Part shown: one piece after another, positions 1 through 64,000 of the stretch
Layout of the letters: each line of letters starts with the position of its first letter
Position numbering within the stretch: position 1 is the stretch's first letter
Assembly: GCF_000024365.1 (NCBI RefSeq)
Contig: NC_013235.1
Span: forward strand, 4,402,001-4,466,000
Direction of reading: 5' to 3'
DNA from: Nakamurella multipartita DSM 44233
Lineage (GTDB): Bacteria > Actinomycetota > Actinomycetes > Mycobacteriales > Nakamurellaceae
DNA: 64,000 nucleotides
Program-made: the position numbers and the translations under genes
Notes under the pieces: generated by a model
What the model was told of the DNA's origin: nothing
The model's input: the letters and a program-made list of their open reading frames with translations, nothing else
Database searches by the model: none

Positions 1-1363
1 TCACGGTCACCGTGACCACGTCACCGGGCCGGATCGACCCGCTGACCCCGGCCGCAGCGGCAGTGGCAGCGGCAGTGGCAGTGGCAGGTTGCGGCGCGAA
101 GTGCACCAGCCGCCCGTCGCGGGCCCGCCCGGTCAGCCGTCCACTGCTGTTGTCCTTGCGACCCTCCCCCGCCGAGACCAGCAACTCCACGGTCCGTCCG
201 ACCTGGCGCTGGTTCTCGGTCAGGGCGGACTCGGTGACGATCTCGGTGAGCCGGCCGAACCGTTCGGCGACCACCTCCGGCGGGACCTGATCGGGCAGGG
301 TGGCCGCCGGGGTACCGGGCCGCGGCGAGTACTGGAAGGTGAAGGCGCCGGCGAAGCGGGATCGGCGCACCACGTCCAGGGTCTGCTCGAAGTCCTCGTC
401 CGTCTCGCCCGGGAAGCCGACGATGATGTCGGTGGTGATGGCCGCGTCCGGCATCGCCGCGCGGACCTCGTCCAGGATCGCCAGGTAACGGGTGGAGCGG
501 TAGGAGCGGCGCATCGCCTTGAGCACCCGGTCGGAGCCGGACTGCAGCGGCATGTGCAGCTGGTGGCACACGTTCGGCGTCTGGGCCATCGCCTCGATGA
601 CGTCCGGGGTGAAGTCCTTGGGATGCGGCGAGGTGAAGCGGACCCGCTCCAGCCCGTCGATGGCCCCGCAGGCCCGCAGCAGCTTGCCGAACGCCTGCCG
701 GTCGCCGAACTGGACGCCGTAGGAGTTCACGTTCTGCCCGAGCAGGGTCACCTCCAGCACCCCGTCGTCGACGAGCATCTGCACCTCGGCCAGCACGTCA
801 CCGGGTCGGCGGTCGGCCTCCTTGCCGCGCAGCGAGGGCACGATGCAGAACGTGCAGGTGTTGTTGCAGCCCACCGAGATGGACACCCAGCCGGCATAGT
901 GCGAGTCCCGCTTGGCCGGCAGCGAGGACGGGAAGACCTCCAGCGCGTCCAGGATCTCCACCTGGGCCTGCTCGTAGTGCCGGGCCCGCTCCAGCAGCGT
1001 GGGCAGCGACCCCACGTTGTGGGTGCCGAACACGACGTCGACCCACGGGGCGCGGCGCACGATCTCGCCCCGGTCCTTCTGGGCCAGGCAGCCACCGACC
1101 GCGATCTGCATGCCCGGGCGCTTGGCCTTGACCGACGCCAGGTGGCCCAGGTTGCCGTAGAGCTTGTTGTCCGCGTTCTCCCGGACCGCGCACGTGTTGA
1201 ACACGACCACGTCGGCCGGGTCGCCATCGTCGGCCGCCCGGTACCCGGCACCCTCCAGCAGCCCGGACAGCCGCTCGGAATCGTGCACGTTCATCTGGCA
1301 CCCGAAGGTACGGACCTGATAGGTCCTGGTCCGGGCCGGGCTGTCGGTCACTGCTGCGCTCAC
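1..1363 (-). CDS. miaB: tRNA-2-methylthio-N6-dimethylallyladenosine synthase MiaB (3' end outside window)
   Basis: Radical-SAM/Fe-S methylthiotransferase that converts i6A37 to ms2i6A37 in tRNAs reading UNN codons. The frame opens with GTG at 1363 and reads [20 protein letters not shown], followed by the N-terminal MTTase domain with GCQMN and a later NTCAVRENA. The radical-SAM CxxxCxxC follows as GCNNTCTFC, and a C-terminal TRAM domain ([14 protein letters not shown]) is cut off by the window edge. A second in-frame GTG at 1351 (VTDSPARTR) is an equally possible start. It lies divergent from gluA with 204 bases between them. The TRAM domain carries an Ala/Thr dipeptide run near the edge. Family assignment is secure. 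Confidence 0.93.
53..88 (-). repeat. Hexanucleotide Ala-Thr repeat inside the miaB TRAM domain
   Basis: On the coding strand the units GCCACT and GCCGCT alternate, giving an alternating Ala-Thr/Ala run in the final domain of MiaB. Units are six bases, so length changes would keep frame. The run sits between the strand ending FAPQP and PGDVVTV, where the family normally has a short loop. Confidence 0.6.
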
Positions 1364-1567
1364 GACGATCAGGGTAGTTGCCGCCGGCGCGGGCCGGGGC
1401 GACTCGCACGGGGTGACCGGCGGGGACGAGATCGCCCGAACGGCTGCACCAGGTCACCGCTTGCGTAAAGGTTCGATTACTGCTGGGCCGTTTGGTGTTC
1501 ATGTGCGGGCGGTGTGTGACAGTCTCGAACGACCTGTGAGTCCGATGCCACCACTTGGGGAGGGTTT

Positions 1568-2335
<768 letters not shown>

Positions 2336-2457
2336 GTGATGTCGAGTGACTCATCTCGAGCACTGACCCGCTTCGAGCACTGCCCCATCTCGAGCACCAC
2401 CGTCGAGCTCACGGCCCGGGACCGACCCGGGCCGGAATCACCGGAAGGAAGCACCTG

Positions 2458-3423
2458 ATGAAACTCCGCAGAATCGGATCGGCGATCGCTGGCGCGGCTG
2501 CGCTGGCCCTCGTCGTCACCGGCTGCAGCGGTTCGAGCACCTCTTCGGCGACCAGTGCGGCGGGCAGCGCCGCCAGCGCCGCCCAGAGCGCAGTCGCGTC
2601 GGCCACCTCGGCCGCGGGCAGCGCGCTGTCCTCGGCGCAGAGCGCGGCCAGCAGCGCGATCGCGGGCGCGACCGGAGACTCGCAGGTGCTGACGAACGCC
2701 GGCGAGGGCAAGGTGACCGTCGGGATCAAGTTCGATCAGCCCGGCCTGGGCCTGAAGAACCCGGACGGCTCGTTCTCCGGCTTCGACGTCGAGGTGGCCA
2801 AGTACGTCGCCGGCAAGCTGGGCGTCCCCGAGGGCGGCATCACCTTCGTGGAGTCCAAGTCGGCCGAGCGTGAGGGCCTGATCGACCGCGGCGAGGTCGA
2901 CTACATCGTCGCCACCTACTCGATCACCGACGCGCGCAAGGAGAAGGTCAACTTCGCCGGGCCGTACTTCATCGCCGCCCAGGATCTGCTGGTCAAGTCC
3001 GACAACACCGACATCACCGGCCCCGAGGCCATGGCCGGCAAGATCCTGTGCTCGGTGACCGGTTCGACCTCCGCCCAGAAGGTCAAGGACAACTACGCGG
3101 CGGACGTGGCCCTGCAGGAGTACGGCACCTACACCGAATGCGTCGAGGCCCTGCGGTCCGGCGCCGTCGACGCGGTGACCACCGACAACGTCATCCTGGC
3201 CGGCTACGCCGCGCAGTACCCGGGTGAGCTCAAAGTCGTCGGCAAGGGCTTCTCGACCGAAAACTACGGCATCGGCCTGAAGAAGGGTGACGCCGCCGGC
3301 ACCGCGGCCATCAACGCGGCCATCGCCGCGATGATCGCCGACGGTTCCTGGAAGCAGGCCCTGGAGGACACCGTCGGGCCGTCGGGCTTCACCATCCCGT
3401 CCCCGCCGACCCCCAGCAGCTGA
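2458..3423 (+). CDS. gluB: Glutamate-binding lipoprotein of the GluABCD importer
   Basis: Extracytoplasmic solute-binding protein, 321 aa, lipid-anchored. A signal peptide ends in the lipobox VVTGC, so Cys23 would be acylated. Residues about 26-72 form an unusual Ala/Ser-only stalk before the family 3 binding fold (GKVTVGIKFDQPGLG, then VDYIVATYSITDARKEKVNFAGPY). The ATG start has AAGGAAG upstream. A strong hairpin follows the stop, so gluB may be expressed above the downstream permeases, a common arrangement for binding-protein genes. Substrate could be glutamate, glutamine or aspartate; glutamate is the best guess from the GluABCD order. Confidence 0.9.
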   Translation: MKLRRIGSAIAGAAALALVVTGCSGSSTSSATSAAGSAASAAQSAVASATSAAGSALSSAQSAASSAIAGATGDSQVLTNAGEGKVTVGIKFDQPGLGLKNPDGSFSGFDVEVAKYVAGKLGVPEGGITFVESKSAEREGLIDRGEVDYIVATYSITDARKEKVNFAGPYFIAAQDLLVKSDNTDITGPEAMAGKILCSVTGSTSAQKVKDNYAADVALQEYGTYTECVEALRSGAVDAVTTDNVILAGYAAQYPGELKVVGKGFSTENYGIGLKKGDAAGTAAINAAIAAMIADGSWKQALEDTVGPSGFTIPSPPTPSS

Positions 3424-3431
3424 TTCGCGCG

Positions 3432-3461
3432 ACGGCCCCCGGGGATCGACCCGGGGGCCGT
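3432..3461 (+). terminator. Intercistronic hairpin between gluB and gluC
   Basis: A perfect 12-bp stem (ACGGCCCCCGGG, loop GATCGA, then the complement) starts eight bases after the gluB stop and is followed by the weakly T-rich TCGTTCT. It most likely acts as a partial terminator or a 3' stabiliser that raises gluB mRNA over gluC/gluD. Perfect inverted repeat is seen; the role is inferred. Confidence 0.7.
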
Positions 3462-3519
3462 TCGTTCTGACCTGTGCCACCCGACTGGGCCGCAGCCCGC
3501 ATGACCTCGAGGGGTGAAC

Positions 3520-4221
3520 GTGGATTTCAGCTTCCTGACCGACCCCCGGTACGACATCCTCGGTGCGTTCTGGATGACCGTGCAGCTGACCTTCTGGTCG
3601 GCGATCGGGTCGTTCATCCTCGGGGTGATTCTGGCGGCGATGCGGGTGAGCCCGGTGCCGCTGATGCGCTCGTTCGCGGGCGGCTTCGTCAATGTGGTCC
3701 GCAACATCCCGCTGACCCTGATCATCATCATGATGTCGCAGGTGGTGGCCAATCAGCTCGGCCTGCGCCTGGCCGTCCGTGAGGCCGGCGTCAACCCGCA
3801 GGCCTTCCTGAACTCGCAGAACTTCCGGCTGGCCGTCCTGGGCTTCATCATCTACACCTCGACCTTCGTCTGCGAGGCGATCCGGTCGGGCATCAACACC
3901 GTGCCCCCCGGCCAGGCCGAGGCCGCCCGGGCGATCGGCCTGAAGTTCACCCAGGTGCTGGGCATCGTCGTCCTGCCGCAGGCGATCCGGGCGGTGATCG
4001 CCCCGCTGGGTTCGGTGCTGATCGCCTTGACCAAGAACACGACGGTGGCCTCGGCCATCGGGGTGGCGGAGGCGGCCCTGTTGATGAACACGCTGCTGGA
4101 GAACGAGGCGGACAAGTTCACCGCCGTCTTCCTCGTGATCGCCGCCGGGTTCATCGTGTTGACCCTGCCGACCGGCCTGATCTTCGGCGCGGTCGCCAAC
4201 AAGTACCAGGTGAAGCGATGA
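3520..4221 (+). CDS. gluC: Glutamate ABC transporter permease GluC
   Basis: Inner-membrane permease of the HisMQ/GlnP type, about 233 aa with five predicted membrane helices. The EAA loop is visible as GQAEAARAIGLKFTQVLGIVVLPQAI, here residues about 131-156 (too long to quote in full is avoided by position). GTG at 3520 is preferred because AGGGG lies five bases upstream; GTG at 3514 would add two residues but sits directly on that Shine-Dalgarno. The stop is TGA at 4219-4221 within ATGA, which was probably the overlapping start of gluD before an IS110 element inserted there. Confidence 0.9.
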   Translation: MDFSFLTDPRYDILGAFWMTVQLTFWSAIGSFILGVILAAMRVSPVPLMRSFAGGFVNVVRNIPLTLIIIMMSQVVANQLGLRLAVREAGVNPQAFLNSQNFRLAVLGFIIYTSTFVCEAIRSGINTVPPGQAEAARAIGLKFTQVLGIVVLPQAIRAVIAPLGSVLIALTKNTTVASAIGVAEAALLMNTLLENEADKFTAVFLVIAAGFIVLTLPTGLIFGAVANKYQVKR

Positions 4222-4232
4222 GAAGCCCTGTG

Positions 4233-5483
4233 TCAAGCCGCCCTTTTTTGATCTTGGTTGAGGAGGCGTTGCAGGGCCCGGTGTTCTGCGGGGTCGTAGC
4301 GCACGCCGTCCTGCCAGCAGTGCCAGATGACGGTCAGCCAGGCACGGGCCAGGACCCGGACGGCGTGGGGGTGGTCGTGACCTCGTGCTCTGGCTCTTCG
4401 GTAGAGATCGGCTGCCCAGGGATTGGCCTTGATCGAGTCGCCGGCGAAGTCGCAGACGGCGTCGCGGAGTTGTTTGTCGCAGGCCCATCGGAACGCCACG
4501 ACGCGGATCTTTCCGGACTGGCGGGTGGACGGGGCGACACCGGCCAGGCAGATCAACGCTTCCGGGGTGGGGAACTTGGCTCGGCAGTCGCCGATCTCGG
4601 CGAGCAGCCGGGCGGCCCGGACGCGGCCCGAGCGGGGCAGGCTGGTGAAGATGTGTTGGTCGGCGTGCGCGTCGAGCTGGGCGCTGATCTGGGCTTCCAG
4701 AGCCTTGATCTGGGTAACCATCGCGGTGAGCAGGGCAACGGAGGATGCGGTGATCGCGGTGTACGCCGTCTGGTCGCCGGCGGCGCCGCGGGGTGCGGCG
4801 GTCAGATGGGCGTGCAACGCGGCCGGGTCGGTGCGTCCGGAGTAGCCGACCGAGGACAGCCACCGGCCGAGTCTGGTCGGGGTGAGCCAGTCGGCTTTGT
4901 CCTGGGTCGGGAAACGGGTCAGGAACGCCAGAGTGATCAGCGAGTCGATCTGCCGGAACAGGCCGACCGCACCGGGGAAGACCAGGCGAAGGTGGGCGCG
5001 CAGTTGGTTGGCCAGGGCCACGCGGTGGGCGACCAGATCGCGGCGAGCGCGGACGATTCGGCGCAGCGCGACGGTTTCCGGTGCGTCGGGCACCAGTGGC
5101 CGCAGCCGGGACCGGTCGGTGCGCAGGGTGTCGGCGAGCACGTAGGCGTCGAACCGGTCGTCCTTGTTGCCGGCCGAGCCGTACCGGCCACGCAGGTTCT
5201 TGACCTGGTTCGGGCTGATCACGACCACGGTCACACCGGCGCCGAGAAGGGCGTCGACCACGGGCCCGTCGGGGCGTTCGATCGCGACCTCCTGGCAGCC
5301 GGCGCGGGTGAGCACGGCCACGAGTTCGATCAGTCCGGCGGCGGTGTGCTCGATGGTGTGCCGGGCAATCTCGCGGCCGCGGTCGTTGACGATCGACACG
5401 GCGTGGTCGTCGCGGGCCCAGTCCAGGCCTGCGGTCAGGTCTTGGGGTGCTTGGTCGGGCAGGGTGTTGCTGGCAGACTTCAC
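4233..5483 (-). CDS. IS110-family DEDD transposase (bridge recombinase)
   Basis: Transposase of 416 aa, full length for the family and apparently intact. The N-terminal RuvC-like DEDD domain shows D21 (GLDWARDDH), E69 (AIERPDG), D109 and D112 (NKDDRFDAYVLAD). The C-terminal Tnp domain carries FTSLPRSGRVRAARLLAEIG and ICLAGVAPSTRQSGK, where the conserved serine is the expected covalent nucleophile. The coding strand is opposite to the glu operon it interrupts. The ATG start at 5483 reads MKSASNTLPD. No frameshift or internal stop is seen, so it may be active. IS1111-type placement is unlikely because the long untranslated region is upstream, not downstream. Confidence 0.93.
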   Translation of the reverse strand: MKSASNTLPDQAPQDLTAGLDWARDDHAVSIVNDRGREIARHTIEHTAAGLIELVAVLTRAGCQEVAIERPDGPVVDALLGAGVTVVVISPNQVKNLRGRYGSAGNKDDRFDAYVLADTLRTDRSRLRPLVPDAPETVALRRIVRARRDLVAHRVALANQLRAHLRLVFPGAVGLFRQIDSLITLAFLTRFPTQDKADWLTPTRLGRWLSSVGYSGRTDPAALHAHLTAAPRGAAGDQTAYTAITASSVALLTAMVTQIKALEAQISAQLDAHADQHIFTSLPRSGRVRAARLLAEIGDCRAKFPTPEALICLAGVAPSTRQSGKIRVVAFRWACDKQLRDAVCDFAGDSIKANPWAADLYRRARARGHDHPHAVRVLARAWLTVIWHCWQDGVRYDPAEHRALQRLLNQDQKRAA

Positions 5484-5543
5484 GTCAGCCTCCTCGCTGC
5501 TAGTCCCAGTGGGGAGGCGCCCTCGTACGGTGCCGATGGTGCC

Positions 5544-5702
5544 GGGACGTGTCTGCCGGTTCGCTCACTGATCGGCGCTCGCGGCACGCAGCTTTGGCGC
5601 TCAGCCCTGTCGACGGTCGGCACGTCCCGGGGAACCGCCAGATCTCGCAGATCTCATCGTGGACATCAACCGTGTCCAGCGAGCTGGGCGATGACCGGGC
5701 GG
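5544..5702 (-). ncRNA. Candidate IS110 bridge RNA (target- and donor-binding loops)
   Basis: The leader upstream of the transposase folds by eye into two loops. Loop A: stem CCGCC (5635-5639)/GGCGG (5698-5702), inner hairpin GGACA/TGTCC (5661-5665/5673-5677). Its 3' flank (RNA CGAUGAG, from 5659-5653) is antisense to core CT plus right target CATCG, and its 5' flank (RNA GCUCGCU, from 5684-5678) matches left target GTTCGCT at 6 of 7. Loop B: stem 5544-5558/5618-5628 with a 3-base bulge. RNA ACAGGGCU (5610-5603) is sense to the element's right end, and RNA CAGUGAGCGAAC (5570-5559) is antisense to core plus left end. This is the layout known for IS621-type bridge RNAs. Transcript ends are unknown; folding was not computed. 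Confidence 0.7.
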
Positions 5703-5758
5703 CACCTCGGGCGCATCACCAACCCCTCGAGGATTGATGACCTAAGGATGGTGCACCA

Positions 5759-6682
5759 GTGAGCGAACGCGCCACCGTCCTCTACGACATCCCCGGCCCG
5801 AAGGCGCGGCGGCTGAACCTGATCCTGAGCGTGGTCTTCGGGATCGTGCTGGCCGCCCTGGTCTGGTGGATCATCAGCGTGCTGATCGAGAAGAACCAGC
5901 TGACCGCCGAGAAGTGGTCGCCATTCCTGGAGATCCAGAACTGGACGACCTACCTGCTGCCGGGCCTGTGGGCCACGTTGCAGGCGGCCGCCCTGAGCGT
6001 GGTGATCGCGCTGCCCATCGGCGCGATCTTCGGCATCGCCCGGATGTCGGACCACACCTGGGTGCGGTGGGTGGCCGGCGTGGTCGTCGAGTTCTTCCGG
6101 TCCATCCCGGTCATCATCCTGATGTTGTTCGCGTTCCAGCTCTGGTTCGCGATCCTGGGTACGTCCAGCCCGTTCGCGGCCGTGGTCATCGGTCTCGTGC
6201 TCTACAACGGCTCCGTGCTGGCCGAGGTGTTCCGGGCCGGCATCCTGGCCGTGCCCAAGGGCCAGTCCGAGGCCGCGTACGCGCTGGGCCTGCGCAAGAC
6301 CCAGGTGATGACCCTGATCCTGTTGCCACAGGCGGTCACCTCGATGCTGCCGGCGGTGGTCAGCCAGCTGGTCGTCATCGTCAAGGACACCGCCCTGGGC
6401 GGCATCCTGGTCGGCTACGTGGAGCTGCGTCGGGCCGCGAACACCTCGGCCAGCAACTACGGCAACCTGCTGCCCACCTACGTCGTGGTGGCGCTGATCT
6501 ACATCCTGATCAACCTGGCGCTCGGCTGGTTCTCGCACTGGCTGGAGCGCAAGCTGCGCACCCGTCGTGGCGGTGGCAAGGTCGTGCAGATCGATCCGGC
6601 CGCCCAAAGCGACCTCATGGCTGCCCGACAGCAGATCGAGATTCTGGACGCGCCCGGCATCGACGAGTTCAAGAAGAGCTGA
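5759..6682 (+). CDS. gluD: Glutamate ABC transporter permease GluD
   Basis: Second permease of the importer, 307 aa, with five or six membrane helices and the EAA loop containing GQSEAAYALGLRKTQVMTL. The present GTG start (MSERATVLYDIPGPKARR) comes from the end of the inserted IS110 element, as does the nearest Shine-Dalgarno (AAGGA, 5745-5749, ten bases upstream). Before insertion the start was probably ATG overlapping the gluC stop, with AGGTGA at the end of gluC as ribosome site. Expression therefore depends on read-through or on element-borne signals. The protein itself looks intact. Confidence 0.9.
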   Translation: MSERATVLYDIPGPKARRLNLILSVVFGIVLAALVWWIISVLIEKNQLTAEKWSPFLEIQNWTTYLLPGLWATLQAAALSVVIALPIGAIFGIARMSDHTWVRWVAGVVVEFFRSIPVIILMLFAFQLWFAILGTSSPFAAVVIGLVLYNGSVLAEVFRAGILAVPKGQSEAAYALGLRKTQVMTLILLPQAVTSMLPAVVSQLVVIVKDTALGGILVGYVELRRAANTSASNYGNLLPTYVVVALIYILINLALGWFSHWLERKLRTRRGGGKVVQIDPAAQSDLMAARQQIEILDAPGIDEFKKS

Positions 6683-6683
6683 T

Positions 6684-6713
6684 GGCGGACCGCCGCTCCT
6701 CGCGGCGGCCGCC
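6684..6713. terminator. Bidirectional terminator between gluD and rny
   Basis: GGCGGACCGCCGC and GCGGCGGCCGCC flank a five-base loop, giving a stem with one A-C mismatch that fills the gap between the convergent gluD stop and rny stop. No long T tract is present. Confidence 0.6.
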
Positions 6714-8545
6714 TAGCGGGCGATCTCGGTGGCCCGGGACTCTCGGATGACGGTGACCCGGACCTGACCGGGGTAGGTCAGCTCCTCCTCGATCTGCTTG
6801 GCCACCTCGCGAGCCAGGATGTGCGCCTCGACGTCGTCGACGATGTCCGGCTTGACCATGACCCGCAGCTCGCGACCGGCCTGCATGGCGAAGACCTTCT
6901 CCACGCCCTTCTTGGCGCCGGCGATGGCCTCGATCCGCTCCAGTCGCTGCACGTAGGACTCCAGCGACTCGCGGCGGGCACCGGGCCGGCCGCCCGAGCA
7001 GGCGTCGGCCGCCTGGGTGAGCACGGCCTCGACGGTGCTGGGGGCCACCTCGTCGTGGTGGGCCTCGATGCAGTGCACGACCTCGTCGGACTCGCCGTAC
7101 TTGCGGGCCAGGTCGGCCCCGATCAGGGCGTGCGAGCCGGGGACCTCGTGGGTCAGCGCCTTGCCGATGTCGTGCAGGAAGGCACCGCGGGTGACCACGG
7201 TCGGATCGATGCCCAGTTCGGCGGCCATGGCCCGGGCGATGTGCGCGGTCTCGACCAGGTGGCCGAGCACGTTCTGGCCGTAGGAGGTCCGGTACTTCAG
7301 CCGCCCGATCAGGGCCACCAGCTCCGGGTGCAGGTCGGTGATGCGGACGTCGAGCATGGCGTCCTCGGCGGCCCGCCGGCAGAGCACGTCGACCTCGTCG
7401 CGGGCCCGTTCGAAGGCCTCCTCGATGCGGTGCGGGTGGATCCGGCCGTCGTCGATCAGCATCTCCAGGGTGATGCGGCCGATCTCCCGGCGGACCGGGT
7501 CGAAGCAGGACAGCAGGACTGCTTCGGGGGTGTCGTCGATGATGACGTTGACGCCGGTGACCGTCTCGAACGCGCGGATGTTGCGGCCCTCGCGGCCGAT
7601 GATGCGGCCCTTGACCTCGTCGGCAGGCAGGTGGACCACGGCCACCACGGTCTGGGCGGTCTGGTCCGAGGCCACCCGCTGGATCGCCTCGGCGACGATC
7701 GCCCGAGCCCGCTGCTTGGCCGAGTTCTGGGCCTCGGATTCGATGCGGCGGATCATCATCGCCGCGTCCCGGCGGACCGCTTCCTCCTGGCCGGCCAGCA
7801 GCTCGGCCCGGGCCGCCTCGACCGTGAGCCCGGAGATCCGGACCAGCTCGGCCTCCCGGGCCGCGTCGGCGGCGGCCAGGTCGCGTTCGCGCTGGTCCAA
7901 GGCGCCGGCCTGCTTGCGCAGGTCGGCCTCCTGTTCGGCCAGGGCGGCGGCCTTGGCCTCCAGCGCCCGCTTGGCCGAGGCCAACTCGCTGCTCTCGCTG
8001 CCGATGCGGCGCCGGTCGGCGACCAGGGCATGCTGCTCGTCGGCCAGGGCCTGGGTGGCGGCCCGCAGCCGCTGCTCGGCCTCCTGCAGTTCCTTGCGGT
8101 CCTGGGCGAGCGCGGCCGTGGCCTCGCCGGCGATCCGGGTGCGCTCGTTCTCCAGGCCGGCGCGTAGTTCGGCCGCTTGGGCCCGGGCGGCCGCAATCGT
8201 GCGCTGCGCCTCGGCCTGGGCGTCCTGGCGCAGCTGCTCGGCGTCCCGCCGGGTGCGCACGGACAGTTCCTCGGCGGCCTCGGCCGCGGTCCGGCGGACG
8301 GCGTCGGCCGCCTCGGCGGCGGCCTGCGCCTCGTGGCTGAGTAGGGCGAACCGGCCCAGGTCGGGCTCGGCGGCCGGCTTGACTTCGGACGCGCTGCGGC
8401 TGACCGCCTCGTCCAGCAGGCGACGCAGCGAGTCCTCGTCCACGGCCGGTGGCGGGGCCACCGGCTTGCGTCGGGCCAATGCCACCACAGCACCGACCGC
8501 CACCAGCAGCGCCAGAATCAGGGCAATGACGAGAGCGTCGGACAC
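6713..8545 (-). CDS. rny: Ribonuclease Y
   Basis: Membrane-anchored endoribonuclease that initiates mRNA decay. GTG at 8545 (VSDALVIALILALL) follows GGGGAGG, so an upstream in-frame codon at 8578 is rejected. One N-terminal membrane helix (residues about 4-24) is followed by a long Ala/Glu/Arg coiled coil. A KH domain (VKGRIIGREGRNIRAFE) and an HD domain with GAFLHDIGKALTHE and HHDEVAPST follow, then the C-terminal RNase Y domain. At 610 aa it is longer than the usual ~520 aa, mostly because of the coiled coil. It is encoded downstream of recX in the same direction, 346 bases apart. Confidence 0.93.
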   Translation of the reverse strand: MSDALVIALILALLVAVGAVVALARRKPVAPPPAVDEDSLRRLLDEAVSRSASEVKPAAEPDLGRFALLSHEAQAAAEAADAVRRTAAEAAEELSVRTRRDAEQLRQDAQAEAQRTIAAARAQAAELRAGLENERTRIAGEATAALAQDRKELQEAEQRLRAATQALADEQHALVADRRRIGSESSELASAKRALEAKAAALAEQEADLRKQAGALDQRERDLAAADAAREAELVRISGLTVEAARAELLAGQEEAVRRDAAMMIRRIESEAQNSAKQRARAIVAEAIQRVASDQTAQTVVAVVHLPADEVKGRIIGREGRNIRAFETVTGVNVIIDDTPEAVLLSCFDPVRREIGRITLEMLIDDGRIHPHRIEEAFERARDEVDVLCRRAAEDAMLDVRITDLHPELVALIGRLKYRTSYGQNVLGHLVETAHIARAMAAELGIDPTVVTRGAFLHDIGKALTHEVPGSHALIGADLARKYGESDEVVHCIEAHHDEVAPSTVEAVLTQAADACSGGRPGARRESLESYVQRLERIEAIAGAKKGVEKVFAMQAGRELRVMVKPDIVDDVEAHILAREVAKQIEEELTYPGQVRVTVIRESRATEIAR

Positions 8546-8578
8546 GGCACGACCTCCCCTCGTCAGCACCACCGGCAC

Positions 8579-8600
8579 ACGGCACCCGGCTGGGTGCCGT
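8579..8600 (-). other. Stem-loop in the rny leader
   Basis: ACGGCACCC, loop GGCT, and its exact complement form a 9-bp hairpin 34 bases upstream of the rny start. It would lie in the 5' untranslated leader. It could affect rny mRNA stability or attenuate read-through from recX; no T tract follows on either strand. The rest of the 346-base gap (8546-8891) holds a LexA-like site and the recX hairpin, with nothing else recognisable. Confidence 0.5.
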
Positions 8601-8660
8601 CACGGTGGACGGCAGGAGGGTCGCCAACAAACGCGAACCTCGACGCGCTGAAAACGCGCA

Positions 8661-8676
8661 TCGAACACATGGGCCA
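8661..8676. promoter_or_regulatory. LexA-box-like half-conserved site upstream of rny
   Basis: TCGAACACATGGGCCA matches the actinobacterial SOS box TCGAACRNRTGTTCGA perfectly in the left 11 positions but poorly in the right arm. It is 116 bases before the rny start. Only the left arm is convincing, so LexA binding is doubtful. Confidence 0.3.
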
Positions 8677-8868
8677 GCCGGATCACGAACGACCCAGCCA
8701 GGCAGGTGCGGGGTGCGGCAACCCGAACCGCTATCGACCGCGCAGCCGAGGCGTGCGCGTGGTGGTGACTCTCCTGTTGCTTCCGAGGTTAGGGAGCGCC
8801 GCCGCAAGGGTCAAGCCGACCCGCGTTCACGCCGGTCATCAGCCTTTCGAGCCGGGTCCAGCACCAAC

Positions 8869-8896
8869 CGTGACCGGTGATTCGCCGACGGTCACG
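8869..8896 (-). terminator. Hairpin at the recX stop codon
   Basis: CGTGACCG and CGGTCACG form an 8-bp perfect stem with a 12-base loop that includes the recX stop codon. It is a plausible weak terminator or 3' stabiliser; no T tract is seen. Confidence 0.4.
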
Positions 8897-9665
8897 ACCA
8901 GCCGTCGTCGGTCTCGGCGTCGTATGCGGCGAGCACCTCATGGACGACCTGCCGGGACAGATCCCCGGGGTAGCCGCGACGAGCCAGCAGCCCGAGCAGC
9001 CGGCGGCGCGCGGTGTCGACCCCGTGAGCCATGGCGGCATCGACCCGTCGTTCGAGCAGGGCGCGCGCCCGTTGGTACTCGGCGTCCCAATCGACCACGG
9101 CCACGGCGGAGGCGGCGGTTTGCGCGTCGATGCCCTTGCGGGTCAGCTCCTGACGCAGGGCCCCCGCCCCGAGCCCGCCCTGCCGGTGCCGGCTGGCCAC
9201 GAACAACTGGGCGTAGGCCTCGTCGTCGATCAGCCCGACCTCGGTCAGCCGGTCCAGGACCCGCTCGGCGACCTCGTCCGGGATGCCCTTGCGGCGCAGG
9301 GCGGCGGCCAGCCCGGCGCGGGGGCGGGCCGCCCCGGTGAGCAACCGCAGACAGATCGCCCGGGCCACCGCCTCCGGATCACCCGGGTCGTCCTCCGGAT
9401 GACCCGGCGCCGGCTGCGCCGCTGCGCCCTCGGCCGAGCCCCGACCCGACCGGCGGTCGGAGCGGGCATCGGAGGACCCGGACGGCAACCGCCGGCCGGG
9501 GCCGACCGAACCGGCCCAGCCGGGGCCGTCGGCGGCGTCCGCCTCTGCGCCCGAACCCGCCGCCGGTGCGGCGGCGATCTCGCGCATCTGCTCGGCCAGT
9601 CGAGCCAGGATCTCGGCCTGTCCCGGCCCGGCGGCCGGGGAACCGGCGGCTTCGTTCACGTCCAC
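8892..9665 (-). CDS. recX: Regulatory protein RecX
   Basis: Modulator that binds RecA filaments and limits recombinase activity. The first ~100 of 257 residues are a low-complexity Ala/Pro/Gly/Asp extension; the RecX three-helix repeats begin near AICLRLLTGAARPRAGLAAA and continue through GLIDDEAYAQLFVASRHRQG and ARRRLLGLLARRGYPGDL. GTG at 9665 gives VDVNEAAGS. The recA stop lies 23 bases upstream, so recA and recX are cotranscribed as in most actinobacteria. The N-terminal extension is long for the family and may be an over-extended start, but no better ribosome site was found inside it. Confidence 0.88.
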   Translation of the reverse strand: MDVNEAAGSPAAGPGQAEILARLAEQMREIAAAPAAGSGAEADAADGPGWAGSVGPGRRLPSGSSDARSDRRSGRGSAEGAAAQPAPGHPEDDPGDPEAVARAICLRLLTGAARPRAGLAAALRRKGIPDEVAERVLDRLTEVGLIDDEAYAQLFVASRHRQGGLGAGALRQELTRKGIDAQTAASAVAVVDWDAEYQRARALLERRVDAAMAHGVDTARRRLLGLLARRGYPGDLSRQVVHEVLAAYDAETDDGWS

Positions 9666-9688
9666 GGGATCACCAAGCCCAGCGGCGA

Positions 9689-10726
<1,038 letters not shown>

Positions 10727-10863
10727 GATCCACCCCGTGCCTTTCATCGCTGTTGGGTGCTGCTGCTGTGGTGCCTGTCGAGATCGACGCTAGAGGCCGG
10801 CACCGACAGTCCTCCCGATCCGCGCCAGATTGTGGATGGATTCGGGCATGGGGATAACTCTAG

Positions 10864-10879
10864 ACGTACACCTGTTCGA
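10864..10879. promoter_or_regulatory. LexA (SOS) box upstream of recA
   Basis: ACGTACACCTGTTCGA matches TCGAACRNRTGTTCGA with mismatches at positions 1, 4 and 9 only; the right arm TGTTCGA is perfect. A -10-like TAGAGT on the recA strand (10862-10857) adjoins it, so bound LexA would cover the promoter. Location and match are those expected of a recA operator. Confidence 0.7.
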
Positions 10880-10927
10880 TCAGGAAGCGTCGCGTCCGCG
10901 TGTCGCCGTTCGAGCCCCGGTCCCGGT

Positions 10928-11137
10928 TCAGTCCGGCAGACCGTGGCGCAGGGTGTCGGGCACGTCGAAGTCGTCGCACACGGCGAACCAGATGCGCTTA
11001 GGGTCCTCGCCGGCGTCCAGCGCCTGATCGACCGTCCGGCCGCCGAGTACCGCAAAGACGTGGTCGGAGGCGACGGAGGCCGCCCGGGGCGGTCCGAAAT
11101 GAGCCACCATCAGGCCACGGAACTCGGTCAGACGCAC
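10928..11137 (-). CDS. DUF3046 family protein
   Basis: A 69-aa soluble protein, MRLTEFRGLMVAHFGPP at the start and GGRTVDQALDAGEDPKRIWF in the middle, which is the DUF3046 signature. The family is found almost only in actinobacteria and is commonly encoded next to recA, as here. No catalytic or metal-binding residues are evident and the function is not known. The start ATG at 11137 is the only reasonable one. It reads in the same direction as recA, 200 bases upstream of it, but the LexA-box promoter lies in that gap, so it need not be cotranscribed. Confidence 0.85.
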   Translation of the reverse strand: MRLTEFRGLMVAHFGPPRAASVASDHVFAVLGGRTVDQALDAGEDPKRIWFAVCDDFDVPDTLRHGLPD

Positions 11138-11268
11138 GCGACCACCCTACTGATCGGGCGCTCCGACCGGGCCAACGCTCCCCCGCCGGCCACCGGCGCC
11201 GGGCACTGCCGCGGGGTCGACCCACGGCCGGGGTGCCACTGTCGTACCCGTTGGGCAGACTGCCGGCC

Positions 11269-11373
11269 ATGGACCCCACCGGCATGTCGAGCCCGCTCGG
11301 CCAACTCGTGATCGCGGCCGGCCTGCTCGCGGCGATCGTGGTCGGCGTGCTGGCGCTGCGCCGGCGGAAATAG
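11269..11373 (+). CDS. Possible 34-aa single-helix membrane peptide
   Basis: An open frame reads MDPTGMSSPLGQLVIAAGLL and continues through a hydrophobic stretch to the basic end ALRRRK. It has one membrane helix with positive residues inside, the layout of many small stress or transporter-associated peptides. No Shine-Dalgarno is visible before the ATG, and I recognise no family. It lies in the otherwise empty 388-base gap between DUF3046 and the efflux pump, where I see nothing else definite. Low confidence that it is translated. Confidence 0.35.
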   Translation: MDPTGMSSPLGQLVIAAGLLAAIVVGVLALRRRK

Positions 11374-11525
11374 CGCGCCGATGGACGGGATCGCCTGGAC
11401 CCAGGTAACGATACGAGACGGTTGCGTTTCGCAATCGTCGGGCGCAGAATCGACGGCGACCGGATCAGCGATGCTCCTGCCGCGCCCGACCCGTTCTGAT
11501 CAAGACCCACCTGGAAGGCCACGCC

Positions 11526-13406
11526 ATGTCCGACGCCCCTGCCACCGTGCCATCGAGTGGGCCATCGAGTGGGCCATCCGGCGCGACCGGTGCGCCACCG
11601 GCCGCCGCCGCGGGCCAGGCCGGTTTCTACCCCAAGCGCTGGAAGGCGCTGTCGGTCCTGGTCGTCGGCCTGCTGGTGGTCATTCTGGACAACACGATCC
11701 TCAACGTCGCCCTCAAGACCATCCAGATCGATCTCGACGCCACCCAGAACGAGCTGGTCTGGGCGATCAACGCCTACTCCTTGGCCTTCGCCGCGTTGCT
11801 GTTCACCTGGGGCGTGCTCGGCGACCGGTTCGGCCGCAAGCGGATCCTGTTGATCGGGCTCGTGCTGTTCGGCTTCGCCTCGGCCCTGTGCGCCTTCGCC
11901 TCGACGCCGGGCCAGCTCATCGCCTTCCGGGCGCTGATGGGCGTGGGCGGGGCGTCGGTGATGCCGATCTCGCTGTCGATCATTACCGTCATCTTCCCGC
12001 CGCAGGAGCGGGGCCGGGCCATCGGCGTGTGGTCGGCCGCGGTCGGCGCCGCGGTGGCGATCGGTCCGGTCCTGGGTGGGCTGCTGCTCGAGCACCCGAA
12101 CTGGTTCAACTGGCTGACCGGCAACGACTGGGGGTCGGTGTTCTTCATCAACGTCCCGGTGGTGATCGTCGGGATCATCGGCATCGTCATCCTGGTGCCG
12201 GAGACCAAGAACGAGCATCCCGGGCGGCTGGACCCGGTTGGCCTGGTGCTGTCGGTGGCCGGCCTATTCACCGTTGTGTACGGCATCCAGAACGCCTCCG
12301 AGGTCGGCTGGGCGTCGCCGTCGACCTGGGGATTCGCCCTGCTCGGCCTGGCCATCCTGGCCGTCTTCGTCCTCTACGAGCACCGCAGTACGCATCCGTC
12401 GATCGATCTGTCCCTGTTCCGCATCCGGTCGTTCTCGGTGCCGCTGACCGGCGTCACGCTGGCCTTCGCGGCCATGCAGGGCACCCTGCTGTTCCTGACC
12501 TTCTACTACCAGATCGTCCGCGGCTGGAGCCCGCTGCAGGCGGGCCTGCTGGTGCTGCCGTTCGCCGTGGGCCAGTTGCTGGGTGCTCCGCGCAGCGCCG
12601 GCATGGTCAAGCGTTTCGGCGCCCGTGTGGTGATCCCGGTCGGTCTGGCCTTCGCCGCCGCCGGCATGGTGTTCTTCTCGGTCGTCACCCCCGACACCCC
12701 GGTGTGGATGCTGGTGGTGCTCGGCGTGGTCTTCGGGTTCGGCCTGGGCAACACAATCGCCCCCTCCACCACCCGGATGACCCTGGCCACCCCGCCGGCG
12801 CGGTCCGGCTCCGGCTCGGCGGTGCAGAACACCGTCCGGCAGGTCGGCGCCGTGTTCGGGGTGGCGATCCTGTCCTCGATCGTGACCACCGTCTACAGCA
12901 ACAACATCACGCCGCTGCTGGAGGGCCGGGGCCTGCCCAGCGCGGCTTTCGATGCCGCCACCGAGTCGATCGGCGGAACCAACGAGGTCGCCGATCGGTT
13001 GGCCGCCAGCGGCGCGGTGCCGCCGCAGGCGATCGCCCAACTGCGCCAGGCCTCCATCGACTCGTTCATGCCCGCGCTGCACACCGCGACCTTGTTCTCG
13101 GTCGGCCTCCTGCTGATCGCGCTGATCATCGTGGTGGTCTGGCTGCCGACGAAGGCGCAGGCGGCGGCCTGGGGCGCCCCGTCCGCGCGCCCGTCCGCGC
13201 CGCCGGCCGCGCCCCCGGCCGCAGACGCGGTTCCGGACCAGGCGCCGGTCGCCGCGACCGCCCCGGTGCCCGTGGCGGTGAGCGCTGCCACGACCGGCGG
13301 CGGGCGTCATGCCGCGCCCGACGAGGCTCCGGCGGGCCCACCGGCCGGCGCGCATGCCGTCGGCCGGCACGCGCGGACCGAGGACGGCGGGACGGAGGGA
13401 CGGTGA
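11526..13406 (+). CDS. DHA2-family (EmrB/QacA-type) drug:H+ antiporter
   Basis: Major-facilitator exporter of 626 aa with about 14 membrane helices. The family motifs are present: motif C region LGGLLL after AVGAAVAIGPV, and motif A GVLGDRFGRKRILL. A GGAAGG ribosome site precedes ATG 11526. The last ~75 residues after the final helix are an Ala/Pro-rich cytoplasmic tail ending in His/Arg-rich sequence, which is unusual but not unique in actinobacteria. The stop overlaps the start of a TetR gene, so pump and regulator form a two-gene operon. Substrate cannot be told from sequence. Confidence 0.88.
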   Translation: MSDAPATVPSSGPSSGPSGATGAPPAAAAGQAGFYPKRWKALSVLVVGLLVVILDNTILNVALKTIQIDLDATQNELVWAINAYSLAFAALLFTWGVLGDRFGRKRILLIGLVLFGFASALCAFASTPGQLIAFRALMGVGGASVMPISLSIITVIFPPQERGRAIGVWSAAVGAAVAIGPVLGGLLLEHPNWFNWLTGNDWGSVFFINVPVVIVGIIGIVILVPETKNEHPGRLDPVGLVLSVAGLFTVVYGIQNASEVGWASPSTWGFALLGLAILAVFVLYEHRSTHPSIDLSLFRIRSFSVPLTGVTLAFAAMQGTLLFLTFYYQIVRGWSPLQAGLLVLPFAVGQLLGAPRSAGMVKRFGARVVIPVGLAFAAAGMVFFSVVTPDTPVWMLVVLGVVFGFGLGNTIAPSTTRMTLATPPARSGSGSAVQNTVRQVGAVFGVAILSSIVTTVYSNNITPLLEGRGLPSAAFDAATESIGGTNEVADRLAASGAVPPQAIAQLRQASIDSFMPALHTATLFSVGLLLIALIIVVVWLPTKAQAAAWGAPSARPSAPPAAPPAADAVPDQAPVAATAPVPVAVSAATTGGGRHAAPDEAPAGPPAGAHAVGRHARTEDGGTEGR

Positions 13407-14140
13407 CGGTGTCGGCGATCGCGCAGGTGTCGCCGACCCCCGATCCGCAGGTGCCGGCCCGGCCCGACGCGGCGGCGGACGGGCAGCACCCGGCCGATCA
13501 GCCCGAGGCGGCGCCGGCCTGCCGCCGGCCGGGGCGGCCGCGGGAGCGTCGGGTGGATCGCGCGATCATCGCCGCCACCCTGGAGATCTTCGCCGACGAG
13601 GGCTACCACGCGCTGTCGATGGAATCCGTGGCCGCCCGCGCCGGCGTGGGCAAGGCGACGATCTACCGCCGGTGGCCGGGCAAGAAGGAGCTGGTGATCG
13701 ACGCGTTGGCCACCCTGAACGACGATCTGCTGGCCGCCCGGCAGCAGCTGCCCGAACGGACCGTCGACCGGATCCGCGCCATCCTGCGGCATCTGGCCAC
13801 GCGTGACACCGACAGTCTCGCCGGCCGGATCCTGCCTCGCATGGTGGTCTACAGCGTCAGCCAGCCGGACCTGTACGCGGAGTACTACCACCGGGTGATC
13901 ACCCCGCGCCGGCAGTGGCTGCACGGCATCCTGCGGGAGGGGGTCCGGCGCGGGGAGCTGCGGCCGGACCTGGACGTCGAGGTCGCCGCGCTGGCCATCG
14001 TCGGGCCCACGATGTTGCCGACGCGCGGGCTGGGAACCGATTCGCAGGGCCGGGATCTGGCCGATCGGGTCTTTGCGGTGCTCTGGCCGGGCCTGGCCGG
14101 GCCGGATACGCCGGCCCAGGCCGACCGGGTCAGCGAGTGA
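13403..14140 (+). CDS. TetR/AcrR-family regulator of the adjacent efflux pump
   Basis: DNA-binding repressor of 245 aa. The N-terminal HTH is seen in AIIAATLEIFADEGYHALSM followed by VAARAGVGKATIYRRWPGKK; the C-terminal ligand domain resembles TetR_C_11/16 types. It is preceded by a ~50-residue disordered Pro/Ala leader. GTG 13403 overlaps the pump stop (GTGA); GTG 13409 is an alternative with better spacing from GGAGGG at 13394-13399. Cotranscription with the pump suggests it controls it. Its 3' end overlaps pspM by 11 bases on the other strand. Confidence 0.85.
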   Translation: MTVSAIAQVSPTPDPQVPARPDAAADGQHPADQPEAAPACRRPGRPRERRVDRAIIAATLEIFADEGYHALSMESVAARAGVGKATIYRRWPGKKELVIDALATLNDDLLAARQQLPERTVDRIRAILRHLATRDTDSLAGRILPRMVVYSVSQPDLYAEYYHRVITPRRQWLHGILREGVRRGELRPDLDVEVAALAIVGPTMLPTRGLGTDSQGRDLADRVFAVLWPGLAGPDTPAQADRVSE

Positions 14141-15056
14141 GTTCGCGCATCCCGGCGGCCAACGCCTGCAGCTGATCGATCGATTCGGTCAGCTCGGGGG
14201 CACCGGCGGGCCCGTCGTGGCCCGGCCCGGTGGCCGGAGCGGATCCGGAGGCGCCGGCCGCATCGGTGCCCGCCGGCAAGGGTGTCCACGCCACCGACGG
14301 CGGCACCGCGGCGGCACCGCCGTGCGCGAGTCCACGGGTCGCGCGGGCCGCCTCGTTGGCGGCCGTGACCAACTTCCCGTAGCCGGCGACGCCGTCCTCG
14401 ATCTCCCGACGCATCGCCGTGATCGTCCGGTCCAGGTCGCCGCCGACGTCGGCCGCGGACCGGCGCCGGGCCCGGATCAGGTCGCTGGCCTGCGCCGCCC
14501 GGGTGCGCAGCCGCAACTCGGTGGCATCGGCCGCGCGAATGACCTCGTCCCGCAGGCCCCGGACCGTGCTGGTCCCCAGGCCGTCGTCGGCGTCCAGTCC
14601 GACCAGGTCGACCAGGCGCCGCAGCCCGTCCGAATACCCGTCCAACCGGGCCATCGCCGGCCGCAGCTCGCCGACCACGGCGCTGCGCCGCGGCGAGGGC
14701 GGCGGCAACGCGTTCACCACCCGGGTCCGCATCCGCAGGTCCGCGGCCGCCCGGACGGCCCGAACCACGCAGGCGATCAACAGCGCGCTCAGCACGATCA
14801 GACCGATGATCATCCCGGCGGACACGCCCCCGGTGATTGCCACCACACCGGCCCCGCCGGCCACGGTGGCCACCGACGCCGCGGACCACGTCTTGACCCG
14901 TCGCCGCGCCGCCCGCTGCCGGCGCCGGGCGACCAGCGCCGGCTCCCGGCGCGACCGCAGCGCCTCCGTCGCGGTGGCGGACACGGCAGCGGCCAGATCC
15001 AGGCCCTGCTCGACCGCGGCGCCGGAGGTCAACTGCGCGACGACGGCCCGGCGCAT
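14130..15056 (-). CDS. pspM: PspM-like membrane partner of PspA
   Basis: 308-aa protein with two adjacent membrane helices (residues about 58-98, VATVAGGAGVVAITGG and GMIIGLIVLSALLIACVV) between a basic N-terminus and a helical Arg/Asp-rich C-terminal domain. Position directly after pspA and topology match actinobacterial PspM (Rv2743c), which recruits PspA to the membrane under envelope stress. Start and pspA stop overlap as TGATG, so translation is coupled. I rely on context and topology rather than a recognised motif, since this family is poorly conserved. Confidence 0.75.
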   Translation of the reverse strand: MRRAVVAQLTSGAAVEQGLDLAAAVSATATEALRSRREPALVARRRQRAARRRVKTWSAASVATVAGGAGVVAITGGVSAGMIIGLIVLSALLIACVVRAVRAAADLRMRTRVVNALPPPSPRRSAVVGELRPAMARLDGYSDGLRRLVDLVGLDADDGLGTSTVRGLRDEVIRAADATELRLRTRAAQASDLIRARRRSAADVGGDLDRTITAMRREIEDGVAGYGKLVTAANEAARATRGLAHGGAAAVPPSVAWTPLPAGTDAAGASGSAPATGPGHDGPAGAPELTESIDQLQALAAGMRELTR

Positions 15057-15880
15057 CAGGTCTGCTGGTTGGGCAACGGCTGCGCGGCCGGCGCCACCGC
15101 CGGGTTCGCGGGCGCCGCCGTGGCCGCGTCGATGGATCGGGGCTGCTGGCTGGCCAGCTCAGGGTGCAGCTGGGCCCGCAGTTGATCGAGCCGGGCCGAG
15201 CCGGCCATGTCCAGCGTCGACTTCTGCACCTCGAGCATCCGGCCCTCGACCGAGTCCGAATGCAGCTCGGCCGCGCCGAGCGCGTTCGCGTAGCGCCGCT
15301 CGATCTTCTCCCGGACCTCGTCCAGCGACGGGGTGTTGCCAGGAGCCTGCAACTGCGACATGGACTGCAGCGAGGCCGACACCTGCTCCTGCATCTTGGC
15401 CTGCTCCAGCTGGGAGAGCAGCTTGGTGCGCTCGGCCAGCTTGGACTGCAGCTGCATGGCGTTGTTCTCCACCGCCTTCTTGGCCTGCTGCGCCGCCTGG
15501 AGAGCCTGATCGTGCATCTTCTTCAGGTCTTCCATCTGCTGCTCGGCGGCGACCAACTGCGTGGCGAAGGCCTGCGCGGTCTGCTCGTACTTGTCCGCCT
15601 CGGCCGCATTGCCCTTGGCCCGCTGCTCGTCGGCCAGCACCAGTGCCTGCCGGGCCGAGGACGAGAGTCGCTCGACGTCACCCATCTGCCGGGTCAGCTT
15701 CATCTCCAGCTGCCGCTGGTTGCCGATGACCGCGGCGGCCTGCTGGGACAGCGCGGCGTGCTGGCGCTGGGCATCCTCGATGGCCTGCTGGATCTGAACC
15801 TTCGGATCGGCGTATTCGTCGACCTTGGACGAGAACAGCGCCATCAAGTACTTCCACGCCTTGGTGAACGGATTCGCCAT
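15056..15880 (-). CDS. pspA: Phage-shock protein A (PspA/IM30/ESCRT-III-like)
   Basis: Peripheral membrane protein that polymerises on stressed membranes. 274 aa, almost entirely coiled-coil helix after an amphipathic N-terminus ([18 protein letters not shown]); the conserved [17 protein letters not shown] and NALGAAELH are present. The last ~40 residues are Ala/Pro/Gln-rich and disordered. It heads a two-gene operon with pspM. A possible extracytoplasmic-function sigma promoter lies about 60-85 bases upstream. The C-terminal tail is longer than in E. coli PspA, as is usual in actinobacteria. Confidence 0.93.
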
Positions 15881-15936
15881 GATGTAGTCCTCTCGCCAGT
15901 TGCACGCTCCCGCGCCCCCGCCCGTGCGCGGTCATC

Positions 15937-15966
15937 TCATCGTTCCAGGTCGGCGCGCGAGGTTCC
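15937..15966 (-). promoter_or_regulatory. Possible ECF-sigma (SigE-like) promoter of pspA
   Basis: On the minus strand GGAACC (15966-15961) and CGATGA (15942-15937) are separated by 18 bases. This resembles envelope-stress ECF promoters (GGAAC then CGT), though spacing is one or two bases long. The rest of the 329-base pspA/16210 gap is GC-rich and shows nothing else definite. Confidence 0.3.
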
Positions 15967-16209
15967 ACCCGGTCCGATCAACCCAGGGGTCTATTTCCGG
16001 CGCACCCCGGATCCGGGTCGGCTCGGGATCGGGCGCCGATCAGGGTTCCCCCCGACCCGGCGCGGCCGGCCGGCGTGGTGCACCGGGCGAGGGGAATCAA
16101 CCCGTTCGGACCAACCAGCGTCGGGCCCTCTGGTTACAGTGACGGTCCGCATCGGGTCAGCCGGCCCGCCCGCCGGCGGCGCCCGGCCGCGCCCGGATCA
16201 GGAGGTTCC

Positions 16210-17409
16210 ATGACGTCACGCCACGGCTCGGGGTCCGGCGGGGCACGCATCGCCCCGTGGATCATCGTCGCCGTCGTCAGCGTCGTCGTGATCGCCGGCG
16301 CGGTGACCGCCTACGTCTTCATCACCCGGGACAACAAGGCCGCCGCCACCTGTACCAGCCAGGTCGTGCTCGAGGTCGTGGCCGCCCCCGGCGCGGCGCC
16401 GGCCATCGAGGCCGCGGCCGCCGCGTTCGACGCCACCAATCCGGTCGCCCGATCGGCCTGCGTCACCACCGACGTGACCGCGGCGCCCGGGTCGCAGACC
16501 GCCAGCGACCTGGCCGACGGGTGGACCGCCCAGCCGAGCCAGGGGCCGGCGCTGTGGTTCCCGGACAGCGCCGCCGATCTGGCCACCCTGGAGACCCAGG
16601 ACTCGGCGATGACAGCCGGCCGCAACCCGGCGCCGATGGCCGCGTCACCGGTCGTGCTGGCCGTGCGCAGCACGGACGCGGCCGCGGTGACCGCCGCCAA
16701 CCTGCAGTGGAAGGACCTGATCACCGCCGCCGGACCCACCGGATCGGTGACCCTGCCCGACGGCGGCAAGCTGATCCTGGCCTTGCCCGATCCCACCACC
16801 AACCGCGCCACCAGTGACGCGCTGCAGTCGGTCCTGGCCGGGACGACGTCGGCGACCATCGACCCGTCGGTGGTCGCGGCGAACGCCCCCGCCCTGGCCG
16901 GGCTGGCCGCCGGTGGGCCAGCCGTCCCGCCGGCCACCACCCTGGACGCGTTGGCCGACCTGCAGGCCGGCAACGCAGGTTTCGCCGCCGTGCCGATCGT
17001 GGCGTCCGAGTTCGCCCAACTGGCCGAGCAGAATCCCGGGTTGACCACGGTGAGCCTGGGCGGTCCGACCGGAGGTGACCAGATCTTCGGCGTGCCGATC
17101 ACCGCCAGCTGGGTCAACCCGACCATGGACGACGCGGCCAGCGCGTTCCTGGCCTACCTGCGAGGACCGGCCGGAGCGCAGGTGCTGACCGACCAGGATC
17201 TGGCCGCCGCCTCCGCCGTCTCCCTGGCCGATGCCGGGGCGTCGGTCGACGCGGCCCTGGCCAGCGCCATCGGCAGCCCCGGCGCGACCGGCGCCGCGCC
17301 CACCGCCGACGGCACCGCGCCCGCGACGGCAACCCCGGGGCCGTCCGGTGCCCCGACCTCGGGCGCATCCACCCCCACCACGACCACGACCACGACCACG
17401 GGATCCTGA
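16210..17409 (+). CDS. Membrane-anchored extracellular substrate-binding-domain protein
   Basis: 399 aa. A signal anchor (residues about 17-40, IAPWIIVAVVSVVVIAGAV) is followed by a periplasmic-binding-protein-like domain starting CTSQVVLEVVAAPGAAPAIE, and a Pro/Thr-rich tail ending in eight consecutive threonines. ATG 16210 has GGAGG immediately upstream, so longer in-frame starts are rejected. Related actinobacterial proteins usually also carry a von Willebrand A domain, which is absent here. No transporter genes adjoin it, so a role in surface sensing or cell-wall assembly is more likely than import; ligand unknown. It is divergent from pspA. Confidence 0.7.
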   Translation: MTSRHGSGSGGARIAPWIIVAVVSVVVIAGAVTAYVFITRDNKAAATCTSQVVLEVVAAPGAAPAIEAAAAAFDATNPVARSACVTTDVTAAPGSQTASDLADGWTAQPSQGPALWFPDSAADLATLETQDSAMTAGRNPAPMAASPVVLAVRSTDAAAVTAANLQWKDLITAAGPTGSVTLPDGGKLILALPDPTTNRATSDALQSVLAGTTSATIDPSVVAANAPALAGLAAGGPAVPPATTLDALADLQAGNAGFAAVPIVASEFAQLAEQNPGLTTVSLGGPTGGDQIFGVPITASWVNPTMDDAASAFLAYLRGPAGAQVLTDQDLAAASAVSLADAGASVDAALASAIGSPGATGAAPTADGTAPATATPGPSGAPTSGASTPTTTTTTTTGS

Positions 17410-17447
17410 CCGCACCGGGTCGGCGCCCGTGATCACGCCGGGGCGGA

Positions 17448-18305
17448 CTACCCCGTAGTCAGCGGGAGGGGCGCGTCACCCAGGCCGAGCAGGGTCGCGG
17501 TCAGCCGCTCCGGTCCGGCGACCCGCACCCGGCAAGTGGCGGCGGCACCCGTGCCGACCACCCCGACCGCCAGCCGGCCGGACCCGGTGGGATCACTCAT
17601 CGCCGTGAGCCGCGCCGCCAGGGCGCGGCAACCGGCGTCGGTCGGCGTCACCCCGCTCGGCGCGGTCCCCAGCAGCTGCTCGCGGTGCGGCAGCTGGCAG
17701 GACACCTGCTGCTCCGGCAGGTCACCGGAACGGCAGGAACCGAAGGGGGCGGGCGCCGCGGTGTCCGCGAGCGAGCCGAGGTAGGAGCCCCGGTACGGCT
17801 CCAGCCCCGGGGCCAGGACGACGCACACCGCCCAGCCGTCCGCGCCGGGCCCGCTGACCACGGCGAGGAAGCGCTGGACCACGGCCGGCGTCCACTCCCC
17901 GTCGGCGGCGGCCGCCTGCCACCGCAGATGCTCCCGGTAGGTGACGCCCACGTCCGTGCACCACCGCGCCGCCCCGGCCGTCCGGGTCGCCTGATCGGGG
18001 CCGGGCGGATCGCGGCGCAGCGCCGCCACTTCGCCCAGATGGGTTCCGCCGCAGCCGGCGAACATCGCGGACGAGCCGTCGACGACCGCCGCGCTCGGTC
18101 CGACGACCATCGGCACCAGGGTCGGCGTCGGGCCGGTCAGCGCGGCCAGGCAATCGCCGACGGCCGGCACCACGACGGTGCGGGCGAGCACCGCCGTCCC
18201 GGCCACCCGCTGCCCCTCCCGGCGGCTGGCGATCGGCACACCGAGCACCACGGCCAGCACCAACACCGCGCCCAGCAGCCGGCGGGCGGCGGGCCGGCCG
18301 GTCAC
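17448..18305 (-). CDS. Septum-formation-family protein (downstream copy)
   Basis: 285-aa exported protein with an N-terminal membrane segment (LLGAVLVLAVVLGVPIAS) and a Cys-containing extracellular domain with two halves, each opening with a GDCLAAL- or SCQLPH-type motif typical of the actinobacterial septum-formation/DUF4190-associated domain. GTG 18305 overlaps the stop of the paralogue upstream (GTGA), so the two are translationally coupled. The family name derives from association with division proteins; a direct role is not proven. Same length class and layout as its neighbour, suggesting tandem duplication followed by divergence. Confidence 0.65.
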   Translation of the reverse strand: MTGRPAARRLLGAVLVLAVVLGVPIASRREGQRVAGTAVLARTVVVPAVGDCLAALTGPTPTLVPMVVGPSAAVVDGSSAMFAGCGGTHLGEVAALRRDPPGPDQATRTAGAARWCTDVGVTYREHLRWQAAAADGEWTPAVVQRFLAVVSGPGADGWAVCVVLAPGLEPYRGSYLGSLADTAAPAPFGSCRSGDLPEQQVSCQLPHREQLLGTAPSGVTPTDAGCRALAARLTAMSDPTGSGRLAVGVVGTGAAATCRVRVAGPERLTATLLGLGDAPLPLTTG

Positions 18306-19213
18306 GGCGCGAACGGCAGCGGCCCGTCACCGACGCCGGTGACCAGCCCGACGAGCGCCTGTCCCGGTGCCGCCGTCACGAAACAGCCGAGGGTGGAAGG
18401 GTTTGCGCCCCAGCCGGGGGCGATGCGGCCGAGCCGGTCGGCGACGAAGGTCAGCTGGCCTCCCCGCGCCGGATCGGCGGTCTGCATCACCCGGGCCGCC
18501 ACCCGCCGGCAGGAGGAGACGATGTCGGCGTCCGCGGCCGACCCGTCGGGCCCGGTCCAGCCCGTCGCCAGCAGCTGCGCCGTGTGCGCTCGCGCGCACT
18601 CCCCCGGGCCGGCGAGCAGCCCCGTCGACGCCGTGGTCCAGCACGATCCGAAGCCGATCGGCAGCGCGCCGATGCCGAACGCGCCGGCCAGGCTGCCCCG
18701 GTACTGCTGCCCGCCCGCCGGACCGACCACGCACGCCGCCCAGGTGCGGCCGGCGCGACGCTCCAGGTCGGTCGGCGTGATCAGATACGCCTGGAAGGCC
18801 AGGGTCGGCCGCCAGGACACCGGTTCCACCAGCCAGGGTTCGGCCGCCCCGTGGGACGTGGCGTCCAGGGTGAGGGAGGCATATTGCGCCAGCGGCGGGT
18901 AGCAGGGCCCGGCCCGACGCGAGCGCGGCGCCTGGGCCAACGCCTGCTCGTCCGGCCAGAACCCCACGACCTCGCCGGCGATCGCGCCGCGACAGGATCC
19001 CAGCTGCACCTGCTCCATCGGCACCGGCTGCTCCAGGCCCGCCGTGGTCGCCCCGGCGGGCAACGCAGCGACGCAGTCACCGACCGCGGGCGGTGCGGGG
19101 AGCGCGACCGGCTCGGCGGTGCCCGGAAGGCGGAGTCCGGACAGCACCGGAATGATCATCACCGCCGTGAAGGCGGCGACGACCACGGCCACACCGACCA
19201 GGCGCCGGTCCAT
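18302..19213 (-). CDS. Septum-formation-family protein (upstream copy)
   Basis: 303-aa exported protein: membrane segment at residues about 6-27 (VGVAVVVAAFTAVMIIPVLS), then PPAVGDCVAALPAG and further Cys-containing motifs (QLGSCRG, GFGSCWTT, ECARAHTAQLL, VSSCRRVA). The Cys pairs are spaced as for disulfides outside the membrane. A -10 element TACGGT ends six bases before the ATG, suggesting a leaderless mRNA. It shares architecture with the next gene and overlaps it by four bases. Molecular function unknown. Confidence 0.65.
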   Translation of the reverse strand: MDRRLVGVAVVVAAFTAVMIIPVLSGLRLPGTAEPVALPAPPAVGDCVAALPAGATTAGLEQPVPMEQVQLGSCRGAIAGEVVGFWPDEQALAQAPRSRRAGPCYPPLAQYASLTLDATSHGAAEPWLVEPVSWRPTLAFQAYLITPTDLERRAGRTWAACVVGPAGGQQYRGSLAGAFGIGALPIGFGSCWTTASTGLLAGPGECARAHTAQLLATGWTGPDGSAADADIVSSCRRVAARVMQTADPARGGQLTFVADRLGRIAPGWGANPSTLGCFVTAAPGQALVGLVTGVGDGPLPFAP

Positions 19214-19297
19214 CCGACCACCGTAACCGCACCGTGATCGGGCGGCCCGAGGGCGAACCCCGGGACCGGCCCGAGCCGGACGTCAGGCCCGGCCGGC

Positions 19298-22162
<2,865 letters not shown>

Positions 22163-22224
22163 CGAAGTCACCTTCCGTTGGGCCGAGAAATCCGGCTCCC
22201 CCTCAGTCACCCGGCACGTCGGTC

Positions 22225-22335
22225 GGGTTCCAGAGGCGTCTCACCCCGGCGGTTCGGTGGCCTGAGAGATTGGCGGGGAGGCTTGCTCCTTCGGCGGCCC
22301 GGCACCCGCTTGGGGCGACCGGACACTCTCCCGCG
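22225..22335 (-). promoter_or_regulatory. Glycine riboswitch (single aptamer) upstream of gcvP
   Basis: The leader reads GGGAGAGTGTCCGG, then CGCCGAAGGAGCAAGCC, then AATCTCTCAGGC and a final stem, which are the conserved core segments of the gcvT-type glycine aptamer in correct order and spacing. The segment between the aptamer and the gcvP ribosome site (22163-22224) has no complete second aptamer. Glycine binding would be expected to turn gcvP expression on. Confidence 0.88.
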
Positions 22336-22409
22336 GGGGGTCGGTGACGCGTCCGAGACTACCAGCGGGCGGGCGCCCGCTACCCCGGCCGGCGGCCGGG
22401 GACGGGCCC

Positions 22410-23738
22410 TCAGGCGCGGTGCGGATGGGCGACCAGGCGGCGGACCCGGGCGGCCAGGTCGGTGCGCACCGACACTCCGGCCGAGTGGGCGGCGAACGCG
22501 GCCGCCCCGGCCGCGGCCAGCAGGCAGATCAGCCCGGAGATGATCAGGGCGGCCGGCGCCCCCCACTGCTGGGTGATGGCCCCGACGATCGGCGCGCCGA
22601 TCGGCGTGCCGCCCATGAAGACCAGCATGTACAGGCTCATCACCCGGCCGCGCAGCTCCGGCTCGCTGGACAGCTGCACGGTGGCGTTGCCCAAGGTGTT
22701 GAAGGTGACCGAGACGAACCCGACGACGACCAGCAGCAGCAGGAACGGCCAGAACCAGGGGGTCAGGCCGAGCACGATCAGGCCGAGCCCGAAGCTGCCG
22801 GCGGCCAGGAACAGCACGGCCAGGTTGGCCGAGGTGCGCCGGGCCGCGAAGAGCGCGCCGACCACCGAGCCGGCGGCCATCGCGGTGTTGAGCAGCCCGT
22901 ACAGGTCGGCACCGGACTGGAAGATGTTCTGGGTGTAGGCGGACAGGATGATCGCGAAGTTGTAGCCGAACGTGCCGATGAAGAAGACCAGCACGATCGG
23001 CCAGAGCAGAATCGGGTTGCTGCGCACGTACCGCAGCCCCTCACGCAGCTGGCCAGGAGCCCGGTCGGCGTGCGGCAGGTGCTGCAGCTCGGCCGGTCGC
23101 ATCAACAGCAGCGCGGTGAGCACGGCGGCGAAGCTGGCCGCGTTGAACGCGAACGCCCAACCGGTGCCGACCGCCGCGATCAGCACGCCGGCCACTGCCG
23201 GGCCGAGCATCCGGCCGAGTTGGAAGTTGCCCGAGTTGAGCCCGACCGCGTTGCGGACCAGGTGGGTGGGCACCATCTCGTTGACGAACGTCTGCCGGGT
23301 CGGGTTGTCCACCACGGTGGCCAGCCCCAGGCCCAGGGCGATCAGGTACACCTGCCAGACCTGCACGACTCCGGCCAGGGTCAGCCCGGCCAGCAGGACG
23401 GCGAGCACGCCCATCGACGACTGGGTGAGCAGCAGCAGCCGGCGCTTGGGGTAGCGATCGGCGATCAGGCCGCCCCACAGTCCGAACACCAGCATCGGCA
23501 GGAACTGCAGCGCGGTGGTGATGCCGACCGCCAGCGGCGAGTGGGTCAGCTCCAGCACCAGCCAGTCCTGGGCGATTCGCTGCATCCAGGTGCCGGTGTT
23601 GGACACGATCTGGCCGGCGAAGAACAGCCGGTAGTTGCGGACCCGCAGGGCCGCGAAGGTGCCCATCCGCGCCGGTGCGGCGGGCTCGCCCGCCGTGGCC
23701 GACGTGGGCGTCGGGGCGTTGGTCAGGTCCTGGCTCAC
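22410..23738 (-). CDS. MFS transporter (MFS_3/enterobactin-exporter-like)
   Basis: 442-aa permease with 12 membrane helices. The family features seen are MQRIAQDWLVLELTHSPLAVG in the first helices (positions about 40-60), GGLIADRYPKRRLLLL as motif A, and TFVNEMVPTHLVRNAVGLNS in the middle. GTG 23738 (VSQDLTNAPT) overlaps the stop of marR (GTGA) and is preferred to longer frames. It is the second gene of a marR-MFS operon, so the MarR protein probably represses its own efflux pump. Substrate unknown; organic solutes or siderophores are possible for the family. Confidence 0.85.
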   Translation of the reverse strand: MSQDLTNAPTPTSATAGEPAAPARMGTFAALRVRNYRLFFAGQIVSNTGTWMQRIAQDWLVLELTHSPLAVGITTALQFLPMLVFGLWGGLIADRYPKRRLLLLTQSSMGVLAVLLAGLTLAGVVQVWQVYLIALGLGLATVVDNPTRQTFVNEMVPTHLVRNAVGLNSGNFQLGRMLGPAVAGVLIAAVGTGWAFAFNAASFAAVLTALLLMRPAELQHLPHADRAPGQLREGLRYVRSNPILLWPIVLVFFIGTFGYNFAIILSAYTQNIFQSGADLYGLLNTAMAAGSVVGALFAARRTSANLAVLFLAAGSFGLGLIVLGLTPWFWPFLLLLVVVGFVSVTFNTLGNATVQLSSEPELRGRVMSLYMLVFMGGTPIGAPIVGAITQQWGAPAALIISGLICLLAAAGAAAFAAHSAGVSVRTDLAARVRRLVAHPHRA

Positions 23739-24172
23739 GGCAGGTCCGCCAGCCGTTGCAGGGCCGGCGCGGCGGCCAGCAAGGCCTGCCGATCGACCGG
23801 GTCGAGCTCGGCCAGGTGCGCGGCCAGCCACGCGGTCCGCTGCGCCCGGGTCTTGGCCACGAACGACTCCCCCGCCTCGGTCCGCGAGATCAGGCATTGC
23901 CGCCCGTCGGTCGGATGCGGGTCCCGGCGGACCAGGCCGCGCTCCTGCAGGCTCTCGATCACCTTGGTCATCGACGGCGGCTTCACGTGCTCGGCTCGGG
24001 CCAGCGCGCTGGGCGCCATCGGTCCGCACAGCCCGATCCGGCCCAGGACGGCCAGCTCGGTCGCCGACAGGTCGGCATCACCGGAGGTTTGGTAGCGCAG
24101 TCGACGACCCAGCCGGAGCACGGCGCCGCGCAGGGTGGCCACCGCCTCCTGGTCCAGTTCGTCGTCGGTCAT
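23735..24172 (-). CDS. MarR-family transcriptional regulator
   Basis: 145-aa winged-helix repressor. The DNA-binding part is seen in LSATELAVLGRIGLCGPMAP, then HVKPPSMTKVIESLQERGLV and the wing RRDPHPTDGRQCLISRT. The C-terminal helix dimerises. It is the first gene of an operon with the MFS transporter and overlaps it by four bases. An AT-rich repeat immediately before its ATG is a likely autoregulatory site. Phenolic or antibiotic ligands are typical of the family but cannot be inferred. Confidence 0.88.
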   Translation of the reverse strand: MTDDELDQEAVATLRGAVLRLGRRLRYQTSGDADLSATELAVLGRIGLCGPMAPSALARAEHVKPPSMTKVIESLQERGLVRRDPHPTDGRQCLISRTEAGESFVAKTRAQRTAWLAAHLAELDPVDRQALLAAAPALQRLADLP

Positions 24173-24199
24173 GTTGTTAGTTTAACTCATTAGCTCAAC
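24173..24199. promoter_or_regulatory. Putative MarR operator at the marR start
   Basis: TTAGTTTAAC and TTAGCTCAAC are imperfect direct repeats 13 bases apart in a short AT-rich island, framed by GTTG at the left and CAAC at the right. The island abuts the marR ATG, covering its leader, in an otherwise very GC-rich region. Confidence 0.5.
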
Positions 24200-24248
24200 G
24201 AAGGACAGTGAGCTGCCGCACCGTCGACGGCACGCGGGTTCGCGGACG

Positions 24249-24293
24249 AAAGCCGCGCCGACCCGGACGAAACGGGTCGGCCGACGCGGCTTT
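24249..24293 (-). terminator. Rho-independent-like terminator after the ResR-like gene
   Basis: A two-part stem, AAAGCCGCG/CGCGGCTTT outside and CCGACCCG/CGGGTCGG inside with a 4-base bulge, lies between marR and the 3' end of the MerR gene. The outer arm is followed by TTTCG on the minus strand. Confidence 0.7.
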
Positions 24294-24349
24294 GATCAGC
24301 CCAGGGGGCGGTGACGCGAGGCAGTGCGGAGTGAGGAGGGGGTCAGCGG

Positions 24350-24892
24350 TCAGCCGGCGGTGCGCGCGCGGCGGCGCTCGGCCAGCTCGTCACGCTCGAC
24401 CGGGACGACCCGGTCACCCTCGACGCGCTCCTGCGGGAACTCCGCGAGCGAGCCGGTGATTTCCTTCATGGTGCCGCCGACGGCGATGCCGAACACGCCC
24501 TGGCCGCCCTGCAACAGGTCGACGATCTCTTCGGGAGAGGTGCACTCGTACACCGTGGTGCCGTCGGAGAACAGGGTGACGCCGGCCAGGTCGTCCACCC
24601 CGCGGGCGCGCAGGTGCTCGACGGCGACGCGGATGTTCTGCAGCGAGACGCCGGTGTCCAGCAGCCGCTTGACCACTCGCAGAACCAGGATGTCCTTGAA
24701 CGAGTAGAGCCGCTGGCTGCCCGAACCCTTGGCGCCGCGCACGGTCGGCACGACCAGATCGGTGCGGGCCCAGTAGTCGAGCTGGCGGTAGGTGATGCCG
24801 GCAGCGGTGCAGGCGGTCGGTCCGCGATAGCCGATGTGCTCGTCCGGCATCGAGGTGTTCGGGAACAGCGCGGCTTGCTCCTGCTCGACCAT
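24350..24892 (-). CDS. MerR-family regulator, Rv1830/ResR-like
   Basis: 180-aa regulator with an N-terminal MerR HTH (YRGPTACTAAGITYRQLDYW then TDLVVPTVRGAKGSGSQRLY) and a C-terminal domain FSDGTTVYECTSPEEIVDLL typical of the Rv1830 group. ATG 24892 (MVEQEQAALF) has AGAGGTGGCGGG upstream. Gene order (garA, ftsR, nuclease, this gene, gcvP) equals that of Mycobacterium, so it is very probably the Rv1830 orthologue, called ResR/McdR there and linked to growth and division. Two TGAAGAT direct repeats lie just upstream of the ribosome site. Confidence 0.85.
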   Translation of the reverse strand: MVEQEQAALFPNTSMPDEHIGYRGPTACTAAGITYRQLDYWARTDLVVPTVRGAKGSGSQRLYSFKDILVLRVVKRLLDTGVSLQNIRVAVEHLRARGVDDLAGVTLFSDGTTVYECTSPEEIVDLLQGGQGVFGIAVGGTMKEITGSLAEFPQERVEGDRVVPVERDELAERRRARTAG

Positions 24893-25076
24893 CCCGCCAC
24901 CTCTCTGAAGATCCGGTCTGAAGATGTGATGAAACCGAAGACGAGTGCCAGGCGAACTACATCCACGTGACTCGTTGACGGTAGGCCCGCCCGCCCCCGG
25001 GGTCAACGTCCACGGCGGGCGTGTCCTCAACCTCAGCTTCAGGGTGACCGTTCCGTGATCAACGGCCGGGCCGCGC

Positions 25077-25592
25077 TCAGGGCTTCTGCTCGCCTCCGAA
25101 GTCGTCCGGGGAGACCGAATCGAGGAACTCGCGGAAGCGTTCGACCTCGTCCTCGGCGTCCTCGACCTCGGCCGGCTCGCCCTCGTCGGCGTCCTCGGCG
25201 TCGGGGATCACGATGCCGGCCTCGGCCAGGACCGACTCCTCGACGAAGACCGGGATCTCGATCCGCACGGCCAGGGCGATCGCATCCGAGGGCCGGGCCG
25301 AGACGGTGGTGCCGTTGTCGAAGGCCAGTTCGCCGAAGAAGGTGCCCTCGCGGAAGTCCACGACGCGCACCTGGGTGACCGACCGGCCGAGCGCGGCGAT
25401 GACGTTGCCCAGCAGGTCGTGGGTCAGCGGCCGCGGGGGCCGCACCCCCTGCTGGTGCATGGCGATCGCGGTGGCCTCGGCGGAGCCGATCAGGATCGGC
25501 AGGCTGCGCGGACCGTTGACCTCGGTCAGCATGAGAATCGGCTGCTGGGTCGGCATTTCGACCCGGACGCCGACGATCCGCATCTCGATCAT
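25077..25592 (-). CDS. Bifunctional nuclease (BFN/DUF151) family protein
   Basis: 171 aa, soluble. The DUF151 core is MRIVGVRVEMPTQQPILML, then LPILIGSAEATAIAMHQQG and RPSDAIALAVR, matching Rv1829. The family is named after a plant protein with DNase and RNase activity; activity in bacteria is little tested. The last ~40 residues are strongly acidic. ATG 25592 follows GGAGAAAGG; ATG 25583 (MRIVGV) is an alternative. It is located between ftsR and the ResR-like gene as in mycobacteria. Confidence 0.88.
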   Translation of the reverse strand: MIEMRIVGVRVEMPTQQPILMLTEVNGPRSLPILIGSAEATAIAMHQQGVRPPRPLTHDLLGNVIAALGRSVTQVRVVDFREGTFFGELAFDNGTTVSARPSDAIALAVRIEIPVFVEESVLAEAGIVIPDAEDADEGEPAEVEDAEDEVERFREFLDSVSPDDFGGEQKP

Positions 25593-25703
25593 CTCGGTGT
25601 GCCTTTCTCCGTCACCTCGAAACGCTACACGTCCGGGCGGGTCGGCGACGGACTCCGGTCGGGTCCGGTCCCGGGCCGGCCGGGGCGGGCGGCCCGGCCG
25701 CCC

Positions 25704-26444
25704 TCAGCGACCGAGATCGCGGCGCAGACCGGCCTTGACCAGGCGGGAATGCAACCGCAGGATCGTCGAGGCCAACTGGGCCGCTTCCGCTCCGGCCCGT
25801 TCGCGGGCGTCCGGGTCCCGCTGATGGGCCTGGGCCGAGACGAGCTGGGTGATCAGGGTGGCCTCGCGGTCGGCGGCGGTGCGGAACGAGCGTAGGTGCC
25901 GGGCCTCCAGGCCGACGGCCAGCAGCTCGGCCGAGGTGGACGCGACATGGGCGGCGTCGGCGTCGAAGTACCCGCCGGGACCGGCGGACAGCAGCCCGAA
26001 CTGCTCGAGTTCGGCCAGCGAGGTGGCCGTCAGACCCGAATGCGCGAGCAGCTCGTTGCGGGTCATCCGCACCTCGCGGCCGGCGGCCAGGTCCCGCGGC
26101 AGCGGGGTGTCCGACGAACCGTTGGCCGCGGGCAGCCGGGCCTGCGGCACCGCCGGCTCCAGGCCGCGGTCGATCGCGTCCAGGTGGTCCTTGATGACCT
26201 TGAGCGGCAGGTACTGGTCCCGCTGGGCGGCCAGCACGTAGCGCAGCCGGCTCACGTCCGCCGGGCTGAACTGCCGGTAGCCCGATGGTGTGCGATGCGG
26301 GGTCACCAGGCCCTCGGACTCCAGGAACCTGATCTTGGAGATCGAGACCTCGGGGAACTCCGGCTTGAGCCGGGTCATGACCGCGCCGATGGACAGGGTC
26401 GAGTTCGGGGGCATGTCGGGCTGTTCGGCTAGGGATGTCGTCAT
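25704..26444 (-). CDS. ftsR: MerR-type cell-division regulator FtsR
   Basis: 246 aa. The N-terminal MerR HTH reads SIGAVMTRLKPEFPEVSISK then IRFLESEGLVTPHRTPSGYR; the long middle and C-terminal helices fit FtsR of corynebacteria and Rv1828 of mycobacteria, which activate ftsZ expression. The position directly downstream of garA is conserved. The start MTTSLAEQPDMPPNS is the first in frame. Confidence rests on synteny plus the HTH; DNA targets in this organism are unknown. Confidence 0.88.
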   Translation of the reverse strand: MTTSLAEQPDMPPNSTLSIGAVMTRLKPEFPEVSISKIRFLESEGLVTPHRTPSGYRQFSPADVSRLRYVLAAQRDQYLPLKVIKDHLDAIDRGLEPAVPQARLPAANGSSDTPLPRDLAAGREVRMTRNELLAHSGLTATSLAELEQFGLLSAGPGGYFDADAAHVASTSAELLAVGLEARHLRSFRTAADREATLITQLVSAQAHQRDPDARERAGAEAAQLASTILRLHSRLVKAGLRRDLGR

Positions 26445-26562
26445 CGTGGGCTCACCCGGGCTCGGTCGCGATCAACTGGCCGGACCCGGGCAGCCGCGAG
26501 CGCTGGACGAGCAATCCCCCACCCCGACAACGCCGTCGGTCCGCTGCGCAGACCGGCCTGGT

Positions 26563-27033
26563 TCATGACCTGGTGTCGCCCTGGGCCTGATCGCCCGCCA
26601 GGAACACCAGCCGGAACTTGCCGATCTGCACTTCGTCGCCGTTGGTCAGCGGGGAGACCTCGATGGGTTCGCGGTTGACATAGGTGCCGTTCAACGAACC
26701 TATATCGGCGACCTCGTATCCCTCGGCCGTCCGCCGGAACTCGGCGTGTCGGCGGGAGACGGTCACGTCGTCCAGGAAGATGTCGCTCTCCGGGTGCCGG
26801 CCGGCCGTGATCTTGTCGCGATCCAGCAGGAACCGGGACCCCGCGTTGGGTCCGCGCTTGACGACGAGCAGCGCGGTGCCCGAGGAGAGCCCGTCGACCC
26901 CACCGATGACCTCATCGCCCGACTCGACCTCGGCCGCGCCGAACAACCCGCCGGCGAAGATCGACGTGGAGTCCGACGCCGCGGATGACGACGACGCGGG
27001 CGAATATCCAGGCCCGCGGTCACTCTCAGTCAC
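26563..27033 (-). CDS. garA: FHA-domain metabolic regulator GarA/OdhI
   Basis: 156-aa phosphoprotein switch that inhibits 2-oxoglutarate dehydrogenase and glutamate dehydrogenase in relatives. The C-terminal FHA domain is complete (ITAGRHPESDIFLDDVTVSR, then SLNGTYVN). The N-terminal phospho-site is seen as SDSTSIF, where relatives have ETTS phosphorylated by PknB/PknG. GTG 27033 with AAGGAGTG upstream is preferred to a frame starting at 27147. It is encoded between gcvH and ftsR as in mycobacteria. Binding to its usual partners is inferred. Confidence 0.92.
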   Translation of the reverse strand: MTESDRGPGYSPASSSSAASDSTSIFAGGLFGAAEVESGDEVIGGVDGLSSGTALLVVKRGPNAGSRFLLDRDKITAGRHPESDIFLDDVTVSRRHAEFRRTAEGYEVADIGSLNGTYVNREPIEVSPLTNGDEVQIGKFRLVFLAGDQAQGDTRS

Positions 27034-27207
27034 CAGACACTCCTTCGTATCGCCGTGGCATCTGTGTGCCCGAACACGACGTAACAGTTCCCACGACCGT
27101 ACCGTGCCGGCCCCCGGTGGCGCATCGCGGGCGCGGTCTGCGCCCACCCGGCGGCCGGAAAGTCCGCTGCGCCCACAGGTCTGGGCCGGCCGATCACTGC
27201 TGGCCGA

Positions 27208-27612
27208 TCATTCCTCGCCGATGACCGCCGCGTAGCCGCCGGCGTCCAGCAGCTCGTCGAGCTGGGCCGGGTCGGTCAGCTCGATCTCGATCATCCAGCC
27301 GTCCCCGTACGGGTCGGAGTTGACCAGCTCCGGGGTCGCGTCCAGTACGTCGTTGCGGGCGACCACGGTGCCGGCCAGGGGCGCGAAGATCTCCGAGACC
27401 GACTTGGTCGACTCCACCTCGCCGATCGAATCGCCGGGCTCGACGGTGGTACCCGGCTCGGGCATCTGCACGAAGACGATGTCGCCCAGCGAGTTCTGGG
27501 CGTAGTCGGTGATGCCGACCCGGGCGACGGTCACCCCGTCGGTCGCCTCGCCCCCGTCCTGGGCGCGCACCCATTCGTGCTCGGAGCTGTACCGCAGGTC
27601 CTCAGGGATCAC
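27208..27612 (-). CDS. gcvH: Glycine cleavage system H protein
   Basis: 134-aa lipoyl carrier that shuttles the aminomethyl group from GcvP. The lipoylation motif is GEVESTKSVSEIFAPLAG, with the modified lysine in ESTKS; the start is VIPEDLRYSSEHEWV. GTG 27612 has GGAAAGG upstream and gives the normal length; a longer frame to 27666 is rejected. gcvT is not in the window. It precedes garA by 174 bases in the same direction. Confidence 0.96.
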   Translation of the reverse strand: MIPEDLRYSSEHEWVRAQDGGEATDGVTVARVGITDYAQNSLGDIVFVQMPEPGTTVEPGDSIGEVESTKSVSEIFAPLAGTVVARNDVLDATPELVNSDPYGDGWMIEIELTDPAQLDELLDAGGYAAVIGEE

Positions 27613-27672
27613 GTCAGGGGGCCTTTCCGCTGGTGCAGCGACCGCTGCCGCACAACTGTGCATCACCGATGG

Positions 27673-28440
27673 TCATGGAGCGGGGCGAGCGTAAAGCGGT
27701 TCGCGGGCCTGTCGCAAGGCGTCGACGACGACGCTGTCGGCCTGCGTGACCTCCATCGTGCCGCCCGCCCGGCGGACCGTGTCCAGCACCCCGCCCGGAA
27801 TCGCCAGCGCCGCGGCCAGCGTGGGCGGATCGCCGATCGCGGTGATCGTGTACGGGGCGGTCAGCCCGGTGCCGTCCAGGCTGACGGACCCGCCGGAGCC
27901 GGTGAACGCCGAATCGACGCCGATCCGCACGGTACCGACCTGGAACGCCTCGGCGCCGGCGTTGCGCAGCTCCTGGATGGCGTCCAGCAGCACCTCCGGG
28001 GTCACCCGGCGGTCGGGGTCGGTGATGGAGATGCTCACCCCGGGCCCGGTGGCCGGGACGGTGCCGGTCAGGATGCCCAGCGCCTGGGCCTGGCGCTGCG
28101 CCTCGGCCAGGGCCTCCTCGCTGGACTGCCCGCTGCGCTGCAGCCGGGCCAGGCTGTCCTGCAGCCCGGCGATCTCGGTGTTCAGGTCGTCCTCGCGACG
28201 CTGCAGCTCGTCCAGGATCTGCACCAGGTCGTCCGGGCGGGCCGTGGCCAGGGCGTCGCCGGAGGCGGTGCGCTGCACCTGCAGCACGACCGCGAAGCCC
28301 AGCAGCGCGCACAGCGCGGCGATCAGCAGGTGCGCGCCGGCCCCGCTCCACCGCCCGGGGGTGCGCGTCGGCGGGACGCCGGGACCGGGGCCCGGTTCCG
28401 GTTCGGGGCTCGCCGGCGGCGGCGCCTGTGGCTCGCTCAT
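27673..28440 (-). CDS. DUF881 family membrane protein (downstream of sbp)
   Basis: 255 aa: Pro-rich cytoplasmic start, one membrane helix (residues about 36-55, LLIAALCALLGFAVVLQV), a coiled coil (QILDELQRREDDLNTEIAGL), and the DUF881 domain (GPGVSISITDPDRRVTPEVLL, LRNAGAEAFQVGTVRIG). Corresponds by order to Rv1825. ATG 28440 overlaps the sbp stop as ATGA. Function unknown; the cluster with sbp and a second DUF881 protein suggests a membrane complex linked to envelope or division. Confidence 0.85.
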   Translation of the reverse strand: MSEPQAPPPASPEPEPGPGPGVPPTRTPGRWSGAGAHLLIAALCALLGFAVVLQVQRTASGDALATARPDDLVQILDELQRREDDLNTEIAGLQDSLARLQRSGQSSEEALAEAQRQAQALGILTGTVPATGPGVSISITDPDRRVTPEVLLDAIQELRNAGAEAFQVGTVRIGVDSAFTGSGGSVSLDGTGLTAPYTITAIGDPPTLAAALAIPGGVLDTVRRAGGTMEVTQADSVVVDALRQAREPLYARPAP

Positions 28441-28769
28441 GCCTTGAAGATGTGCCGGCGGATGGCCGCGGCATTGCCGAAGATGCGGATGCCGAGCACG
28501 ACCACCACCGCCGTGGACAGCTGGGCGCCCACCCCCAGCTGGTCGCCCAGGAACACGATGAATGCCGCCACCAGCACGTTGGCCACGAACGAGACCACGA
28601 ACACCTTGGCGTCGAAGATGTTGTCCAGCTTGGCCCGCAACCCGCCGAAGACGGCGTCCAACGCGGCGATCACGGCGATCGGCAGGTAGGGCGCGAGCCA
28701 CTCGGGCACCGTCGGATGGACCAGCAGACCGGCCACCACACCGACGATCAGGGCTATGACCGCGTACAT
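28437..28769 (-). CDS. sbp: Small basic protein (Sbp) family membrane protein
   Basis: 110 aa with three membrane helices (MYAVIALIVGVVAGLLV; YLPIAVIAALDAVFGGLRA; VFVVSFVANVLVAAFIVFL) and a fourth hydrophobic part near QLSTAVVVVLGIRIF. It matches the small-basic family (Rv1824, B. subtilis Sbp), often placed next to division genes. Its stop overlaps the next DUF881 gene. No enzymatic motif. It lies between two DUF881 genes exactly as in mycobacteria. Confidence 0.88.
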   Translation of the reverse strand: MYAVIALIVGVVAGLLVHPTVPEWLAPYLPIAVIAALDAVFGGLRAKLDNIFDAKVFVVSFVANVLVAAFIVFLGDQLGVGAQLSTAVVVVLGIRIFGNAAAIRRHIFKA

Positions 28770-28821
28770 CTGTTCAGCTCCTCGGCGGACCTGTGCTCAG
28801 GTCGAGTCATCCGCATCCGGC

Positions 28822-29721
28822 TCAGCCGGTCGGGGTCGGGGGCGTGCTCAACGGCTGCGCAAGTCGCTGTTCCGGCGCGGTGCCCCCGGGCAACCGTAGG
28901 TCCGTCTGTGCGGACACGTCGAACTCTATGCCGTAGAGCTGGGCGAACGAGGAGAACCGCCCGCTCGACGGGCTGCTGATGAATTTCACCTGCATGGCCG
29001 AGGAATTCCCGATGGCCTCCACCGTCAGTGGCCAGAACACCGGCCGGTTGTCGACCAGGATCGCCCCACCGGCCTGCCGGATCGCGCTGCGCGTGTTGAG
29101 CCGGACCCCACCGATCGAGATCGCCTCCGCGCCGGCCGCCCACAGGTCGTTGACCAGCAGTTGCAGGTCCCGGTCGAGGATGACGGCGTTGGTCTGCCCC
29201 TGGCCGGCCGGCGGCTGGTTGAGCACCAGGCGCAGCCCCGGTCCGGTGACCGGGGTCAGCTGGCCCTGGTTCTCCAGCCGGGTGACCTCGGCGACCGGTC
29301 CGGCCGCGCCGGCCGCGGCCTGACTGGCCCGCAGCTGTTCGGCCAGGTCGGTGGCGGCCGACTCCATCGCCGACTGCCGCTCCTGCGCCCGGTCGATGTC
29401 CTCGCGCAGGGCCATCCGGGTGTTCTCGGCCCGGGTCTGGTTGCTCTCCGTCCGGGACGCGGCGACGCCCAGCACCCCACCTGCCACTACGCATCCGACC
29501 ACGACCAGGACCAGCCGCCGGGACGGTCGCCGGCCCGGACCGGGCGCCGGGCCGCCGGCCGCCGCGGCGCGCTTGCGTGCGGCCGCCTCGGCGTACCCGG
29601 GGTCGAGATGGTCGCGGTTCAGCGACTCCAGCAGCGGCGCGATCGGGTTGCGGGTCGGCGACCCGGCCGGCGGTGACGCGGGAGGCGGGGACGCGGGAGG
29701 CGAGGACTGGGGCGGGCTCAT
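28822..29721 (-). CDS. DUF881 family membrane protein (upstream of sbp)
   Basis: 299 aa: a Pro/Ser-rich cytoplasmic leader, membrane helix at residues about 72-92 (LVLVVVGCVVAGGVLGVAAS), coiled coil with RMALREDIDRAQERQSAM, then DUF881 (GPGLRLVLNQPPAG, LQLLVNDLWAAGAEAISIGG, VFWPLTVEAIGNSSAMQV). It is the Rv1823 counterpart. ATG 29721 overlaps the stop of the CDP-alcohol phosphotransferase gene (ATGA). The last ~20 residues are Pro/Thr-rich. It shares topology with the second DUF881 protein and is likely its partner; role unknown. Confidence 0.85.
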   Translation of the reverse strand: MSPPQSSPPASPPPASPPAGSPTRNPIAPLLESLNRDHLDPGYAEAAARKRAAAAGGPAPGPGRRPSRRLVLVVVGCVVAGGVLGVAASRTESNQTRAENTRMALREDIDRAQERQSAMESAATDLAEQLRASQAAAGAAGPVAEVTRLENQGQLTPVTGPGLRLVLNQPPAGQGQTNAVILDRDLQLLVNDLWAAGAEAISIGGVRLNTRSAIRQAGGAILVDNRPVFWPLTVEAIGNSSAMQVKFISSPSSGRFSSFAQLYGIEFDVSAQTDLRLPGGTAPEQRLAQPLSTPPTPTG

Positions 29722-30341
29722 GCCGCGGGCCGGTACTTGGGGGCCAGCGGGCAGGTGCGGACGATCCAGACGACCTGGCGCAGGTAGATCGCCCCGGCCC
29801 ACAGGTACATCACGGTGCCCCAGGCGATGAACGCGTAGGCGATCGGCAGGCACACCTGGCCGAGCGTGTACTGCTTGGTGCTCTGCCCCAGCAGCAGGAA
29901 CGGCAGCCCGTAGAGCAGGCAGAAGGTGGCCGCCTTGCCCAGGTAGTGCACGGGCAGCGCGGTGTAGCCGTGCCGCTTGAGCACCGGCAGGGTGGCGGCC
30001 AGCAGCACGTCGCGGCCGATGATCAGCACGGCCACCCACCACGGGATGAAGCCCCGGACGACGAAGCCGACCAGGGCGGCCAGGATGTAGAGCCGGTCGG
30101 CGGCCGGGTCGAGCAGCTCACCCAGTCGGCTGTACTGATCGAGCAGCCGGGCCAGCTTGCCGTCGGCCCAGTCGGTGATGGCGCTGACCGCCAGGACGAC
30201 CAGGGCCCATCCGTCGCTCTGCACGACCAGCAACAGGTACAGGAACAGCGGGACGCCGAGCAGCCGCAGGAACGAGAGCAGGTTGGGCACGGTCAGGATG
30301 CGATCCGCGCCCCGGGCCGGCGACGAGATGCCGTCCGTCAC
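29718..30341 (-). CDS. CDP-alcohol phosphatidyltransferase (PgsA2-like)
   Basis: 207-aa integral membrane enzyme that joins CDP-diacylglycerol to an alcohol. The full signature is visible as DWADGKLARLLDQYSRLGEL followed by LDPAADR, which supplies the metal-binding aspartates. Six membrane helices are likely. It corresponds to Rv1822 by gene order. The acceptor could be glycerol phosphate or phosphatidylglycerol (cardiolipin synthesis); sequence alone does not decide. It heads the four-gene run of overlapping genes with DUF881, sbp and DUF881. Confidence 0.85.
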   Translation of the reverse strand: MTDGISSPARGADRILTVPNLLSFLRLLGVPLFLYLLLVVQSDGWALVVLAVSAITDWADGKLARLLDQYSRLGELLDPAADRLYILAALVGFVVRGFIPWWVAVLIIGRDVLLAATLPVLKRHGYTALPVHYLGKAATFCLLYGLPFLLLGQSTKQYTLGQVCLPIAYAFIAWGTVMYLWAGAIYLRQVVWIVRTCPLAPKYRPAA

Positions 30342-30497
30342 CCTGTCTCCCCACTCATTTGCGCGCGCACGATCTGGCGCGGGGCCGTGTCTCGGCCGGT
30401 GCGGGCGCCGCCGTCGGCGATCCGCCCCACACGCGTCCGGAGTCTACGGCGCCCCCGGGTCGAGATCGGCCCGCCGTCCGGGGCGGCGGCCGGGTGA

Positions 30498-31049
30498 TCA
30501 GCCCACCATCCGCAGCAGCCCGTAGGCGGCGATCGTCGGGGCGTCGAAGATCTCGCCGTCGGCGATCATCCGACGGAACTCGTCCTCGGTGACGAAGGCG
30601 TGCACCATGTCGGCCTCGGTGAGTTCGCGGTCGGGCGGGCCCGGGGTCAGCTCGGTCGCGTGCCAGACGGCGAAGCCCTGCGAACAGAACCCGGTCGAAC
30701 CGTGCAGCCGGCCGGTCAGGCAGCGCCACTGCCCCGCGGTCAGCCCCGTCTCCTCCAGCAACTCCTGGCGGGCCAGCTGCTCGGGGTCGCCGGACTTGCC
30801 GACCGCCCAACCGCCCATCGGGAACTCCCACGAGCGGCGACCGACGGCATGCCGGAACTGCTCGACCAGGTGGAACCCGCCGTTCTCCTCCGGGATGATC
30901 AGCGCGTAATCGGCCTTCTCCACCACGCCGTAGATGCCGGTGGAACCGTCGGCCAGCACCAGGGTGTCTTCGCGCACGCTGAGCCACGGATTGCGGTAGG
31001 CCACCCGCGTACCGAGCCGGACCGGCGGCTGGATCGATTCGGAAACCAT
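30498..31049 (-). CDS. NUDIX hydrolase (ADP-ribose pyrophosphatase-like)
   Basis: 183-aa soluble hydrolase. The NUDIX helix reads ARQELLEETGL with the upstream Gly/Glu in MGGWAVGKSGDPEQL; the N-terminal strand set (YRNPWLSVREDTLVLADG) is typical of ADP-ribose/sugar-nucleotide pyrophosphatases. ATG 31049 (MVSESIQPP) has GGGAGA upstream; 31070 is less likely. It is divergent from the pabB-like gene. The exact substrate is not determinable; ADP-ribose or GDP-mannose are both possible. Confidence 0.82.
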   Translation of the reverse strand: MVSESIQPPVRLGTRVAYRNPWLSVREDTLVLADGSTGIYGVVEKADYALIIPEENGGFHLVEQFRHAVGRRSWEFPMGGWAVGKSGDPEQLARQELLEETGLTAGQWRCLTGRLHGSTGFCSQGFAVWHATELTPGPPDRELTEADMVHAFVTEDEFRRMIADGEIFDAPTIAAYGLLRMVG

Positions 31050-31118
31050 GGCTGCAGTATCTCCCGACAATCCGGGTCAGCCCGGTTTCGCCCCGCCGAC
31101 GCTCTACGCTGAGCCGCG

Positions 31119-32234
31119 ATGACCCCTACCCCGCCCTTCGCGCACGTCGGCGGCCTGCTGGCGACCGAGCTGGAGCAGGTGGCGGACCTGGCCGCCGATC
31201 CGTCGGTGCTGGACCGCGGTTGGTGGGTGGTGGTCGGCACGTTCGAGGGCGAGCTGACCGGGTACCGGTTCGGCCGGGTCCGCCCGGCCGAACTGCCGGC
31301 GCCGACCGGTCGCTGGCCGGGTCCGGCGGCCGACCAGTGGCACTCCAGCCTGGACCGGGCCGCCTACCAGGACGGGGTCCGCCGCATCCGCGCCTTCATC
31401 GCCGCCGGCGATGTCTACCAGGTCAATCTCTGTCGGCTGGTGCGGGCGCCGTTGGCCGCCGACGCGGACCCGCTGGTGCTGGCCCACCGGCTGGCCGCCG
31501 GCAACCCGGCCCCCTGGTCCGGGCTGCTGCACCTGGGCTCGTCCTGGATCGTCAGCGCCTCCCCCGAGCTGTTCCTGGCCCGGGACGGCGACCGGCTCGC
31601 CTCGTCGCCGATCAAGGGCACCACCCGTCCGGGGGAACCGTTCGCGGACAAGGACTTCCCCGAGAACATCATGATCACCGACCTGGTCCGCAACGACCTG
31701 GGCCGGATCGCCCGGCCGGGTTCGGTGGTGGTCACCGAACTGCTGGCCCGGCAGGAGCATCCCGGATTGGCCCACCTGGTCTCGACGGTGACCGCCCGGC
31801 TGGCCGACGGCGTCGGCTGGGGGCAGATCCTGCCGGCCACCTTCCCGCCCGGGTCGGTGACGGGCGCGCCGAAGATCCGCGCGCTGGAGGTGATCGCCGA
31901 ACTGGAGCCCGTGCCCCGGCAGGTCTACTGCGGCGCCTTCGGCTTCGTCGACGGCGAGCACCGGCGGGCCCGGCTGGCGGTGGCCATCCGGACGTTCTTC
32001 GCCACCACCGACGCGGCCCCCGGTCACCGGCCGGTCGCGGGGTCCGGGACGCTGCACTTCGGCACCGGCGCCGGCATCACCTGGGCCTCGGACCCGGCGG
32101 CCGAATGGGCCGAGACCGAGCTCAAGGCGGCCCGGTTGATCGGGCTCACCGGCGCGGCGCCGACCACCCCGGATCCCGGCCGGTCAGCCCCAGCACCTGA
32201 TCCAGCGCCGACGCGGTCGGCGGCACCGCGATGA
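31119..32234 (+). CDS. pabB: Chorismate-binding enzyme, aminodeoxychorismate synthase I-like
   Basis: 371 aa, anthranilate/aminodeoxychorismate synthase superfamily without a glutaminase domain. The chorismate domain shows YQDGVRRIRAFIAAGDVYQV, the PabB-type SSPIKGTTRPG, DLVRNDLGRIARPGSV, and PPGSVTGAPKIRALEVI. PIKGT points to PabB rather than TrpE; the gene is short because the N-terminal domain is reduced. A -10-like TACGCT lies eight bases before the ATG. The last ~25 residues are Pro/Ala-rich and overlap the next gene on the other strand by 89 bases. p-Aminobenzoate for folate is the likely pathway. Confidence 0.82.
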   Translation: MTPTPPFAHVGGLLATELEQVADLAADPSVLDRGWWVVVGTFEGELTGYRFGRVRPAELPAPTGRWPGPAADQWHSSLDRAAYQDGVRRIRAFIAAGDVYQVNLCRLVRAPLAADADPLVLAHRLAAGNPAPWSGLLHLGSSWIVSASPELFLARDGDRLASSPIKGTTRPGEPFADKDFPENIMITDLVRNDLGRIARPGSVVVTELLARQEHPGLAHLVSTVTARLADGVGWGQILPATFPPGSVTGAPKIRALEVIAELEPVPRQVYCGAFGFVDGEHRRARLAVAIRTFFATTDAAPGHRPVAGSGTLHFGTGAGITWASDPAAEWAETELKAARLIGLTGAAPTTPDPGRSAPAPDPAPTRSAAPR

Positions 32235-32736
32235 TCGGCCCGAAGATCGTCCCGCGGGTCGCCGGGTCGGCCCCGAACGAGGACACGAAGGCGTGCAGCG
32301 GGGGCAACAGGTCGGGTTCGACCTCGTAGGGCCGGCCGATCGCGACGGCCAGATCCCAGCCGTGCACCACGATCTCGTCCAACGCCACCAGGGCGGTGAC
32401 CTCGCCGGGCATGCTCACCCCGCCGGCCTTGGACATCCCGGTCCAGGCGGCCGGGTCACGCCAGGCCGCGCCCAGGGCCACCAGGTCCGCGGGAATCCGG
32501 GTACGCCAGTCCGCCGGCAGCCGGGTGGCGGCCGGGTCGGGGGCACTGCTGGTCAGCGGGCCGTCGATCTTGCCGGCGGCGGCGGTGAAGGCCAGGGCCA
32601 GGCCGCCGATGTGGTCGAGCAGATCCCCGACGGCGTACTCGGGACACGGGGTCGGGTCGCCGAGGCGCTCGTCGGGCACCTGCTGCACGAGCCACCCGAG
32701 GGTGGTCGCGGCGGGCATCAGGTCCAGTGGGGTCAT
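32146..32736 (-). CDS. TIGR03086-type mycothiol-dependent/DinB-like protein (copy 1)
   Basis: 196-aa protein of the mycothiol-dependent maleylpyruvate-isomerase superfamily (four-helix DinB fold). Seen are PTPCPEYAVGDLLDHIGGLA near the start and the later helix ALDEIVVHGWDLAVAIGRPY, with His residues positioned for metal binding. ATG 32736 reads MTPLDLMPAATTLG. Members act on mycothiol conjugates or are uncharacterised. A second, diverged copy is at 50488-51054. Its 3' end overlaps the pabB-like gene convergently. Confidence 0.8.
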   Translation of the reverse strand: MTPLDLMPAATTLGWLVQQVPDERLGDPTPCPEYAVGDLLDHIGGLALAFTAAAGKIDGPLTSSAPDPAATRLPADWRTRIPADLVALGAAWRDPAAWTGMSKAGGVSMPGEVTALVALDEIVVHGWDLAVAIGRPYEVEPDLLPPLHAFVSSFGADPATRGTIFGPIIAVPPTASALDQVLGLTGRDPGWSAPRR

Positions 32737-32825
32737 GACGGTGCTCCTCCGGTCGGTGGCGTGCTGAACCGACCGGAGGAAGCCCCGGAACTCATCGCCC
32801 GGGTCGGCGCCCGGGGGCGGCCGGG

Positions 32826-34211
32826 TCAGCCGCCGAGCACGGTCCCGTCCGGGATGGTGCCCGGGGAACCCTCGGCGGAGACCGCCGCCACCCCGACGGC
32901 CCGGACGTCCCGACCGAAGGTCCAGTCGCCCTTGACCGTGAGCTTCTCGCACTCGATCAGGGACGGGGCACCCTGCGGGAAGCGGGCGTCGAAGTCGCCG
33001 ACCAGCTTGTAGGGCTTGTCCAGCTCGACCAGCGGGGCCGCGCTGCGCGACGGCGCCAACCGCACCTGCGCGCCGTCGACCAGTTCGTAGGCGTCCGACC
33101 GCAGCACCAGCAGGTCGCTGGTCGCCTTGACCGGCAGGAACCGGGAGCGGTCGACCTCGATGGCCGCGGCGCCCTCGAACACGCCGATGGCCGCGCCCAT
33201 CGCGGTCTCGATCTGGATCACCTCGGGCGAGGACGGATCGGCCGGGTCCACGGTCTTGACGTTGCGGATGATCGGCAGCCCGAGCACCCCGTCGTTGGCC
33301 TGCAGGACGGCGTCGAGCGCGGCCAGGTCCAGCCACAGGTTGTTGGTGTTGAAGAACTTGTGCCGGTCGATGTCGCCGAACGCGTCCTCGTCCTCGGGCC
33401 GGGTCTGGGCCGACTCGCGCAGCACCAGCTGGCCGTCCGCCGCCCGGCGGGCCAGGTGGCCACCCTTGCGGTCGGCGGCGGTGCGCCGGCAGAACTCGGC
33501 CGCGAACGGGGCCCCGGACTGGGCGAACCAGGCGGCCAGCGCCGGGTCCGGGCGGGCGCCGAGGTTGTCCGCGTTGGACACGAACAGGTAGCGGTAACCC
33601 TTGTCCAGCAGCGCGCGGAGCAGGCCGCTGGCGTCCAGGGCGGTGTAGATGTCGCCGTGCCCGGGCGGGCACCATTCCAGGGTCGGGTCGGCCGGCCAGC
33701 TGACCGGGGTCAGATCGTCCGAGCGCAGCTTGGGCTCCCGGTTCTGCAGGAAGTCCAGCGGCAGCCCGTCGGTCGCCAGCCCGGGATGCGCGGCCAGGGC
33801 GGCCAGGGTGTCGTCCGAGGTGCGGAAGCTGTCCATGAACACGACCGGCAGGCCGACGCCGTACTCGGCCCGCAGCGCCAGGATCTGCTCGGCGATGATG
33901 TCCAGGAAGCTCTTGCCCGGCCGCACCTCCAGCAGCGACTTGGCCCGGTCCATGCCCATCGAGGTGCCCAGACCGCCGTTGAGCTTGACCACCGCGGTCG
34001 CCGCCATCGCGGCCCGGGCCGCCTCCGGATCGGTGTCCAGGTCGGCCAGCCGGGGCAGCTCGGCCACCGGCTCCAGGTCCGGCTCGGCCAGCAGCCCGGT
34101 CTCGCCGGAGGCCAGAATTCCGTATGAATGGGCAAAAACCGCAATTGCGCGGGGATGCACGCCGCCTTCCGCCATCAGGCGACGGGAAGATTCCAGTCCG
34201 TTACTGTCCAT
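32826..34211 (-). CDS. UTP-glucose-1-phosphate uridylyltransferase, UGP2/eukaryotic type
   Basis: 461-aa nucleotidyltransferase making UDP-glucose. Seen are AVVKLNGGLGTSMGMDRAKS (nucleotide loop), PVVFMDSFRTSDDT, WCPPGHGDIYTAL, and FVSNADNLGARPDP, which fit the UDPGP family of eukaryotes rather than bacterial GalU. ATG 34211 is favoured because a -10 TACGAT lies six bases upstream, implying a leaderless transcript; TTG 34217 would add two residues. The product feeds glycogen, trehalose and wall polysaccharide synthesis. It is divided from osmC by a strong hairpin. Confidence 0.9.
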   Translation of the reverse strand: MDSNGLESSRRLMAEGGVHPRAIAVFAHSYGILASGETGLLAEPDLEPVAELPRLADLDTDPEAARAAMAATAVVKLNGGLGTSMGMDRAKSLLEVRPGKSFLDIIAEQILALRAEYGVGLPVVFMDSFRTSDDTLAALAAHPGLATDGLPLDFLQNREPKLRSDDLTPVSWPADPTLEWCPPGHGDIYTALDASGLLRALLDKGYRYLFVSNADNLGARPDPALAAWFAQSGAPFAAEFCRRTAADRKGGHLARRAADGQLVLRESAQTRPEDEDAFGDIDRHKFFNTNNLWLDLAALDAVLQANDGVLGLPIIRNVKTVDPADPSSPEVIQIETAMGAAIGVFEGAAAIEVDRSRFLPVKATSDLLVLRSDAYELVDGAQVRLAPSRSAAPLVELDKPYKLVGDFDARFPQGAPSLIECEKLTVKGDWTFGRDVRAVGVAAVSAEGSPGTIPDGTVLGG

Positions 34212-34217
34212 ACGCAA

Positions 34218-34223
34218 ATCGTA
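34218..34223 (-). promoter_or_regulatory. -10 element giving a leaderless UGP2-type mRNA
   Basis: TACGAT on the minus strand ends six bases before the ATG at 34211; no Shine-Dalgarno and no clear -35 are present. Transcription would start at or within a base of the start codon. Confidence 0.5.
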
Positions 34224-34248
34224 AAGTGGCCCGGCGCGGACCGCGCGC

Positions 34249-34292
34249 GCGACAACGCGCCCGCCGACCGGGGTCGACGGGCGCGTTGTCGC
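34249..34292 (-). terminator. Strong hairpin terminator after osmC
   Basis: A perfect 15-bp stem (GCGACAACGCGCCCG and its complement, loop 34264-34277) lies 20 bases after the osmC stop. The loop itself can pair CGACC with GGTCG. No U tract is seen, as is common in actinobacteria. Confidence 0.75.
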
Positions 34293-34311
34293 AGGTCAGC
34301 GGCCTGGTTGC

Positions 34312-34749
34312 TTACGCGAGGGCAGCATCCAGGGTGATAGTTGTCCCAGTGAGCGCCTTGGAGATCGGGCAGCCCGCCTTGGCCGCCTCGGCCGCCTTGA
34401 GGAACGCGTCGTTGTCCAGGCCGTCGACCTGGCCACGAACGGTGATCTTGATGCCGGTCAGCCGGAAACCGCCGGCCGGGTCCGGACCCAGCGTGACGTC
34501 GGCCTGGGTGACCAGGCTCTTGACGGTCCCGCCGGCGGTAGTCAGCTCGTTGGACAGGGCCATCGAGTAGCAGGACGAATGCGAGGCGGCAATGAGCTCC
34601 TCCGGGCTGGTGACGCCCTCGGCGTCATCGGCCGCGCGTCGCGGGAAAGAAACATCGAAGGTGCCGGTACCGGAGCTGGTCAGGGTGACCTGGCCAGACC
34701 CGTCCTGCAGGCCACCGCTCCATTGGGTGGTTGCCACGCGTGAGGGCAT
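34312..34749 (-). CDS. OsmC-family peroxiredoxin
   Basis: 145-aa thiol peroxidase for organic hydroperoxides. The two catalytic cysteines are in ASHSSCYSMALSNEL and KAGCPISKALTG, with the expected Glu in SPEELIAAS. This is the OsmC rather than Ohr subgroup (extended N-terminal QWSGGLQDGSGQV). ATG 34749 has AGGAG seven bases upstream. It is monocistronic, followed by a strong hairpin. Induction by osmotic or oxidative stress is typical of the family but no operator was identified. Confidence 0.9.
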   Translation of the reverse strand: MPSRVATTQWSGGLQDGSGQVTLTSSGTGTFDVSFPRRAADDAEGVTSPEELIAASHSSCYSMALSNELTTAGGTVKSLVTQADVTLGPDPAGGFRLTGIKITVRGQVDGLDNDAFLKAAEAAKAGCPISKALTGTTITLDAALA

Positions 34750-34929
34750 GTGTGCTCCTGTGGTGCTCGGGGCCCGCCCCGGACATGGGCGGGGCCGTCC
34801 TTGTCCGGTGGGCTCTTCCGCACCGGGGCGTCCGCCACCGTAGCCCAGGTCCGACGGGACCGACCGAACAGGCCGTCCGGACGGCCCGACGAACCGGACG
34901 ACCAGGCCAAACAGGTTGATCCGACCCGC

Positions 34930-35982
34930 TCAGGCGGACGTCCGGACGACCATCTCGGGCGGGAAGACGACCGGCCCGCGGTCGGGCGGCTCCGGGTCGG
35001 TGAGCCACCGCTGCAGGATGCCGCCCGCCGTCCGGGCCATCGTGGCCACCGGGTTGATCACCGTCGTCAGCGGCGGGTCGGTGACGGCGGCGACCGCTGA
35101 GTCGTCGTAGCCGACGACGGCGATGTCGCCGGGCACGCTCCGCTCGGCCGCCCGCAGCACGGCCAGCGCGCCGGCGGCCATCAGATCCGAGGCCACGAAC
35201 ACCGCATCCAGGTCGGGCCGGCGGGCCAGCAGCCGCCGCATCGCCGCTGCGCCGCCCTCGGTGGTGAAGTCGCCGTACTCGACCGCGTCGGCCGGCAGCC
35301 CGGCCGCGGCCAGGGCCGATCGCCAGCCGGCCAGCCGGTCGTAGGCGGCGGTCATGTCCGCCGGGCCGGCGACCGTGCCGATGCGCCGGCGGCCCCGGGC
35401 GATCAGATGCTCGGTGGCCAGCTCGCCGCCCCGCCGGTTGTCGGTGTCCACGTAATGCAGCTGGTCCGGCAGGTTCCAGGGGCGGCCGACGAACACGCTG
35501 GGCATCCCCGAGGCGACCAGCACCCGCTCGATGTCGTCGGCCTGGTGGTGGGACACCACGACCGCGCCGTCGACGTGCCCGTGCCGCAGGTAGTGCACGG
35601 CCCGTTCCGGTGAGCCGGCCAGGCCGGCCATCAACAACACCAACTGCAGGTCGGAGTCGGCCAGAGCTTGGGACAGGCCCTGCACGGCGGCGGAGAAGAA
35701 CGGGTCGGCCACCACCCGCTCGTCGGGCTCGGGCACCACCAGGGCGACCGCATTGGTCCGTTGGGTGACCAGGGTGCGAGCCGCCTGATTGGGGGTGAAC
35801 CCGAGCTGGAGCACGGCCGCCTCGACCGCGGCCCGCGCGCGGGGGCTGACCTTGGCCTCGCCGTTGATCGCCCGGGACGCGGTGGACCGGGACACCCCGG
35901 CCGCGCTGGCCACGTCCTCGAGCGTGGGCGCGCCACGGCGCACGCCGACATCGTCGGCGGCCCCACCCGTCGCGCCCCGCAT
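34930..35982 (-). CDS. LacI-family transcriptional regulator
   Basis: 350-aa repressor. The N-terminal HTH is complete (PTLEDVASAAGVSRSTASRA then INGEAKVSPRAR), the hinge follows, and the sugar-binding domain shows HVDGAVVVSHHQADDIE and VGYDDSAVAAVTDPPLTTV. ATG 35982 is chosen over a frame beginning at 36096 because the HTH should lie near residue 15-20. There is no adjacent sugar transporter, so the effector and target genes are unknown. The divergent neighbour is a small membrane protein. Confidence 0.85.
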   Translation of the reverse strand: MRGATGGAADDVGVRRGAPTLEDVASAAGVSRSTASRAINGEAKVSPRARAAVEAAVLQLGFTPNQAARTLVTQRTNAVALVVPEPDERVVADPFFSAAVQGLSQALADSDLQLVLLMAGLAGSPERAVHYLRHGHVDGAVVVSHHQADDIERVLVASGMPSVFVGRPWNLPDQLHYVDTDNRRGGELATEHLIARGRRRIGTVAGPADMTAAYDRLAGWRSALAAAGLPADAVEYGDFTTEGGAAAMRRLLARRPDLDAVFVASDLMAAGALAVLRAAERSVPGDIAVVGYDDSAVAAVTDPPLTTVINPVATMARTAGGILQRWLTDPEPPDRGPVVFPPEMVVRTSA

Positions 35983-36098
35983 GGTCGCACAGTAGTGCTC
36001 ACTCGCCCGTGCGCCGGCCAATGGCGTCGCCGATCCACCGATCGGGCACAATGATCGTCGCCGGTGACCGCGCCGCGCCGTCGGGAGGAGACCCAACC

Positions 36099-36266
36099 GT
36101 GTGGACCACGACCCTGATCATGGCCGCCTGCATCATCGTGCTGGGCGCGCTGGCCATGGCCGGCACCGACAGCTACAAGCGCCCGGTGACCGGAGTGCTG
36201 ATGTACCTGATCCTGCCCGTGCTGGCCGCGGCCGGGTTCGTCACGCTGGCCAACCTGTCCGGCTGA
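36099..36266 (+). CDS. Small two-helix membrane protein
   Basis: 55 aa, beginning VWTTTLIMAACIIVLGALAM with a second hydrophobic segment GVLMYLILPVLAAAGFVTLA, separated by a short polar hairpin (GTDSYKRPV). GTG 36099 has GGGAGGAG eight bases upstream, an excellent ribosome site. No family is recognised. It is divergent from the LacI regulator, which might control it, and convergent with the hydrolase. Confidence 0.65.
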   Translation: MWTTTLIMAACIIVLGALAMAGTDSYKRPVTGVLMYLILPVLAAAGFVTLANLSG

Positions 36267-36301
36267 GCTGGGCCGGCTGAGCCGGGCCGGCCCGGCAGGG
36301 C

Positions 36302-36913
36302 TCACCCGCCAGCGGCCAGCTCGCCCAGCCAGCCGGCCACGATGCCGGCCACCTCGTCGTAGCGGCGGGGGTCGTGCCCGCCCGGCAGCCACACCGTGGT
36401 CACCGGGCCGGGGATCGCCGCCAGTTCCCGCTCGAACTCCTGCGTGGTCCCGAACGGATCGCCCCGGCCGGACACCACCAGTACCGGCACCCGGATCTGA
36501 CCGAAGTGCTCGGTGCGCAGCCGCTCCGGCTTGCCCGGCGGGTGCAGCGGATAGCTGAGCAGGACCAGCGCCGCCGCCGGCACCCCCTGGGCCACGGCCA
36601 TCGAACACATCCGCCCGCCGTAGGAGCGTCCACCCAGCACCAGGGCCTGCGGCGCGATGCCCCAGCGGTCGACCAGCGCGGCCGCCTGCTCGGCCAGGTG
36701 GGCGATCGCCACCTCGGGCTTGTCGGGCATCCGGGAGCCCCGCAGCCGGTACGGGAAGTCGACCCGCTCGCAGGGCAACGGGGCGACCGCCTGCTCGACG
36801 GCGACCAACGTGCGTTGGTGCCGATCGGCCCCCGCGCCCGGAGTGAGCAGTAGCCCGCCGATGGACGGCCCGCGATCCGGCTGGGAGAAGTTCACCGCAT
36901 CAGCCTGACCCAT
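36302..36913 (-). CDS. Alpha/beta-hydrolase (KANL3/Tex30 type)
   Basis: 203-aa hydrolase. The nucleophile elbow is GGRSYGGRM, the acidic residue lies in VSGRGDPFGTT and the histidine in LPGGHDP, giving a complete Ser-Asp-His triad. The fold start GGLLLTPGAGADRHQRTL matches the KANL3/Tex30-like dienelactone hydrolase relatives. ATG 36913 has the -10-like TAGGCG six bases upstream and may be leaderless. Substrate unknown; predicted esterase or thioesterase. Confidence 0.8.
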   Translation of the reverse strand: MGQADAVNFSQPDRGPSIGGLLLTPGAGADRHQRTLVAVEQAVAPLPCERVDFPYRLRGSRMPDKPEVAIAHLAEQAAALVDRWGIAPQALVLGGRSYGGRMCSMAVAQGVPAAALVLLSYPLHPPGKPERLRTEHFGQIRVPVLVVSGRGDPFGTTQEFERELAAIPGPVTTVWLPGGHDPRRYDEVAGIVAGWLGELAAGG

Positions 36914-36999
36914 CCGCCACGCCTAGCACGAACTGACAGTCGATCAAAGCCGGACTAGTGTCACCAACATCACTCTCGCTTCGCCGACCGGGAGGTTCG

Positions 37000-37293
37000 A
37001 TGACCGACTCCGCCCTGCAATCCCTGCAACGCTCCATCGACGAGTTGGCGTCCGCGGTCGCGGTGCTCTCGCACGCCCACGGCAAGATCCCGATCGTCGC
37101 CCGGCTGTGCAACGACCTGGAGCGGCTCAAGCTCGACGTCGCCGACGCCCAGGTGCTGCACACTCCGGCCGCGGTCGGCGTCCCCGCCGCGGCCACCATG
37201 TACACGGTCAGCGACGAGCCCTACGACCAGTCGATGTGGGGTGAGGACGCCGACCACGAAGGGGTCGGCGGGTACCACGGGAAGAGCCGTTGA
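37000..37293 (+). CDS. Uncharacterised 97-aa protein leading the sdh operon
   Basis: Soluble helical protein (SLQRSIDELASAVAVLSHAH then ARLCNDLERLKLDVADA) with an acidic Trp/Tyr-containing tail. ATG 37000 has GGGAGG upstream. Its stop overlaps the TTG start of the succinate dehydrogenase membrane subunit, so it is translated as part of the sdh operon. No motif is recognised; comparable small proteins often precede sdh in actinobacteria. Role unknown, perhaps an assembly or regulatory factor. Confidence 0.6.
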   Translation: MTDSALQSLQRSIDELASAVAVLSHAHGKIPIVARLCNDLERLKLDVADAQVLHTPAAVGVPAAATMYTVSDEPYDQSMWGEDADHEGVGGYHGKSR

Positions 37294-38075
37294 GCGGCGT
37301 CAACACCCCGGGGCGGGCCCGCATCGCGGCCCGCACCCTCCGGACCGACCACTGGCGCCGGGCCCCGCTGGTCACCTTCCTCGGGCTGAGCCTGTTCGTG
37401 GTCTACGGCACGGTCCGGGCGTTCTGGGCGGTCAACTACTACGCCGCGCCGTACCTGTCGCCGTTCTACTCACCCTGCATCACCACCGCCTGCGTGCCCG
37501 AGGCCAGCGACTTCGGCCAGCCCATCGCCTGGTGGCCGCTGTCCCCCGCGCTGCTGATCCTGATCTTCCCGCTGGGTTTCCGGTTGACCTGCTACTACTA
37601 CCGCAAGGCCTACTACCGCTCGTTCTGGCAGTCGCCGACGGCCTGTGCGGTGGCCGAACCGCACAAGCGGTACACCGGGGAGACGCAATTCCCGTTGATC
37701 ATGCAGAACGTGCACCGGTATTTCTGGTACGTCGCGATGATCTTCGGCGTGATCTTGACCTACGACGCCATTCTCAGTTTCCGCAATCCGGCGGGCGACT
37801 GGGGCCACATGGGCCTGGGCACCGTGATCCTGCTGATCAACGCCGGACTGATCTGGCTCTACACCCTGTCCTGCCATTCCTGCCGGCACATCATGGGCGG
37901 CAAACTCAAGCATTTCTCCCGGCACCCGATCCGGTACAAGGCCTGGCAGCAGATCTCCAAGCTCAACGCCAAACACATGCAGTTGGCCTGGGTGTCGCTG
38001 ATCTGGCTGGCGGTCACCGATTTCTACATCGTGCTGCTGGCCTCGGGAACCATCCATGACCTGCGGTTCTTCTGA
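37290..38075 (+). CDS. sdhC: Succinate dehydrogenase membrane-anchor (diheme type) subunit
   Basis: 261-aa integral membrane protein with five to six helices and several His residues (NVHRYFWYVAMIFGVI, LYTLSCHSCRHIMGGKLKHF, AKHMQLAWVSLIWLAV) suited to binding two b hemes, as in the actinobacterial Sdh1 (Rv0249c). TTG 37290 overlaps the upstream stop (TTGA) and reads MSGVNTPGRARIAARTLRTD. The anchor passes electrons from SdhB to menaquinone. Start choice is less certain because TTG is rare. Confidence 0.85.
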   Translation: MSGVNTPGRARIAARTLRTDHWRRAPLVTFLGLSLFVVYGTVRAFWAVNYYAAPYLSPFYSPCITTACVPEASDFGQPIAWWPLSPALLILIFPLGFRLTCYYYRKAYYRSFWQSPTACAVAEPHKRYTGETQFPLIMQNVHRYFWYVAMIFGVILTYDAILSFRNPAGDWGHMGLGTVILLINAGLIWLYTLSCHSCRHIMGGKLKHFSRHPIRYKAWQQISKLNAKHMQLAWVSLIWLAVTDFYIVLLASGTIHDLRFF

Positions 38076-38123
38076 GTTCTCGCTCGCCCGGCTCCCCGAC
38101 CCCGCGCCAGGAGGCACCGTTTC

Positions 38124-40064
38124 GTGACCGACCTCGAAGAACACCGCTACGACGTGGTCATCGTCGGGGCCGGCGGCGCGGGCCTGCGGGCCGCGATCGC
38201 CGCCCGCGAGGCCGGCATGCGCACCGCAATCGTCTGCAAGTCGCTGTTCGGCAAGGCGCACACCGTGATGGCCGAGGGCGGCATCGCCGCGTCCATGGGC
38301 AACGCCAACTCCAAGGACAGCTGGCAGGTGCACTTCCGGGACACCATGCGGGGCGGGAAGTTCCTCAACCACCCGCGGATGGCCGAGCTGCACGCGCAGG
38401 AGGCGCCCGACCGGGTCTGGGAACTGGAGACCTACGGGGCGCTGTTCGACCGCACCCCGGACGGGCGGATCAGCCAGCGCAACTTCGGCGGCCACGAATA
38501 CCCCCGGCTGGCCCACGTGGGCGACCGCACCGGACTGGAGCTGATCCGCACGCTGCAGCAGAAGATCGTCTCGCTGCGCCAGGACGAGGACAACGCGGCC
38601 ACCGCGGCCGGCGGCGAGCCGCCGGCCGACGAGGACGCCGGGCTGCGAGTGTTCGCCGAGGTGACGATCACCGAGCTGCTGCGCGACGAGACCGGGGCGA
38701 TCGCCGGGGCGTTCGGCTACCGCCGGGAAACCGGCACGTTCGTGGTGTTCCACGCGCCCGCGGTCATCCTGGCCACCGGCGGGATCGGCAAGTCGTTCAA
38801 GGTGACCAGCAATTCCTGGGAATACACCGGCGACGGCAACGCGCTGGCTCTGCGGGCCGGCTCGACCCTGGTGAACATGGAATTCATCCAGTTCCACCCG
38901 ACCGGCATGGTGTGGCCGCCGTCGGTGAAAGGCATTCTGGTCACCGAATCGGTTCGCGGTGACGGCGGCGTGCTGCGCAATTCCGAGGGCAAGCGGTTCA
39001 TGTTCGACTACGTGCCCGACGTGTTCCGGTCCAAATACGCCGAGACCGAGGAAGAGGCGGACGGCTGGTACAAAGACCCGGAGAATCATCGCCGGCCGCC
39101 GGAGCTGCTCCCCCGCGACGAGGTGGCCCGGGCGATCAACTCCGAGGTGAAGGCCGGCCGGCAGACCCCGCACGGCGGGGTGTTCCTGGACGTGTCGACC
39201 CGGCTGCCGGCCGAGGAGATCAAGCGCCGGCTGCCCTCGATGCACCACCAGTTCTCCGAGCTGGCCGACGTCGACATCACCAATGAGCCGATGGAGGTCG
39301 GCCCGACCTGCCACTACGTGATGGGTGGCATCCAGGTCGACCCGGACACCGCGGCGGCGGCCCGGGTGCCGGGCCTGTTCGCCTGCGGCGAGGTGGCCGG
39401 CGGCATGCACGGCTCGAACCGGCTCGGCGGCAACTCGCTGTCCGACCTGCTCGTCTTCGGCCGGCGGGCCGGCCTGGGCGCGGCGGAGTACGTCACCGGC
39501 CTCGGCGACGCGCTCCCGGTGCCGGCGGTGGGCTCGATCGAGGCGGCGGCCCGGTCCGCGCTCGCGCCGTTCGATCGCGAGGACGGGGAGAACCCGTACA
39601 CCTTGCATCGGGAGCTGCAGCAGACGATGAACGACCTGGTCGGCATCATCCGCAAGGAATCTGAGATCGAACGAGCGATCCAGTCGCTGGCGGCGATGAA
39701 GCCGCGCGTCGCCGCGGTCAGCGTCGAGGGCCACCGCCAGTTCAACCCCGGCTGGCACCTGGCCCTGGACCTGGTCAACATGCTGCAGGTCAGCGAGTGC
39801 GTGGCCAAGGCCGCGCTGATCCGGCAGGAGAGCCGCGGCGGGCACACCCGTGACGACTACCCGCAGATGAGCGCGGACTGGCGCCGCCGCCTGCTGATCT
39901 GCGCGCTCGACGGCGCCGGCGGGGTGACGGTGCAGCCGGAGCCGATCACCCCGATCCGGCCCGACCTGCTCGCCCTGTTCGAGCGCTCCGAGCTGGCCAA
40001 GTACCTGACCGAGGACGAGCTGACCCCGTTGGACGAGCAGCAGGAGGCCGGACATGGGTCGTGA
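38124..40064 (+). CDS. sdhA: Succinate dehydrogenase flavoprotein subunit
   Basis: 646-aa FAD subunit oxidising succinate to fumarate. Seen are VVIVGAGGAGLRAAIAAREAG (FAD-binding GxGxxG, positions about 10-30), the covalent FAD site region AHTVMAEGGIAASMGNA, the active-site part FIQFHPTGM, and SNRLGGNSLSDLLVFGRRAG (about 430-449). GTG 38124 has AGGAGG nine bases upstream. It overlaps sdhB by 11 bases. The type is that of actinobacterial Sdh1 enzymes; reverse fumarate reduction is possible in principle. Confidence 0.96.
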   Translation: MTDLEEHRYDVVIVGAGGAGLRAAIAAREAGMRTAIVCKSLFGKAHTVMAEGGIAASMGNANSKDSWQVHFRDTMRGGKFLNHPRMAELHAQEAPDRVWELETYGALFDRTPDGRISQRNFGGHEYPRLAHVGDRTGLELIRTLQQKIVSLRQDEDNAATAAGGEPPADEDAGLRVFAEVTITELLRDETGAIAGAFGYRRETGTFVVFHAPAVILATGGIGKSFKVTSNSWEYTGDGNALALRAGSTLVNMEFIQFHPTGMVWPPSVKGILVTESVRGDGGVLRNSEGKRFMFDYVPDVFRSKYAETEEEADGWYKDPENHRRPPELLPRDEVARAINSEVKAGRQTPHGGVFLDVSTRLPAEEIKRRLPSMHHQFSELADVDITNEPMEVGPTCHYVMGGIQVDPDTAAAARVPGLFACGEVAGGMHGSNRLGGNSLSDLLVFGRRAGLGAAEYVTGLGDALPVPAVGSIEAAARSALAPFDREDGENPYTLHRELQQTMNDLVGIIRKESEIERAIQSLAAMKPRVAAVSVEGHRQFNPGWHLALDLVNMLQVSECVAKAALIRQESRGGHTRDDYPQMSADWRRRLLICALDGAGGVTVQPEPITPIRPDLLALFERSELAKYLTEDELTPLDEQQEAGHGS

Positions 40065-40812
40065 CGCGCATTTCCGGGTCTGGCGGGGCGACGCCGCCGG
40101 CGGGGACCTGCAGGACTACACCGTCGAGGTGAACGAGGGTGAGGTGGTGCTGGACATCATCCACCGGCTGCAGGCCACCCAGGCCGGGGATCTGGCCGTC
40201 CGGTGGAACTGCAAGGCGGGCAAGTGCGGGTCGTGCAGCGCGGAGATCAACGGCCGGCCGCGGCTGCTGTGCATGACCCGGATGTCGATCTTCGATCCGG
40301 ACGAGACGATCACGGTGACGCCGATGCGGGCGTTCCCGGTCATCCGCGACCTGGTCACCGACGTCTCGTTCAACTACCGCAAGGCCCGGCAGATCCCGGC
40401 CTTCGCCCCGCCACCCGACCTGGCCCCCGGCGAGTACCGGATGCAGCAGGTCGACGTCGAGCGGTCCCAGGAATTCCGCAAATGCATCGAATGCTTCCTG
40501 TGCCAGAACGTGTGCCACGTGGTCCGCGACCACGAGGAGAACAAGCCGGCGTTCGCCGGCCCGCGGTTCCTGATCCGGGCGGCCGAGCTGGACATGCACC
40601 CGCTGGACGCGCGGACCGACCGCCGCGAGTTCGCCCGCGAGCACCAGGGCATCGGGCTGTGCAACATCACCAAGTGCTGCACCGAGGTCTGCCCCGAGCA
40701 CATCAAGATCACCGACAACGCGATCATCCCGATGAAGGAACGGGTCGTCGACCGGTCCTACGATCCCCTGGTCTGGTTGGGCAACAAGCTGTTCCGGCGC
40801 CGCCGGGACTGA
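40054..40812 (+). CDS. sdhB: Succinate dehydrogenase iron-sulfur subunit
   Basis: 252-aa Fe-S protein. The [2Fe-2S] site is NCKAGKCGSCSAEINGRPRLLC (given by its cysteines at residues about 52, 57, 60 and 72). The [4Fe-4S] and [3Fe-4S] ligands lie in CIECFLCQNVCHVV and CNITKCCTEVCPEHIKI. ATG 40054 overlaps the sdhA end by 11 bases. The last gene of the operon; the following genes are on the other strand. Confidence 0.96.
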   Translation: MGRDAHFRVWRGDAAGGDLQDYTVEVNEGEVVLDIIHRLQATQAGDLAVRWNCKAGKCGSCSAEINGRPRLLCMTRMSIFDPDETITVTPMRAFPVIRDLVTDVSFNYRKARQIPAFAPPPDLAPGEYRMQQVDVERSQEFRKCIECFLCQNVCHVVRDHEENKPAFAGPRFLIRAAELDMHPLDARTDRREFAREHQGIGLCNITKCCTEVCPEHIKITDNAIIPMKERVVDRSYDPLVWLGNKLFRRRRD

Positions 40813-40828
40813 CTGTCCGTCCGTGCAC

Positions 40829-41269
40829 TCAGGAGCGACCCAGCCGGCTCCACAGGCCGCGTTTGCGCCCCTGCTCCTCCGCGCCGCCGCGGGTGGAGGG
40901 CGCGCCCTTCTCCAGGTCCTGCTCGGTCGGCTCGGGCACCTCGACCTTGTCGTCCAGGACCACCCCGACCAGCCGCCCGTTGTCCACGACCGGGGTGCCC
41001 GCATCCGCCGCGGCGACCTGCGCCCGGCTCACCGGCGGGCGCGGCGTCGAGGAGGACAGGTCCAGCGCCTCGTGCAGCGGGGTGGCCGAGAGCTGGTTGG
41101 TCATCGCGGCCTGCAGCTCGGCCATGGCCAGCACGTGGTACTCGGGCCCGGCCGGCGCCTGCACGACCACGACGACCGGCAGCTTGCCCGTCTTGGCGGT
41201 GAGCAGGGCCAGTCGGGTCGGCCCAACCGTATCCGTCGCCGGCACCGCGATCACCGATTCGACCCGCAT
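40829..41269 (-). CDS. CBS-domain-like protein
   Basis: 146 aa. The clearest CBS-like strand pair is TPVVDNGRLVGVVLDDKV; an N-terminal half (ALLTAKTGKLPVVVVVQAPA, EYHVLAMAELQAAMTN) may be a degenerate second CBS motif. The last 30 residues are charged and end in Arg-rich sequence. Such proteins bind adenosyl nucleotides, but no partner is encoded nearby. ATG 41269. Convergent with sdhB with 16 bases between. Assignment is moderate. Confidence 0.55.
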   Translation of the reverse strand: MRVESVIAVPATDTVGPTRLALLTAKTGKLPVVVVVQAPAGPEYHVLAMAELQAAMTNQLSATPLHEALDLSSSTPRPPVSRAQVAAADAGTPVVDNGRLVGVVLDDKVEVPEPTEQDLEKGAPSTRGGAEEQGRKRGLWSRLGRS

Positions 41270-41322
41270 GGCCCGAACCTACAAGAGCGGCGCGGGGCCG
41301 GCACGACGGCGCCGGCGCCGGG

Positions 41323-41712
41323 TCAGGAGGTGACCGGGCCGCGCCGGGCGGCGACGAATGAGCGCACGCCGACGGCGAGGTAGGCCACCAGGATCAGGAA
41401 CATGATGGTGCTGACCACGACGGCGGTGGGCCGCTGCGCGGTGCCGGCGAAGACCTGACCGATCTTGACCACGTTCATCAACGATCCGAGCGCGCCCAAT
41501 AGCGCGACGGCGAGCGCGGCGTGGATGGCGTGCCGGCGCAGCTTGTCCTGCCGGGCCAGTACCCCGCAGATCGCCAGAAGCACCCCGACCAGGGCGGGGA
41601 TCAGGGCGGTGAGGCTGGCCGCGCCGGAGAGCGCGTAACCGGCGATGCCCAGCACGGTGAGCACGGCACCAGCGGCCAGGGTGATGGTCGTCATCGGCGT
41701 CGAGGTGTTCAT
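41323..41712 (-). CDS. Four-helix membrane protein of unknown function
   Basis: 129 aa, helices at about 9-27, 32-52 (LTALIPALVGVLLAICGVLA), 62-82 and 98-120. A positive patch (RQDKLRRHAIHA) follows helix 2. The layout of small actinobacterial membrane proteins often next to kinases, but no family name is certain. ATG 41712 reads MNTSTPMTTIT. It could be cotranscribed with the upstream PASTA pseudokinase 83 bases away. Confidence 0.6.
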   Translation of the reverse strand: MNTSTPMTTITLAAGAVLTVLGIAGYALSGAASLTALIPALVGVLLAICGVLARQDKLRRHAIHAALAVALLGALGSLMNVVKIGQVFAGTAQRPTAVVVSTIMFLILVAYLAVGVRSFVAARRGPVTS

Positions 41713-41795
41713 GGCTGCGAACCTACCCAGCCGGCCGGGACGCGCCGGCCTGCCAGACGAAGATCGTGACGACCTTCACCGGCGGGCCGGTCCGG

Positions 41796-43133
41796 TCAGC
41801 CCTCGACCTCGACGGTGACGTCGGTGCCCGCGTCCACCTCGGTCTTCTCCGAGGGCCGCTGGTTGACGATGGTGCCGGCCGGAGCCTTGTTGGTGTCCAC
41901 CACGGTGACCGTGCCCAGCTGCAGTTCCTTGTCCTGCAGCGCGGCACTGGCCCGGGCCACGGTCATGCCGATGACGTTGGGCACGGCGACCTTGGCCGGC
42001 GGCGGCGGGGTGGTGATGACCACCAGGGTCAGCCAGAGGGCGGCCACGAGCGCGACGGCGAGCCCGCCCAGGCCGACGTAGGTCCACCGTTTGCGGTGCG
42101 CGGCCGCCCGTTCCGGGTCGAGCGGCTCGACCTCGTCGAGCACCGGCAGGGTCAGGCCGGGGGCCAGCAGCGGGGCGTTGAGCCGGGACGCCGGGGCGCC
42201 CGCCCCGGCCGCGACCCCGGCGGTCACCCGGGGACGGACCGCGGTGGCCGTGGCCGGCCCGCGCCGGGACACCGGCTCGGGCGCGGCGAAGCTCTCCCGA
42301 GCGGCGACGGTCCGTCCGGCCAGCGCCCGTTCGATGTCGGTCCGCATCTGATCCGCGGTCTGGTAGCGGTTGTCGGGGTTCTTGCTCAACGCCTTGAGCA
42401 CGATCGCATCGACGTCGCGCGGGATGCCCGAGATCACCTCGCCCGGGGCCCGGGGCGCCTGGCGCAGGTGCGCGTCGGCCACGGCCTGCGGGGTCGTCCC
42501 GACGAACGGCGCCCGGCCGGTGAGCATCTCGAACATCACGCAGCCCAGCGTGTACAGGTCGCTGCGCTTGTCGGGCAGCCCACCCCGGATCTGCTCGGGC
42601 GAGTTGTACTGCCGGGCCACCACTTCCGGCGTCCCGGTGCGCTCGCCGATGTTGATCACCTTGACCTGATCGGCGCCGTCGCTGCCCCGGCTCGGGTCGA
42701 TCAGCACGTTCACCGGGGTGAGGTGACAGGGCACCATGTTGCGCCGGTGGGCGTGGTCCAGGGCGGCACACAGCTCGGCCGCGATCTGCAGGGCCCGGCG
42801 CCACGGCAGCGTGCCCTGCCGGGCCAATACGGTGCGCAGGGTGTCCCCCGGCACGTACTCCATGACCACGAACGGGACGCTGCCCGCGTCGCTCGGGGTG
42901 TCACCGGTGTCGTAGACCGCGACGAACGCGGGATGGTTCAGGGCCGCGGCGTGGTTGGCCACCTGCCGGAAGCTGTCCTGGATCGAGTCCTGCGTGGTCA
43001 GGTCCGCGCGCAGGACCTTGATCGCCACGTCCCGGTCCATCAGCAGGTCACGGCCGCGGCGGACCACCGAGATCTCGTCCTGGCCGATGACATCGGTCGC
43101 CTGATATCGGTTCGCGTAGCGATAGCCGACCAT
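41796..43133 (-). CDS. PASTA-domain Ser/Thr pseudokinase
   Basis: 445 aa with PknB-like layout: kinase fold (about 10-280), linker, one membrane helix (about 353-373) and one extracellular PASTA domain (VAVPNVIGMTVARASAALQD). The VAIK lysine is kept (K39) and so is NSPEQ. The glycine loop is lost (IGQDEISVVRRG), HRDLKP is replaced by PCHLTP (135-140), and DFG by NIG (161-163). Both catalytic aspartates are therefore missing and phosphotransfer is not expected. It may act as a scaffold or muropeptide sensor for a true kinase elsewhere. Gene is otherwise intact. Confidence 0.87.
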   Translation of the reverse strand: MVGYRYANRYQATDVIGQDEISVVRRGRDLLMDRDVAIKVLRADLTTQDSIQDSFRQVANHAAALNHPAFVAVYDTGDTPSDAGSVPFVVMEYVPGDTLRTVLARQGTLPWRRALQIAAELCAALDHAHRRNMVPCHLTPVNVLIDPSRGSDGADQVKVINIGERTGTPEVVARQYNSPEQIRGGLPDKRSDLYTLGCVMFEMLTGRAPFVGTTPQAVADAHLRQAPRAPGEVISGIPRDVDAIVLKALSKNPDNRYQTADQMRTDIERALAGRTVAARESFAAPEPVSRRGPATATAVRPRVTAGVAAGAGAPASRLNAPLLAPGLTLPVLDEVEPLDPERAAAHRKRWTYVGLGGLAVALVAALWLTLVVITTPPPPAKVAVPNVIGMTVARASAALQDKELQLGTVTVVDTNKAPAGTIVNQRPSEKTEVDAGTDVTVEVEG

Positions 43134-43324
43134 CGGTCACACTCCCACATCTGCCCCGGGCATACGAGATGGTCGACATCTACCAGCCGGGACCGGCCGA
43201 GCCCGGCAGGACGTGCCCGAGTGTCGGTAAACGTTACGAATCCGACCCGGACCCGTACGGTCGGCGATGGACCTACGCGGCAAACAACGCCGGGCCGGCG
43301 AACGAGCGCGATCGAGGTGTGGAC

Positions 43325-44560
43325 GTGACGACGGATCGATCCTTCGAACAGGTCATCTGGTGGCAGGTATATCCGCTGGGTTTTGGCGGCGCCCCGATTC
43401 GGCAGGCCCACACCCCCGGTCACCGGCTGCGCCGGCTGCTCGGCTGGTTGGACGAGGTGGTGGAGCTGGGCTGCACCGGGCTGCTGCTCGGGCCGATCTG
43501 CGCGTCGGCGACGCACGGGTACGACAGCGTCGATCTGCGGCGGATCGACCCGCGCCTGGGCACCGAGCACGACTTCGACGACCTGGTCGCCGGCTGCCGA
43601 TCCCGGGGCCTGCGCCTGCTGCTGGACGGGGTGTTCAGCCACGTCGGCCGCGATCATCCGCTGGTCGCGCAGGCGCTCGCCGAAGGCCCCGACAGTGCCG
43701 CGGCCGCCCTGTTCGACATCGACTGGTCCGACCCGGCCGACCCGCACCCACGGGTGTTCGAGGGCCACGACACCCTGGTCCGGCTGAACCACTCCGGTGA
43801 CGCCGCCGCCGACTGGGTCACCGACGTGCTGATCCACTGGTTGGACCGCGGCGCCGACGGCTGGCGGCTGGATGCGGCCTATTCGGTGCCGCCCCCGTTC
43901 TGGGCCCGCGTGCTGGCCGCCACTCGCGAGAAGCACCCCGACGCCTGGTTTCTCGGCGAGGTCATCCACGGCGACTACCCGGATTTCGTGACCCGCTCCA
44001 CCGTCGACTCGGTGACCCAGTACGAGCTGTGGAAGGCGATCTGGTCCTCGCTCAAGGACGGCAACTTCTTCGAGCTGGACTGGACGCTGCAGCGGCACAA
44101 CGACTTCCTGGATCACTTCCGGCCCAACACCTTCATCGGCAACCACGACGTCACCCGGATCGCCTCTCAGGTCGGCCCGACGCTGGTGCCGGTCGCGCTG
44201 ACGATCCTGCTCACCGTCGGCGGCATCCCGTCGATCTACTACGGCGACGAGCGCGGTTTCACCGGGGTCAAGCAGGACCGGCTGGGTGGCGACGACGCGG
44301 TCCGGCCCGAGTACCCCGACTCGCCCGCCGATCTGCCCCGCAACGATCTGTGGCGGATGCACGCCGGGCTCATCGACGTGCGCCGGAGCCGGCCCTGGTT
44401 GGCCGGCGCGTCCACCGAATCGCTGGAGCTGACCAACACCCGCTACCGGTACCGCGCATCCGGCGACGGCGAGCACCTGGACGTCGAGCTGGACCTGGAC
44501 CGGCCGTCGGTGCTGATCCGGGACGCCGGCGGCGGGACGATCTGGGAGCACGCCGGCTGA
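43325..44560 (+). CDS. Glycoside hydrolase family 13 (alpha-amylase family) enzyme
   Basis: 411 aa, cytoplasmic, single catalytic domain. Conserved regions: GVFSHVGRDHP (region I), DGWRLDAAYSV with the nucleophile Asp (region II), WFLGEVIHGDY with the acid Glu (III), and FIGNHDVTRI (IV). GTG 43325 has GAGGTG five bases upstream; longer frames to 43169 lack a site. Helices start WWQVYPLGF, like oligosaccharide-acting GH13 members. Substrate could be maltooligosaccharides, trehalose or sucrose. It is alone, between the pseudokinase and the XRE regulator. Confidence 0.88.
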   Translation: MTTDRSFEQVIWWQVYPLGFGGAPIRQAHTPGHRLRRLLGWLDEVVELGCTGLLLGPICASATHGYDSVDLRRIDPRLGTEHDFDDLVAGCRSRGLRLLLDGVFSHVGRDHPLVAQALAEGPDSAAAALFDIDWSDPADPHPRVFEGHDTLVRLNHSGDAAADWVTDVLIHWLDRGADGWRLDAAYSVPPPFWARVLAATREKHPDAWFLGEVIHGDYPDFVTRSTVDSVTQYELWKAIWSSLKDGNFFELDWTLQRHNDFLDHFRPNTFIGNHDVTRIASQVGPTLVPVALTILLTVGGIPSIYYGDERGFTGVKQDRLGGDDAVRPEYPDSPADLPRNDLWRMHAGLIDVRRSRPWLAGASTESLELTNTRYRYRASGDGEHLDVELDLDRPSVLIRDAGGGTIWEHAG

Positions 44561-44572
44561 TCCCTGGCTGTC

Positions 44573-45136
44573 CTAGGCGGGCCCGGCGCCGTCCGGCTCC
44601 CAGCGGATCACCAGCACCACGTCGGCCGGGCGCTCGTCCAGGGCCCGGTAACTGTGCGGGCCGTCGCTGACCCAACTCGTCGACATCCCGGTGTCCAGGG
44701 TGACCTCGGCGCCCTGCCGGCCGGCCGCCACCCGGCCGCGCACCACCAGCAGGTGCTCGACGACCGCCGGTCCGTGCGCCTGCGATACGTGCGTCGACCC
44801 CGGCTCGAGCCGGATCGCGTAGACCTCCACCGTCACGTCGTCATCGGTTCCCGACGGGCCGGTCGCCGACGTGTCCAGCAGCCGGGCGGCGATCCCGGGG
44901 CTGGACACCTGCGCTCCCACCTGCTCGGCCAGCAACCAGGACAGCGGCCGCCCGAGGGCGTTGGCCAGCCCGTACAGGGTGCTCAACGTGGGGTTGCGGG
45001 TGCCGTTCTCGATCTCCGAGAGCGACCCCTTGCCAATACCGGCCGCCTGGGCCAGGCCGCCGACCGACAGTCCCTGCTCGGTCCGGGCCGCGCGCAGTCG
45101 CTCGCCGATCAGGTGCGGCAGATCCGGGGAGTCCAC
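44573..45136 (-). CDS. XRE-family regulator with C-terminal cupin
   Basis: 187 aa. HTH (GERLRAARTEQGLSVGGLAQ then AAGIGKGSLSEIENGTRNPT) followed by a cupin sensor (EPGSTHVSQAHGPAVVEHLL). GTG 45136 has a -10 TAGGGT seven bases upstream and no separate ribosome site, suggesting leaderless translation. It is divergent from benE, with an extended palindrome between them, so it very likely controls benE in response to an aromatic or small-acid ligand bound by the cupin. Confidence 0.85.
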   Translation of the reverse strand: MDSPDLPHLIGERLRAARTEQGLSVGGLAQAAGIGKGSLSEIENGTRNPTLSTLYGLANALGRPLSWLLAEQVGAQVSSPGIAARLLDTSATGPSGTDDDVTVEVYAIRLEPGSTHVSQAHGPAVVEHLLVVRGRVAAGRQGAEVTLDTGMSTSWVSDGPHSYRALDERPADVVLVIRWEPDGAGPA

Positions 45137-45158
45137 TCCCGGGACCCTACCGGCGGTG

Positions 45159-45200
45159 TTCCATGAACAGAACGCTCCTGCTACGGTTCTGTTTATGGAA
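45159..45200. promoter_or_regulatory. Palindromic operator overlapping the benE promoter and start codon
   Basis: TTCCATGAACAGAAC and GTTCTGTTTATGGAA are inverted repeats with 14 of 15 positions matching, 12 bases apart. The right arm contains the benE ATG (45195). A -10 TACGGT sits between the arms seven bases before that ATG. Binding would block transcription and translation start; the divergent XRE regulator is the natural ligand protein. Confidence 0.75.
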
Positions 45201-46397
45201 CGTTCGTGGACGCAGCCCGTCGGCGTCGGCGTGGTAACGGCGCTGGTCGGGTTCACCAGCTCGTTCGCGGTGGTGCTGGCCGGCCTGCAGGCGGTGGGGG
45301 CCGACACCGCCCAGGCCGCCTCCGGGCTGGCCGTGCTCTGCGTGCTGCAGGGCGCCGGCACGATCTGGCTGAGCCAGCGGCACCGCACCCCGCTGACCCT
45401 GGCCTGGTCGACGCCCGGCGCGGCGCTGCTGGTCGCCGCGGCCGGCCTGCAGATCGGGTGGTCGGCGGCCGTCGGGGCGTTCGTCGTGACCGGGGCATTG
45501 CTGGCCATCACCGGGCTGTGGCCGTGGTTGGGCCGGACGGTCGCCCGGATCCCGGCCCCGCTGGCCCAGGCGATGCTGGCCGGCGTGCTGCTGACCCTGT
45601 GCCTGCAGCCGATCACCGCGCTGACGGTCAGCCCGTTGCTGGTCGCCCCCGTGATCGTCGTCTGGCTGGGGTTGCAGCGGCTGGCCCCGCGCTGGTCGAC
45701 CCCGGCCGCGTTCCTGCTCGCGCTGGCCCTGATCGTGGGTGATGCCGTGCTGTCCGGTCAGGGCGTCACACTGCTGGCGCCGGTCGTGAGCCTCACCGTC
45801 CCCACCGTCACCTGGACCGCGGTCGTCGGCATCGCGATACCGCTGTACGTGGTGACCATGGCCTCGCAGAACGTGCCCGGGGTGGCCGTGATGAGCGCCG
45901 CCGGGTACGCGGTGCCCTGGCGGGAGTCCTTGCTGCTGACCGGCCTGGGCACGATGGCCGGTGCCGGCGCCGGGGCCCACGCGGTCAACCTGGCCGCGAT
46001 CAGCGCGGCGCTGCCGGCGTCCGCCGAGGCCCACCCGGACCCCCGCCGCCGGTGGATCGCCTCGACCACCGCCGGCGTGACCTACCTGTTGCTGGCCCCG
46101 CTGGCGGCCACGTTGACCGCCCTGGTGGCCGGGGCTCCGCCCGGCGTCATCGAGTCGGTGGCCGGGCTGGCCCTGCTCGGCACCCTGGCCGCCTGCCTGG
46201 CCGCCGCGACCGCCGATCCGGGCGAGCGGCTGCCGGCGGTGGCGGCGTTCCTGGTCGCGGCCAGCGGGGTGAGCGCGCTGGGCATCGGTGCGGCGTTCTG
46301 GGCGCTGCTGGCCGGGTTGGCGGTGCGGACCGTGCTGCGGCCCCGCGATCCTCGAGCCGCCGAGAAGCCTCGATCGGGCCGGCACGCCCGCGTCTAA
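45195..46397 (+). CDS. benE: Benzoate/H+ symporter BenE family transporter
   Basis: 400-aa permease with about 12 membrane helices. Family features include GVVTALVGFTSSFAVVLAGL near the start, TLAWSTPGAALLVAAA and VTMASQNVPGVAVMSAAGY in the middle. ATG 45195 lies inside an operator and seven bases after a -10, giving a leaderless mRNA. No benzoate-degradation genes are nearby, so the true substrate could be another aromatic acid. Divergently paired with the XRE-cupin regulator. Confidence 0.88.
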   Translation: MERSWTQPVGVGVVTALVGFTSSFAVVLAGLQAVGADTAQAASGLAVLCVLQGAGTIWLSQRHRTPLTLAWSTPGAALLVAAAGLQIGWSAAVGAFVVTGALLAITGLWPWLGRTVARIPAPLAQAMLAGVLLTLCLQPITALTVSPLLVAPVIVVWLGLQRLAPRWSTPAAFLLALALIVGDAVLSGQGVTLLAPVVSLTVPTVTWTAVVGIAIPLYVVTMASQNVPGVAVMSAAGYAVPWRESLLLTGLGTMAGAGAGAHAVNLAAISAALPASAEAHPDPRRRWIASTTAGVTYLLLAPLAATLTALVAGAPPGVIESVAGLALLGTLAACLAAATADPGERLPAVAAFLVAASGVSALGIGAAFWALLAGLAVRTVLRPRDPRAAEKPRSGRHARV

Positions 46398-46521
46398 GGC
46401 GGCTCATCCGGCGAGAAGGATGCGCCCGCGGGTGACGGGGGCGCAGGCTTCGCTCGTGGTGGCGACCGGCGCCGTCGAACGCCGGGCCGTCATTGCCTCG
46501 CCCCGTCGAAAGGACCACGCC

Positions 46522-46806
46522 ATGTGCCTGTTCGTCATCCTGCTGTTCTTCGGGCCGCGCGCGGGGATCGTGTTGTGGTGGCTGTTCGAACCGCTGCGCT
46601 GGGACACCACCTTCTCCAGCTTCTGGCTGCCGTTCCTGGGGTTCCTGCTCGCCCCCTGGACCACCCTGATGTACGTGCTCGTCGCCCCGGGCGGGGTGAA
46701 CGGCCTGGACTGGTTGTGGTTGGGCCTGGCCATCGTGGTCGATCTGGCCAGCTACAGCTCGGGCGGCGTCTACGGTCGCCAGCGCCGCAGCGTGCAGACC
46801 GGCTGA
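46522..46806 (+). CDS. Small membrane protein of unknown function
   Basis: 94 aa, starting MCLFVILLFFGPRAGIVLWW, with three hydrophobic segments and a conserved-looking GLDWLWLGLAIVVDLAS. ATG 46522 has AAAGGA nine bases upstream. It is found as an unnamed membrane family in actinobacteria. No function is proposed. The 124 bases before it, after benE, hold no other feature. Confidence 0.6.
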   Translation: MCLFVILLFFGPRAGIVLWWLFEPLRWDTTFSSFWLPFLGFLLAPWTTLMYVLVAPGGVNGLDWLWLGLAIVVDLASYSSGGVYGRQRRSVQTG

Positions 46807-46872
46807 CCCGGCCCGGCCGACCTGGTAACGGCCGCACGGCCCCGGCCCCGGCCCCGGCCCCGCCGACCTGGT

Positions 46873-46933
46873 GTTGATCATGGGAAGAATGCCGTTCTGG
46901 CTGCGCCAGAACAGCATTCTTCCCATGATCAAC
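46873..46933. repeat. 28-bp extragenic palindrome
   Basis: Left arm GTTGATCATGGGAAGAATGC continues through 46900, the loop is CTGCG (46901-46905), and the right arm (46906-46933) is its complement with one C-A mismatch. Unlike most of this genome the arm is only ~50% GC. It sits in the gap before the RecQ gene, preceded by a short GGCCCC tandem run (46838-46862). Confidence 0.8.
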
Positions 46934-46999
46934 TGCGAGGGGGTGGCGCGGGGAGGTCGCCGCGCAGGCATTGTCGGGGCGCCGGGACATGATGGGGGC

Positions 47000-49057
47000 A
47001 TGACGAGTCCTCCCGCTGTGCTCCCGGCCGCCGACGTCCTGGCCCGGGTGATCGCCGCCGCCGCCGGACCGCAGGCGCGCCCGCGCGAGGATCAGGTGCG
47101 CGCGGTGGGCGAGCTGGTCGAGCGGCGCCGCCGGGTGCTGGTCGTGCAGGCCACCGGGTGGGGCAAGTCGGCGGTCTACTGGGGCGCGACGGCCGCCCTG
47201 CGCGGACGCGGAGCCGGACCCACCCTGGTCGTCTCGCCCCTGCTGGCGCTGATGCGCGATCAGATCGCGGCGGCCGAACGGGCCGGGCTGCGGGCGGCCA
47301 CCATCAACTCGACCAACGTCGACGAGTGGACGCAGGTGCTCGACGAGCTGCGCGCGGACCGGCTCGACCTGCTGCTGGTCTCCCCCGAGCGGCTGGCCAA
47401 CCCGCGGTTCGCCGCCCAGCTGCCGGACCTGCTGGCCCGGTGCGGGCTGCTGGTGATCGACGAGGCGCACTGTGTGTCCGACTGGGGGTTCGACTTCCGG
47501 CCGGACTACCAGCGGCTGACCCGGATCCTGCTGCGGCTGTCCCCGGACACCCCGGTGCTGGCCACGACGGCGACCGCGAACGAGCGGGTGACGGCCGATG
47601 TCGCCGCCCAGCTCGGGCCGGACACGGTGACGCTGCGCGGCTCGCTGGCCCGGGCCTCGTTGGGGCTCTCGGTGGTGCCCGGGTTGAGCACGCTGGAGGG
47701 GTACGCCTGGGTCGCCGACGCGCTGGCCACCATGCCCGGCTCGGGCATCGTCTACGTGCTGACCGTTGCCGAGACCGAGCGACTGGCCGGGTTCCTGCGC
47801 GAGCGGGGCTTCGACGTGGCCGCCTACTCGGGCCAGACCCAGAACCGGGAGGAGCTGGAGGACCGGCTGCGGGCCAACGACGTCAAGGCGCTGGTCGCGA
47901 CGTCGGCCCTGGGCATGGGCTACGACAAGCCCGACCTGGCGTTCTGCCTGCACCTGGGCTCGCCGTCGTCCCCGGTCGCCTACTACCAGCAGGTCGGCCG
48001 GGCCGGCCGGGCGCTGGACACCGCGGTCGCCGTGCTCGTGCCGGGCCCGTCCGACGAGCGGATCTGGGAGTACTTCGCCACCGCCGGCATCCCCACCGAC
48101 GAGCAGGTGCGGCGGGTGCTGGGGGTGCTGGACGAGGGCCCACAGAGCCTGCCCGCGATCGAGGCGGCCACCGGGATCCGGCGCGGGCGGCTGGAGACGC
48201 TGCTCAAGATCCTGGCCGTGGACGACGTCGTCGCCCGCGACCCGGCCGGCTGGCGGGAGGGCGAGCAGCCCTGGGTCTACGACGAGGCCAAGTGGTCGGC
48301 GCTGCGCCGGGTGCGCTCGGCCGAGGCCGACCTGATGCGCCGGTACGCGCACGGGCAGGGCTGCCTGATGCAGTTCCTGCAGCAGGCCCTGGACGATCCC
48401 GATCCGCACCCGTGCGGGCGGTGCTCGGTGTGCACCGGGGAGCTGCCCGCGCCCGGCGCCCGCCCGGACCCGGAGACGATCAGCGCCGCCCAGCGGTTCT
48501 TCCGCGGGCAGGACGTCGTCGTCGAACCGCGCAAGTTGTGGCCCAGCGGCCTGCCCGGCCGCAAGGGCAAGATCGCCGGCCTGCGGGCCGGCCGGGCGTT
48601 GGCCTTCGCCGACGACCCGGCCTGGTCGCAGGTGCTGGCCACGTTGTGGCAGCACGACGCCCCGGCCCCGGCCGAGGTGCTGGACGGGATGGTCGAGGCG
48701 CTGCGGCGGTGGTCGCGGTCCTGGGACCGACCGACGGCGGTGGTGCCGATGCCGTCCCGCCGGTACCCGCAGCTGGTCGGCTCGGTCGCCGAGCACCTGG
48801 CCCGGATCGGCCGGCTCCCGCTGGTGCCGGCCCTCGAGGTCACCGGTCCCCCGCCGTCGGCCGAGGTGTCCTCGGCGGTTCGGGTCCGGGAGTTGCTGGC
48901 CCGTACCGCGCTGCGGCCGGGCGTCGAACTCGACGGGCCCGTGTTGCTCGTCGACGACGTCATCCGGACGCGGTGGACGGTGACGGTGGCCTCGGCCCTG
49001 CTGGTCCAGGCCGGCGCCGCCGCCGTGCTGCCGCTGGCCGTGCACCAGCTGCCCTGA
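47000..49057 (+). CDS. RecQ-type helicase fused to a phosphoribosyltransferase-like domain
   Basis: 685 aa. The helicase core has QATGWGKSAVYW (Walker A, about 50-60), VIDEAHCVSDWGFDFRPDY, TTATANERV and YYQQVGRAGRALD. A zinc-binding CGRCSVC follows the winged-helix region. The C-terminal ~110 residues form a PRTase/ComF-like domain with the PRPP motif VLLVDDVIRTRWTVTVAS. RecQ-PRTase fusions occur in actinobacteria; the role of the second domain is unknown. ATG 47000 has GGGGG adjacent; upstream in-frame sequence arises from the palindrome and is rejected. Confidence 0.88.
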   Translation: MTSPPAVLPAADVLARVIAAAAGPQARPREDQVRAVGELVERRRRVLVVQATGWGKSAVYWGATAALRGRGAGPTLVVSPLLALMRDQIAAAERAGLRAATINSTNVDEWTQVLDELRADRLDLLLVSPERLANPRFAAQLPDLLARCGLLVIDEAHCVSDWGFDFRPDYQRLTRILLRLSPDTPVLATTATANERVTADVAAQLGPDTVTLRGSLARASLGLSVVPGLSTLEGYAWVADALATMPGSGIVYVLTVAETERLAGFLRERGFDVAAYSGQTQNREELEDRLRANDVKALVATSALGMGYDKPDLAFCLHLGSPSSPVAYYQQVGRAGRALDTAVAVLVPGPSDERIWEYFATAGIPTDEQVRRVLGVLDEGPQSLPAIEAATGIRRGRLETLLKILAVDDVVARDPAGWREGEQPWVYDEAKWSALRRVRSAEADLMRRYAHGQGCLMQFLQQALDDPDPHPCGRCSVCTGELPAPGARPDPETISAAQRFFRGQDVVVEPRKLWPSGLPGRKGKIAGLRAGRALAFADDPAWSQVLATLWQHDAPAPAEVLDGMVEALRRWSRSWDRPTAVVPMPSRRYPQLVGSVAEHLARIGRLPLVPALEVTGPPPSAEVSSAVRVRELLARTALRPGVELDGPVLLVDDVIRTRWTVTVASALLVQAGAAAVLPLAVHQLP

Positions 49058-49061
49058 GCGC

Positions 49062-49092
49062 TTGACCTTGACGCGGCGTCACGGTTTTGAAT
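49062..49092 (+). promoter_or_regulatory. MerR-type 19-bp-spacer promoter with operator
   Basis: TTGACC (49062-49067) and TTGAAT (49087-49092) are 19 bases apart. Between them CCTTGACGC and GCGTCACGG form a dyad (8 of 9) centred on 49075. The long spacer and central dyad are the hallmark of MerR-activated promoters. The next gene's ATG is six bases after the -10. Confidence 0.75.
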
Positions 49093-49098
49093 CGAGCG

Positions 49099-49887
49099 AT
49101 GCGAATCGGCGAGCTGGCGGCCCTGGTCGGGGTGTCGACCAGAACGGTGCGGCACTACCACCACGTCGGGGTCCTGCCCGAACCGGCCCGAGCCGGCAAC
49201 GGCTACCGGGAGTACGAGCTGGCGGATGCGGTGCTGCTGGTCCGGGCCCGCCGGTTGACCGAGCTGGGCCTGACCCTCGAGGAGGTCGCCGATGTGCTCG
49301 CCGACGACCGCGGACGCGACCTCGGTGAGATCCTGGCCGAAGTCGACGCCGACCTGGCGCGGCAGGAAGCGGACCTGCGCGAGCAGCGCCGCCGGGTCGA
49401 GACGCTGCGGTCCCGGCTGACCGACACGCCCCGCGACGTGGCGGACTCGATCGACGAGCCCGGGTTGCTCGCCTATCTCGACGCGGTCCGCCGGGCCGGC
49501 GCGCGCGGACCCGCGTTGGACCGGGACCGGCAGCTGCTGTCGTTGATCGGCGGCCCGGACGGCACCGCCAGCACCGCCAGCACCGACGGGGCGGACCTGG
49601 GTGCCTTGCTCGCCGCGATCGGCGACGACCCGAGCGCGGCGGCCCGAGCCGCCGCGATCTACGCCCGGTTCGACGCGCTGGCCGCCGGCGCCGCCCCCGC
49701 GCGGGAGGTCGTGGAGGACCTGGCGGCCGACATCCTGGCCGGCGTGCCGCCCGAGCTGATCGACCGGGCCGCCGGCGCGGGGCCGCTCGCCCCGGCCCAC
49801 CTGGCCCTCATGAATCAGGGATTGAGCCCGGCACAGCAAGCGGTCGTCACGGCGGTCATCCGCCGGCTGAGCCGACCGGCCGGCTGA
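49099..49887 (+). CDS. MerR-family transcriptional regulator
   Basis: 262 aa. The HTH reads MRIGELAALVGVSTRTVRHY then HHVGVLPEPARAGNGYREYE, followed by a long dimerisation helix (ADLARQEADLREQRRRVETL) and a C-terminal effector domain of TipA/AlbA-like length without metal-binding cysteines. ATG 49099 is preferred to 49087. It is preceded by a MerR-type promoter, so it probably activates itself. Its stop overlaps the next gene (TGATG). Ligand unknown. Confidence 0.85.
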   Translation: MRIGELAALVGVSTRTVRHYHHVGVLPEPARAGNGYREYELADAVLLVRARRLTELGLTLEEVADVLADDRGRDLGEILAEVDADLARQEADLREQRRRVETLRSRLTDTPRDVADSIDEPGLLAYLDAVRRAGARGPALDRDRQLLSLIGGPDGTASTASTDGADLGALLAAIGDDPSAAARAAAIYARFDALAAGAAPAREVVEDLAADILAGVPPELIDRAAGAGPLAPAHLALMNQGLSPAQQAVVTAVIRRLSRPAG

Positions 49888-50555
49888 TGGTCCGAACCGA
49901 CCCGACTCGGCCGGCCCCGCCGACCCAGCTCCACCGGGCCATCGAGGGGGAACGGCAGGTGTGGCTCGGGTTGCTCCGAGGGCTGACCCGGCGACCCGAC
50001 ATTCCCAACGGGGCAGAGGGTTTCACCCATCATCGGGCGTTGGCCCCGGTCCGCTGGACCGGCGCGGCGCTGCTGGTGCTGGAGGTCGGCGTCGTCCACC
50101 TGCTGGTGCCGGCCGGCCCGGTCCGGACCGTGCTGCTGATCACCGGCCTGTACGGCCTGGCCTGGCTGGCCGGATACCTGCTGGGGGCGGGGCCGGTGCG
50201 CCCGCACCTGGTGACCGGCGACCGTGTGGTGCTGCGCTGCGGCCTGACCACCGACATCGTCGTACCGCTGGACACGGTCGCCCAGGTCCGCGCCCACCGG
50301 TCGGCGCGAACCGGGTTGGCCACCGTCCAGCTCGAGGGCGACGTGCTGAGCCTGGTCGACAACGGCGGCACCAGCATGGAGCTGGTGCTGACGCGGCCGC
50401 TGACCGTGCCCGGGCCCCGGGGCCGGGCGGTCCGGGTGACCGCGGTGCGGGCCTGGGTCGACGAGCCCGGAGCGATGGTCGCCGCCATCACCAGCCGCGG
50501 CGCCCCATCCGGGCGAGCAACCGAACCTGACGCGACGCCCCGTCCGGCGGGGTGA
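49887..50555 (+). CDS. PH-domain-like membrane protein
   Basis: 222 aa. Two membrane helices (about 56-96, TGAALLVLEVGVVHLL and TVLLITGLYGLAWLAGYLLG) are followed by a bacterial PH-like beta domain (PHLVTGDRVVLRCGLTTDIV, VQLEGDVLSLVDNGG). Translation is coupled to the MerR gene (TGATG), so it is a likely target or partner of that regulator. The C-terminal 20 residues overlap the convergent gene by 68 bases. Function unknown. Confidence 0.65.
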   Translation: MVRTDPTRPAPPTQLHRAIEGERQVWLGLLRGLTRRPDIPNGAEGFTHHRALAPVRWTGAALLVLEVGVVHLLVPAGPVRTVLLITGLYGLAWLAGYLLGAGPVRPHLVTGDRVVLRCGLTTDIVVPLDTVAQVRAHRSARTGLATVQLEGDVLSLVDNGGTSMELVLTRPLTVPGPRGRAVRVTAVRAWVDEPGAMVAAITSRGAPSGRATEPDATPRPAG

Positions 50556-51054
50556 GTGCGGCCTGGCACACCCCGTCGGAGTACATCGCCGGGCCCCAGG
50601 CCTCGATCGCGCTCTCCAACCGGTCCAGCTCGTCGTCGGTGAGCCGGGTGTCGCCGTCCACTGCGACCGCCACATCCCAGCGGTGCACCACCATGTCCGG
50701 GACGTAGAAGTCGACCAAAGTCCGGCCGACCGTGGTCGGGCCGAAGTAGCCGTCGTAGGCCAGCTCCCCCGCCTGAGTCCGGTCCAGCAGATCCTGCACG
50801 GCCGGGCCGTGCCCCCGCCAGGCCGCGGCCGGATCGGCGTCGAGGTCGGGAGCCGGCCCGAGGTCCAGACCCCGGCCGGTGAAGAAGTCGCGTTGGGTCT
50901 CGATCAGGTGCCGGACGACGTCGCGGGCGGTCCAGCCCTCGCACGGGCTGGGCCGGGCCCAGCGGTCGGCCGGCACCGCGTCCAGGACGGCGGCGAGCGG
51001 GGTGGCGCCGGCCGCGTACCGTGCGGCGGTGGGGTTCTCGGTGGACTGGCTCAT
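50488..51054 (-). CDS. TIGR03086-type mycothiol-dependent/DinB-like protein (copy 2)
   Basis: 188 aa, same superfamily as 32146-32736. Seen are RPSPCEGWTARDVVRHLIET and TLVDFYVPDMVVHRWDVAVA, giving the metal-binding His positions. ATG 51054 (MSQSTENPTAARYAAG). Divergent from the AraC regulator 39 bases away and convergent with the PH-like gene. Could detoxify or ring-open substrates with mycothiol, or be an uncharacterised member. Confidence 0.8.
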   Translation of the reverse strand: MSQSTENPTAARYAAGATPLAAVLDAVPADRWARPSPCEGWTARDVVRHLIETQRDFFTGRGLDLGPAPDLDADPAAAWRGHGPAVQDLLDRTQAGELAYDGYFGPTTVGRTLVDFYVPDMVVHRWDVAVAVDGDTRLTDDELDRLESAIEAWGPAMYSDGVCQAALTPPDGASRQVRLLARMGRRGW

Positions 51055-51093
51055 GAACGGGCACGCTACGACGCCCGGACGGAGCGGCGCTTG

Positions 51094-51936
51094 ATGAAAC
51101 CCGACAGGATCGAGCGGGCCCATCTGCGCGACCCCCGCGATCTCTCGCACACCATCCACCGCTATCCCGCTCCCGAGGACCTGCGCGAGCTGCTGCAACG
51201 GTTCTGGATCCCGGTGTGGTCGGTGGATCCGGGCCGGCAGGCGCCGCAACGGGTGCTGCAGTACCCGTGCGCGCTGATCGTGATCGCGCCCGACTACGCC
51301 CGGTTCTACGGGGTGGCCTCGGGGCTCTCCACGACCACCCTGGTCGGTGACGGATGGGCGGTCGGGGTGATGTGCCAGCCGGCCGGCGGGACCCTGATCG
51401 CCGGCCGGTCGATGGCCCAGTTCCGGGACCGGCACGTCGAACTGACCGAGGTCCTCGGCGACGCCGGATCGGTGCTGGCCGGCCGGGTGCGGGCGGCGAT
51501 GGACCGGCCCCGACGCACCGAATCCCACGCCGCGGCGATGGCGTTGGTGGCCGGCGCGGTGCGCCGGTTCCTGCCCGTCGACGACGAGGGCATCCTGGCC
51601 AACCGGATCGTTGCGTTCGTCGAGCAGGACCCGACGGTGACCCGGGTCGGGCCGGTGTGCGAGCGGTTCGAGCTGACCGAGCGGGCCCTGCAACGCCTGG
51701 TGCGGCGCCGGATCGGGTTGTCGCCCAAGTGGTTGATCCAACGGCGGCGGCTGCAGGAGGCGTCGGTGCGGTTGCGCAGCGATCCCGCCTCCCTGGCCGA
51801 CGTCGCGGCCGACCTCGGCTATGCCGACCAGCCGCACTTCACCCGCGATTTCCGCTCGGTGACCGGGATGACGCCCGGCGAGTTCGCGGCCCGCTACCGG
51901 GCGGTCCGACCCGACGGTGTATCCGGCACGGGCTGA
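51094..51936 (+). CDS. AraC-family transcriptional regulator
   Basis: 280 aa. The C-terminal AraC HTH pair is FELTERALQRLVRRRIGLSP then DVAADLGYADQPHFTRDFRS and TGMTPGEFAARY. The N-terminal ~110 residues are a DUF6597-like sensor (HTIHRYPAPEDLRELLQRFW). ATG 51094 has GGAG upstream; a longer open frame to 50683 is antisense to copy 2 and rejected. It is divergent from the TIGR03086 gene, its likely target. Its end overlaps the next gene convergently by 43 bases. Confidence 0.83.
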   Translation: MKPDRIERAHLRDPRDLSHTIHRYPAPEDLRELLQRFWIPVWSVDPGRQAPQRVLQYPCALIVIAPDYARFYGVASGLSTTTLVGDGWAVGVMCQPAGGTLIAGRSMAQFRDRHVELTEVLGDAGSVLAGRVRAAMDRPRRTESHAAAMALVAGAVRRFLPVDDEGILANRIVAFVEQDPTVTRVGPVCERFELTERALQRLVRRRIGLSPKWLIQRRRLQEASVRLRSDPASLADVAADLGYADQPHFTRDFRSVTGMTPGEFAARYRAVRPDGVSGTG

Positions 51937-52796
51937 TCGCGGCCGGCGTCCGGGTCGGTCAGGACCTGGGTACCGATGACGGACAGCAGCTGCAGCTTCT
52001 CGTGGGTCTCGCTGCCCGGGACGGCGGTGTAGACGAGCAGCATCTGCGACTGCTGCGGATCGAGCAGCGTCTGGCAGGTCAGCTCCATCGCGCCGAGTTC
52101 GGGGTGCACGAAGTGCTTGACCTCCCGGGGCCGGATGCCGACCTCGTGCCGGGCCCAGACCGCCCGAAACTCCGCGCTGCCGGCGAGCAGCAGCTCGGCC
52201 AGCTGCGCGGCCCGAGAGCCGTTGCCACGCAATGCGATCGCCTCGCGCAGGCCAGAGGCGAACATCCGGGAGAGGAACTCGTGGTCCTCGGGGGCGTACC
52301 GCCGGCGCATCGCCGGGTCGGTGAACCACCGGTAGCCGATGCTGCGGGCCGGGCCGCGGTAGACGGTCAGATCGCCGGTGAGGGCCACCGCCAACGGGGT
52401 CTGCCGCAGCGTCTCCCCGAGCTCGGTGACGATCTCGGCCGGCGTGTCCTGCAGCCGGTCGAAGATGCGCAGCATGCCGGGCCCGATGTAGTCGCTGGCC
52501 GCCCCGCGGGTCGGCGGATGGTGCCCGGCCAGCCGGAACAGGTGGTCCCGCTCGTCGAGCGAGAGGTGCAGGCCTTGGGCGATGGCCGCCGTCATCTGCT
52601 CCGACGGCTGGGGGCCACGCTCCTGTTCCATCCGTGCGTAGTAGTCGGTCGACATGTGGCAGAGCGCGGCGACCTCCTCGCGGCGCAGCCCCTGCGTCCG
52701 CCGGCGGCGCCCGCGGGGCAGGCCGACGTCCTCCGGCTGCAGCGATTCCCGGTGGCGCCGCAGAAAGCCGGCCAGTGCGGCCCGGTCGATCGTCAT
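51894..52796 (-). CDS. XRE-family regulator with MmyB-type ligand domain
   Basis: 300 aa. N-terminal HTH (GRRRRTQGLRREEVAALCHM then STDYYARMEQERGPQPSEQM), C-terminal MmyB-like PAS/ligand domain (YIGPGMLRIFDRLQDTPAEI; VKHFVHPELGAMELTCQTLL). This group often controls a divergently encoded short-chain dehydrogenase, as is the case here (52923). ATG 52796 has TAGCCT seven bases upstream and may be leaderless. Palindromes between the two genes are candidate operators. Confidence 0.85.
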   Translation of the reverse strand: MTIDRAALAGFLRRHRESLQPEDVGLPRGRRRRTQGLRREEVAALCHMSTDYYARMEQERGPQPSEQMTAAIAQGLHLSLDERDHLFRLAGHHPPTRGAASDYIGPGMLRIFDRLQDTPAEIVTELGETLRQTPLAVALTGDLTVYRGPARSIGYRWFTDPAMRRRYAPEDHEFLSRMFASGLREAIALRGNGSRAAQLAELLLAGSAEFRAVWARHEVGIRPREVKHFVHPELGAMELTCQTLLDPQQSQMLLVYTAVPGSETHEKLQLLSVIGTQVLTDPDAGRDQPVPDTPSGRTAR

Positions 52797-52838
52797 CCGG
52801 CCAAGGCTATCCGGGACCACCCTGGGCGATCGGGCGTG

Positions 52839-52863
52839 ATCCAGGGACTGAGCAACCCTGGAT
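52839..52863. promoter_or_regulatory. Palindrome between the MmyB-type regulator and the SDR gene
   Basis: ATCCAGGG and CCCTGGAT are perfect inverted repeats nine bases apart. A related sequence, ATCCGGG and CCCTGGG, occurs at 52809-52825, nearer the regulator. Two similar dyads between divergent genes fit cooperative repressor binding. Confidence 0.6.
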
Positions 52864-52922
52864 AGCGCGGCCGGTCACCCGCACGGTGGAGCCAGTCCCC
52901 CCACGACGATTGCGGAGCCCCC

Positions 52923-53864
52923 ATGACGAAGACCATCGACATCACCGTCCCCGACCTGAGCGGGCGGCGCGCGGTCGTCACCGGGGCCAGTGACGGCCTC
53001 GGCGTCGGCCTGGCCGGCCGGTTGGCCGCGGCCGGCGCCGAGGTGATCATGCCCGTGCGCAACCAGCGCAAGGGCGAGGCGGCGATCGACCGGATCCGGC
53101 GGTCGGCACCGGATGCCACCGTGTCGCTGCGCGAGCTGGACCTGTCGAGCTTGGATTCGGTGGCTGAACTCGGCCGGACGCTGACCCAGGAGGATCGGCC
53201 GATCCACCTGCTGATCAACAACGCGGGGGTGATGACCCCGCCGGAACGGCAGAACACGGCCGACGGCTTCGAGCTGCAGTTCGGGTCCAACCACCTGGGC
53301 CACGTCGCCCTGGTCGCGCACCTGCTGCCGCTGCTGCGGGCGGGGCAGGCCCGGGTCACCTCACAGGTCAGCGTCGCGGCGGCCCGGGGGTCCATCAACT
53401 GGGACGACCTGAACTGGGAACGGTCCTACGACGGGATGAAGGCCTACCGCCAGTCCAAGATCGCGCTCGGACTGTTCGGGCTGGAGCTGGACCGGCGCAG
53501 CCGAGCCGCCGGCTGGGGCATCAGCAGCAACCTGGCGCACCCCGGGGTCGCCCCGACGAACCTGCTGGCCGCCCGACCCGAGGTGGGCCGGGCCAAGGAC
53601 ACCCTGGGCGTGCGCGTCATTCGCGCCCTGTCCGCGCGCGGGCTCCTGGTCGGCACGGTCGCCAGCGCCGCGCTCCCGGCGGTGTACGCGGCCACCTCGC
53701 CCGACGCCCAGCCGGGGCGGCTGTACGGGCCCGGCGGGCTGGGCCACCTGGGCGGTGCGCCGGCGGAGCAGAAGCTCTACCCCACCCTGCGCGGCGACGA
53801 GCAGGCCGATCGCATCTGGCGGGTCTCACAGGAGCTGACCGCGGTGCCGTTCCCGCAGGACTGA
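52923..53864 (+). CDS. Short-chain dehydrogenase/reductase
   Basis: 313-aa NAD(P)-dependent oxidoreductase. Cofactor motif [27 protein letters not shown], and active site YRQSK (S-Y-K with TSQVSVAA). The C-terminal half resembles plant protochlorophyllide-reductase/WW-domain-oxidoreductase-like SDRs. ATG 52923 has GCGGAG upstream. Likely controlled by the divergent MmyB-type regulator. Substrate unknown. Confidence 0.87.
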
Positions 53865-53975
53865 ACGGCCGCACGGGGTAGCCGGGCTCGTTCGCGTCCG
53901 GATCGGCTGACCATCGCGTGGGCACAGGGCCCCGAAGGGACGGATACGCGCCGCGTTCGGCGCGCCGAAGACCCG

Positions 53976-54641
53976 TCAGGGCATCGGACGGGTGCCGGAG
54001 GCAAGGATCGACTCCCCGATGGTCCGCGCCACGAAGGCCTTGTACTGGTCGGGGGACTTCCCGTCGTGGTGGACGAACCGCACGAAGGTCTCGATACAGG
54101 TGACTACGCAGAATGCCTCGACGAGGTCATCGAACGGGACGTCGCGACGGAGCCAGCCCTGATCGTTGACATAGTCCAGGACGTGCTGAACCTGTCCGCG
54201 GATCAGCGCCAGCATCCGCGCGTGGTAACCGCTGAGTTCGGCATCACCTTGAGCCGCCGCCACGAAGGTCATCCACAGGCCGGCCGACGGGGTGTTGATG
54301 GCCAGCATCGCCTCGCCGACCATCACCGCAAGCTCGCCCGGGTCGCGGATCTGCAGCACCGCTCGCCCGAGATCGGTGGCGAAGAAATCGGTCTCGCCCT
54401 CCACCCCGAACGACGCCAGCTCGACGGCCGCCTGCAGCAGATCGGCCTTGGGGCCGTGTTCCTGCACCGTTTTGACCGACACCCCGGCTTCCTTGGCCAA
54501 TTGGGTGAAGGTGGTAGCCCGGTACCCGTCGCGGCCGAACAGCCGCACGGCCGCCTGGACCACCCGTAGCCGCGTCCGGGCCGCCTGCTCTTGGCGGAGC
54601 TCGGATCGGTAGGGCCGTCCACGGCCGGGACTGTCGGTCAT
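53976..54641 (-). CDS. TetR-family transcriptional regulator
   Basis: 221 aa. HTH: RVVQAAVRLFGRDGYRATTF then TQLAKEAGVSVKTVQEHGPK. The C-terminal domain (GELAVMVGEAMLAINTPSAG) is TetR-like with unknown ligand. ATG 54641; the 80-base gap to the divergent glycosyltransferase contains an imperfect dyad, TATTGACTACC with GGTGAATA, which may be the operator. Likely represses the glycosyltransferase and itself. Confidence 0.83.
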   Translation of the reverse strand: MTDSPGRGRPYRSELRQEQAARTRLRVVQAAVRLFGRDGYRATTFTQLAKEAGVSVKTVQEHGPKADLLQAAVELASFGVEGETDFFATDLGRAVLQIRDPGELAVMVGEAMLAINTPSAGLWMTFVAAAQGDAELSGYHARMLALIRGQVQHVLDYVNDQGWLRRDVPFDDLVEAFCVVTCIETFVRFVHHDGKSPDQYKAFVARTIGESILASGTRPMP

Positions 54642-54721
54642 ATTGACTACCTTCTCATAGCGGTGAATACTAGGACGTAGCGCCCAAATCGTCAGTCGAT
54701 GCTGGTGACCGAGGTGAGCTC

Positions 54722-56037
54722 ATGGCTTCCATCCTGTTTGCATCCGTTCCCGTGCACGGCCACGTCACACCGCTGCTGTCCGCCGCCGGGCATTTCGTGG
54801 CTCGCGGAGACCGGGTTCGTTTCCTGACCGGGTCCCGGTTTGCCGGGGTCGTGCAAGCGACCGGCGCGCAGCACCTCCCACTGCCGCCGGAGGCCGACTT
54901 CGACGACCGGCAGGACCTCGCCGAAACATTCCCCGAGCGCGCACGACTCACCGGGGCCAAGTCCATCGCCTTCGACATCGAGCACGTCTTCGTGCGTCCC
55001 GGTCGCGCCCAGCACGACGCGATCATGAGCCTGCACCGGGAGGAACCCGCGGACGTGGTCCTGGTCGACACCGCGTTCGTAGGTGGTGCATTCCTGCTGG
55101 GTCACCCGTTGCGCGACCGTCCACCGATCGTGGTCGGCGGCGTGGTTCCGTTGACCATCAGCAGTCGCGAAACCGCGCCCTACGGCATGGGTTTGACGCC
55201 GATGCGCGGGCCCCTCGGCCGGTTGCGCAATTCGGTGCTGAGAAAGATCGCGGCGCGTACCGTCTTCCCGCCGGCCGAGCGCGTGGCCGACGAGGTCCAC
55301 GACACGCTGTTCGGGCGCCCACTGCCGTTTCCGGTCCTGGACTGGCCGCGGCATGCGGAGGCGATCGCGCAGTTCACCGTTCCGGAGTTCGAGTATCCGC
55401 GCTCCGACGCGCCGGCCGGCCTGCATTTCGTCGGCCCGATCTCGGCCACCGGCTCGCGGGCGGACCCACCGCCCTGGTGGGACGAGCTGGACGGGTCCCG
55501 GCCCGTCATTCACGTCACCCAGGGAACGATCGCAAACCGTGACTACGACCAGATCATCGCCCCCACGCTCACGGCACTGGCCGGCCAAGACCTCCTGGTC
55601 GTCGTCGCCACGGGCGGGCGCCCCGTGGACTCCCTCCCGCCGCTGCCGGCGAACGCGCGCGCGGCGACGTTCCTGCCCTACGACTCGCTCCTGCCCAAGA
55701 CCGATGTCTTCGTGACCAACGGCGGCTACGGCGGCGTCCAGTACGCCCTTCGCTATGGGGTCCCGGTCATCACCACCAGCGGTCACGAGGACAAGCCCGA
55801 GGTGGCTGCCCGAATAGCCTGGTCCGGCGCCGGCCGGCGGTTGAAACCACCAGGCCCACCCCCGCCGCGGTCGCCGCCGCCGTCCGTTCGGTGCTCGAGG
55901 ATCCCGGCTACCGCGCCCGCGCGCAGGCCATTGCGGCGAGCATGAGCCGCGTCGACGGCCCCACTCACCTCGCCCGCATCATCGACGACCTGGTGACCAG
56001 CGCCGCGCCCCACCGCCGCGGTGGCGATCCGGGCTGA
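54722..56037 (+). pseudogene. MGT-type glycosyltransferase with a frameshift near its 3' end
   Basis: Macrolide/UDP-glycosyltransferase-like GT1 enzyme. ATG 54722 with GAGGTGA upstream opens a frame with SVPVHGHVTPLLSAAGHFVA and the donor-site FLPYDSLLPKTDVFVTNGGY GGVQYALRYGVP (split by position at about 319-350). After codon 374 (TTG, 55841) this frame turns into Pro/Arg-rich sequence and stops at 55945. The -1 shifted frame from 55846 reads TTRPTPAAVAAAVRSVLEDP and runs to TGA at 56037, the normal GT1 C-terminus. One base appears missing around 55844-55850. Either a recent inactivating mutation or a sequencing error. Confidence 0.8.
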
Positions 56038-56083
56038 GCCCGGGCGGCGCCCTGATGCGGAGGCGATGCGTCGACCCGACGGA

Positions 56084-58192
56084 TCATCGCGTTTCGCCGG
56101 GGGCATCGGGCGTGCGCAGGAGTGCGTCGGCGGGGACAGGCGCGCCGAAGTACATCCCCTGCGCCTGATCGCACCCGAGTTCGCGCAGGGCCCGGGCCTG
56201 GGCGGCGGTTTCGACCCCCTCGGCGGTGACGGTGAGGCCCAGGTCGTGCGCCAGGGTCAGGATCGACCGGACGATCTTGGCGTCCGTCTGGTCCGCGGCG
56301 TCGGGCCGCAGCTCGCTGACGAACGACTGGTCGAGTTTGAGCGCCGTGATCGGCAACCGGCGCAGGTAGGTCATGTTCGAGTAGCCGGTGCCGAAATCGT
56401 CGATCGCGATCCCCACCCCGAGCGCGGCCAGAGCCTGCAGCTCGGCGAGCGGTTCGTGGTCCGATCCGATGACGGCACGTTCGGTGAGCTCGAGCTGCAG
56501 CTGGTCGGGCGTGAGCTGTTCGGCCTCGATCACCCGCAGCACGTCGTCGAGCAGGCCGCCGTCCGACAGCTGGCGCAGGGCCACGTTGACGCTGACACAG
56601 GGCCGGATGCCGGTGATCTCGTACCACCGGCGAGCCTGCCGGCACGACTCCTGCAGGACCCACTGGCCGATCGGCACGATGATGCCCGACTCTTCGGCGG
56701 CGGCAATGAACCGATCCGGCCGGAGCCGACCCAGCCGCGGGTGCTCCCACCGCAGCAGCGCCTCGAAACCGGTGAACCGGCCGTCGGCCAGGGCGATCAG
56801 GGGCTGATAGTGCAGGCGGAACTCGCCCCGGTCCAGCGCGGTGGGCAGCAACTGGGCGAGCGTGTACTGGTCGACCTCGCGCAGGCTGCGCTCGGGATCG
56901 AAGATGGCCCATCGAGCCTTGCCCTCGGCCTTGGCCCAGTACAGGGTGATGTCGGCCGCGCGAACCAGCTCGGCGGGATCGGCGCCGGCGGCCGTCCGCT
57001 CGACCAGCCCGGCGCTGGCGGTGACGTTGAAGACGCCGCCCGCCACCGAGACCGGTCGGGCCACCGCCGCGAGGGCCGCCTCGGCCACGGCGACCATGTC
57101 CTGGGCGTCCGACGTGCCCGCGACCAGGATGACGAACTCGTCGCCGCCGAGGCGGGCGACCAGCTGCCGGTCGCCGTCGACGGTCTGGCCGAGCCGGGCC
57201 GCGATCTCCACCAGCACCCGGTCGCCGACACCGTGCCCGACACTGTCGTTGATCGCCTTGAACCCGTCCAGGTCCAGCAGGCACAGGCCGATCCGCTCGG
57301 TCGGGTCCGTGGTCGCGGCGAGCTCCCCCAGACGCTGCTGGAACAGGGCCCGGTTGGCCAGCCCGGTCAACGCGTCGTGGTGGGCCTGGTGCTCCAGGCG
57401 GATCTGCAGGCGGCGCAGATCGGTGACGTCCTCCATGACGGCGATCTGAAATTCCGGTCGCCCGCGGTTGTCCCGGATCAGCGACACCGCGAGCTGCGTC
57501 CACACGGTGTCGCCATCCTGACGAACGAACCGCTTGGCGGTGCGGAAGGTGTCGATCGTGCCGGTGATCAACTGCTGGTAGAGCTGCCACACGTCGGCGG
57601 TGTCGGCCGGGTGGATGAACTCGCCGACGTTGCGCCGGCGCATCTCCTCGACGGTGTACCCGAGCATCTTCTGCAGGGCCGGGTTGACGTCCAGGATCCG
57701 GCCGTCGACGTCGCCGACGCCGATGCCGACGGCCGCGCCGGAGAACACGGCCCGGAACCGGGCCTGGAGCTCACGGGCGGCCCGCTCGGCCTCGTCCTGG
57801 GCGATCATCGCGGCCCGGCGGATGGCGTCCTGCTCGGCGAACGTCCGTTCCTGGAGTCGTTCCGCGTAGCCCGCGGCCAGCGCGCCGGCCAGGCCGGCGA
57901 CCCGATCCCGCAGGTCCGGATCGTTGACCCCACCCCACGAACGCGAGACCAGGCCGACGGTGCAGGCGATGCTGTCCGGGTGGGTGAAGTGGCGATCGAC
58001 CAGCGCAGCCCCGACCCGGGCGGCGGGGGCCGGATCGAACGGCTCACTGGCCAGCACGCACCGCAACTCGCCGGTCAGCTCGGTCAGCGTGCTCTCAAGC
58101 TCGACCAGGCCGAGTGGCACGTAACTGGTGCCGGCGATGGTTCGCGCCCACTCGGCGGCAAAGGCCCGGATGGCCTCGTCGCTGATGCTCAC
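56084..58192 (-). CDS. PAS-GGDEF-EAL cyclic-di-GMP enzyme
   Basis: 702 aa, no membrane helix. An N-terminal helical domain (about 1-130), PAS (about 150-255, GVGDVDGRILDVNPALQKML), GGDEF (about 265-430, intact ARLGGDEFVIL) and EAL (about 440-690, intact GFEALLRWEHP, DDFGTGYSNMTYL, TAEGVE). Both active sites are preserved, so it may synthesise and degrade c-di-GMP. The start MSISDEAIRAFAAEW is eight bases after the methyltransferase stop. Similar N-terminal domains occur in Streptomyces and Frankia c-di-GMP proteins. Confidence 0.92.
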   Translation of the reverse strand: MSISDEAIRAFAAEWARTIAGTSYVPLGLVELESTLTELTGELRCVLASEPFDPAPAARVGAALVDRHFTHPDSIACTVGLVSRSWGGVNDPDLRDRVAGLAGALAAGYAERLQERTFAEQDAIRRAAMIAQDEAERAARELQARFRAVFSGAAVGIGVGDVDGRILDVNPALQKMLGYTVEEMRRRNVGEFIHPADTADVWQLYQQLITGTIDTFRTAKRFVRQDGDTVWTQLAVSLIRDNRGRPEFQIAVMEDVTDLRRLQIRLEHQAHHDALTGLANRALFQQRLGELAATTDPTERIGLCLLDLDGFKAINDSVGHGVGDRVLVEIAARLGQTVDGDRQLVARLGGDEFVILVAGTSDAQDMVAVAEAALAAVARPVSVAGGVFNVTASAGLVERTAAGADPAELVRAADITLYWAKAEGKARWAIFDPERSLREVDQYTLAQLLPTALDRGEFRLHYQPLIALADGRFTGFEALLRWEHPRLGRLRPDRFIAAAEESGIIVPIGQWVLQESCRQARRWYEITGIRPCVSVNVALRQLSDGGLLDDVLRVIEAEQLTPDQLQLELTERAVIGSDHEPLAELQALAALGVGIAIDDFGTGYSNMTYLRRLPITALKLDQSFVSELRPDAADQTDAKIVRSILTLAHDLGLTVTAEGVETAAQARALRELGCDQAQGMYFGAPVPADALLRTPDAPGETR

Positions 58193-58200
58193 GCGGTGCC

Positions 58201-59016
58201 CTAACGTACGGTCTCCTTGAGACCGACGCCGGCGAAGCCGACCATCCGTTCGATCTCCGGGTGGGCCTGCGCACCGGGGTCGGGATGCCAGCGCGCAATC
58301 GGCACCACCCCGGGTTCCTGCAGCGCGAAATCACCGAAGAGCGACTCGATCTCGACCTTGGACCGCATTGTCATCGGGGTCGGCGTGCGGGAGTAGAGCT
58401 GCTGGTGACGCGCGGCCAGTTCGGGCTGTCCGTCCGAGCTGGCGTGCGAGACGACGAGCATGCTGCCCTCGACCAGGGCATCACCCAGCTGGGCGATGAC
58501 CTCCCGCGGCTGGTCGGCATCGGGCACGAAATGCAGCAGGGCGACCATCAGCACGGCCACCGGACGATCCAGGTCCAGCAACTCGCGGACCCGTTCGTCG
58601 TTCAAGATCTCGTCGGGCCGGCGCAGATCGCCCTGGAGCACCCGCGTCGCCGGATCGTCGCCCAGGATGGCGCGACTGTGCGCCACGGCGATGGGGTCGA
58701 TGTCGACGTAGACCACCCGGCTCTGCGGGTCCGCCTGGCGGGCCACCTCGTGCGAGTTGCCCACCGTCGGGATGCCCGAGCCGATGTCGAGGAACTGGGT
58801 GATGCCGCGGCTGACGCAATACCGGATGGCGCGGCGCAGGAACGCCCGGTTGGCCTGCATCATCACCGGCAGCTCGGGCCACATGCGGATGGCCTCCTGG
58901 GCCATCGCCCGATCGGCCGGGAAGTTGTGGAAGCCACCGAGGTAATAGTCGTAGACCCGCGCCGCGCTCGGCCGGTCCAGATCGATCTCGGGCGGCGCCC
59001 AACTAGGCCTGGTCAT
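58201..59016 (-). CDS. SAM-dependent methyltransferase (DUF574/Methyltransf_19)
   Basis: 271 aa. The family start WAPPEIDLDRPSAARVYDYY is followed by the SAM loop FLDIGSGIPTVGNSHEVA and VVYVDIDPIAVAHSR. ATG 59016 with GGGGG upstream is chosen over GTG 59049. These enzymes are numerous in actinomycetes, with unknown substrates. It is directly upstream of and probably cotranscribed with the c-di-GMP gene (8 bases apart), which suggests shared signalling. Confidence 0.85.
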   Translation of the reverse strand: MTRPSWAPPEIDLDRPSAARVYDYYLGGFHNFPADRAMAQEAIRMWPELPVMMQANRAFLRRAIRYCVSRGITQFLDIGSGIPTVGNSHEVARQADPQSRVVYVDIDPIAVAHSRAILGDDPATRVLQGDLRRPDEILNDERVRELLDLDRPVAVLMVALLHFVPDADQPREVIAQLGDALVEGSMLVVSHASSDGQPELAARHQQLYSRTPTPMTMRSKVEIESLFGDFALQEPGVVPIARWHPDPGAQAHPEIERMVGFAGVGLKETVR

Positions 59017-59258
59017 CGCACCCCCATCGCGTTCCCCGTCTGTCGTCACGTCGTACTGAACGAACGGCGAGTCGGTCCAACGGATTCGCGGGCCCGATCG
59101 GGGGCCAGTGTCTCACTCCAGCCAGCCGAATCGAAGACGAGCCGCGACCGTTCGATCACCGTCCGGGGGCGACGAAAGCCGCCGGAATCACCCAAATAGA
59201 GCTTATGCCCCTTCGTCACGGAGCCCATACTCACGGTGACTCAAGGGGAGGCCCACGC

Positions 59259-59453
59259 GTGCCGTATCGCACCCAATCGCTGCATGACACCCCTACCGCA
59301 CCGCAGGCCGGACCGGCCATGTCCGCCACCAGTTGGACCCACTGCTGGTGCTGCGGCCGATCGCTCGATCACCCGTCGCTGTGCCATTGCGGGCAGCCGC
59401 ACTACTGCGAGGGACGGCCGCCGGACTGGTGCCAGCGGCCGGCGGACCGCTGA
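59259..59453 (+). CDS. Small cysteine-rich, probably zinc-binding protein
   Basis: 64 aa reading MPYRTQSLHDTPTAP at the start and then the metal-site WTHCWCCGRSLDHPSLCHCG followed by QPHYCEGRPPDWCQ. Seven cysteines arranged as CxCC, CxC and C with adjacent His resemble a zinc ribbon. GTG 59259 has AAGGGGAGG seven bases upstream. No named family is recognised. Divergent from the methyltransferase (242-base gap with no other feature) and convergent with the next gene. Confidence 0.65.
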   Translation: MPYRTQSLHDTPTAPQAGPAMSATSWTHCWCCGRSLDHPSLCHCGQPHYCEGRPPDWCQRPADR

Positions 59454-59463
59454 CCCGACGCGG

Positions 59464-59868
59464 TCAGGCCCCGGGCTCGTCGTCGGCCGCCGAGGTGACC
59501 GGCGAGTCCAGGACGGTCACCGGGATCCCGTACGGCAGGAACCGGACACTGCGGTTGCTGTCGGTGTTGTGCTTGTTCGCACGCAGGGCCTCGAGCTCGG
59601 TTGCGAACACCTGCTCGACCCGCGCATCGCCGTCGGCGTCCACGGTGTAGATCATCCAGACGCCCTCGCCGGTCTCCCCGGTCGTCTCCGGCTCGGGTGC
59701 CGAGCGCCGACTGCCCCCGAATCCGGCGGACGAACCTGCGCCGCGGCCCTCGCCGGAGGCGTTGAGCATCCGGGCGAACTGACCGAGCGCACCCCGCAGT
59801 TGATCACCGGCCCCGGGGAAGAAGCGATCGAGATCGTCGGGATCGAATCCGAACTCGTTGTTGGCCAT
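59464..59868 (-). CDS. Uncharacterised actinobacterial protein
   Basis: 134 aa: acidic N-terminus (MANNEFGFDPDDLDRFFPGA), amphipathic helix, Gly/Ser-rich centre, and a beta-rich end (VWMIYTVDADGDARVEQVFA then VRFLPYGIPVTVLD). ATG 59868 has AGGAGG eight bases upstream; longer frames are rejected. No motif with known function. It lies next to tRNA-Pro on the same strand. Confidence 0.6.
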   Translation of the reverse strand: MANNEFGFDPDDLDRFFPGAGDQLRGALGQFARMLNASGEGRGAGSSAGFGGSRRSAPEPETTGETGEGVWMIYTVDADGDARVEQVFATELEALRANKHNTDSNRSVRFLPYGIPVTVLDSPVTSAADDEPGA

Positions 59869-59994
59869 GTTGGGAACCTCCTGCTGGCGCCGACCCGCAG
59901 CACCTGCGGACCATTCCAGTGTGCGCTCTGCGCCCGCGGCGGCCCTGCGGGTCGCGGACGGGCCGGGCACCGACCTGCCCCGGCGCCCGGAACG

Positions 59995-60031
59995 AAAAGG
60001 GGCTCCCCACCTGCCATCAGGTGAGGAGCCC
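59995..60031 (-). terminator. Rho-independent terminator of tRNA-Pro
   Basis: On the minus strand GGGCTCCTCACCTG, loop ATGG, CAGGTGGGGAGCCC and then CCTTTTC: a 14-bp stem with one G-U pair and a short T tract six bases after the tRNA. Confidence 0.85.
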
Positions 60032-60036
60032 ACACG

Positions 60037-60110
<74 letters not shown>

Positions 60111-60204
60111 GCCACTCGGCGAACCGAGCGTCAGAAAGCCTACCCCAGCCGAGGCGGCCGCGGCGCCATCCCGGCCGAACTGATCGCCCCAGGTCCTCAA
60201 GGTT

Positions 60205-60220
60205 CTGTACACGTGTTCGT
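60205..60220. promoter_or_regulatory. LexA (SOS) box in the promoter of the DUF222/HNH gene
   Basis: CTGTACACGTGTTCGT matches 11 of the 15 specified positions of TCGAACRNRTGTTCGA and shares GTACACNTGTTCG with the recA box. It overlaps the -35 (TGTACA) of a promoter whose -10 TAGGAT (60229-60234) ends five bases before ATG 60240. Confidence 0.6.
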
Positions 60221-60239
60221 TTTCACGGTAGGATCAGCT

Positions 60240-61790
60240 ATGTTTGTCGACGACCACTGGGGCGGCCGCCCGGTGCGGGTCTGGTCCGGGGCCCGGCCCC
60301 CGGCCCGCTGGGGCCTGCCGGAGTCGTTGACCCACGGGGTCGTGTTGCCCTTCCGTGCCAGCGCCGCTCGCGCGGCCGTCCGTGTGCGGTCCTGGCGGGA
60401 GACCCTGGCCACCACGGGCCCGGGGGCCGACCTGGCCCGGGTGCTGGAGACCCGGCCCGACGGCCCCGTCGACCGAGCCGACGGCTCGACCGACTGCTCG
60501 GCTGAGGCCACCACGACGTCAGTGCCGCTGTGGGCGAACACGTTGATCGATTCGCTCCAGGCCCGCCAATCCCTGATGGCGCACCTGCAGGCCCGGCAGC
60601 AGGCCGATCTGGCCGAGCTGTCCGGCTGCTACCCGGGCCTGCACGAGTTCCTGGCCACCGAGATCGCCCTCGCCCTGGGCATCGCCGAGGGCACCGCGAC
60701 CCGGCAACTGGCCGAGGCCGTCGACCTGACCACGCGGCTGCCCGAGACCTTCGCCGCGCTGGACGAGGGCCGGATCACCCCGGTCAAGGCATCCACCATC
60801 CGGTCCCACACCCAGGATCTGGACCTGGATCAGTCCGCCCTGGTCGAGGCCGACGTCCTGCCGGCGGCGCCCCGGGGGACCGTGCCCGAACTGCGACATG
60901 CCGTGCAGCGCGCGGTCATCCGGCACGACCCGCACGGCGCCGACGACCGGCATCAGGCCCAGCGCGAGCGCCGCCGGGTCAGTGTCAAGGCCCAGCCCGA
61001 CGGGATGGGCAGCCTGTGGCTGCTGTCCACCGCGCAGGACGTCGCCACCATCCAAGCCTGCCTGGTCGCCGTGGGTGACGCGGCCGCCTCCCCGGACGAC
61101 GGTCGCACCGCCGACGCCCGCCGGGTCGATGCCATGGTCGACCTGTGCGCCGAGGTCCTTGACTCGGGGCAATGGCGGGGCACGGCCCTGCCCACCCGGC
61201 AGCGCCGCCGCCCGCACGTCCAGGTGACCGTCCCGATCACCGCGCTGCTCGACCCCGCCACGACGGCCGGCCAGAGCGCCGAGTTGCACGGATACGGCCC
61301 CATCACTGCGGCCCAGGCCGCCCAGATCACCGCCGACGCCACCCTGCGCCGCCTGGTCTGCGACCCGCTGACCGGAGCGCTGCTGGATTACGGCCGGACC
61401 ACCTACCACCCACCGGCCGCGCTGGCCGACCACGTGCTGGTCCGCGACCAGACCTGCCGGCTGCCCGGCTGCCGACAGCCCGCGCAGCGCTGCGAGCTCG
61501 ACCACGTCGAACCGTTCCGCCCGGGCCACGACACCGGCGGAACCACCAGCGCGACCAATCTGTGCCTGGTCTGCAAACACCACCACCGGGCCAAGGACGG
61601 CGGCGAGTTCCTTCTCCGGCGCACCGCCGACGGCTACGACTGGACCAGCCCGCTGGGCCGCCGCTACCGGCAACCGCCGACCCGGCTGTGGGAACCGCCG
61701 CCGGAACACCCACCCGAGCGGCCGGCGTCGGTCTTCACCGCCGACCCACCCGATCGGCCGATCCGGGACGACGACCCGCCGCCGTTCTGA
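60240..61790 (+). CDS. DUF222 (13E12 repeat family) HNH endonuclease-like protein
   Basis: 516 aa. The DUF222 domain spans about 95-390, including LATEIALALGIAEGTATRQL and LDEGRITPVKASTIRSHT. The C-terminal HNH motif is complete (CRLPGCRQPAQRCELDHVEP, then ATNLCLVCKHHHRAK), with zinc cysteines and catalytic His. ATG 60240 follows a -10 by five bases (leaderless); GTG 60213 is less likely. A LexA-like box precedes it, as for several M. tuberculosis 13E12 genes. The biological role of the family is unknown; it is often multicopy and mobile. Confidence 0.9.
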   Translation: MFVDDHWGGRPVRVWSGARPPARWGLPESLTHGVVLPFRASAARAAVRVRSWRETLATTGPGADLARVLETRPDGPVDRADGSTDCSAEATTTSVPLWANTLIDSLQARQSLMAHLQARQQADLAELSGCYPGLHEFLATEIALALGIAEGTATRQLAEAVDLTTRLPETFAALDEGRITPVKASTIRSHTQDLDLDQSALVEADVLPAAPRGTVPELRHAVQRAVIRHDPHGADDRHQAQRERRRVSVKAQPDGMGSLWLLSTAQDVATIQACLVAVGDAAASPDDGRTADARRVDAMVDLCAEVLDSGQWRGTALPTRQRRRPHVQVTVPITALLDPATTAGQSAELHGYGPITAAQAAQITADATLRRLVCDPLTGALLDYGRTTYHPPAALADHVLVRDQTCRLPGCRQPAQRCELDHVEPFRPGHDTGGTTSATNLCLVCKHHHRAKDGGEFLLRRTADGYDWTSPLGRRYRQPPTRLWEPPPEHPPERPASVFTADPPDRPIRDDDPPPF

Positions 61791-61847
61791 GTCCGCGACC
61801 GTGCGGGCGAGCACGGGCACCCGCCGACTCTCGGCTCAGCCGGGCGC

Positions 61848-61879
61848 ATCCGGCGGCTCGGGATATCCGGCGGCTCGGG
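61848..61879. repeat. 17-bp tandem duplication
   Basis: ATCCGGCGGCTCGGG occurs at 61848-61862 and 61865-61879 in the gap between the HNH gene and the Ca2+ antiporter, a simple head-to-tail duplication upstream of the antiporter promoter. Confidence 0.7.
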
Positions 61880-61931
61880 GCCAGCTGGGAGAGACTGTTG
61901 ACCGCCCCGGCCCCACCTGCGAAAGAGCCCG

Positions 61932-62882
61932 ATGACCGCCGCCGTGCTGCTCGTCGCCGGCGGGCTCGCCCTGCTCATCGTCGGTGCCGAGGTCCTCGTC
62001 CGGGGCGCCGCGGCGCTGGCCGGCGCGTGGGGCGTGCCGCCGGTCGTCGTCGGGCTGACCGTAGTGTCCGTCGGCACCAGCGCACCCGAACTGGCGATCG
62101 GCATCGACTCGGCCATCAACGACGCCGGCCCGTTGGCCATCGGTAACGTCGCCGGCACCAATATCGTCAACCTGCTGCTGGTGCTCGGGCTCTCGGCGGC
62201 CATCGCCCCGCTGGCCATCGCGGTGCCGACGATCCGCCGGGACCTGCCGATCATGGCGGCCATCGGCCTGCTGCTGCTGGCGCTGTGCTGGGACGGCTCG
62301 CTCAGCCGGGTCGAGGGCGCGATCCTGCTCGCGATCGCCGTCGGTTACACCGTTCTCATCGTCGGGCAGGCCCGGCGCGACCCGGTCGCCATTCAGGTCG
62401 CCGCCGACGAGGTGCCCGCCCCCCGAGGCCGGGGCTGGGTGAACCTGCTGCTCACGGTCGCCGGCCTGGCCGTCATCGTGGTCGGCGCCGACCTGCTGGT
62501 GCGCGGTGCGGTCGACCTGTCCCGCGCCTTCGGCGTCTCCGAGGCCGTCGTCGGCCTGACCGTGGTCGCCATCGGCACCAGCGCCCCCGAACTGGTCACC
62601 ACGCTGGTCTCCACGTTCCGCGGCGAACGGGACATCGCCATCGGCAATCTCATCGGTTCCAGCACCTACAACATCGGTCTGGTCCTCGGCGGATCCGCGC
62701 TCGTCGCGCCGCTGGCCGTCACGCCCGAACTCGCCCACGTCGACCTGCCGATCATGGTCGCGGTGATGCTGGTCTGCATCCCGGTGTTCCTGACCGGTCG
62801 GCGGATGAGCCGCGCCGAGGGCATCGGCTTCGTCCTGGCCTACGTCGTCTACCTGACCGTGCTGCTCGCGGTACGGACCTGA
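61932..62882 (+). CDS. CaCA-family Na+(H+)/Ca2+ antiporter (YrbG-like)
   Basis: 316-aa exchanger with ten membrane helices in two inverted halves. Both alpha repeats are intact: VVGLTVVSVGTSAPELAIGI with IGNVAGTNIVNLLL, and VVGLTVVAIGTSAPELVTTL with IGNLIGSSTYNIGLVL. The Asn/Ser/Thr and Glu ligands are conserved. ATG 61932. It is likely monocistronic. It could exchange Ca2+ for Na+ or H+. Confidence 0.92.
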   Translation: MTAAVLLVAGGLALLIVGAEVLVRGAAALAGAWGVPPVVVGLTVVSVGTSAPELAIGIDSAINDAGPLAIGNVAGTNIVNLLLVLGLSAAIAPLAIAVPTIRRDLPIMAAIGLLLLALCWDGSLSRVEGAILLAIAVGYTVLIVGQARRDPVAIQVAADEVPAPRGRGWVNLLLTVAGLAVIVVGADLLVRGAVDLSRAFGVSEAVVGLTVVAIGTSAPELVTTLVSTFRGERDIAIGNLIGSSTYNIGLVLGGSALVAPLAVTPELAHVDLPIMVAVMLVCIPVFLTGRRMSRAEGIGFVLAYVVYLTVLLAVRT

Positions 62883-62884
62883 TC

Positions 62885-63432
62885 ATGACCGCCCGGGTGC
62901 TGCCCCAGGCGGTCGTTGACCCGGTCGACGCCGACGACGTCGCCGCCACGACCGAGGTCGTCCGCTCCCTGGGCGTGCCGGTGACCAGCCGCGGCAGCAC
63001 CTCCATCGCCGGCAACGCCGTCGTTCCCGGCATCGTGAGGCGTCGTCGAACCCGGGTCGCGCTGTGAGCGCCTCAGCGACGGTGCAGGTGGCGTCGGCGA
63101 CCCGCTGCGCGCGGGGTCACCCGGGCCAGGTGCCGGTTCAGGTCCAGCACCGCCGCAATGGAAGGTGCTGGCCACCACCGGATCTCACCGGCGTCGAGGT
63201 GATCGCCCAGCCGCACTGCCACCACCGCGCGGTGACGGGCTTCGACATCGACCGGGCCCTGCTGGAAGCGGCCGGCGCGCGGGTGACCACCCTGGCCGAT
63301 TGCTGCGGGTTGGCCGGCAACTTCGGCATGGAGCGGGGGCACTACGAGATGTCCGTCGCGGTTGCCGACACCAGCCTGCTGCCGGCCCTGCGCGCGGCAC
63401 CGGCCGAGCGGCTCGCCCCCGGCGTGGACTGA
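62885..63432 (+). pseudogene. Remnant of a large FAD-linked oxidase/Fe-S oxidoreductase
   Basis: The start (ATG 62885) encodes LPQAVVDPVDADDVAATTEV then VTSRGSTSIAGNAVVPGIV, the first ~50 residues of an FAD_binding_4 oxidase (glycolate oxidase/D-lactate dehydrogenase type). That frame stops at 63067. A second frame (about 63190-63432) encodes the extreme C-terminus: VEVIAQPHCHHRAVTGFDID then LADCCGLAGNFGMERGHYEM, the CCG domain of the fused Fe-S part. Some 800 central residues are missing, so an internal deletion has left both ends. Not functional. Confidence 0.8.
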
Positions 63433-63445
63433 CCGGTCCGCGCCG

Positions 63446-63514
63446 GGTTCGCTGATCAATCCCGCGCCATCGGCGGCGCGGTGTCCGATTCGGCGCGGCT
63501 TTGATCAGCGAACC
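63446..63514. terminator. Long extragenic hairpin between the oxidase remnant and der
   Basis: GGTTCGCTGATCAA (63446-63459) and its exact complement (63501-63514) enclose a second stem CCGCGCC/GGCGCGG (63462-63468/63492-63498). It lies 16 bases after the der stop and can terminate both strands. The right arm contains CGCGGCTTTGATCAGC, also found in the terminator at 24285-24300. Confidence 0.7.
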
Positions 63515-63529
63515 GCTCGCACGACCGGG

Positions 63530-64000
63530 CTACTTCTTCGCGCCGCGCTTCTCCCGCACCCGCACGTTCACCCGCACCGGGGAGCCGGTGAACTCGAAGT
63601 CCTCCCGCAGCCGGCGCTCGATGAACCGGCGGTAGCCGGCCTCCAGGAAGCCGGTGGTGAACAGCACGAACGTCGGCGGCCGGTTGGACGCCTGGGTCGC
63701 GAACAACACCCGCGGCTGCTTGCCGCCGCGCACCGGCGGCGGCGTCGCCGCGATCAACTCGCCCAGCCAGGAGTTCAACCGCCCGGTCGGGATCCGCCGG
63801 TCCCACGACTCCAGCGCCCGGGTCATCGCCGGCGCCAACCGGTGCACGCCCCGCCCGGACTGCGCGGAGATGTTGATCCGCTGGGCCCAGGCCACCCGGG
63901 CCAGGTCCCGCAGCACCTCGTCCTCGACCTCGGCGCGGCGGTCGGCGTCCACCAGGTCGGCCTTGTTCAGCGCGATCACCAGCGCCCGGCCGGAGTCGAT
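63530..64000 (-). CDS. der: Ribosome-biogenesis GTPase Der/EngA (C-terminal part; start outside window)
   Basis: The last 156 residues are visible: G4 motif ALNKADLVD of the second GTPase domain, G5-region [11 protein letters not shown], and the KH-like domain ending [20 protein letters not shown] then [20 protein letters not shown]. This is the tandem-GTPase Der needed for 50S assembly. The first GTPase domain and start lie beyond the window. Confidence 0.93.

Follow-up and report, generated by a model that had tools for sequence, protein, structure and literature searches.

The window analysed here, a stretch of 64,000 nucleotides from Nakamurella multipartita DSM 44233 (NC_013235.1, positions 4,402,001 to 4,466,000), encodes a membrane protein of 445 residues that, judged by its sequence, is a paralogue of PknB and a pseudokinase under the usual definition (loss of the VAIK lysine, the HRD aspartate and/or the DFG aspartate). 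We tentatively propose, with a probability of roughly 45%, that this PknB duplicate is kept folded as a non-catalytic membrane partner of the species' own PknB and as a possible phospho-acceptor. N. multipartita is a harmless, free-living sludge bacterium, and its rating is biosafety level 1 (PMC3035273). The genome of N. multipartita Y-104T comprises 6,060,298 bases at 70.9% GC (PMC3035273). The gene and its features are located as follows (window coordinates).

41796 to 43133, minus strand: PASTA pseudokinase gene (P0002), 445 aa; open reading frame with an ATG start and no internal stop.
43142 to 43146, minus strand: GGGAG, resembling a ribosome-binding site, 8 nt 5' of the ATG; seen in the sequence, its function presumed.
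42321 to 43115, minus strand: kinase-like domain, residues 7-271; from the domain search, the structure model and its structural match.
43062 to 43085, minus strand: degenerate glycine loop GQDEISVV, residues 17-24; from the alignment.
43017 to 43019, minus strand: VAIK lysine K39, kept; from the alignment.
42960 to 42962, minus strand: Val58 in place of the alphaC Glu; from the alignment.
42708 to 42731, minus strand: catalytic loop PCHLTPVN, residues 135-142; from the alignment.
42645 to 42653, minus strand: NIG in the DFG position, residues 161-163; from the alignment.
42630 to 42638, minus strand: T166-G-T168, in register with T171/T173 of M. tuberculosis PknB; from the alignment, in a low-confidence part of the model; putative phosphorylation site.
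42012 to 42083, minus strand: membrane helix, about residues 351-374; a hydrophobic segment in register with the one in PknB, modelled as a helix over 340-374 with low to middling pLDDT.
41802 to 41990, minus strand: single PASTA domain; from Pfam and the alignment, the model not being confident here.
41323 to 41712, minus strand: downstream gene for a 129-aa membrane-like protein, perhaps co-transcribed, as the 83-bp gap would suggest.
40829 to 41269, minus strand: gene for a 146-aa protein (P0004), perhaps co-transcribed, with weak similarity to TCAD7 (E 0.0012, below the cut-off).

Aligned without gaps, the catalytic loop VHRDIKPANI of the own PknB reads VPCHLTPVNV in the pseudokinase: histidine is replaced by proline, arginine by cysteine, the aspartate by His137 and the lysine by Thr139, and Asn142 is retained. 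Likewise, VKVMDFG has become VKVINIG, with Asn161 for the aspartate and isoleucine for the phenylalanine, and the glycine loop GFGGMSEV has become GQDEISVV. Compared with the own PknB, the activation segment carries a deletion of ten residues, six residues are inserted before VKV, and the P+1-loop threonine (which we take to be T179 in M. tuberculosis PknB numbering) is gone. A T-x-T aligned with T171/T173 persists despite the deletion, at the place where the register is least certain (pLDDT < 50). Residues at the adenine-pocket positions V25, A38 and M92 (M. tuberculosis numbering) are kept.

All 30 PknBs taken as canonical, 17 from the genus (one per genome, with two extra PknB-like genes of the genome G008 set aside) and 13 from the order, possess HRDxK and DFG, so the changes in the pseudokinase are real departures and not family variation. 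The preliminary description of this DNA had reported PCHLTP for HRDLKP, NIG for DFG, a lost glycine loop and the absence of both catalytic aspartates, all in an intact frame; the alignment with PknBs and the open reading frame bear this out. It had also spoken of losses at every catalytic site. This holds for the two aspartates, the glycine loop and the alphaC Glu, but the VAIK lysine and the catalytic-loop asparagine survive.

The lysine, the kinase fold, the membrane helix and the PASTA part remain, as that description had it, with one PASTA domain against four in the own PknB. Pfam matches Pkinase at residues 10-261 (E 9.7e-26) and one PASTA domain at 382-444 (E 1.6e-13), giving a layout of kinase domain, membrane helix (judged from sequence and alignment) and one PASTA. 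In an AlphaFold model, the block-mean pLDDT is 86-98 across most of the kinase domain, dips at residues 161-170 (below 50 at 164-170) and leaves little confidence past residue 280. The modelled kinase part is best matched by crystal structures of M. tuberculosis PknB (Z 37.3, rmsd 1.9, 266 residues aligned, 45% identity), whose chains are also the best relatives by sequence among solved structures (best E 2.5e-68). Pfam and the model agree on the fold, and two of the three defining residues are lost, the lysine being kept. The NCBIfam model PknB_PASTA_kin (NF033483) gives the protein 333.8, below its curated cut-off of 450: the layout of kinase, helix and PASTA fits that family, and the score and the loss of HRD and DFG do not.

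The closest matches that turned up for the pseudokinase are PknBs. It aligns over residues 1-443 with its own PknB at 49-49.9% identity, with the N-termini MVGY and MTGY in register. On the PknB side the alignment runs end to end over residues 1-429, from the MTGY start through PASTA1, and all indels between the two are in-frame. The single PASTA domain has a score of 132 with PASTA1 and of 72 with PASTA2, the one other repeat tried. As the own PknB (G000:C1:84957-86243) has four PASTA matches, this span marks the pseudokinase as a PknB copy with nothing beyond PASTA1.

Further PknB-like genes occur in the same genome and in G008. P0006 (L075:9024-11246, minus strand, equal to G000:C1:2637023-2639245) is a second degenerate gene of 740 aa with five PASTA matches: HRDxK is changed to HRAxR and the alphaC Glu to Gln, both activation-loop threonines are lost in the alignment, and DFG is kept. 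Its NCBIfam PknB score of 466.8 passes the cut-off of 450, so it is probably called a kinase by automatic annotation. The presence of this HRA gene in the same genome adds interest to the pseudokinase. G008:C349 (L074:12442-13821, plus strand), a short PknB paralogue with a single PASTA and intact HRD and DFG, comes closest to the pseudokinase in layout and has E24V and L33M in common with it; possibly it is a sister that dates from before inactivation. G008:C191 (L077:15481-17637, plus strand) has HRDIRP and altered activation-loop threonines, perhaps representing another step towards inactivity.

Two trees were computed from the PknBs with either six or one of the other kinases of the genome, four and eight own-genome kinases being left out, respectively. 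The pseudokinase lies among the PknBs of the genus (fork 95/92 in the one-kinase tree), with a bootstrap that had not settled in the six-kinase tree and an outgroup that does not form one side of any branch in the one-kinase tree, P0006 standing inside. Its branch, at 4.22 changes per column, is very long: end branches have a median of 0.1. In AU tests, none of five constraints was rejected. Four of them joined the pseudokinase to one or two other sequences: G008:C349 (p 0.094), P0006 (0.374), these two together (0.399) and the own PknB (0.106). The fifth made the 19 genus PknBs a clade from which it was excluded (0.089). Because these alternative placements stand, the point of duplication is not fixed and long-branch attraction is possible; the duplication probably took place inside the Nakamurella lineage.

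No orthologue of the pseudokinase was found in 17 genomes of the genus or in 397 sampled genomes of the order, its own included. Every genus genome (17/17) has a canonical PknB with HRD and DFG, and a pattern made from the catalytic loop of the pseudokinase matches 1 of the 17, although a diverged orthologue would escape a pattern built in this way. The order search, which scored the 4 best candidates in each of 397 genomes sampled from a larger group, returned no second copy and, besides the protein itself, nothing above 49% identity at E<=1e-78; 18 genomes match at that threshold, all 17 genus genomes plus G238 (41%, in a 750-aa frame). At E<=1e-60, a match is present in 58 of 61 genomes of relatives, the own one among them. 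A scan of genome contigs, in a collection that may omit near relatives of N. multipartita, yielded 29 relatives of 25-38% identity; in alignment A1, which holds 22 of them, the columns of the HRD and DFG aspartates are at least 90% conserved. Among plasmids, 673 records matched, 20 of them listed, and none covers 80% of the query. Altogether, the pseudokinase is apparently lineage-restricted.

The neighbouring genes were followed in the same way. Upstream lies a divergent gene of the alpha-amylase family (GH13), with homologues in 7 of the 16 other genus genomes at E<=1e-80; P0004 has homologues in 3 of the 16, one also near sdhAB. TCAD7, which P0004 weakly resembles, is a ternary complex associated domain. 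Around the homologues of P0004 and of the GH13 gene, tblastn at E<=1e-4 detected no pseudokinase within 1.5 to about 6 kb per side; in G008, sdhA-sdhB stands near P0004 as in the window but the kinase is absent, on a contig that stops 1.6 kb past P0004. Nothing in the 129-aa, 146-aa and GH13 genes ties them to PknB signalling, and a promoter scan with the sigma-70 consensus, a poor fit to actinobacteria, gave no promoter-like site. Elsewhere in the window, an FHA-domain protein (26563-27147, minus strand), encoded between genes that by eye are gcvH-like and MerR-type regulator-like, is probably a homologue of GarA. In the MurJ of N. multipartita (L131, G000:C1:6042517 onward), a long C-terminal part looks kinase-like by eye and, like that of M. 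tuberculosis MviN, lacks HRD and DFG.

Upkeep was weighed against neutral simulations that start from PknB and run to the observed 49.9% identity. GC at the three codon positions is 0.73/0.50/0.946 in the pseudokinase and 0.697/0.487/0.956 in the PknB segment. With an equilibrium GC of 0.70, 200 simulations gave a mean GC3 of 0.83 and a maximum of 0.878, and with 0.80 the maximum was 0.921, against about 0.945 observed; the three short gaps flanking the gene (327 bases) have a GC of 0.716. At 58 substituted core positions, hydrophobic in all 17 genus PknBs, 70.7% of the residues are still hydrophobic. Two sets of 100 simulations over a stretch that spans kinase, helix and PASTA averaged 0.44 and 0.41 and peaked at 0.594 and 0.544. 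As GC3 and core hydrophobicity both lie beyond every full-divergence simulation, selection has probably acted on the fold during much of its history.

These two measures make it unlikely that we are looking at a decaying duplicate, drifting with a frame left open by chance in a GC-rich genome. The intact start, the plausible ribosome site and the purely in-frame indels point the same way. The frame itself speaks on either side: simulations at GC 0.70 accumulate 3.8 stop codons on average and stay open with a probability of 0.015, but at 0.80 this rises to 0.115 and an open frame is not rare. Were half of the divergence neutral, GC3 would reach at most 0.930 at GC 0.70, short of the observed value, yet 0.947 at GC 0.80; only the former setting therefore speaks against a neutral phase that was partial or late. 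Decay would also agree with a gene present in one genome only across the genus and sampled order searches, with the very long branch, and with the 175 pseudogenes counted in the genome paper (PMC3035273).

It would agree, too, with the spread of the losses. Of 128 positions that do not vary among the 30 canonical PknBs, the pseudokinase keeps 78 (61%). Losses affect 9 of 16 catalytic or nucleotide positions, chosen by us with M. tuberculosis numbering, and 41 of the 112 other invariant positions (Fisher p = 0.17); the catalytic losses thus belong to a general acceleration and show no significant excess. Selection for inactivation is unproven. Where the gene had been described as selected to be a pseudokinase, the simulations and the model uphold the maintenance of a folded protein, but the catalytic losses do not serve as a signal of selection.

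According to the prevailing view, ligand-driven dimerisation leads PknB to phosphorylate its activation loop; contrary to it, ligand-site mutants of PknB are hyper-phosphorylated (PMC6428115). In the reading that we prefer, the PknB gene was duplicated into a copy ending after the first PASTA, which lost its phosphotransfer residues and evolved fast while staying folded. The pseudokinase would then pair with PknB through the back-to-back face of the N-lobe, the membrane helix and PASTA1, and the pairing would tune the encounter and trans-phosphorylation of PknB molecules. PknB may also phosphorylate T166/T168, docking an FHA protein; the genome contains seven FHA matches.

At the dimer face, the pseudokinase keeps R10 and D76 and has Met in place of L33; both activation-loop threonines, T171 and T173, are retained in the alignment. 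With 61% of the invariant positions kept anyway, the retention of these four residues weighs little. Against a partner role we count the changes at the alphaG positions V222, Y226, Q227 and V229 and the lack of an orthologue in the genus and sampled order genomes. The gene is located away from pknB, and its neighbours offer no connection to PknB or to FHA genes.

Less probably, the protein would act as a HER3-like receptor pseudokinase: a dead PASTA receptor forming mixed dimers and exerting allosteric control over PknB, with the HRA paralogue P0006 as a second non-catalytic twin. If true, one sensor kinase would be flanked by two such twins.

We also doubt that the protein is a membrane decoy or dominant negative, whose PASTA and helix compete for the sites or partners of PknB and whose kinase-like domain is a stabilising remnant. 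PASTA1 and the membrane segment do align well with PknB, and overproduction of the PknB TM-PASTA part inhibited the growth of M. smegmatis, but the effect needed a surface-exposed four-PASTA domain and the helix alone was inactive (PMC4632501). Moreover, the kinase-like core is better kept than under neutrality, in a simulated stretch that includes kinase, helix and PASTA.

The preliminary description had suggested a muropeptide-sensing scaffold analogous to the MviN pseudokinase domain, a role that appears very improbable as stated. The residues proposed to contact the ligand in M. tuberculosis PknB belong to the PASTA3-4 linker, and PASTA4 is indispensable there (PMC6428115); the pseudokinase has only PASTA1 left and lacks the PASTA3-4 region, which makes muropeptide sensing of its own unlikely. 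On the other side, it does carry a PASTA domain, FHA proteins occur in the genome, and a single terminal PASTA is enough for S. pneumoniae StkP, as told in the same paper (PMC6428115). The likeness to MviN is an analogy only: by our alignment the protein is a PknB paralogue, and the genome already has a MurJ of its own with a kinase-like-looking part. Least probable of all is a nucleotide-binding or atypical enzyme in which K39, N142 and the residues at V25, A38 and M92, all kept, serve another ATP-dependent reaction, as in SidJ and SelO, kinase folds with other reactions (PMC12599244): both catalytic aspartates, the alphaC Glu and the glycine loop are lost, and the would-be phosphate-holding loop bears two acidic residues.

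With PknB, be it the own or that of M. tuberculosis, the pseudokinase has in common the kinase fold, the juxtamembrane part, one membrane helix, PASTA1 and the N-terminal register; it differs by the loss of HRD, DFG, glycine loop and alphaC Glu, by its shorter activation segment and by one PASTA instead of four. In the trees, which contain PknBs and own-genome kinases and no ActPs3 rows, it groups with PknB. EssB (YukC) is, to our knowledge, not a PknB duplicate. Like the pseudokinase, it has a membrane-anchored kinase-like domain with a degraded glycine loop and a short activation loop, and it acts as a scaffold; it differs in the loss of the VAIK lysine (LDMR) and in its role in type VIIb secretion (PMC12599244).

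ActPs3, the C-terminal domain of MviN/MurJ, resembles the pseudokinase in its lost catalytic aspartates and its membrane link, and a deletion in its activation loop is described (PMC12599244); the pseudokinase lacks ten residues of that loop relative to the own PknB. ActPs3 is found mainly in actinobacteria and has a dimer face, and MviN recruits FHA; MviN makes its dimer contact through L750 and D793, whose equivalents are needed in other kinases (PMC12599244). The loss of the VAIK lysine that marks ActPs3, with VALT for VAIK in MviN (PMC12599244), is not seen in the pseudokinase, which keeps K39, carries a PASTA domain and is by alignment a PknB paralogue. The word PASTA occurs once in the text of this 2025 review of bacterial pseudokinases (PMC12599244), in the reference list, so its families are not presented there as PASTA receptors.

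No PASTA pseudokinase is described in the titles and abstract openings of the mainly non-subscription literature that we searched, which is no proof of absence. Receptor pseudokinases of the HER3 type are duplicates of a membrane receptor kinase that have lost catalysis and act on the active sister by pairing. The pattern of duplication and lost catalysis is common to the pseudokinase, for which pairing with PknB is our proposal. That dead sister receptors might tune cell-wall sensor kinases is an idea that can be tested directly here, with an active and a dead PASTA receptor living in one free-living species.
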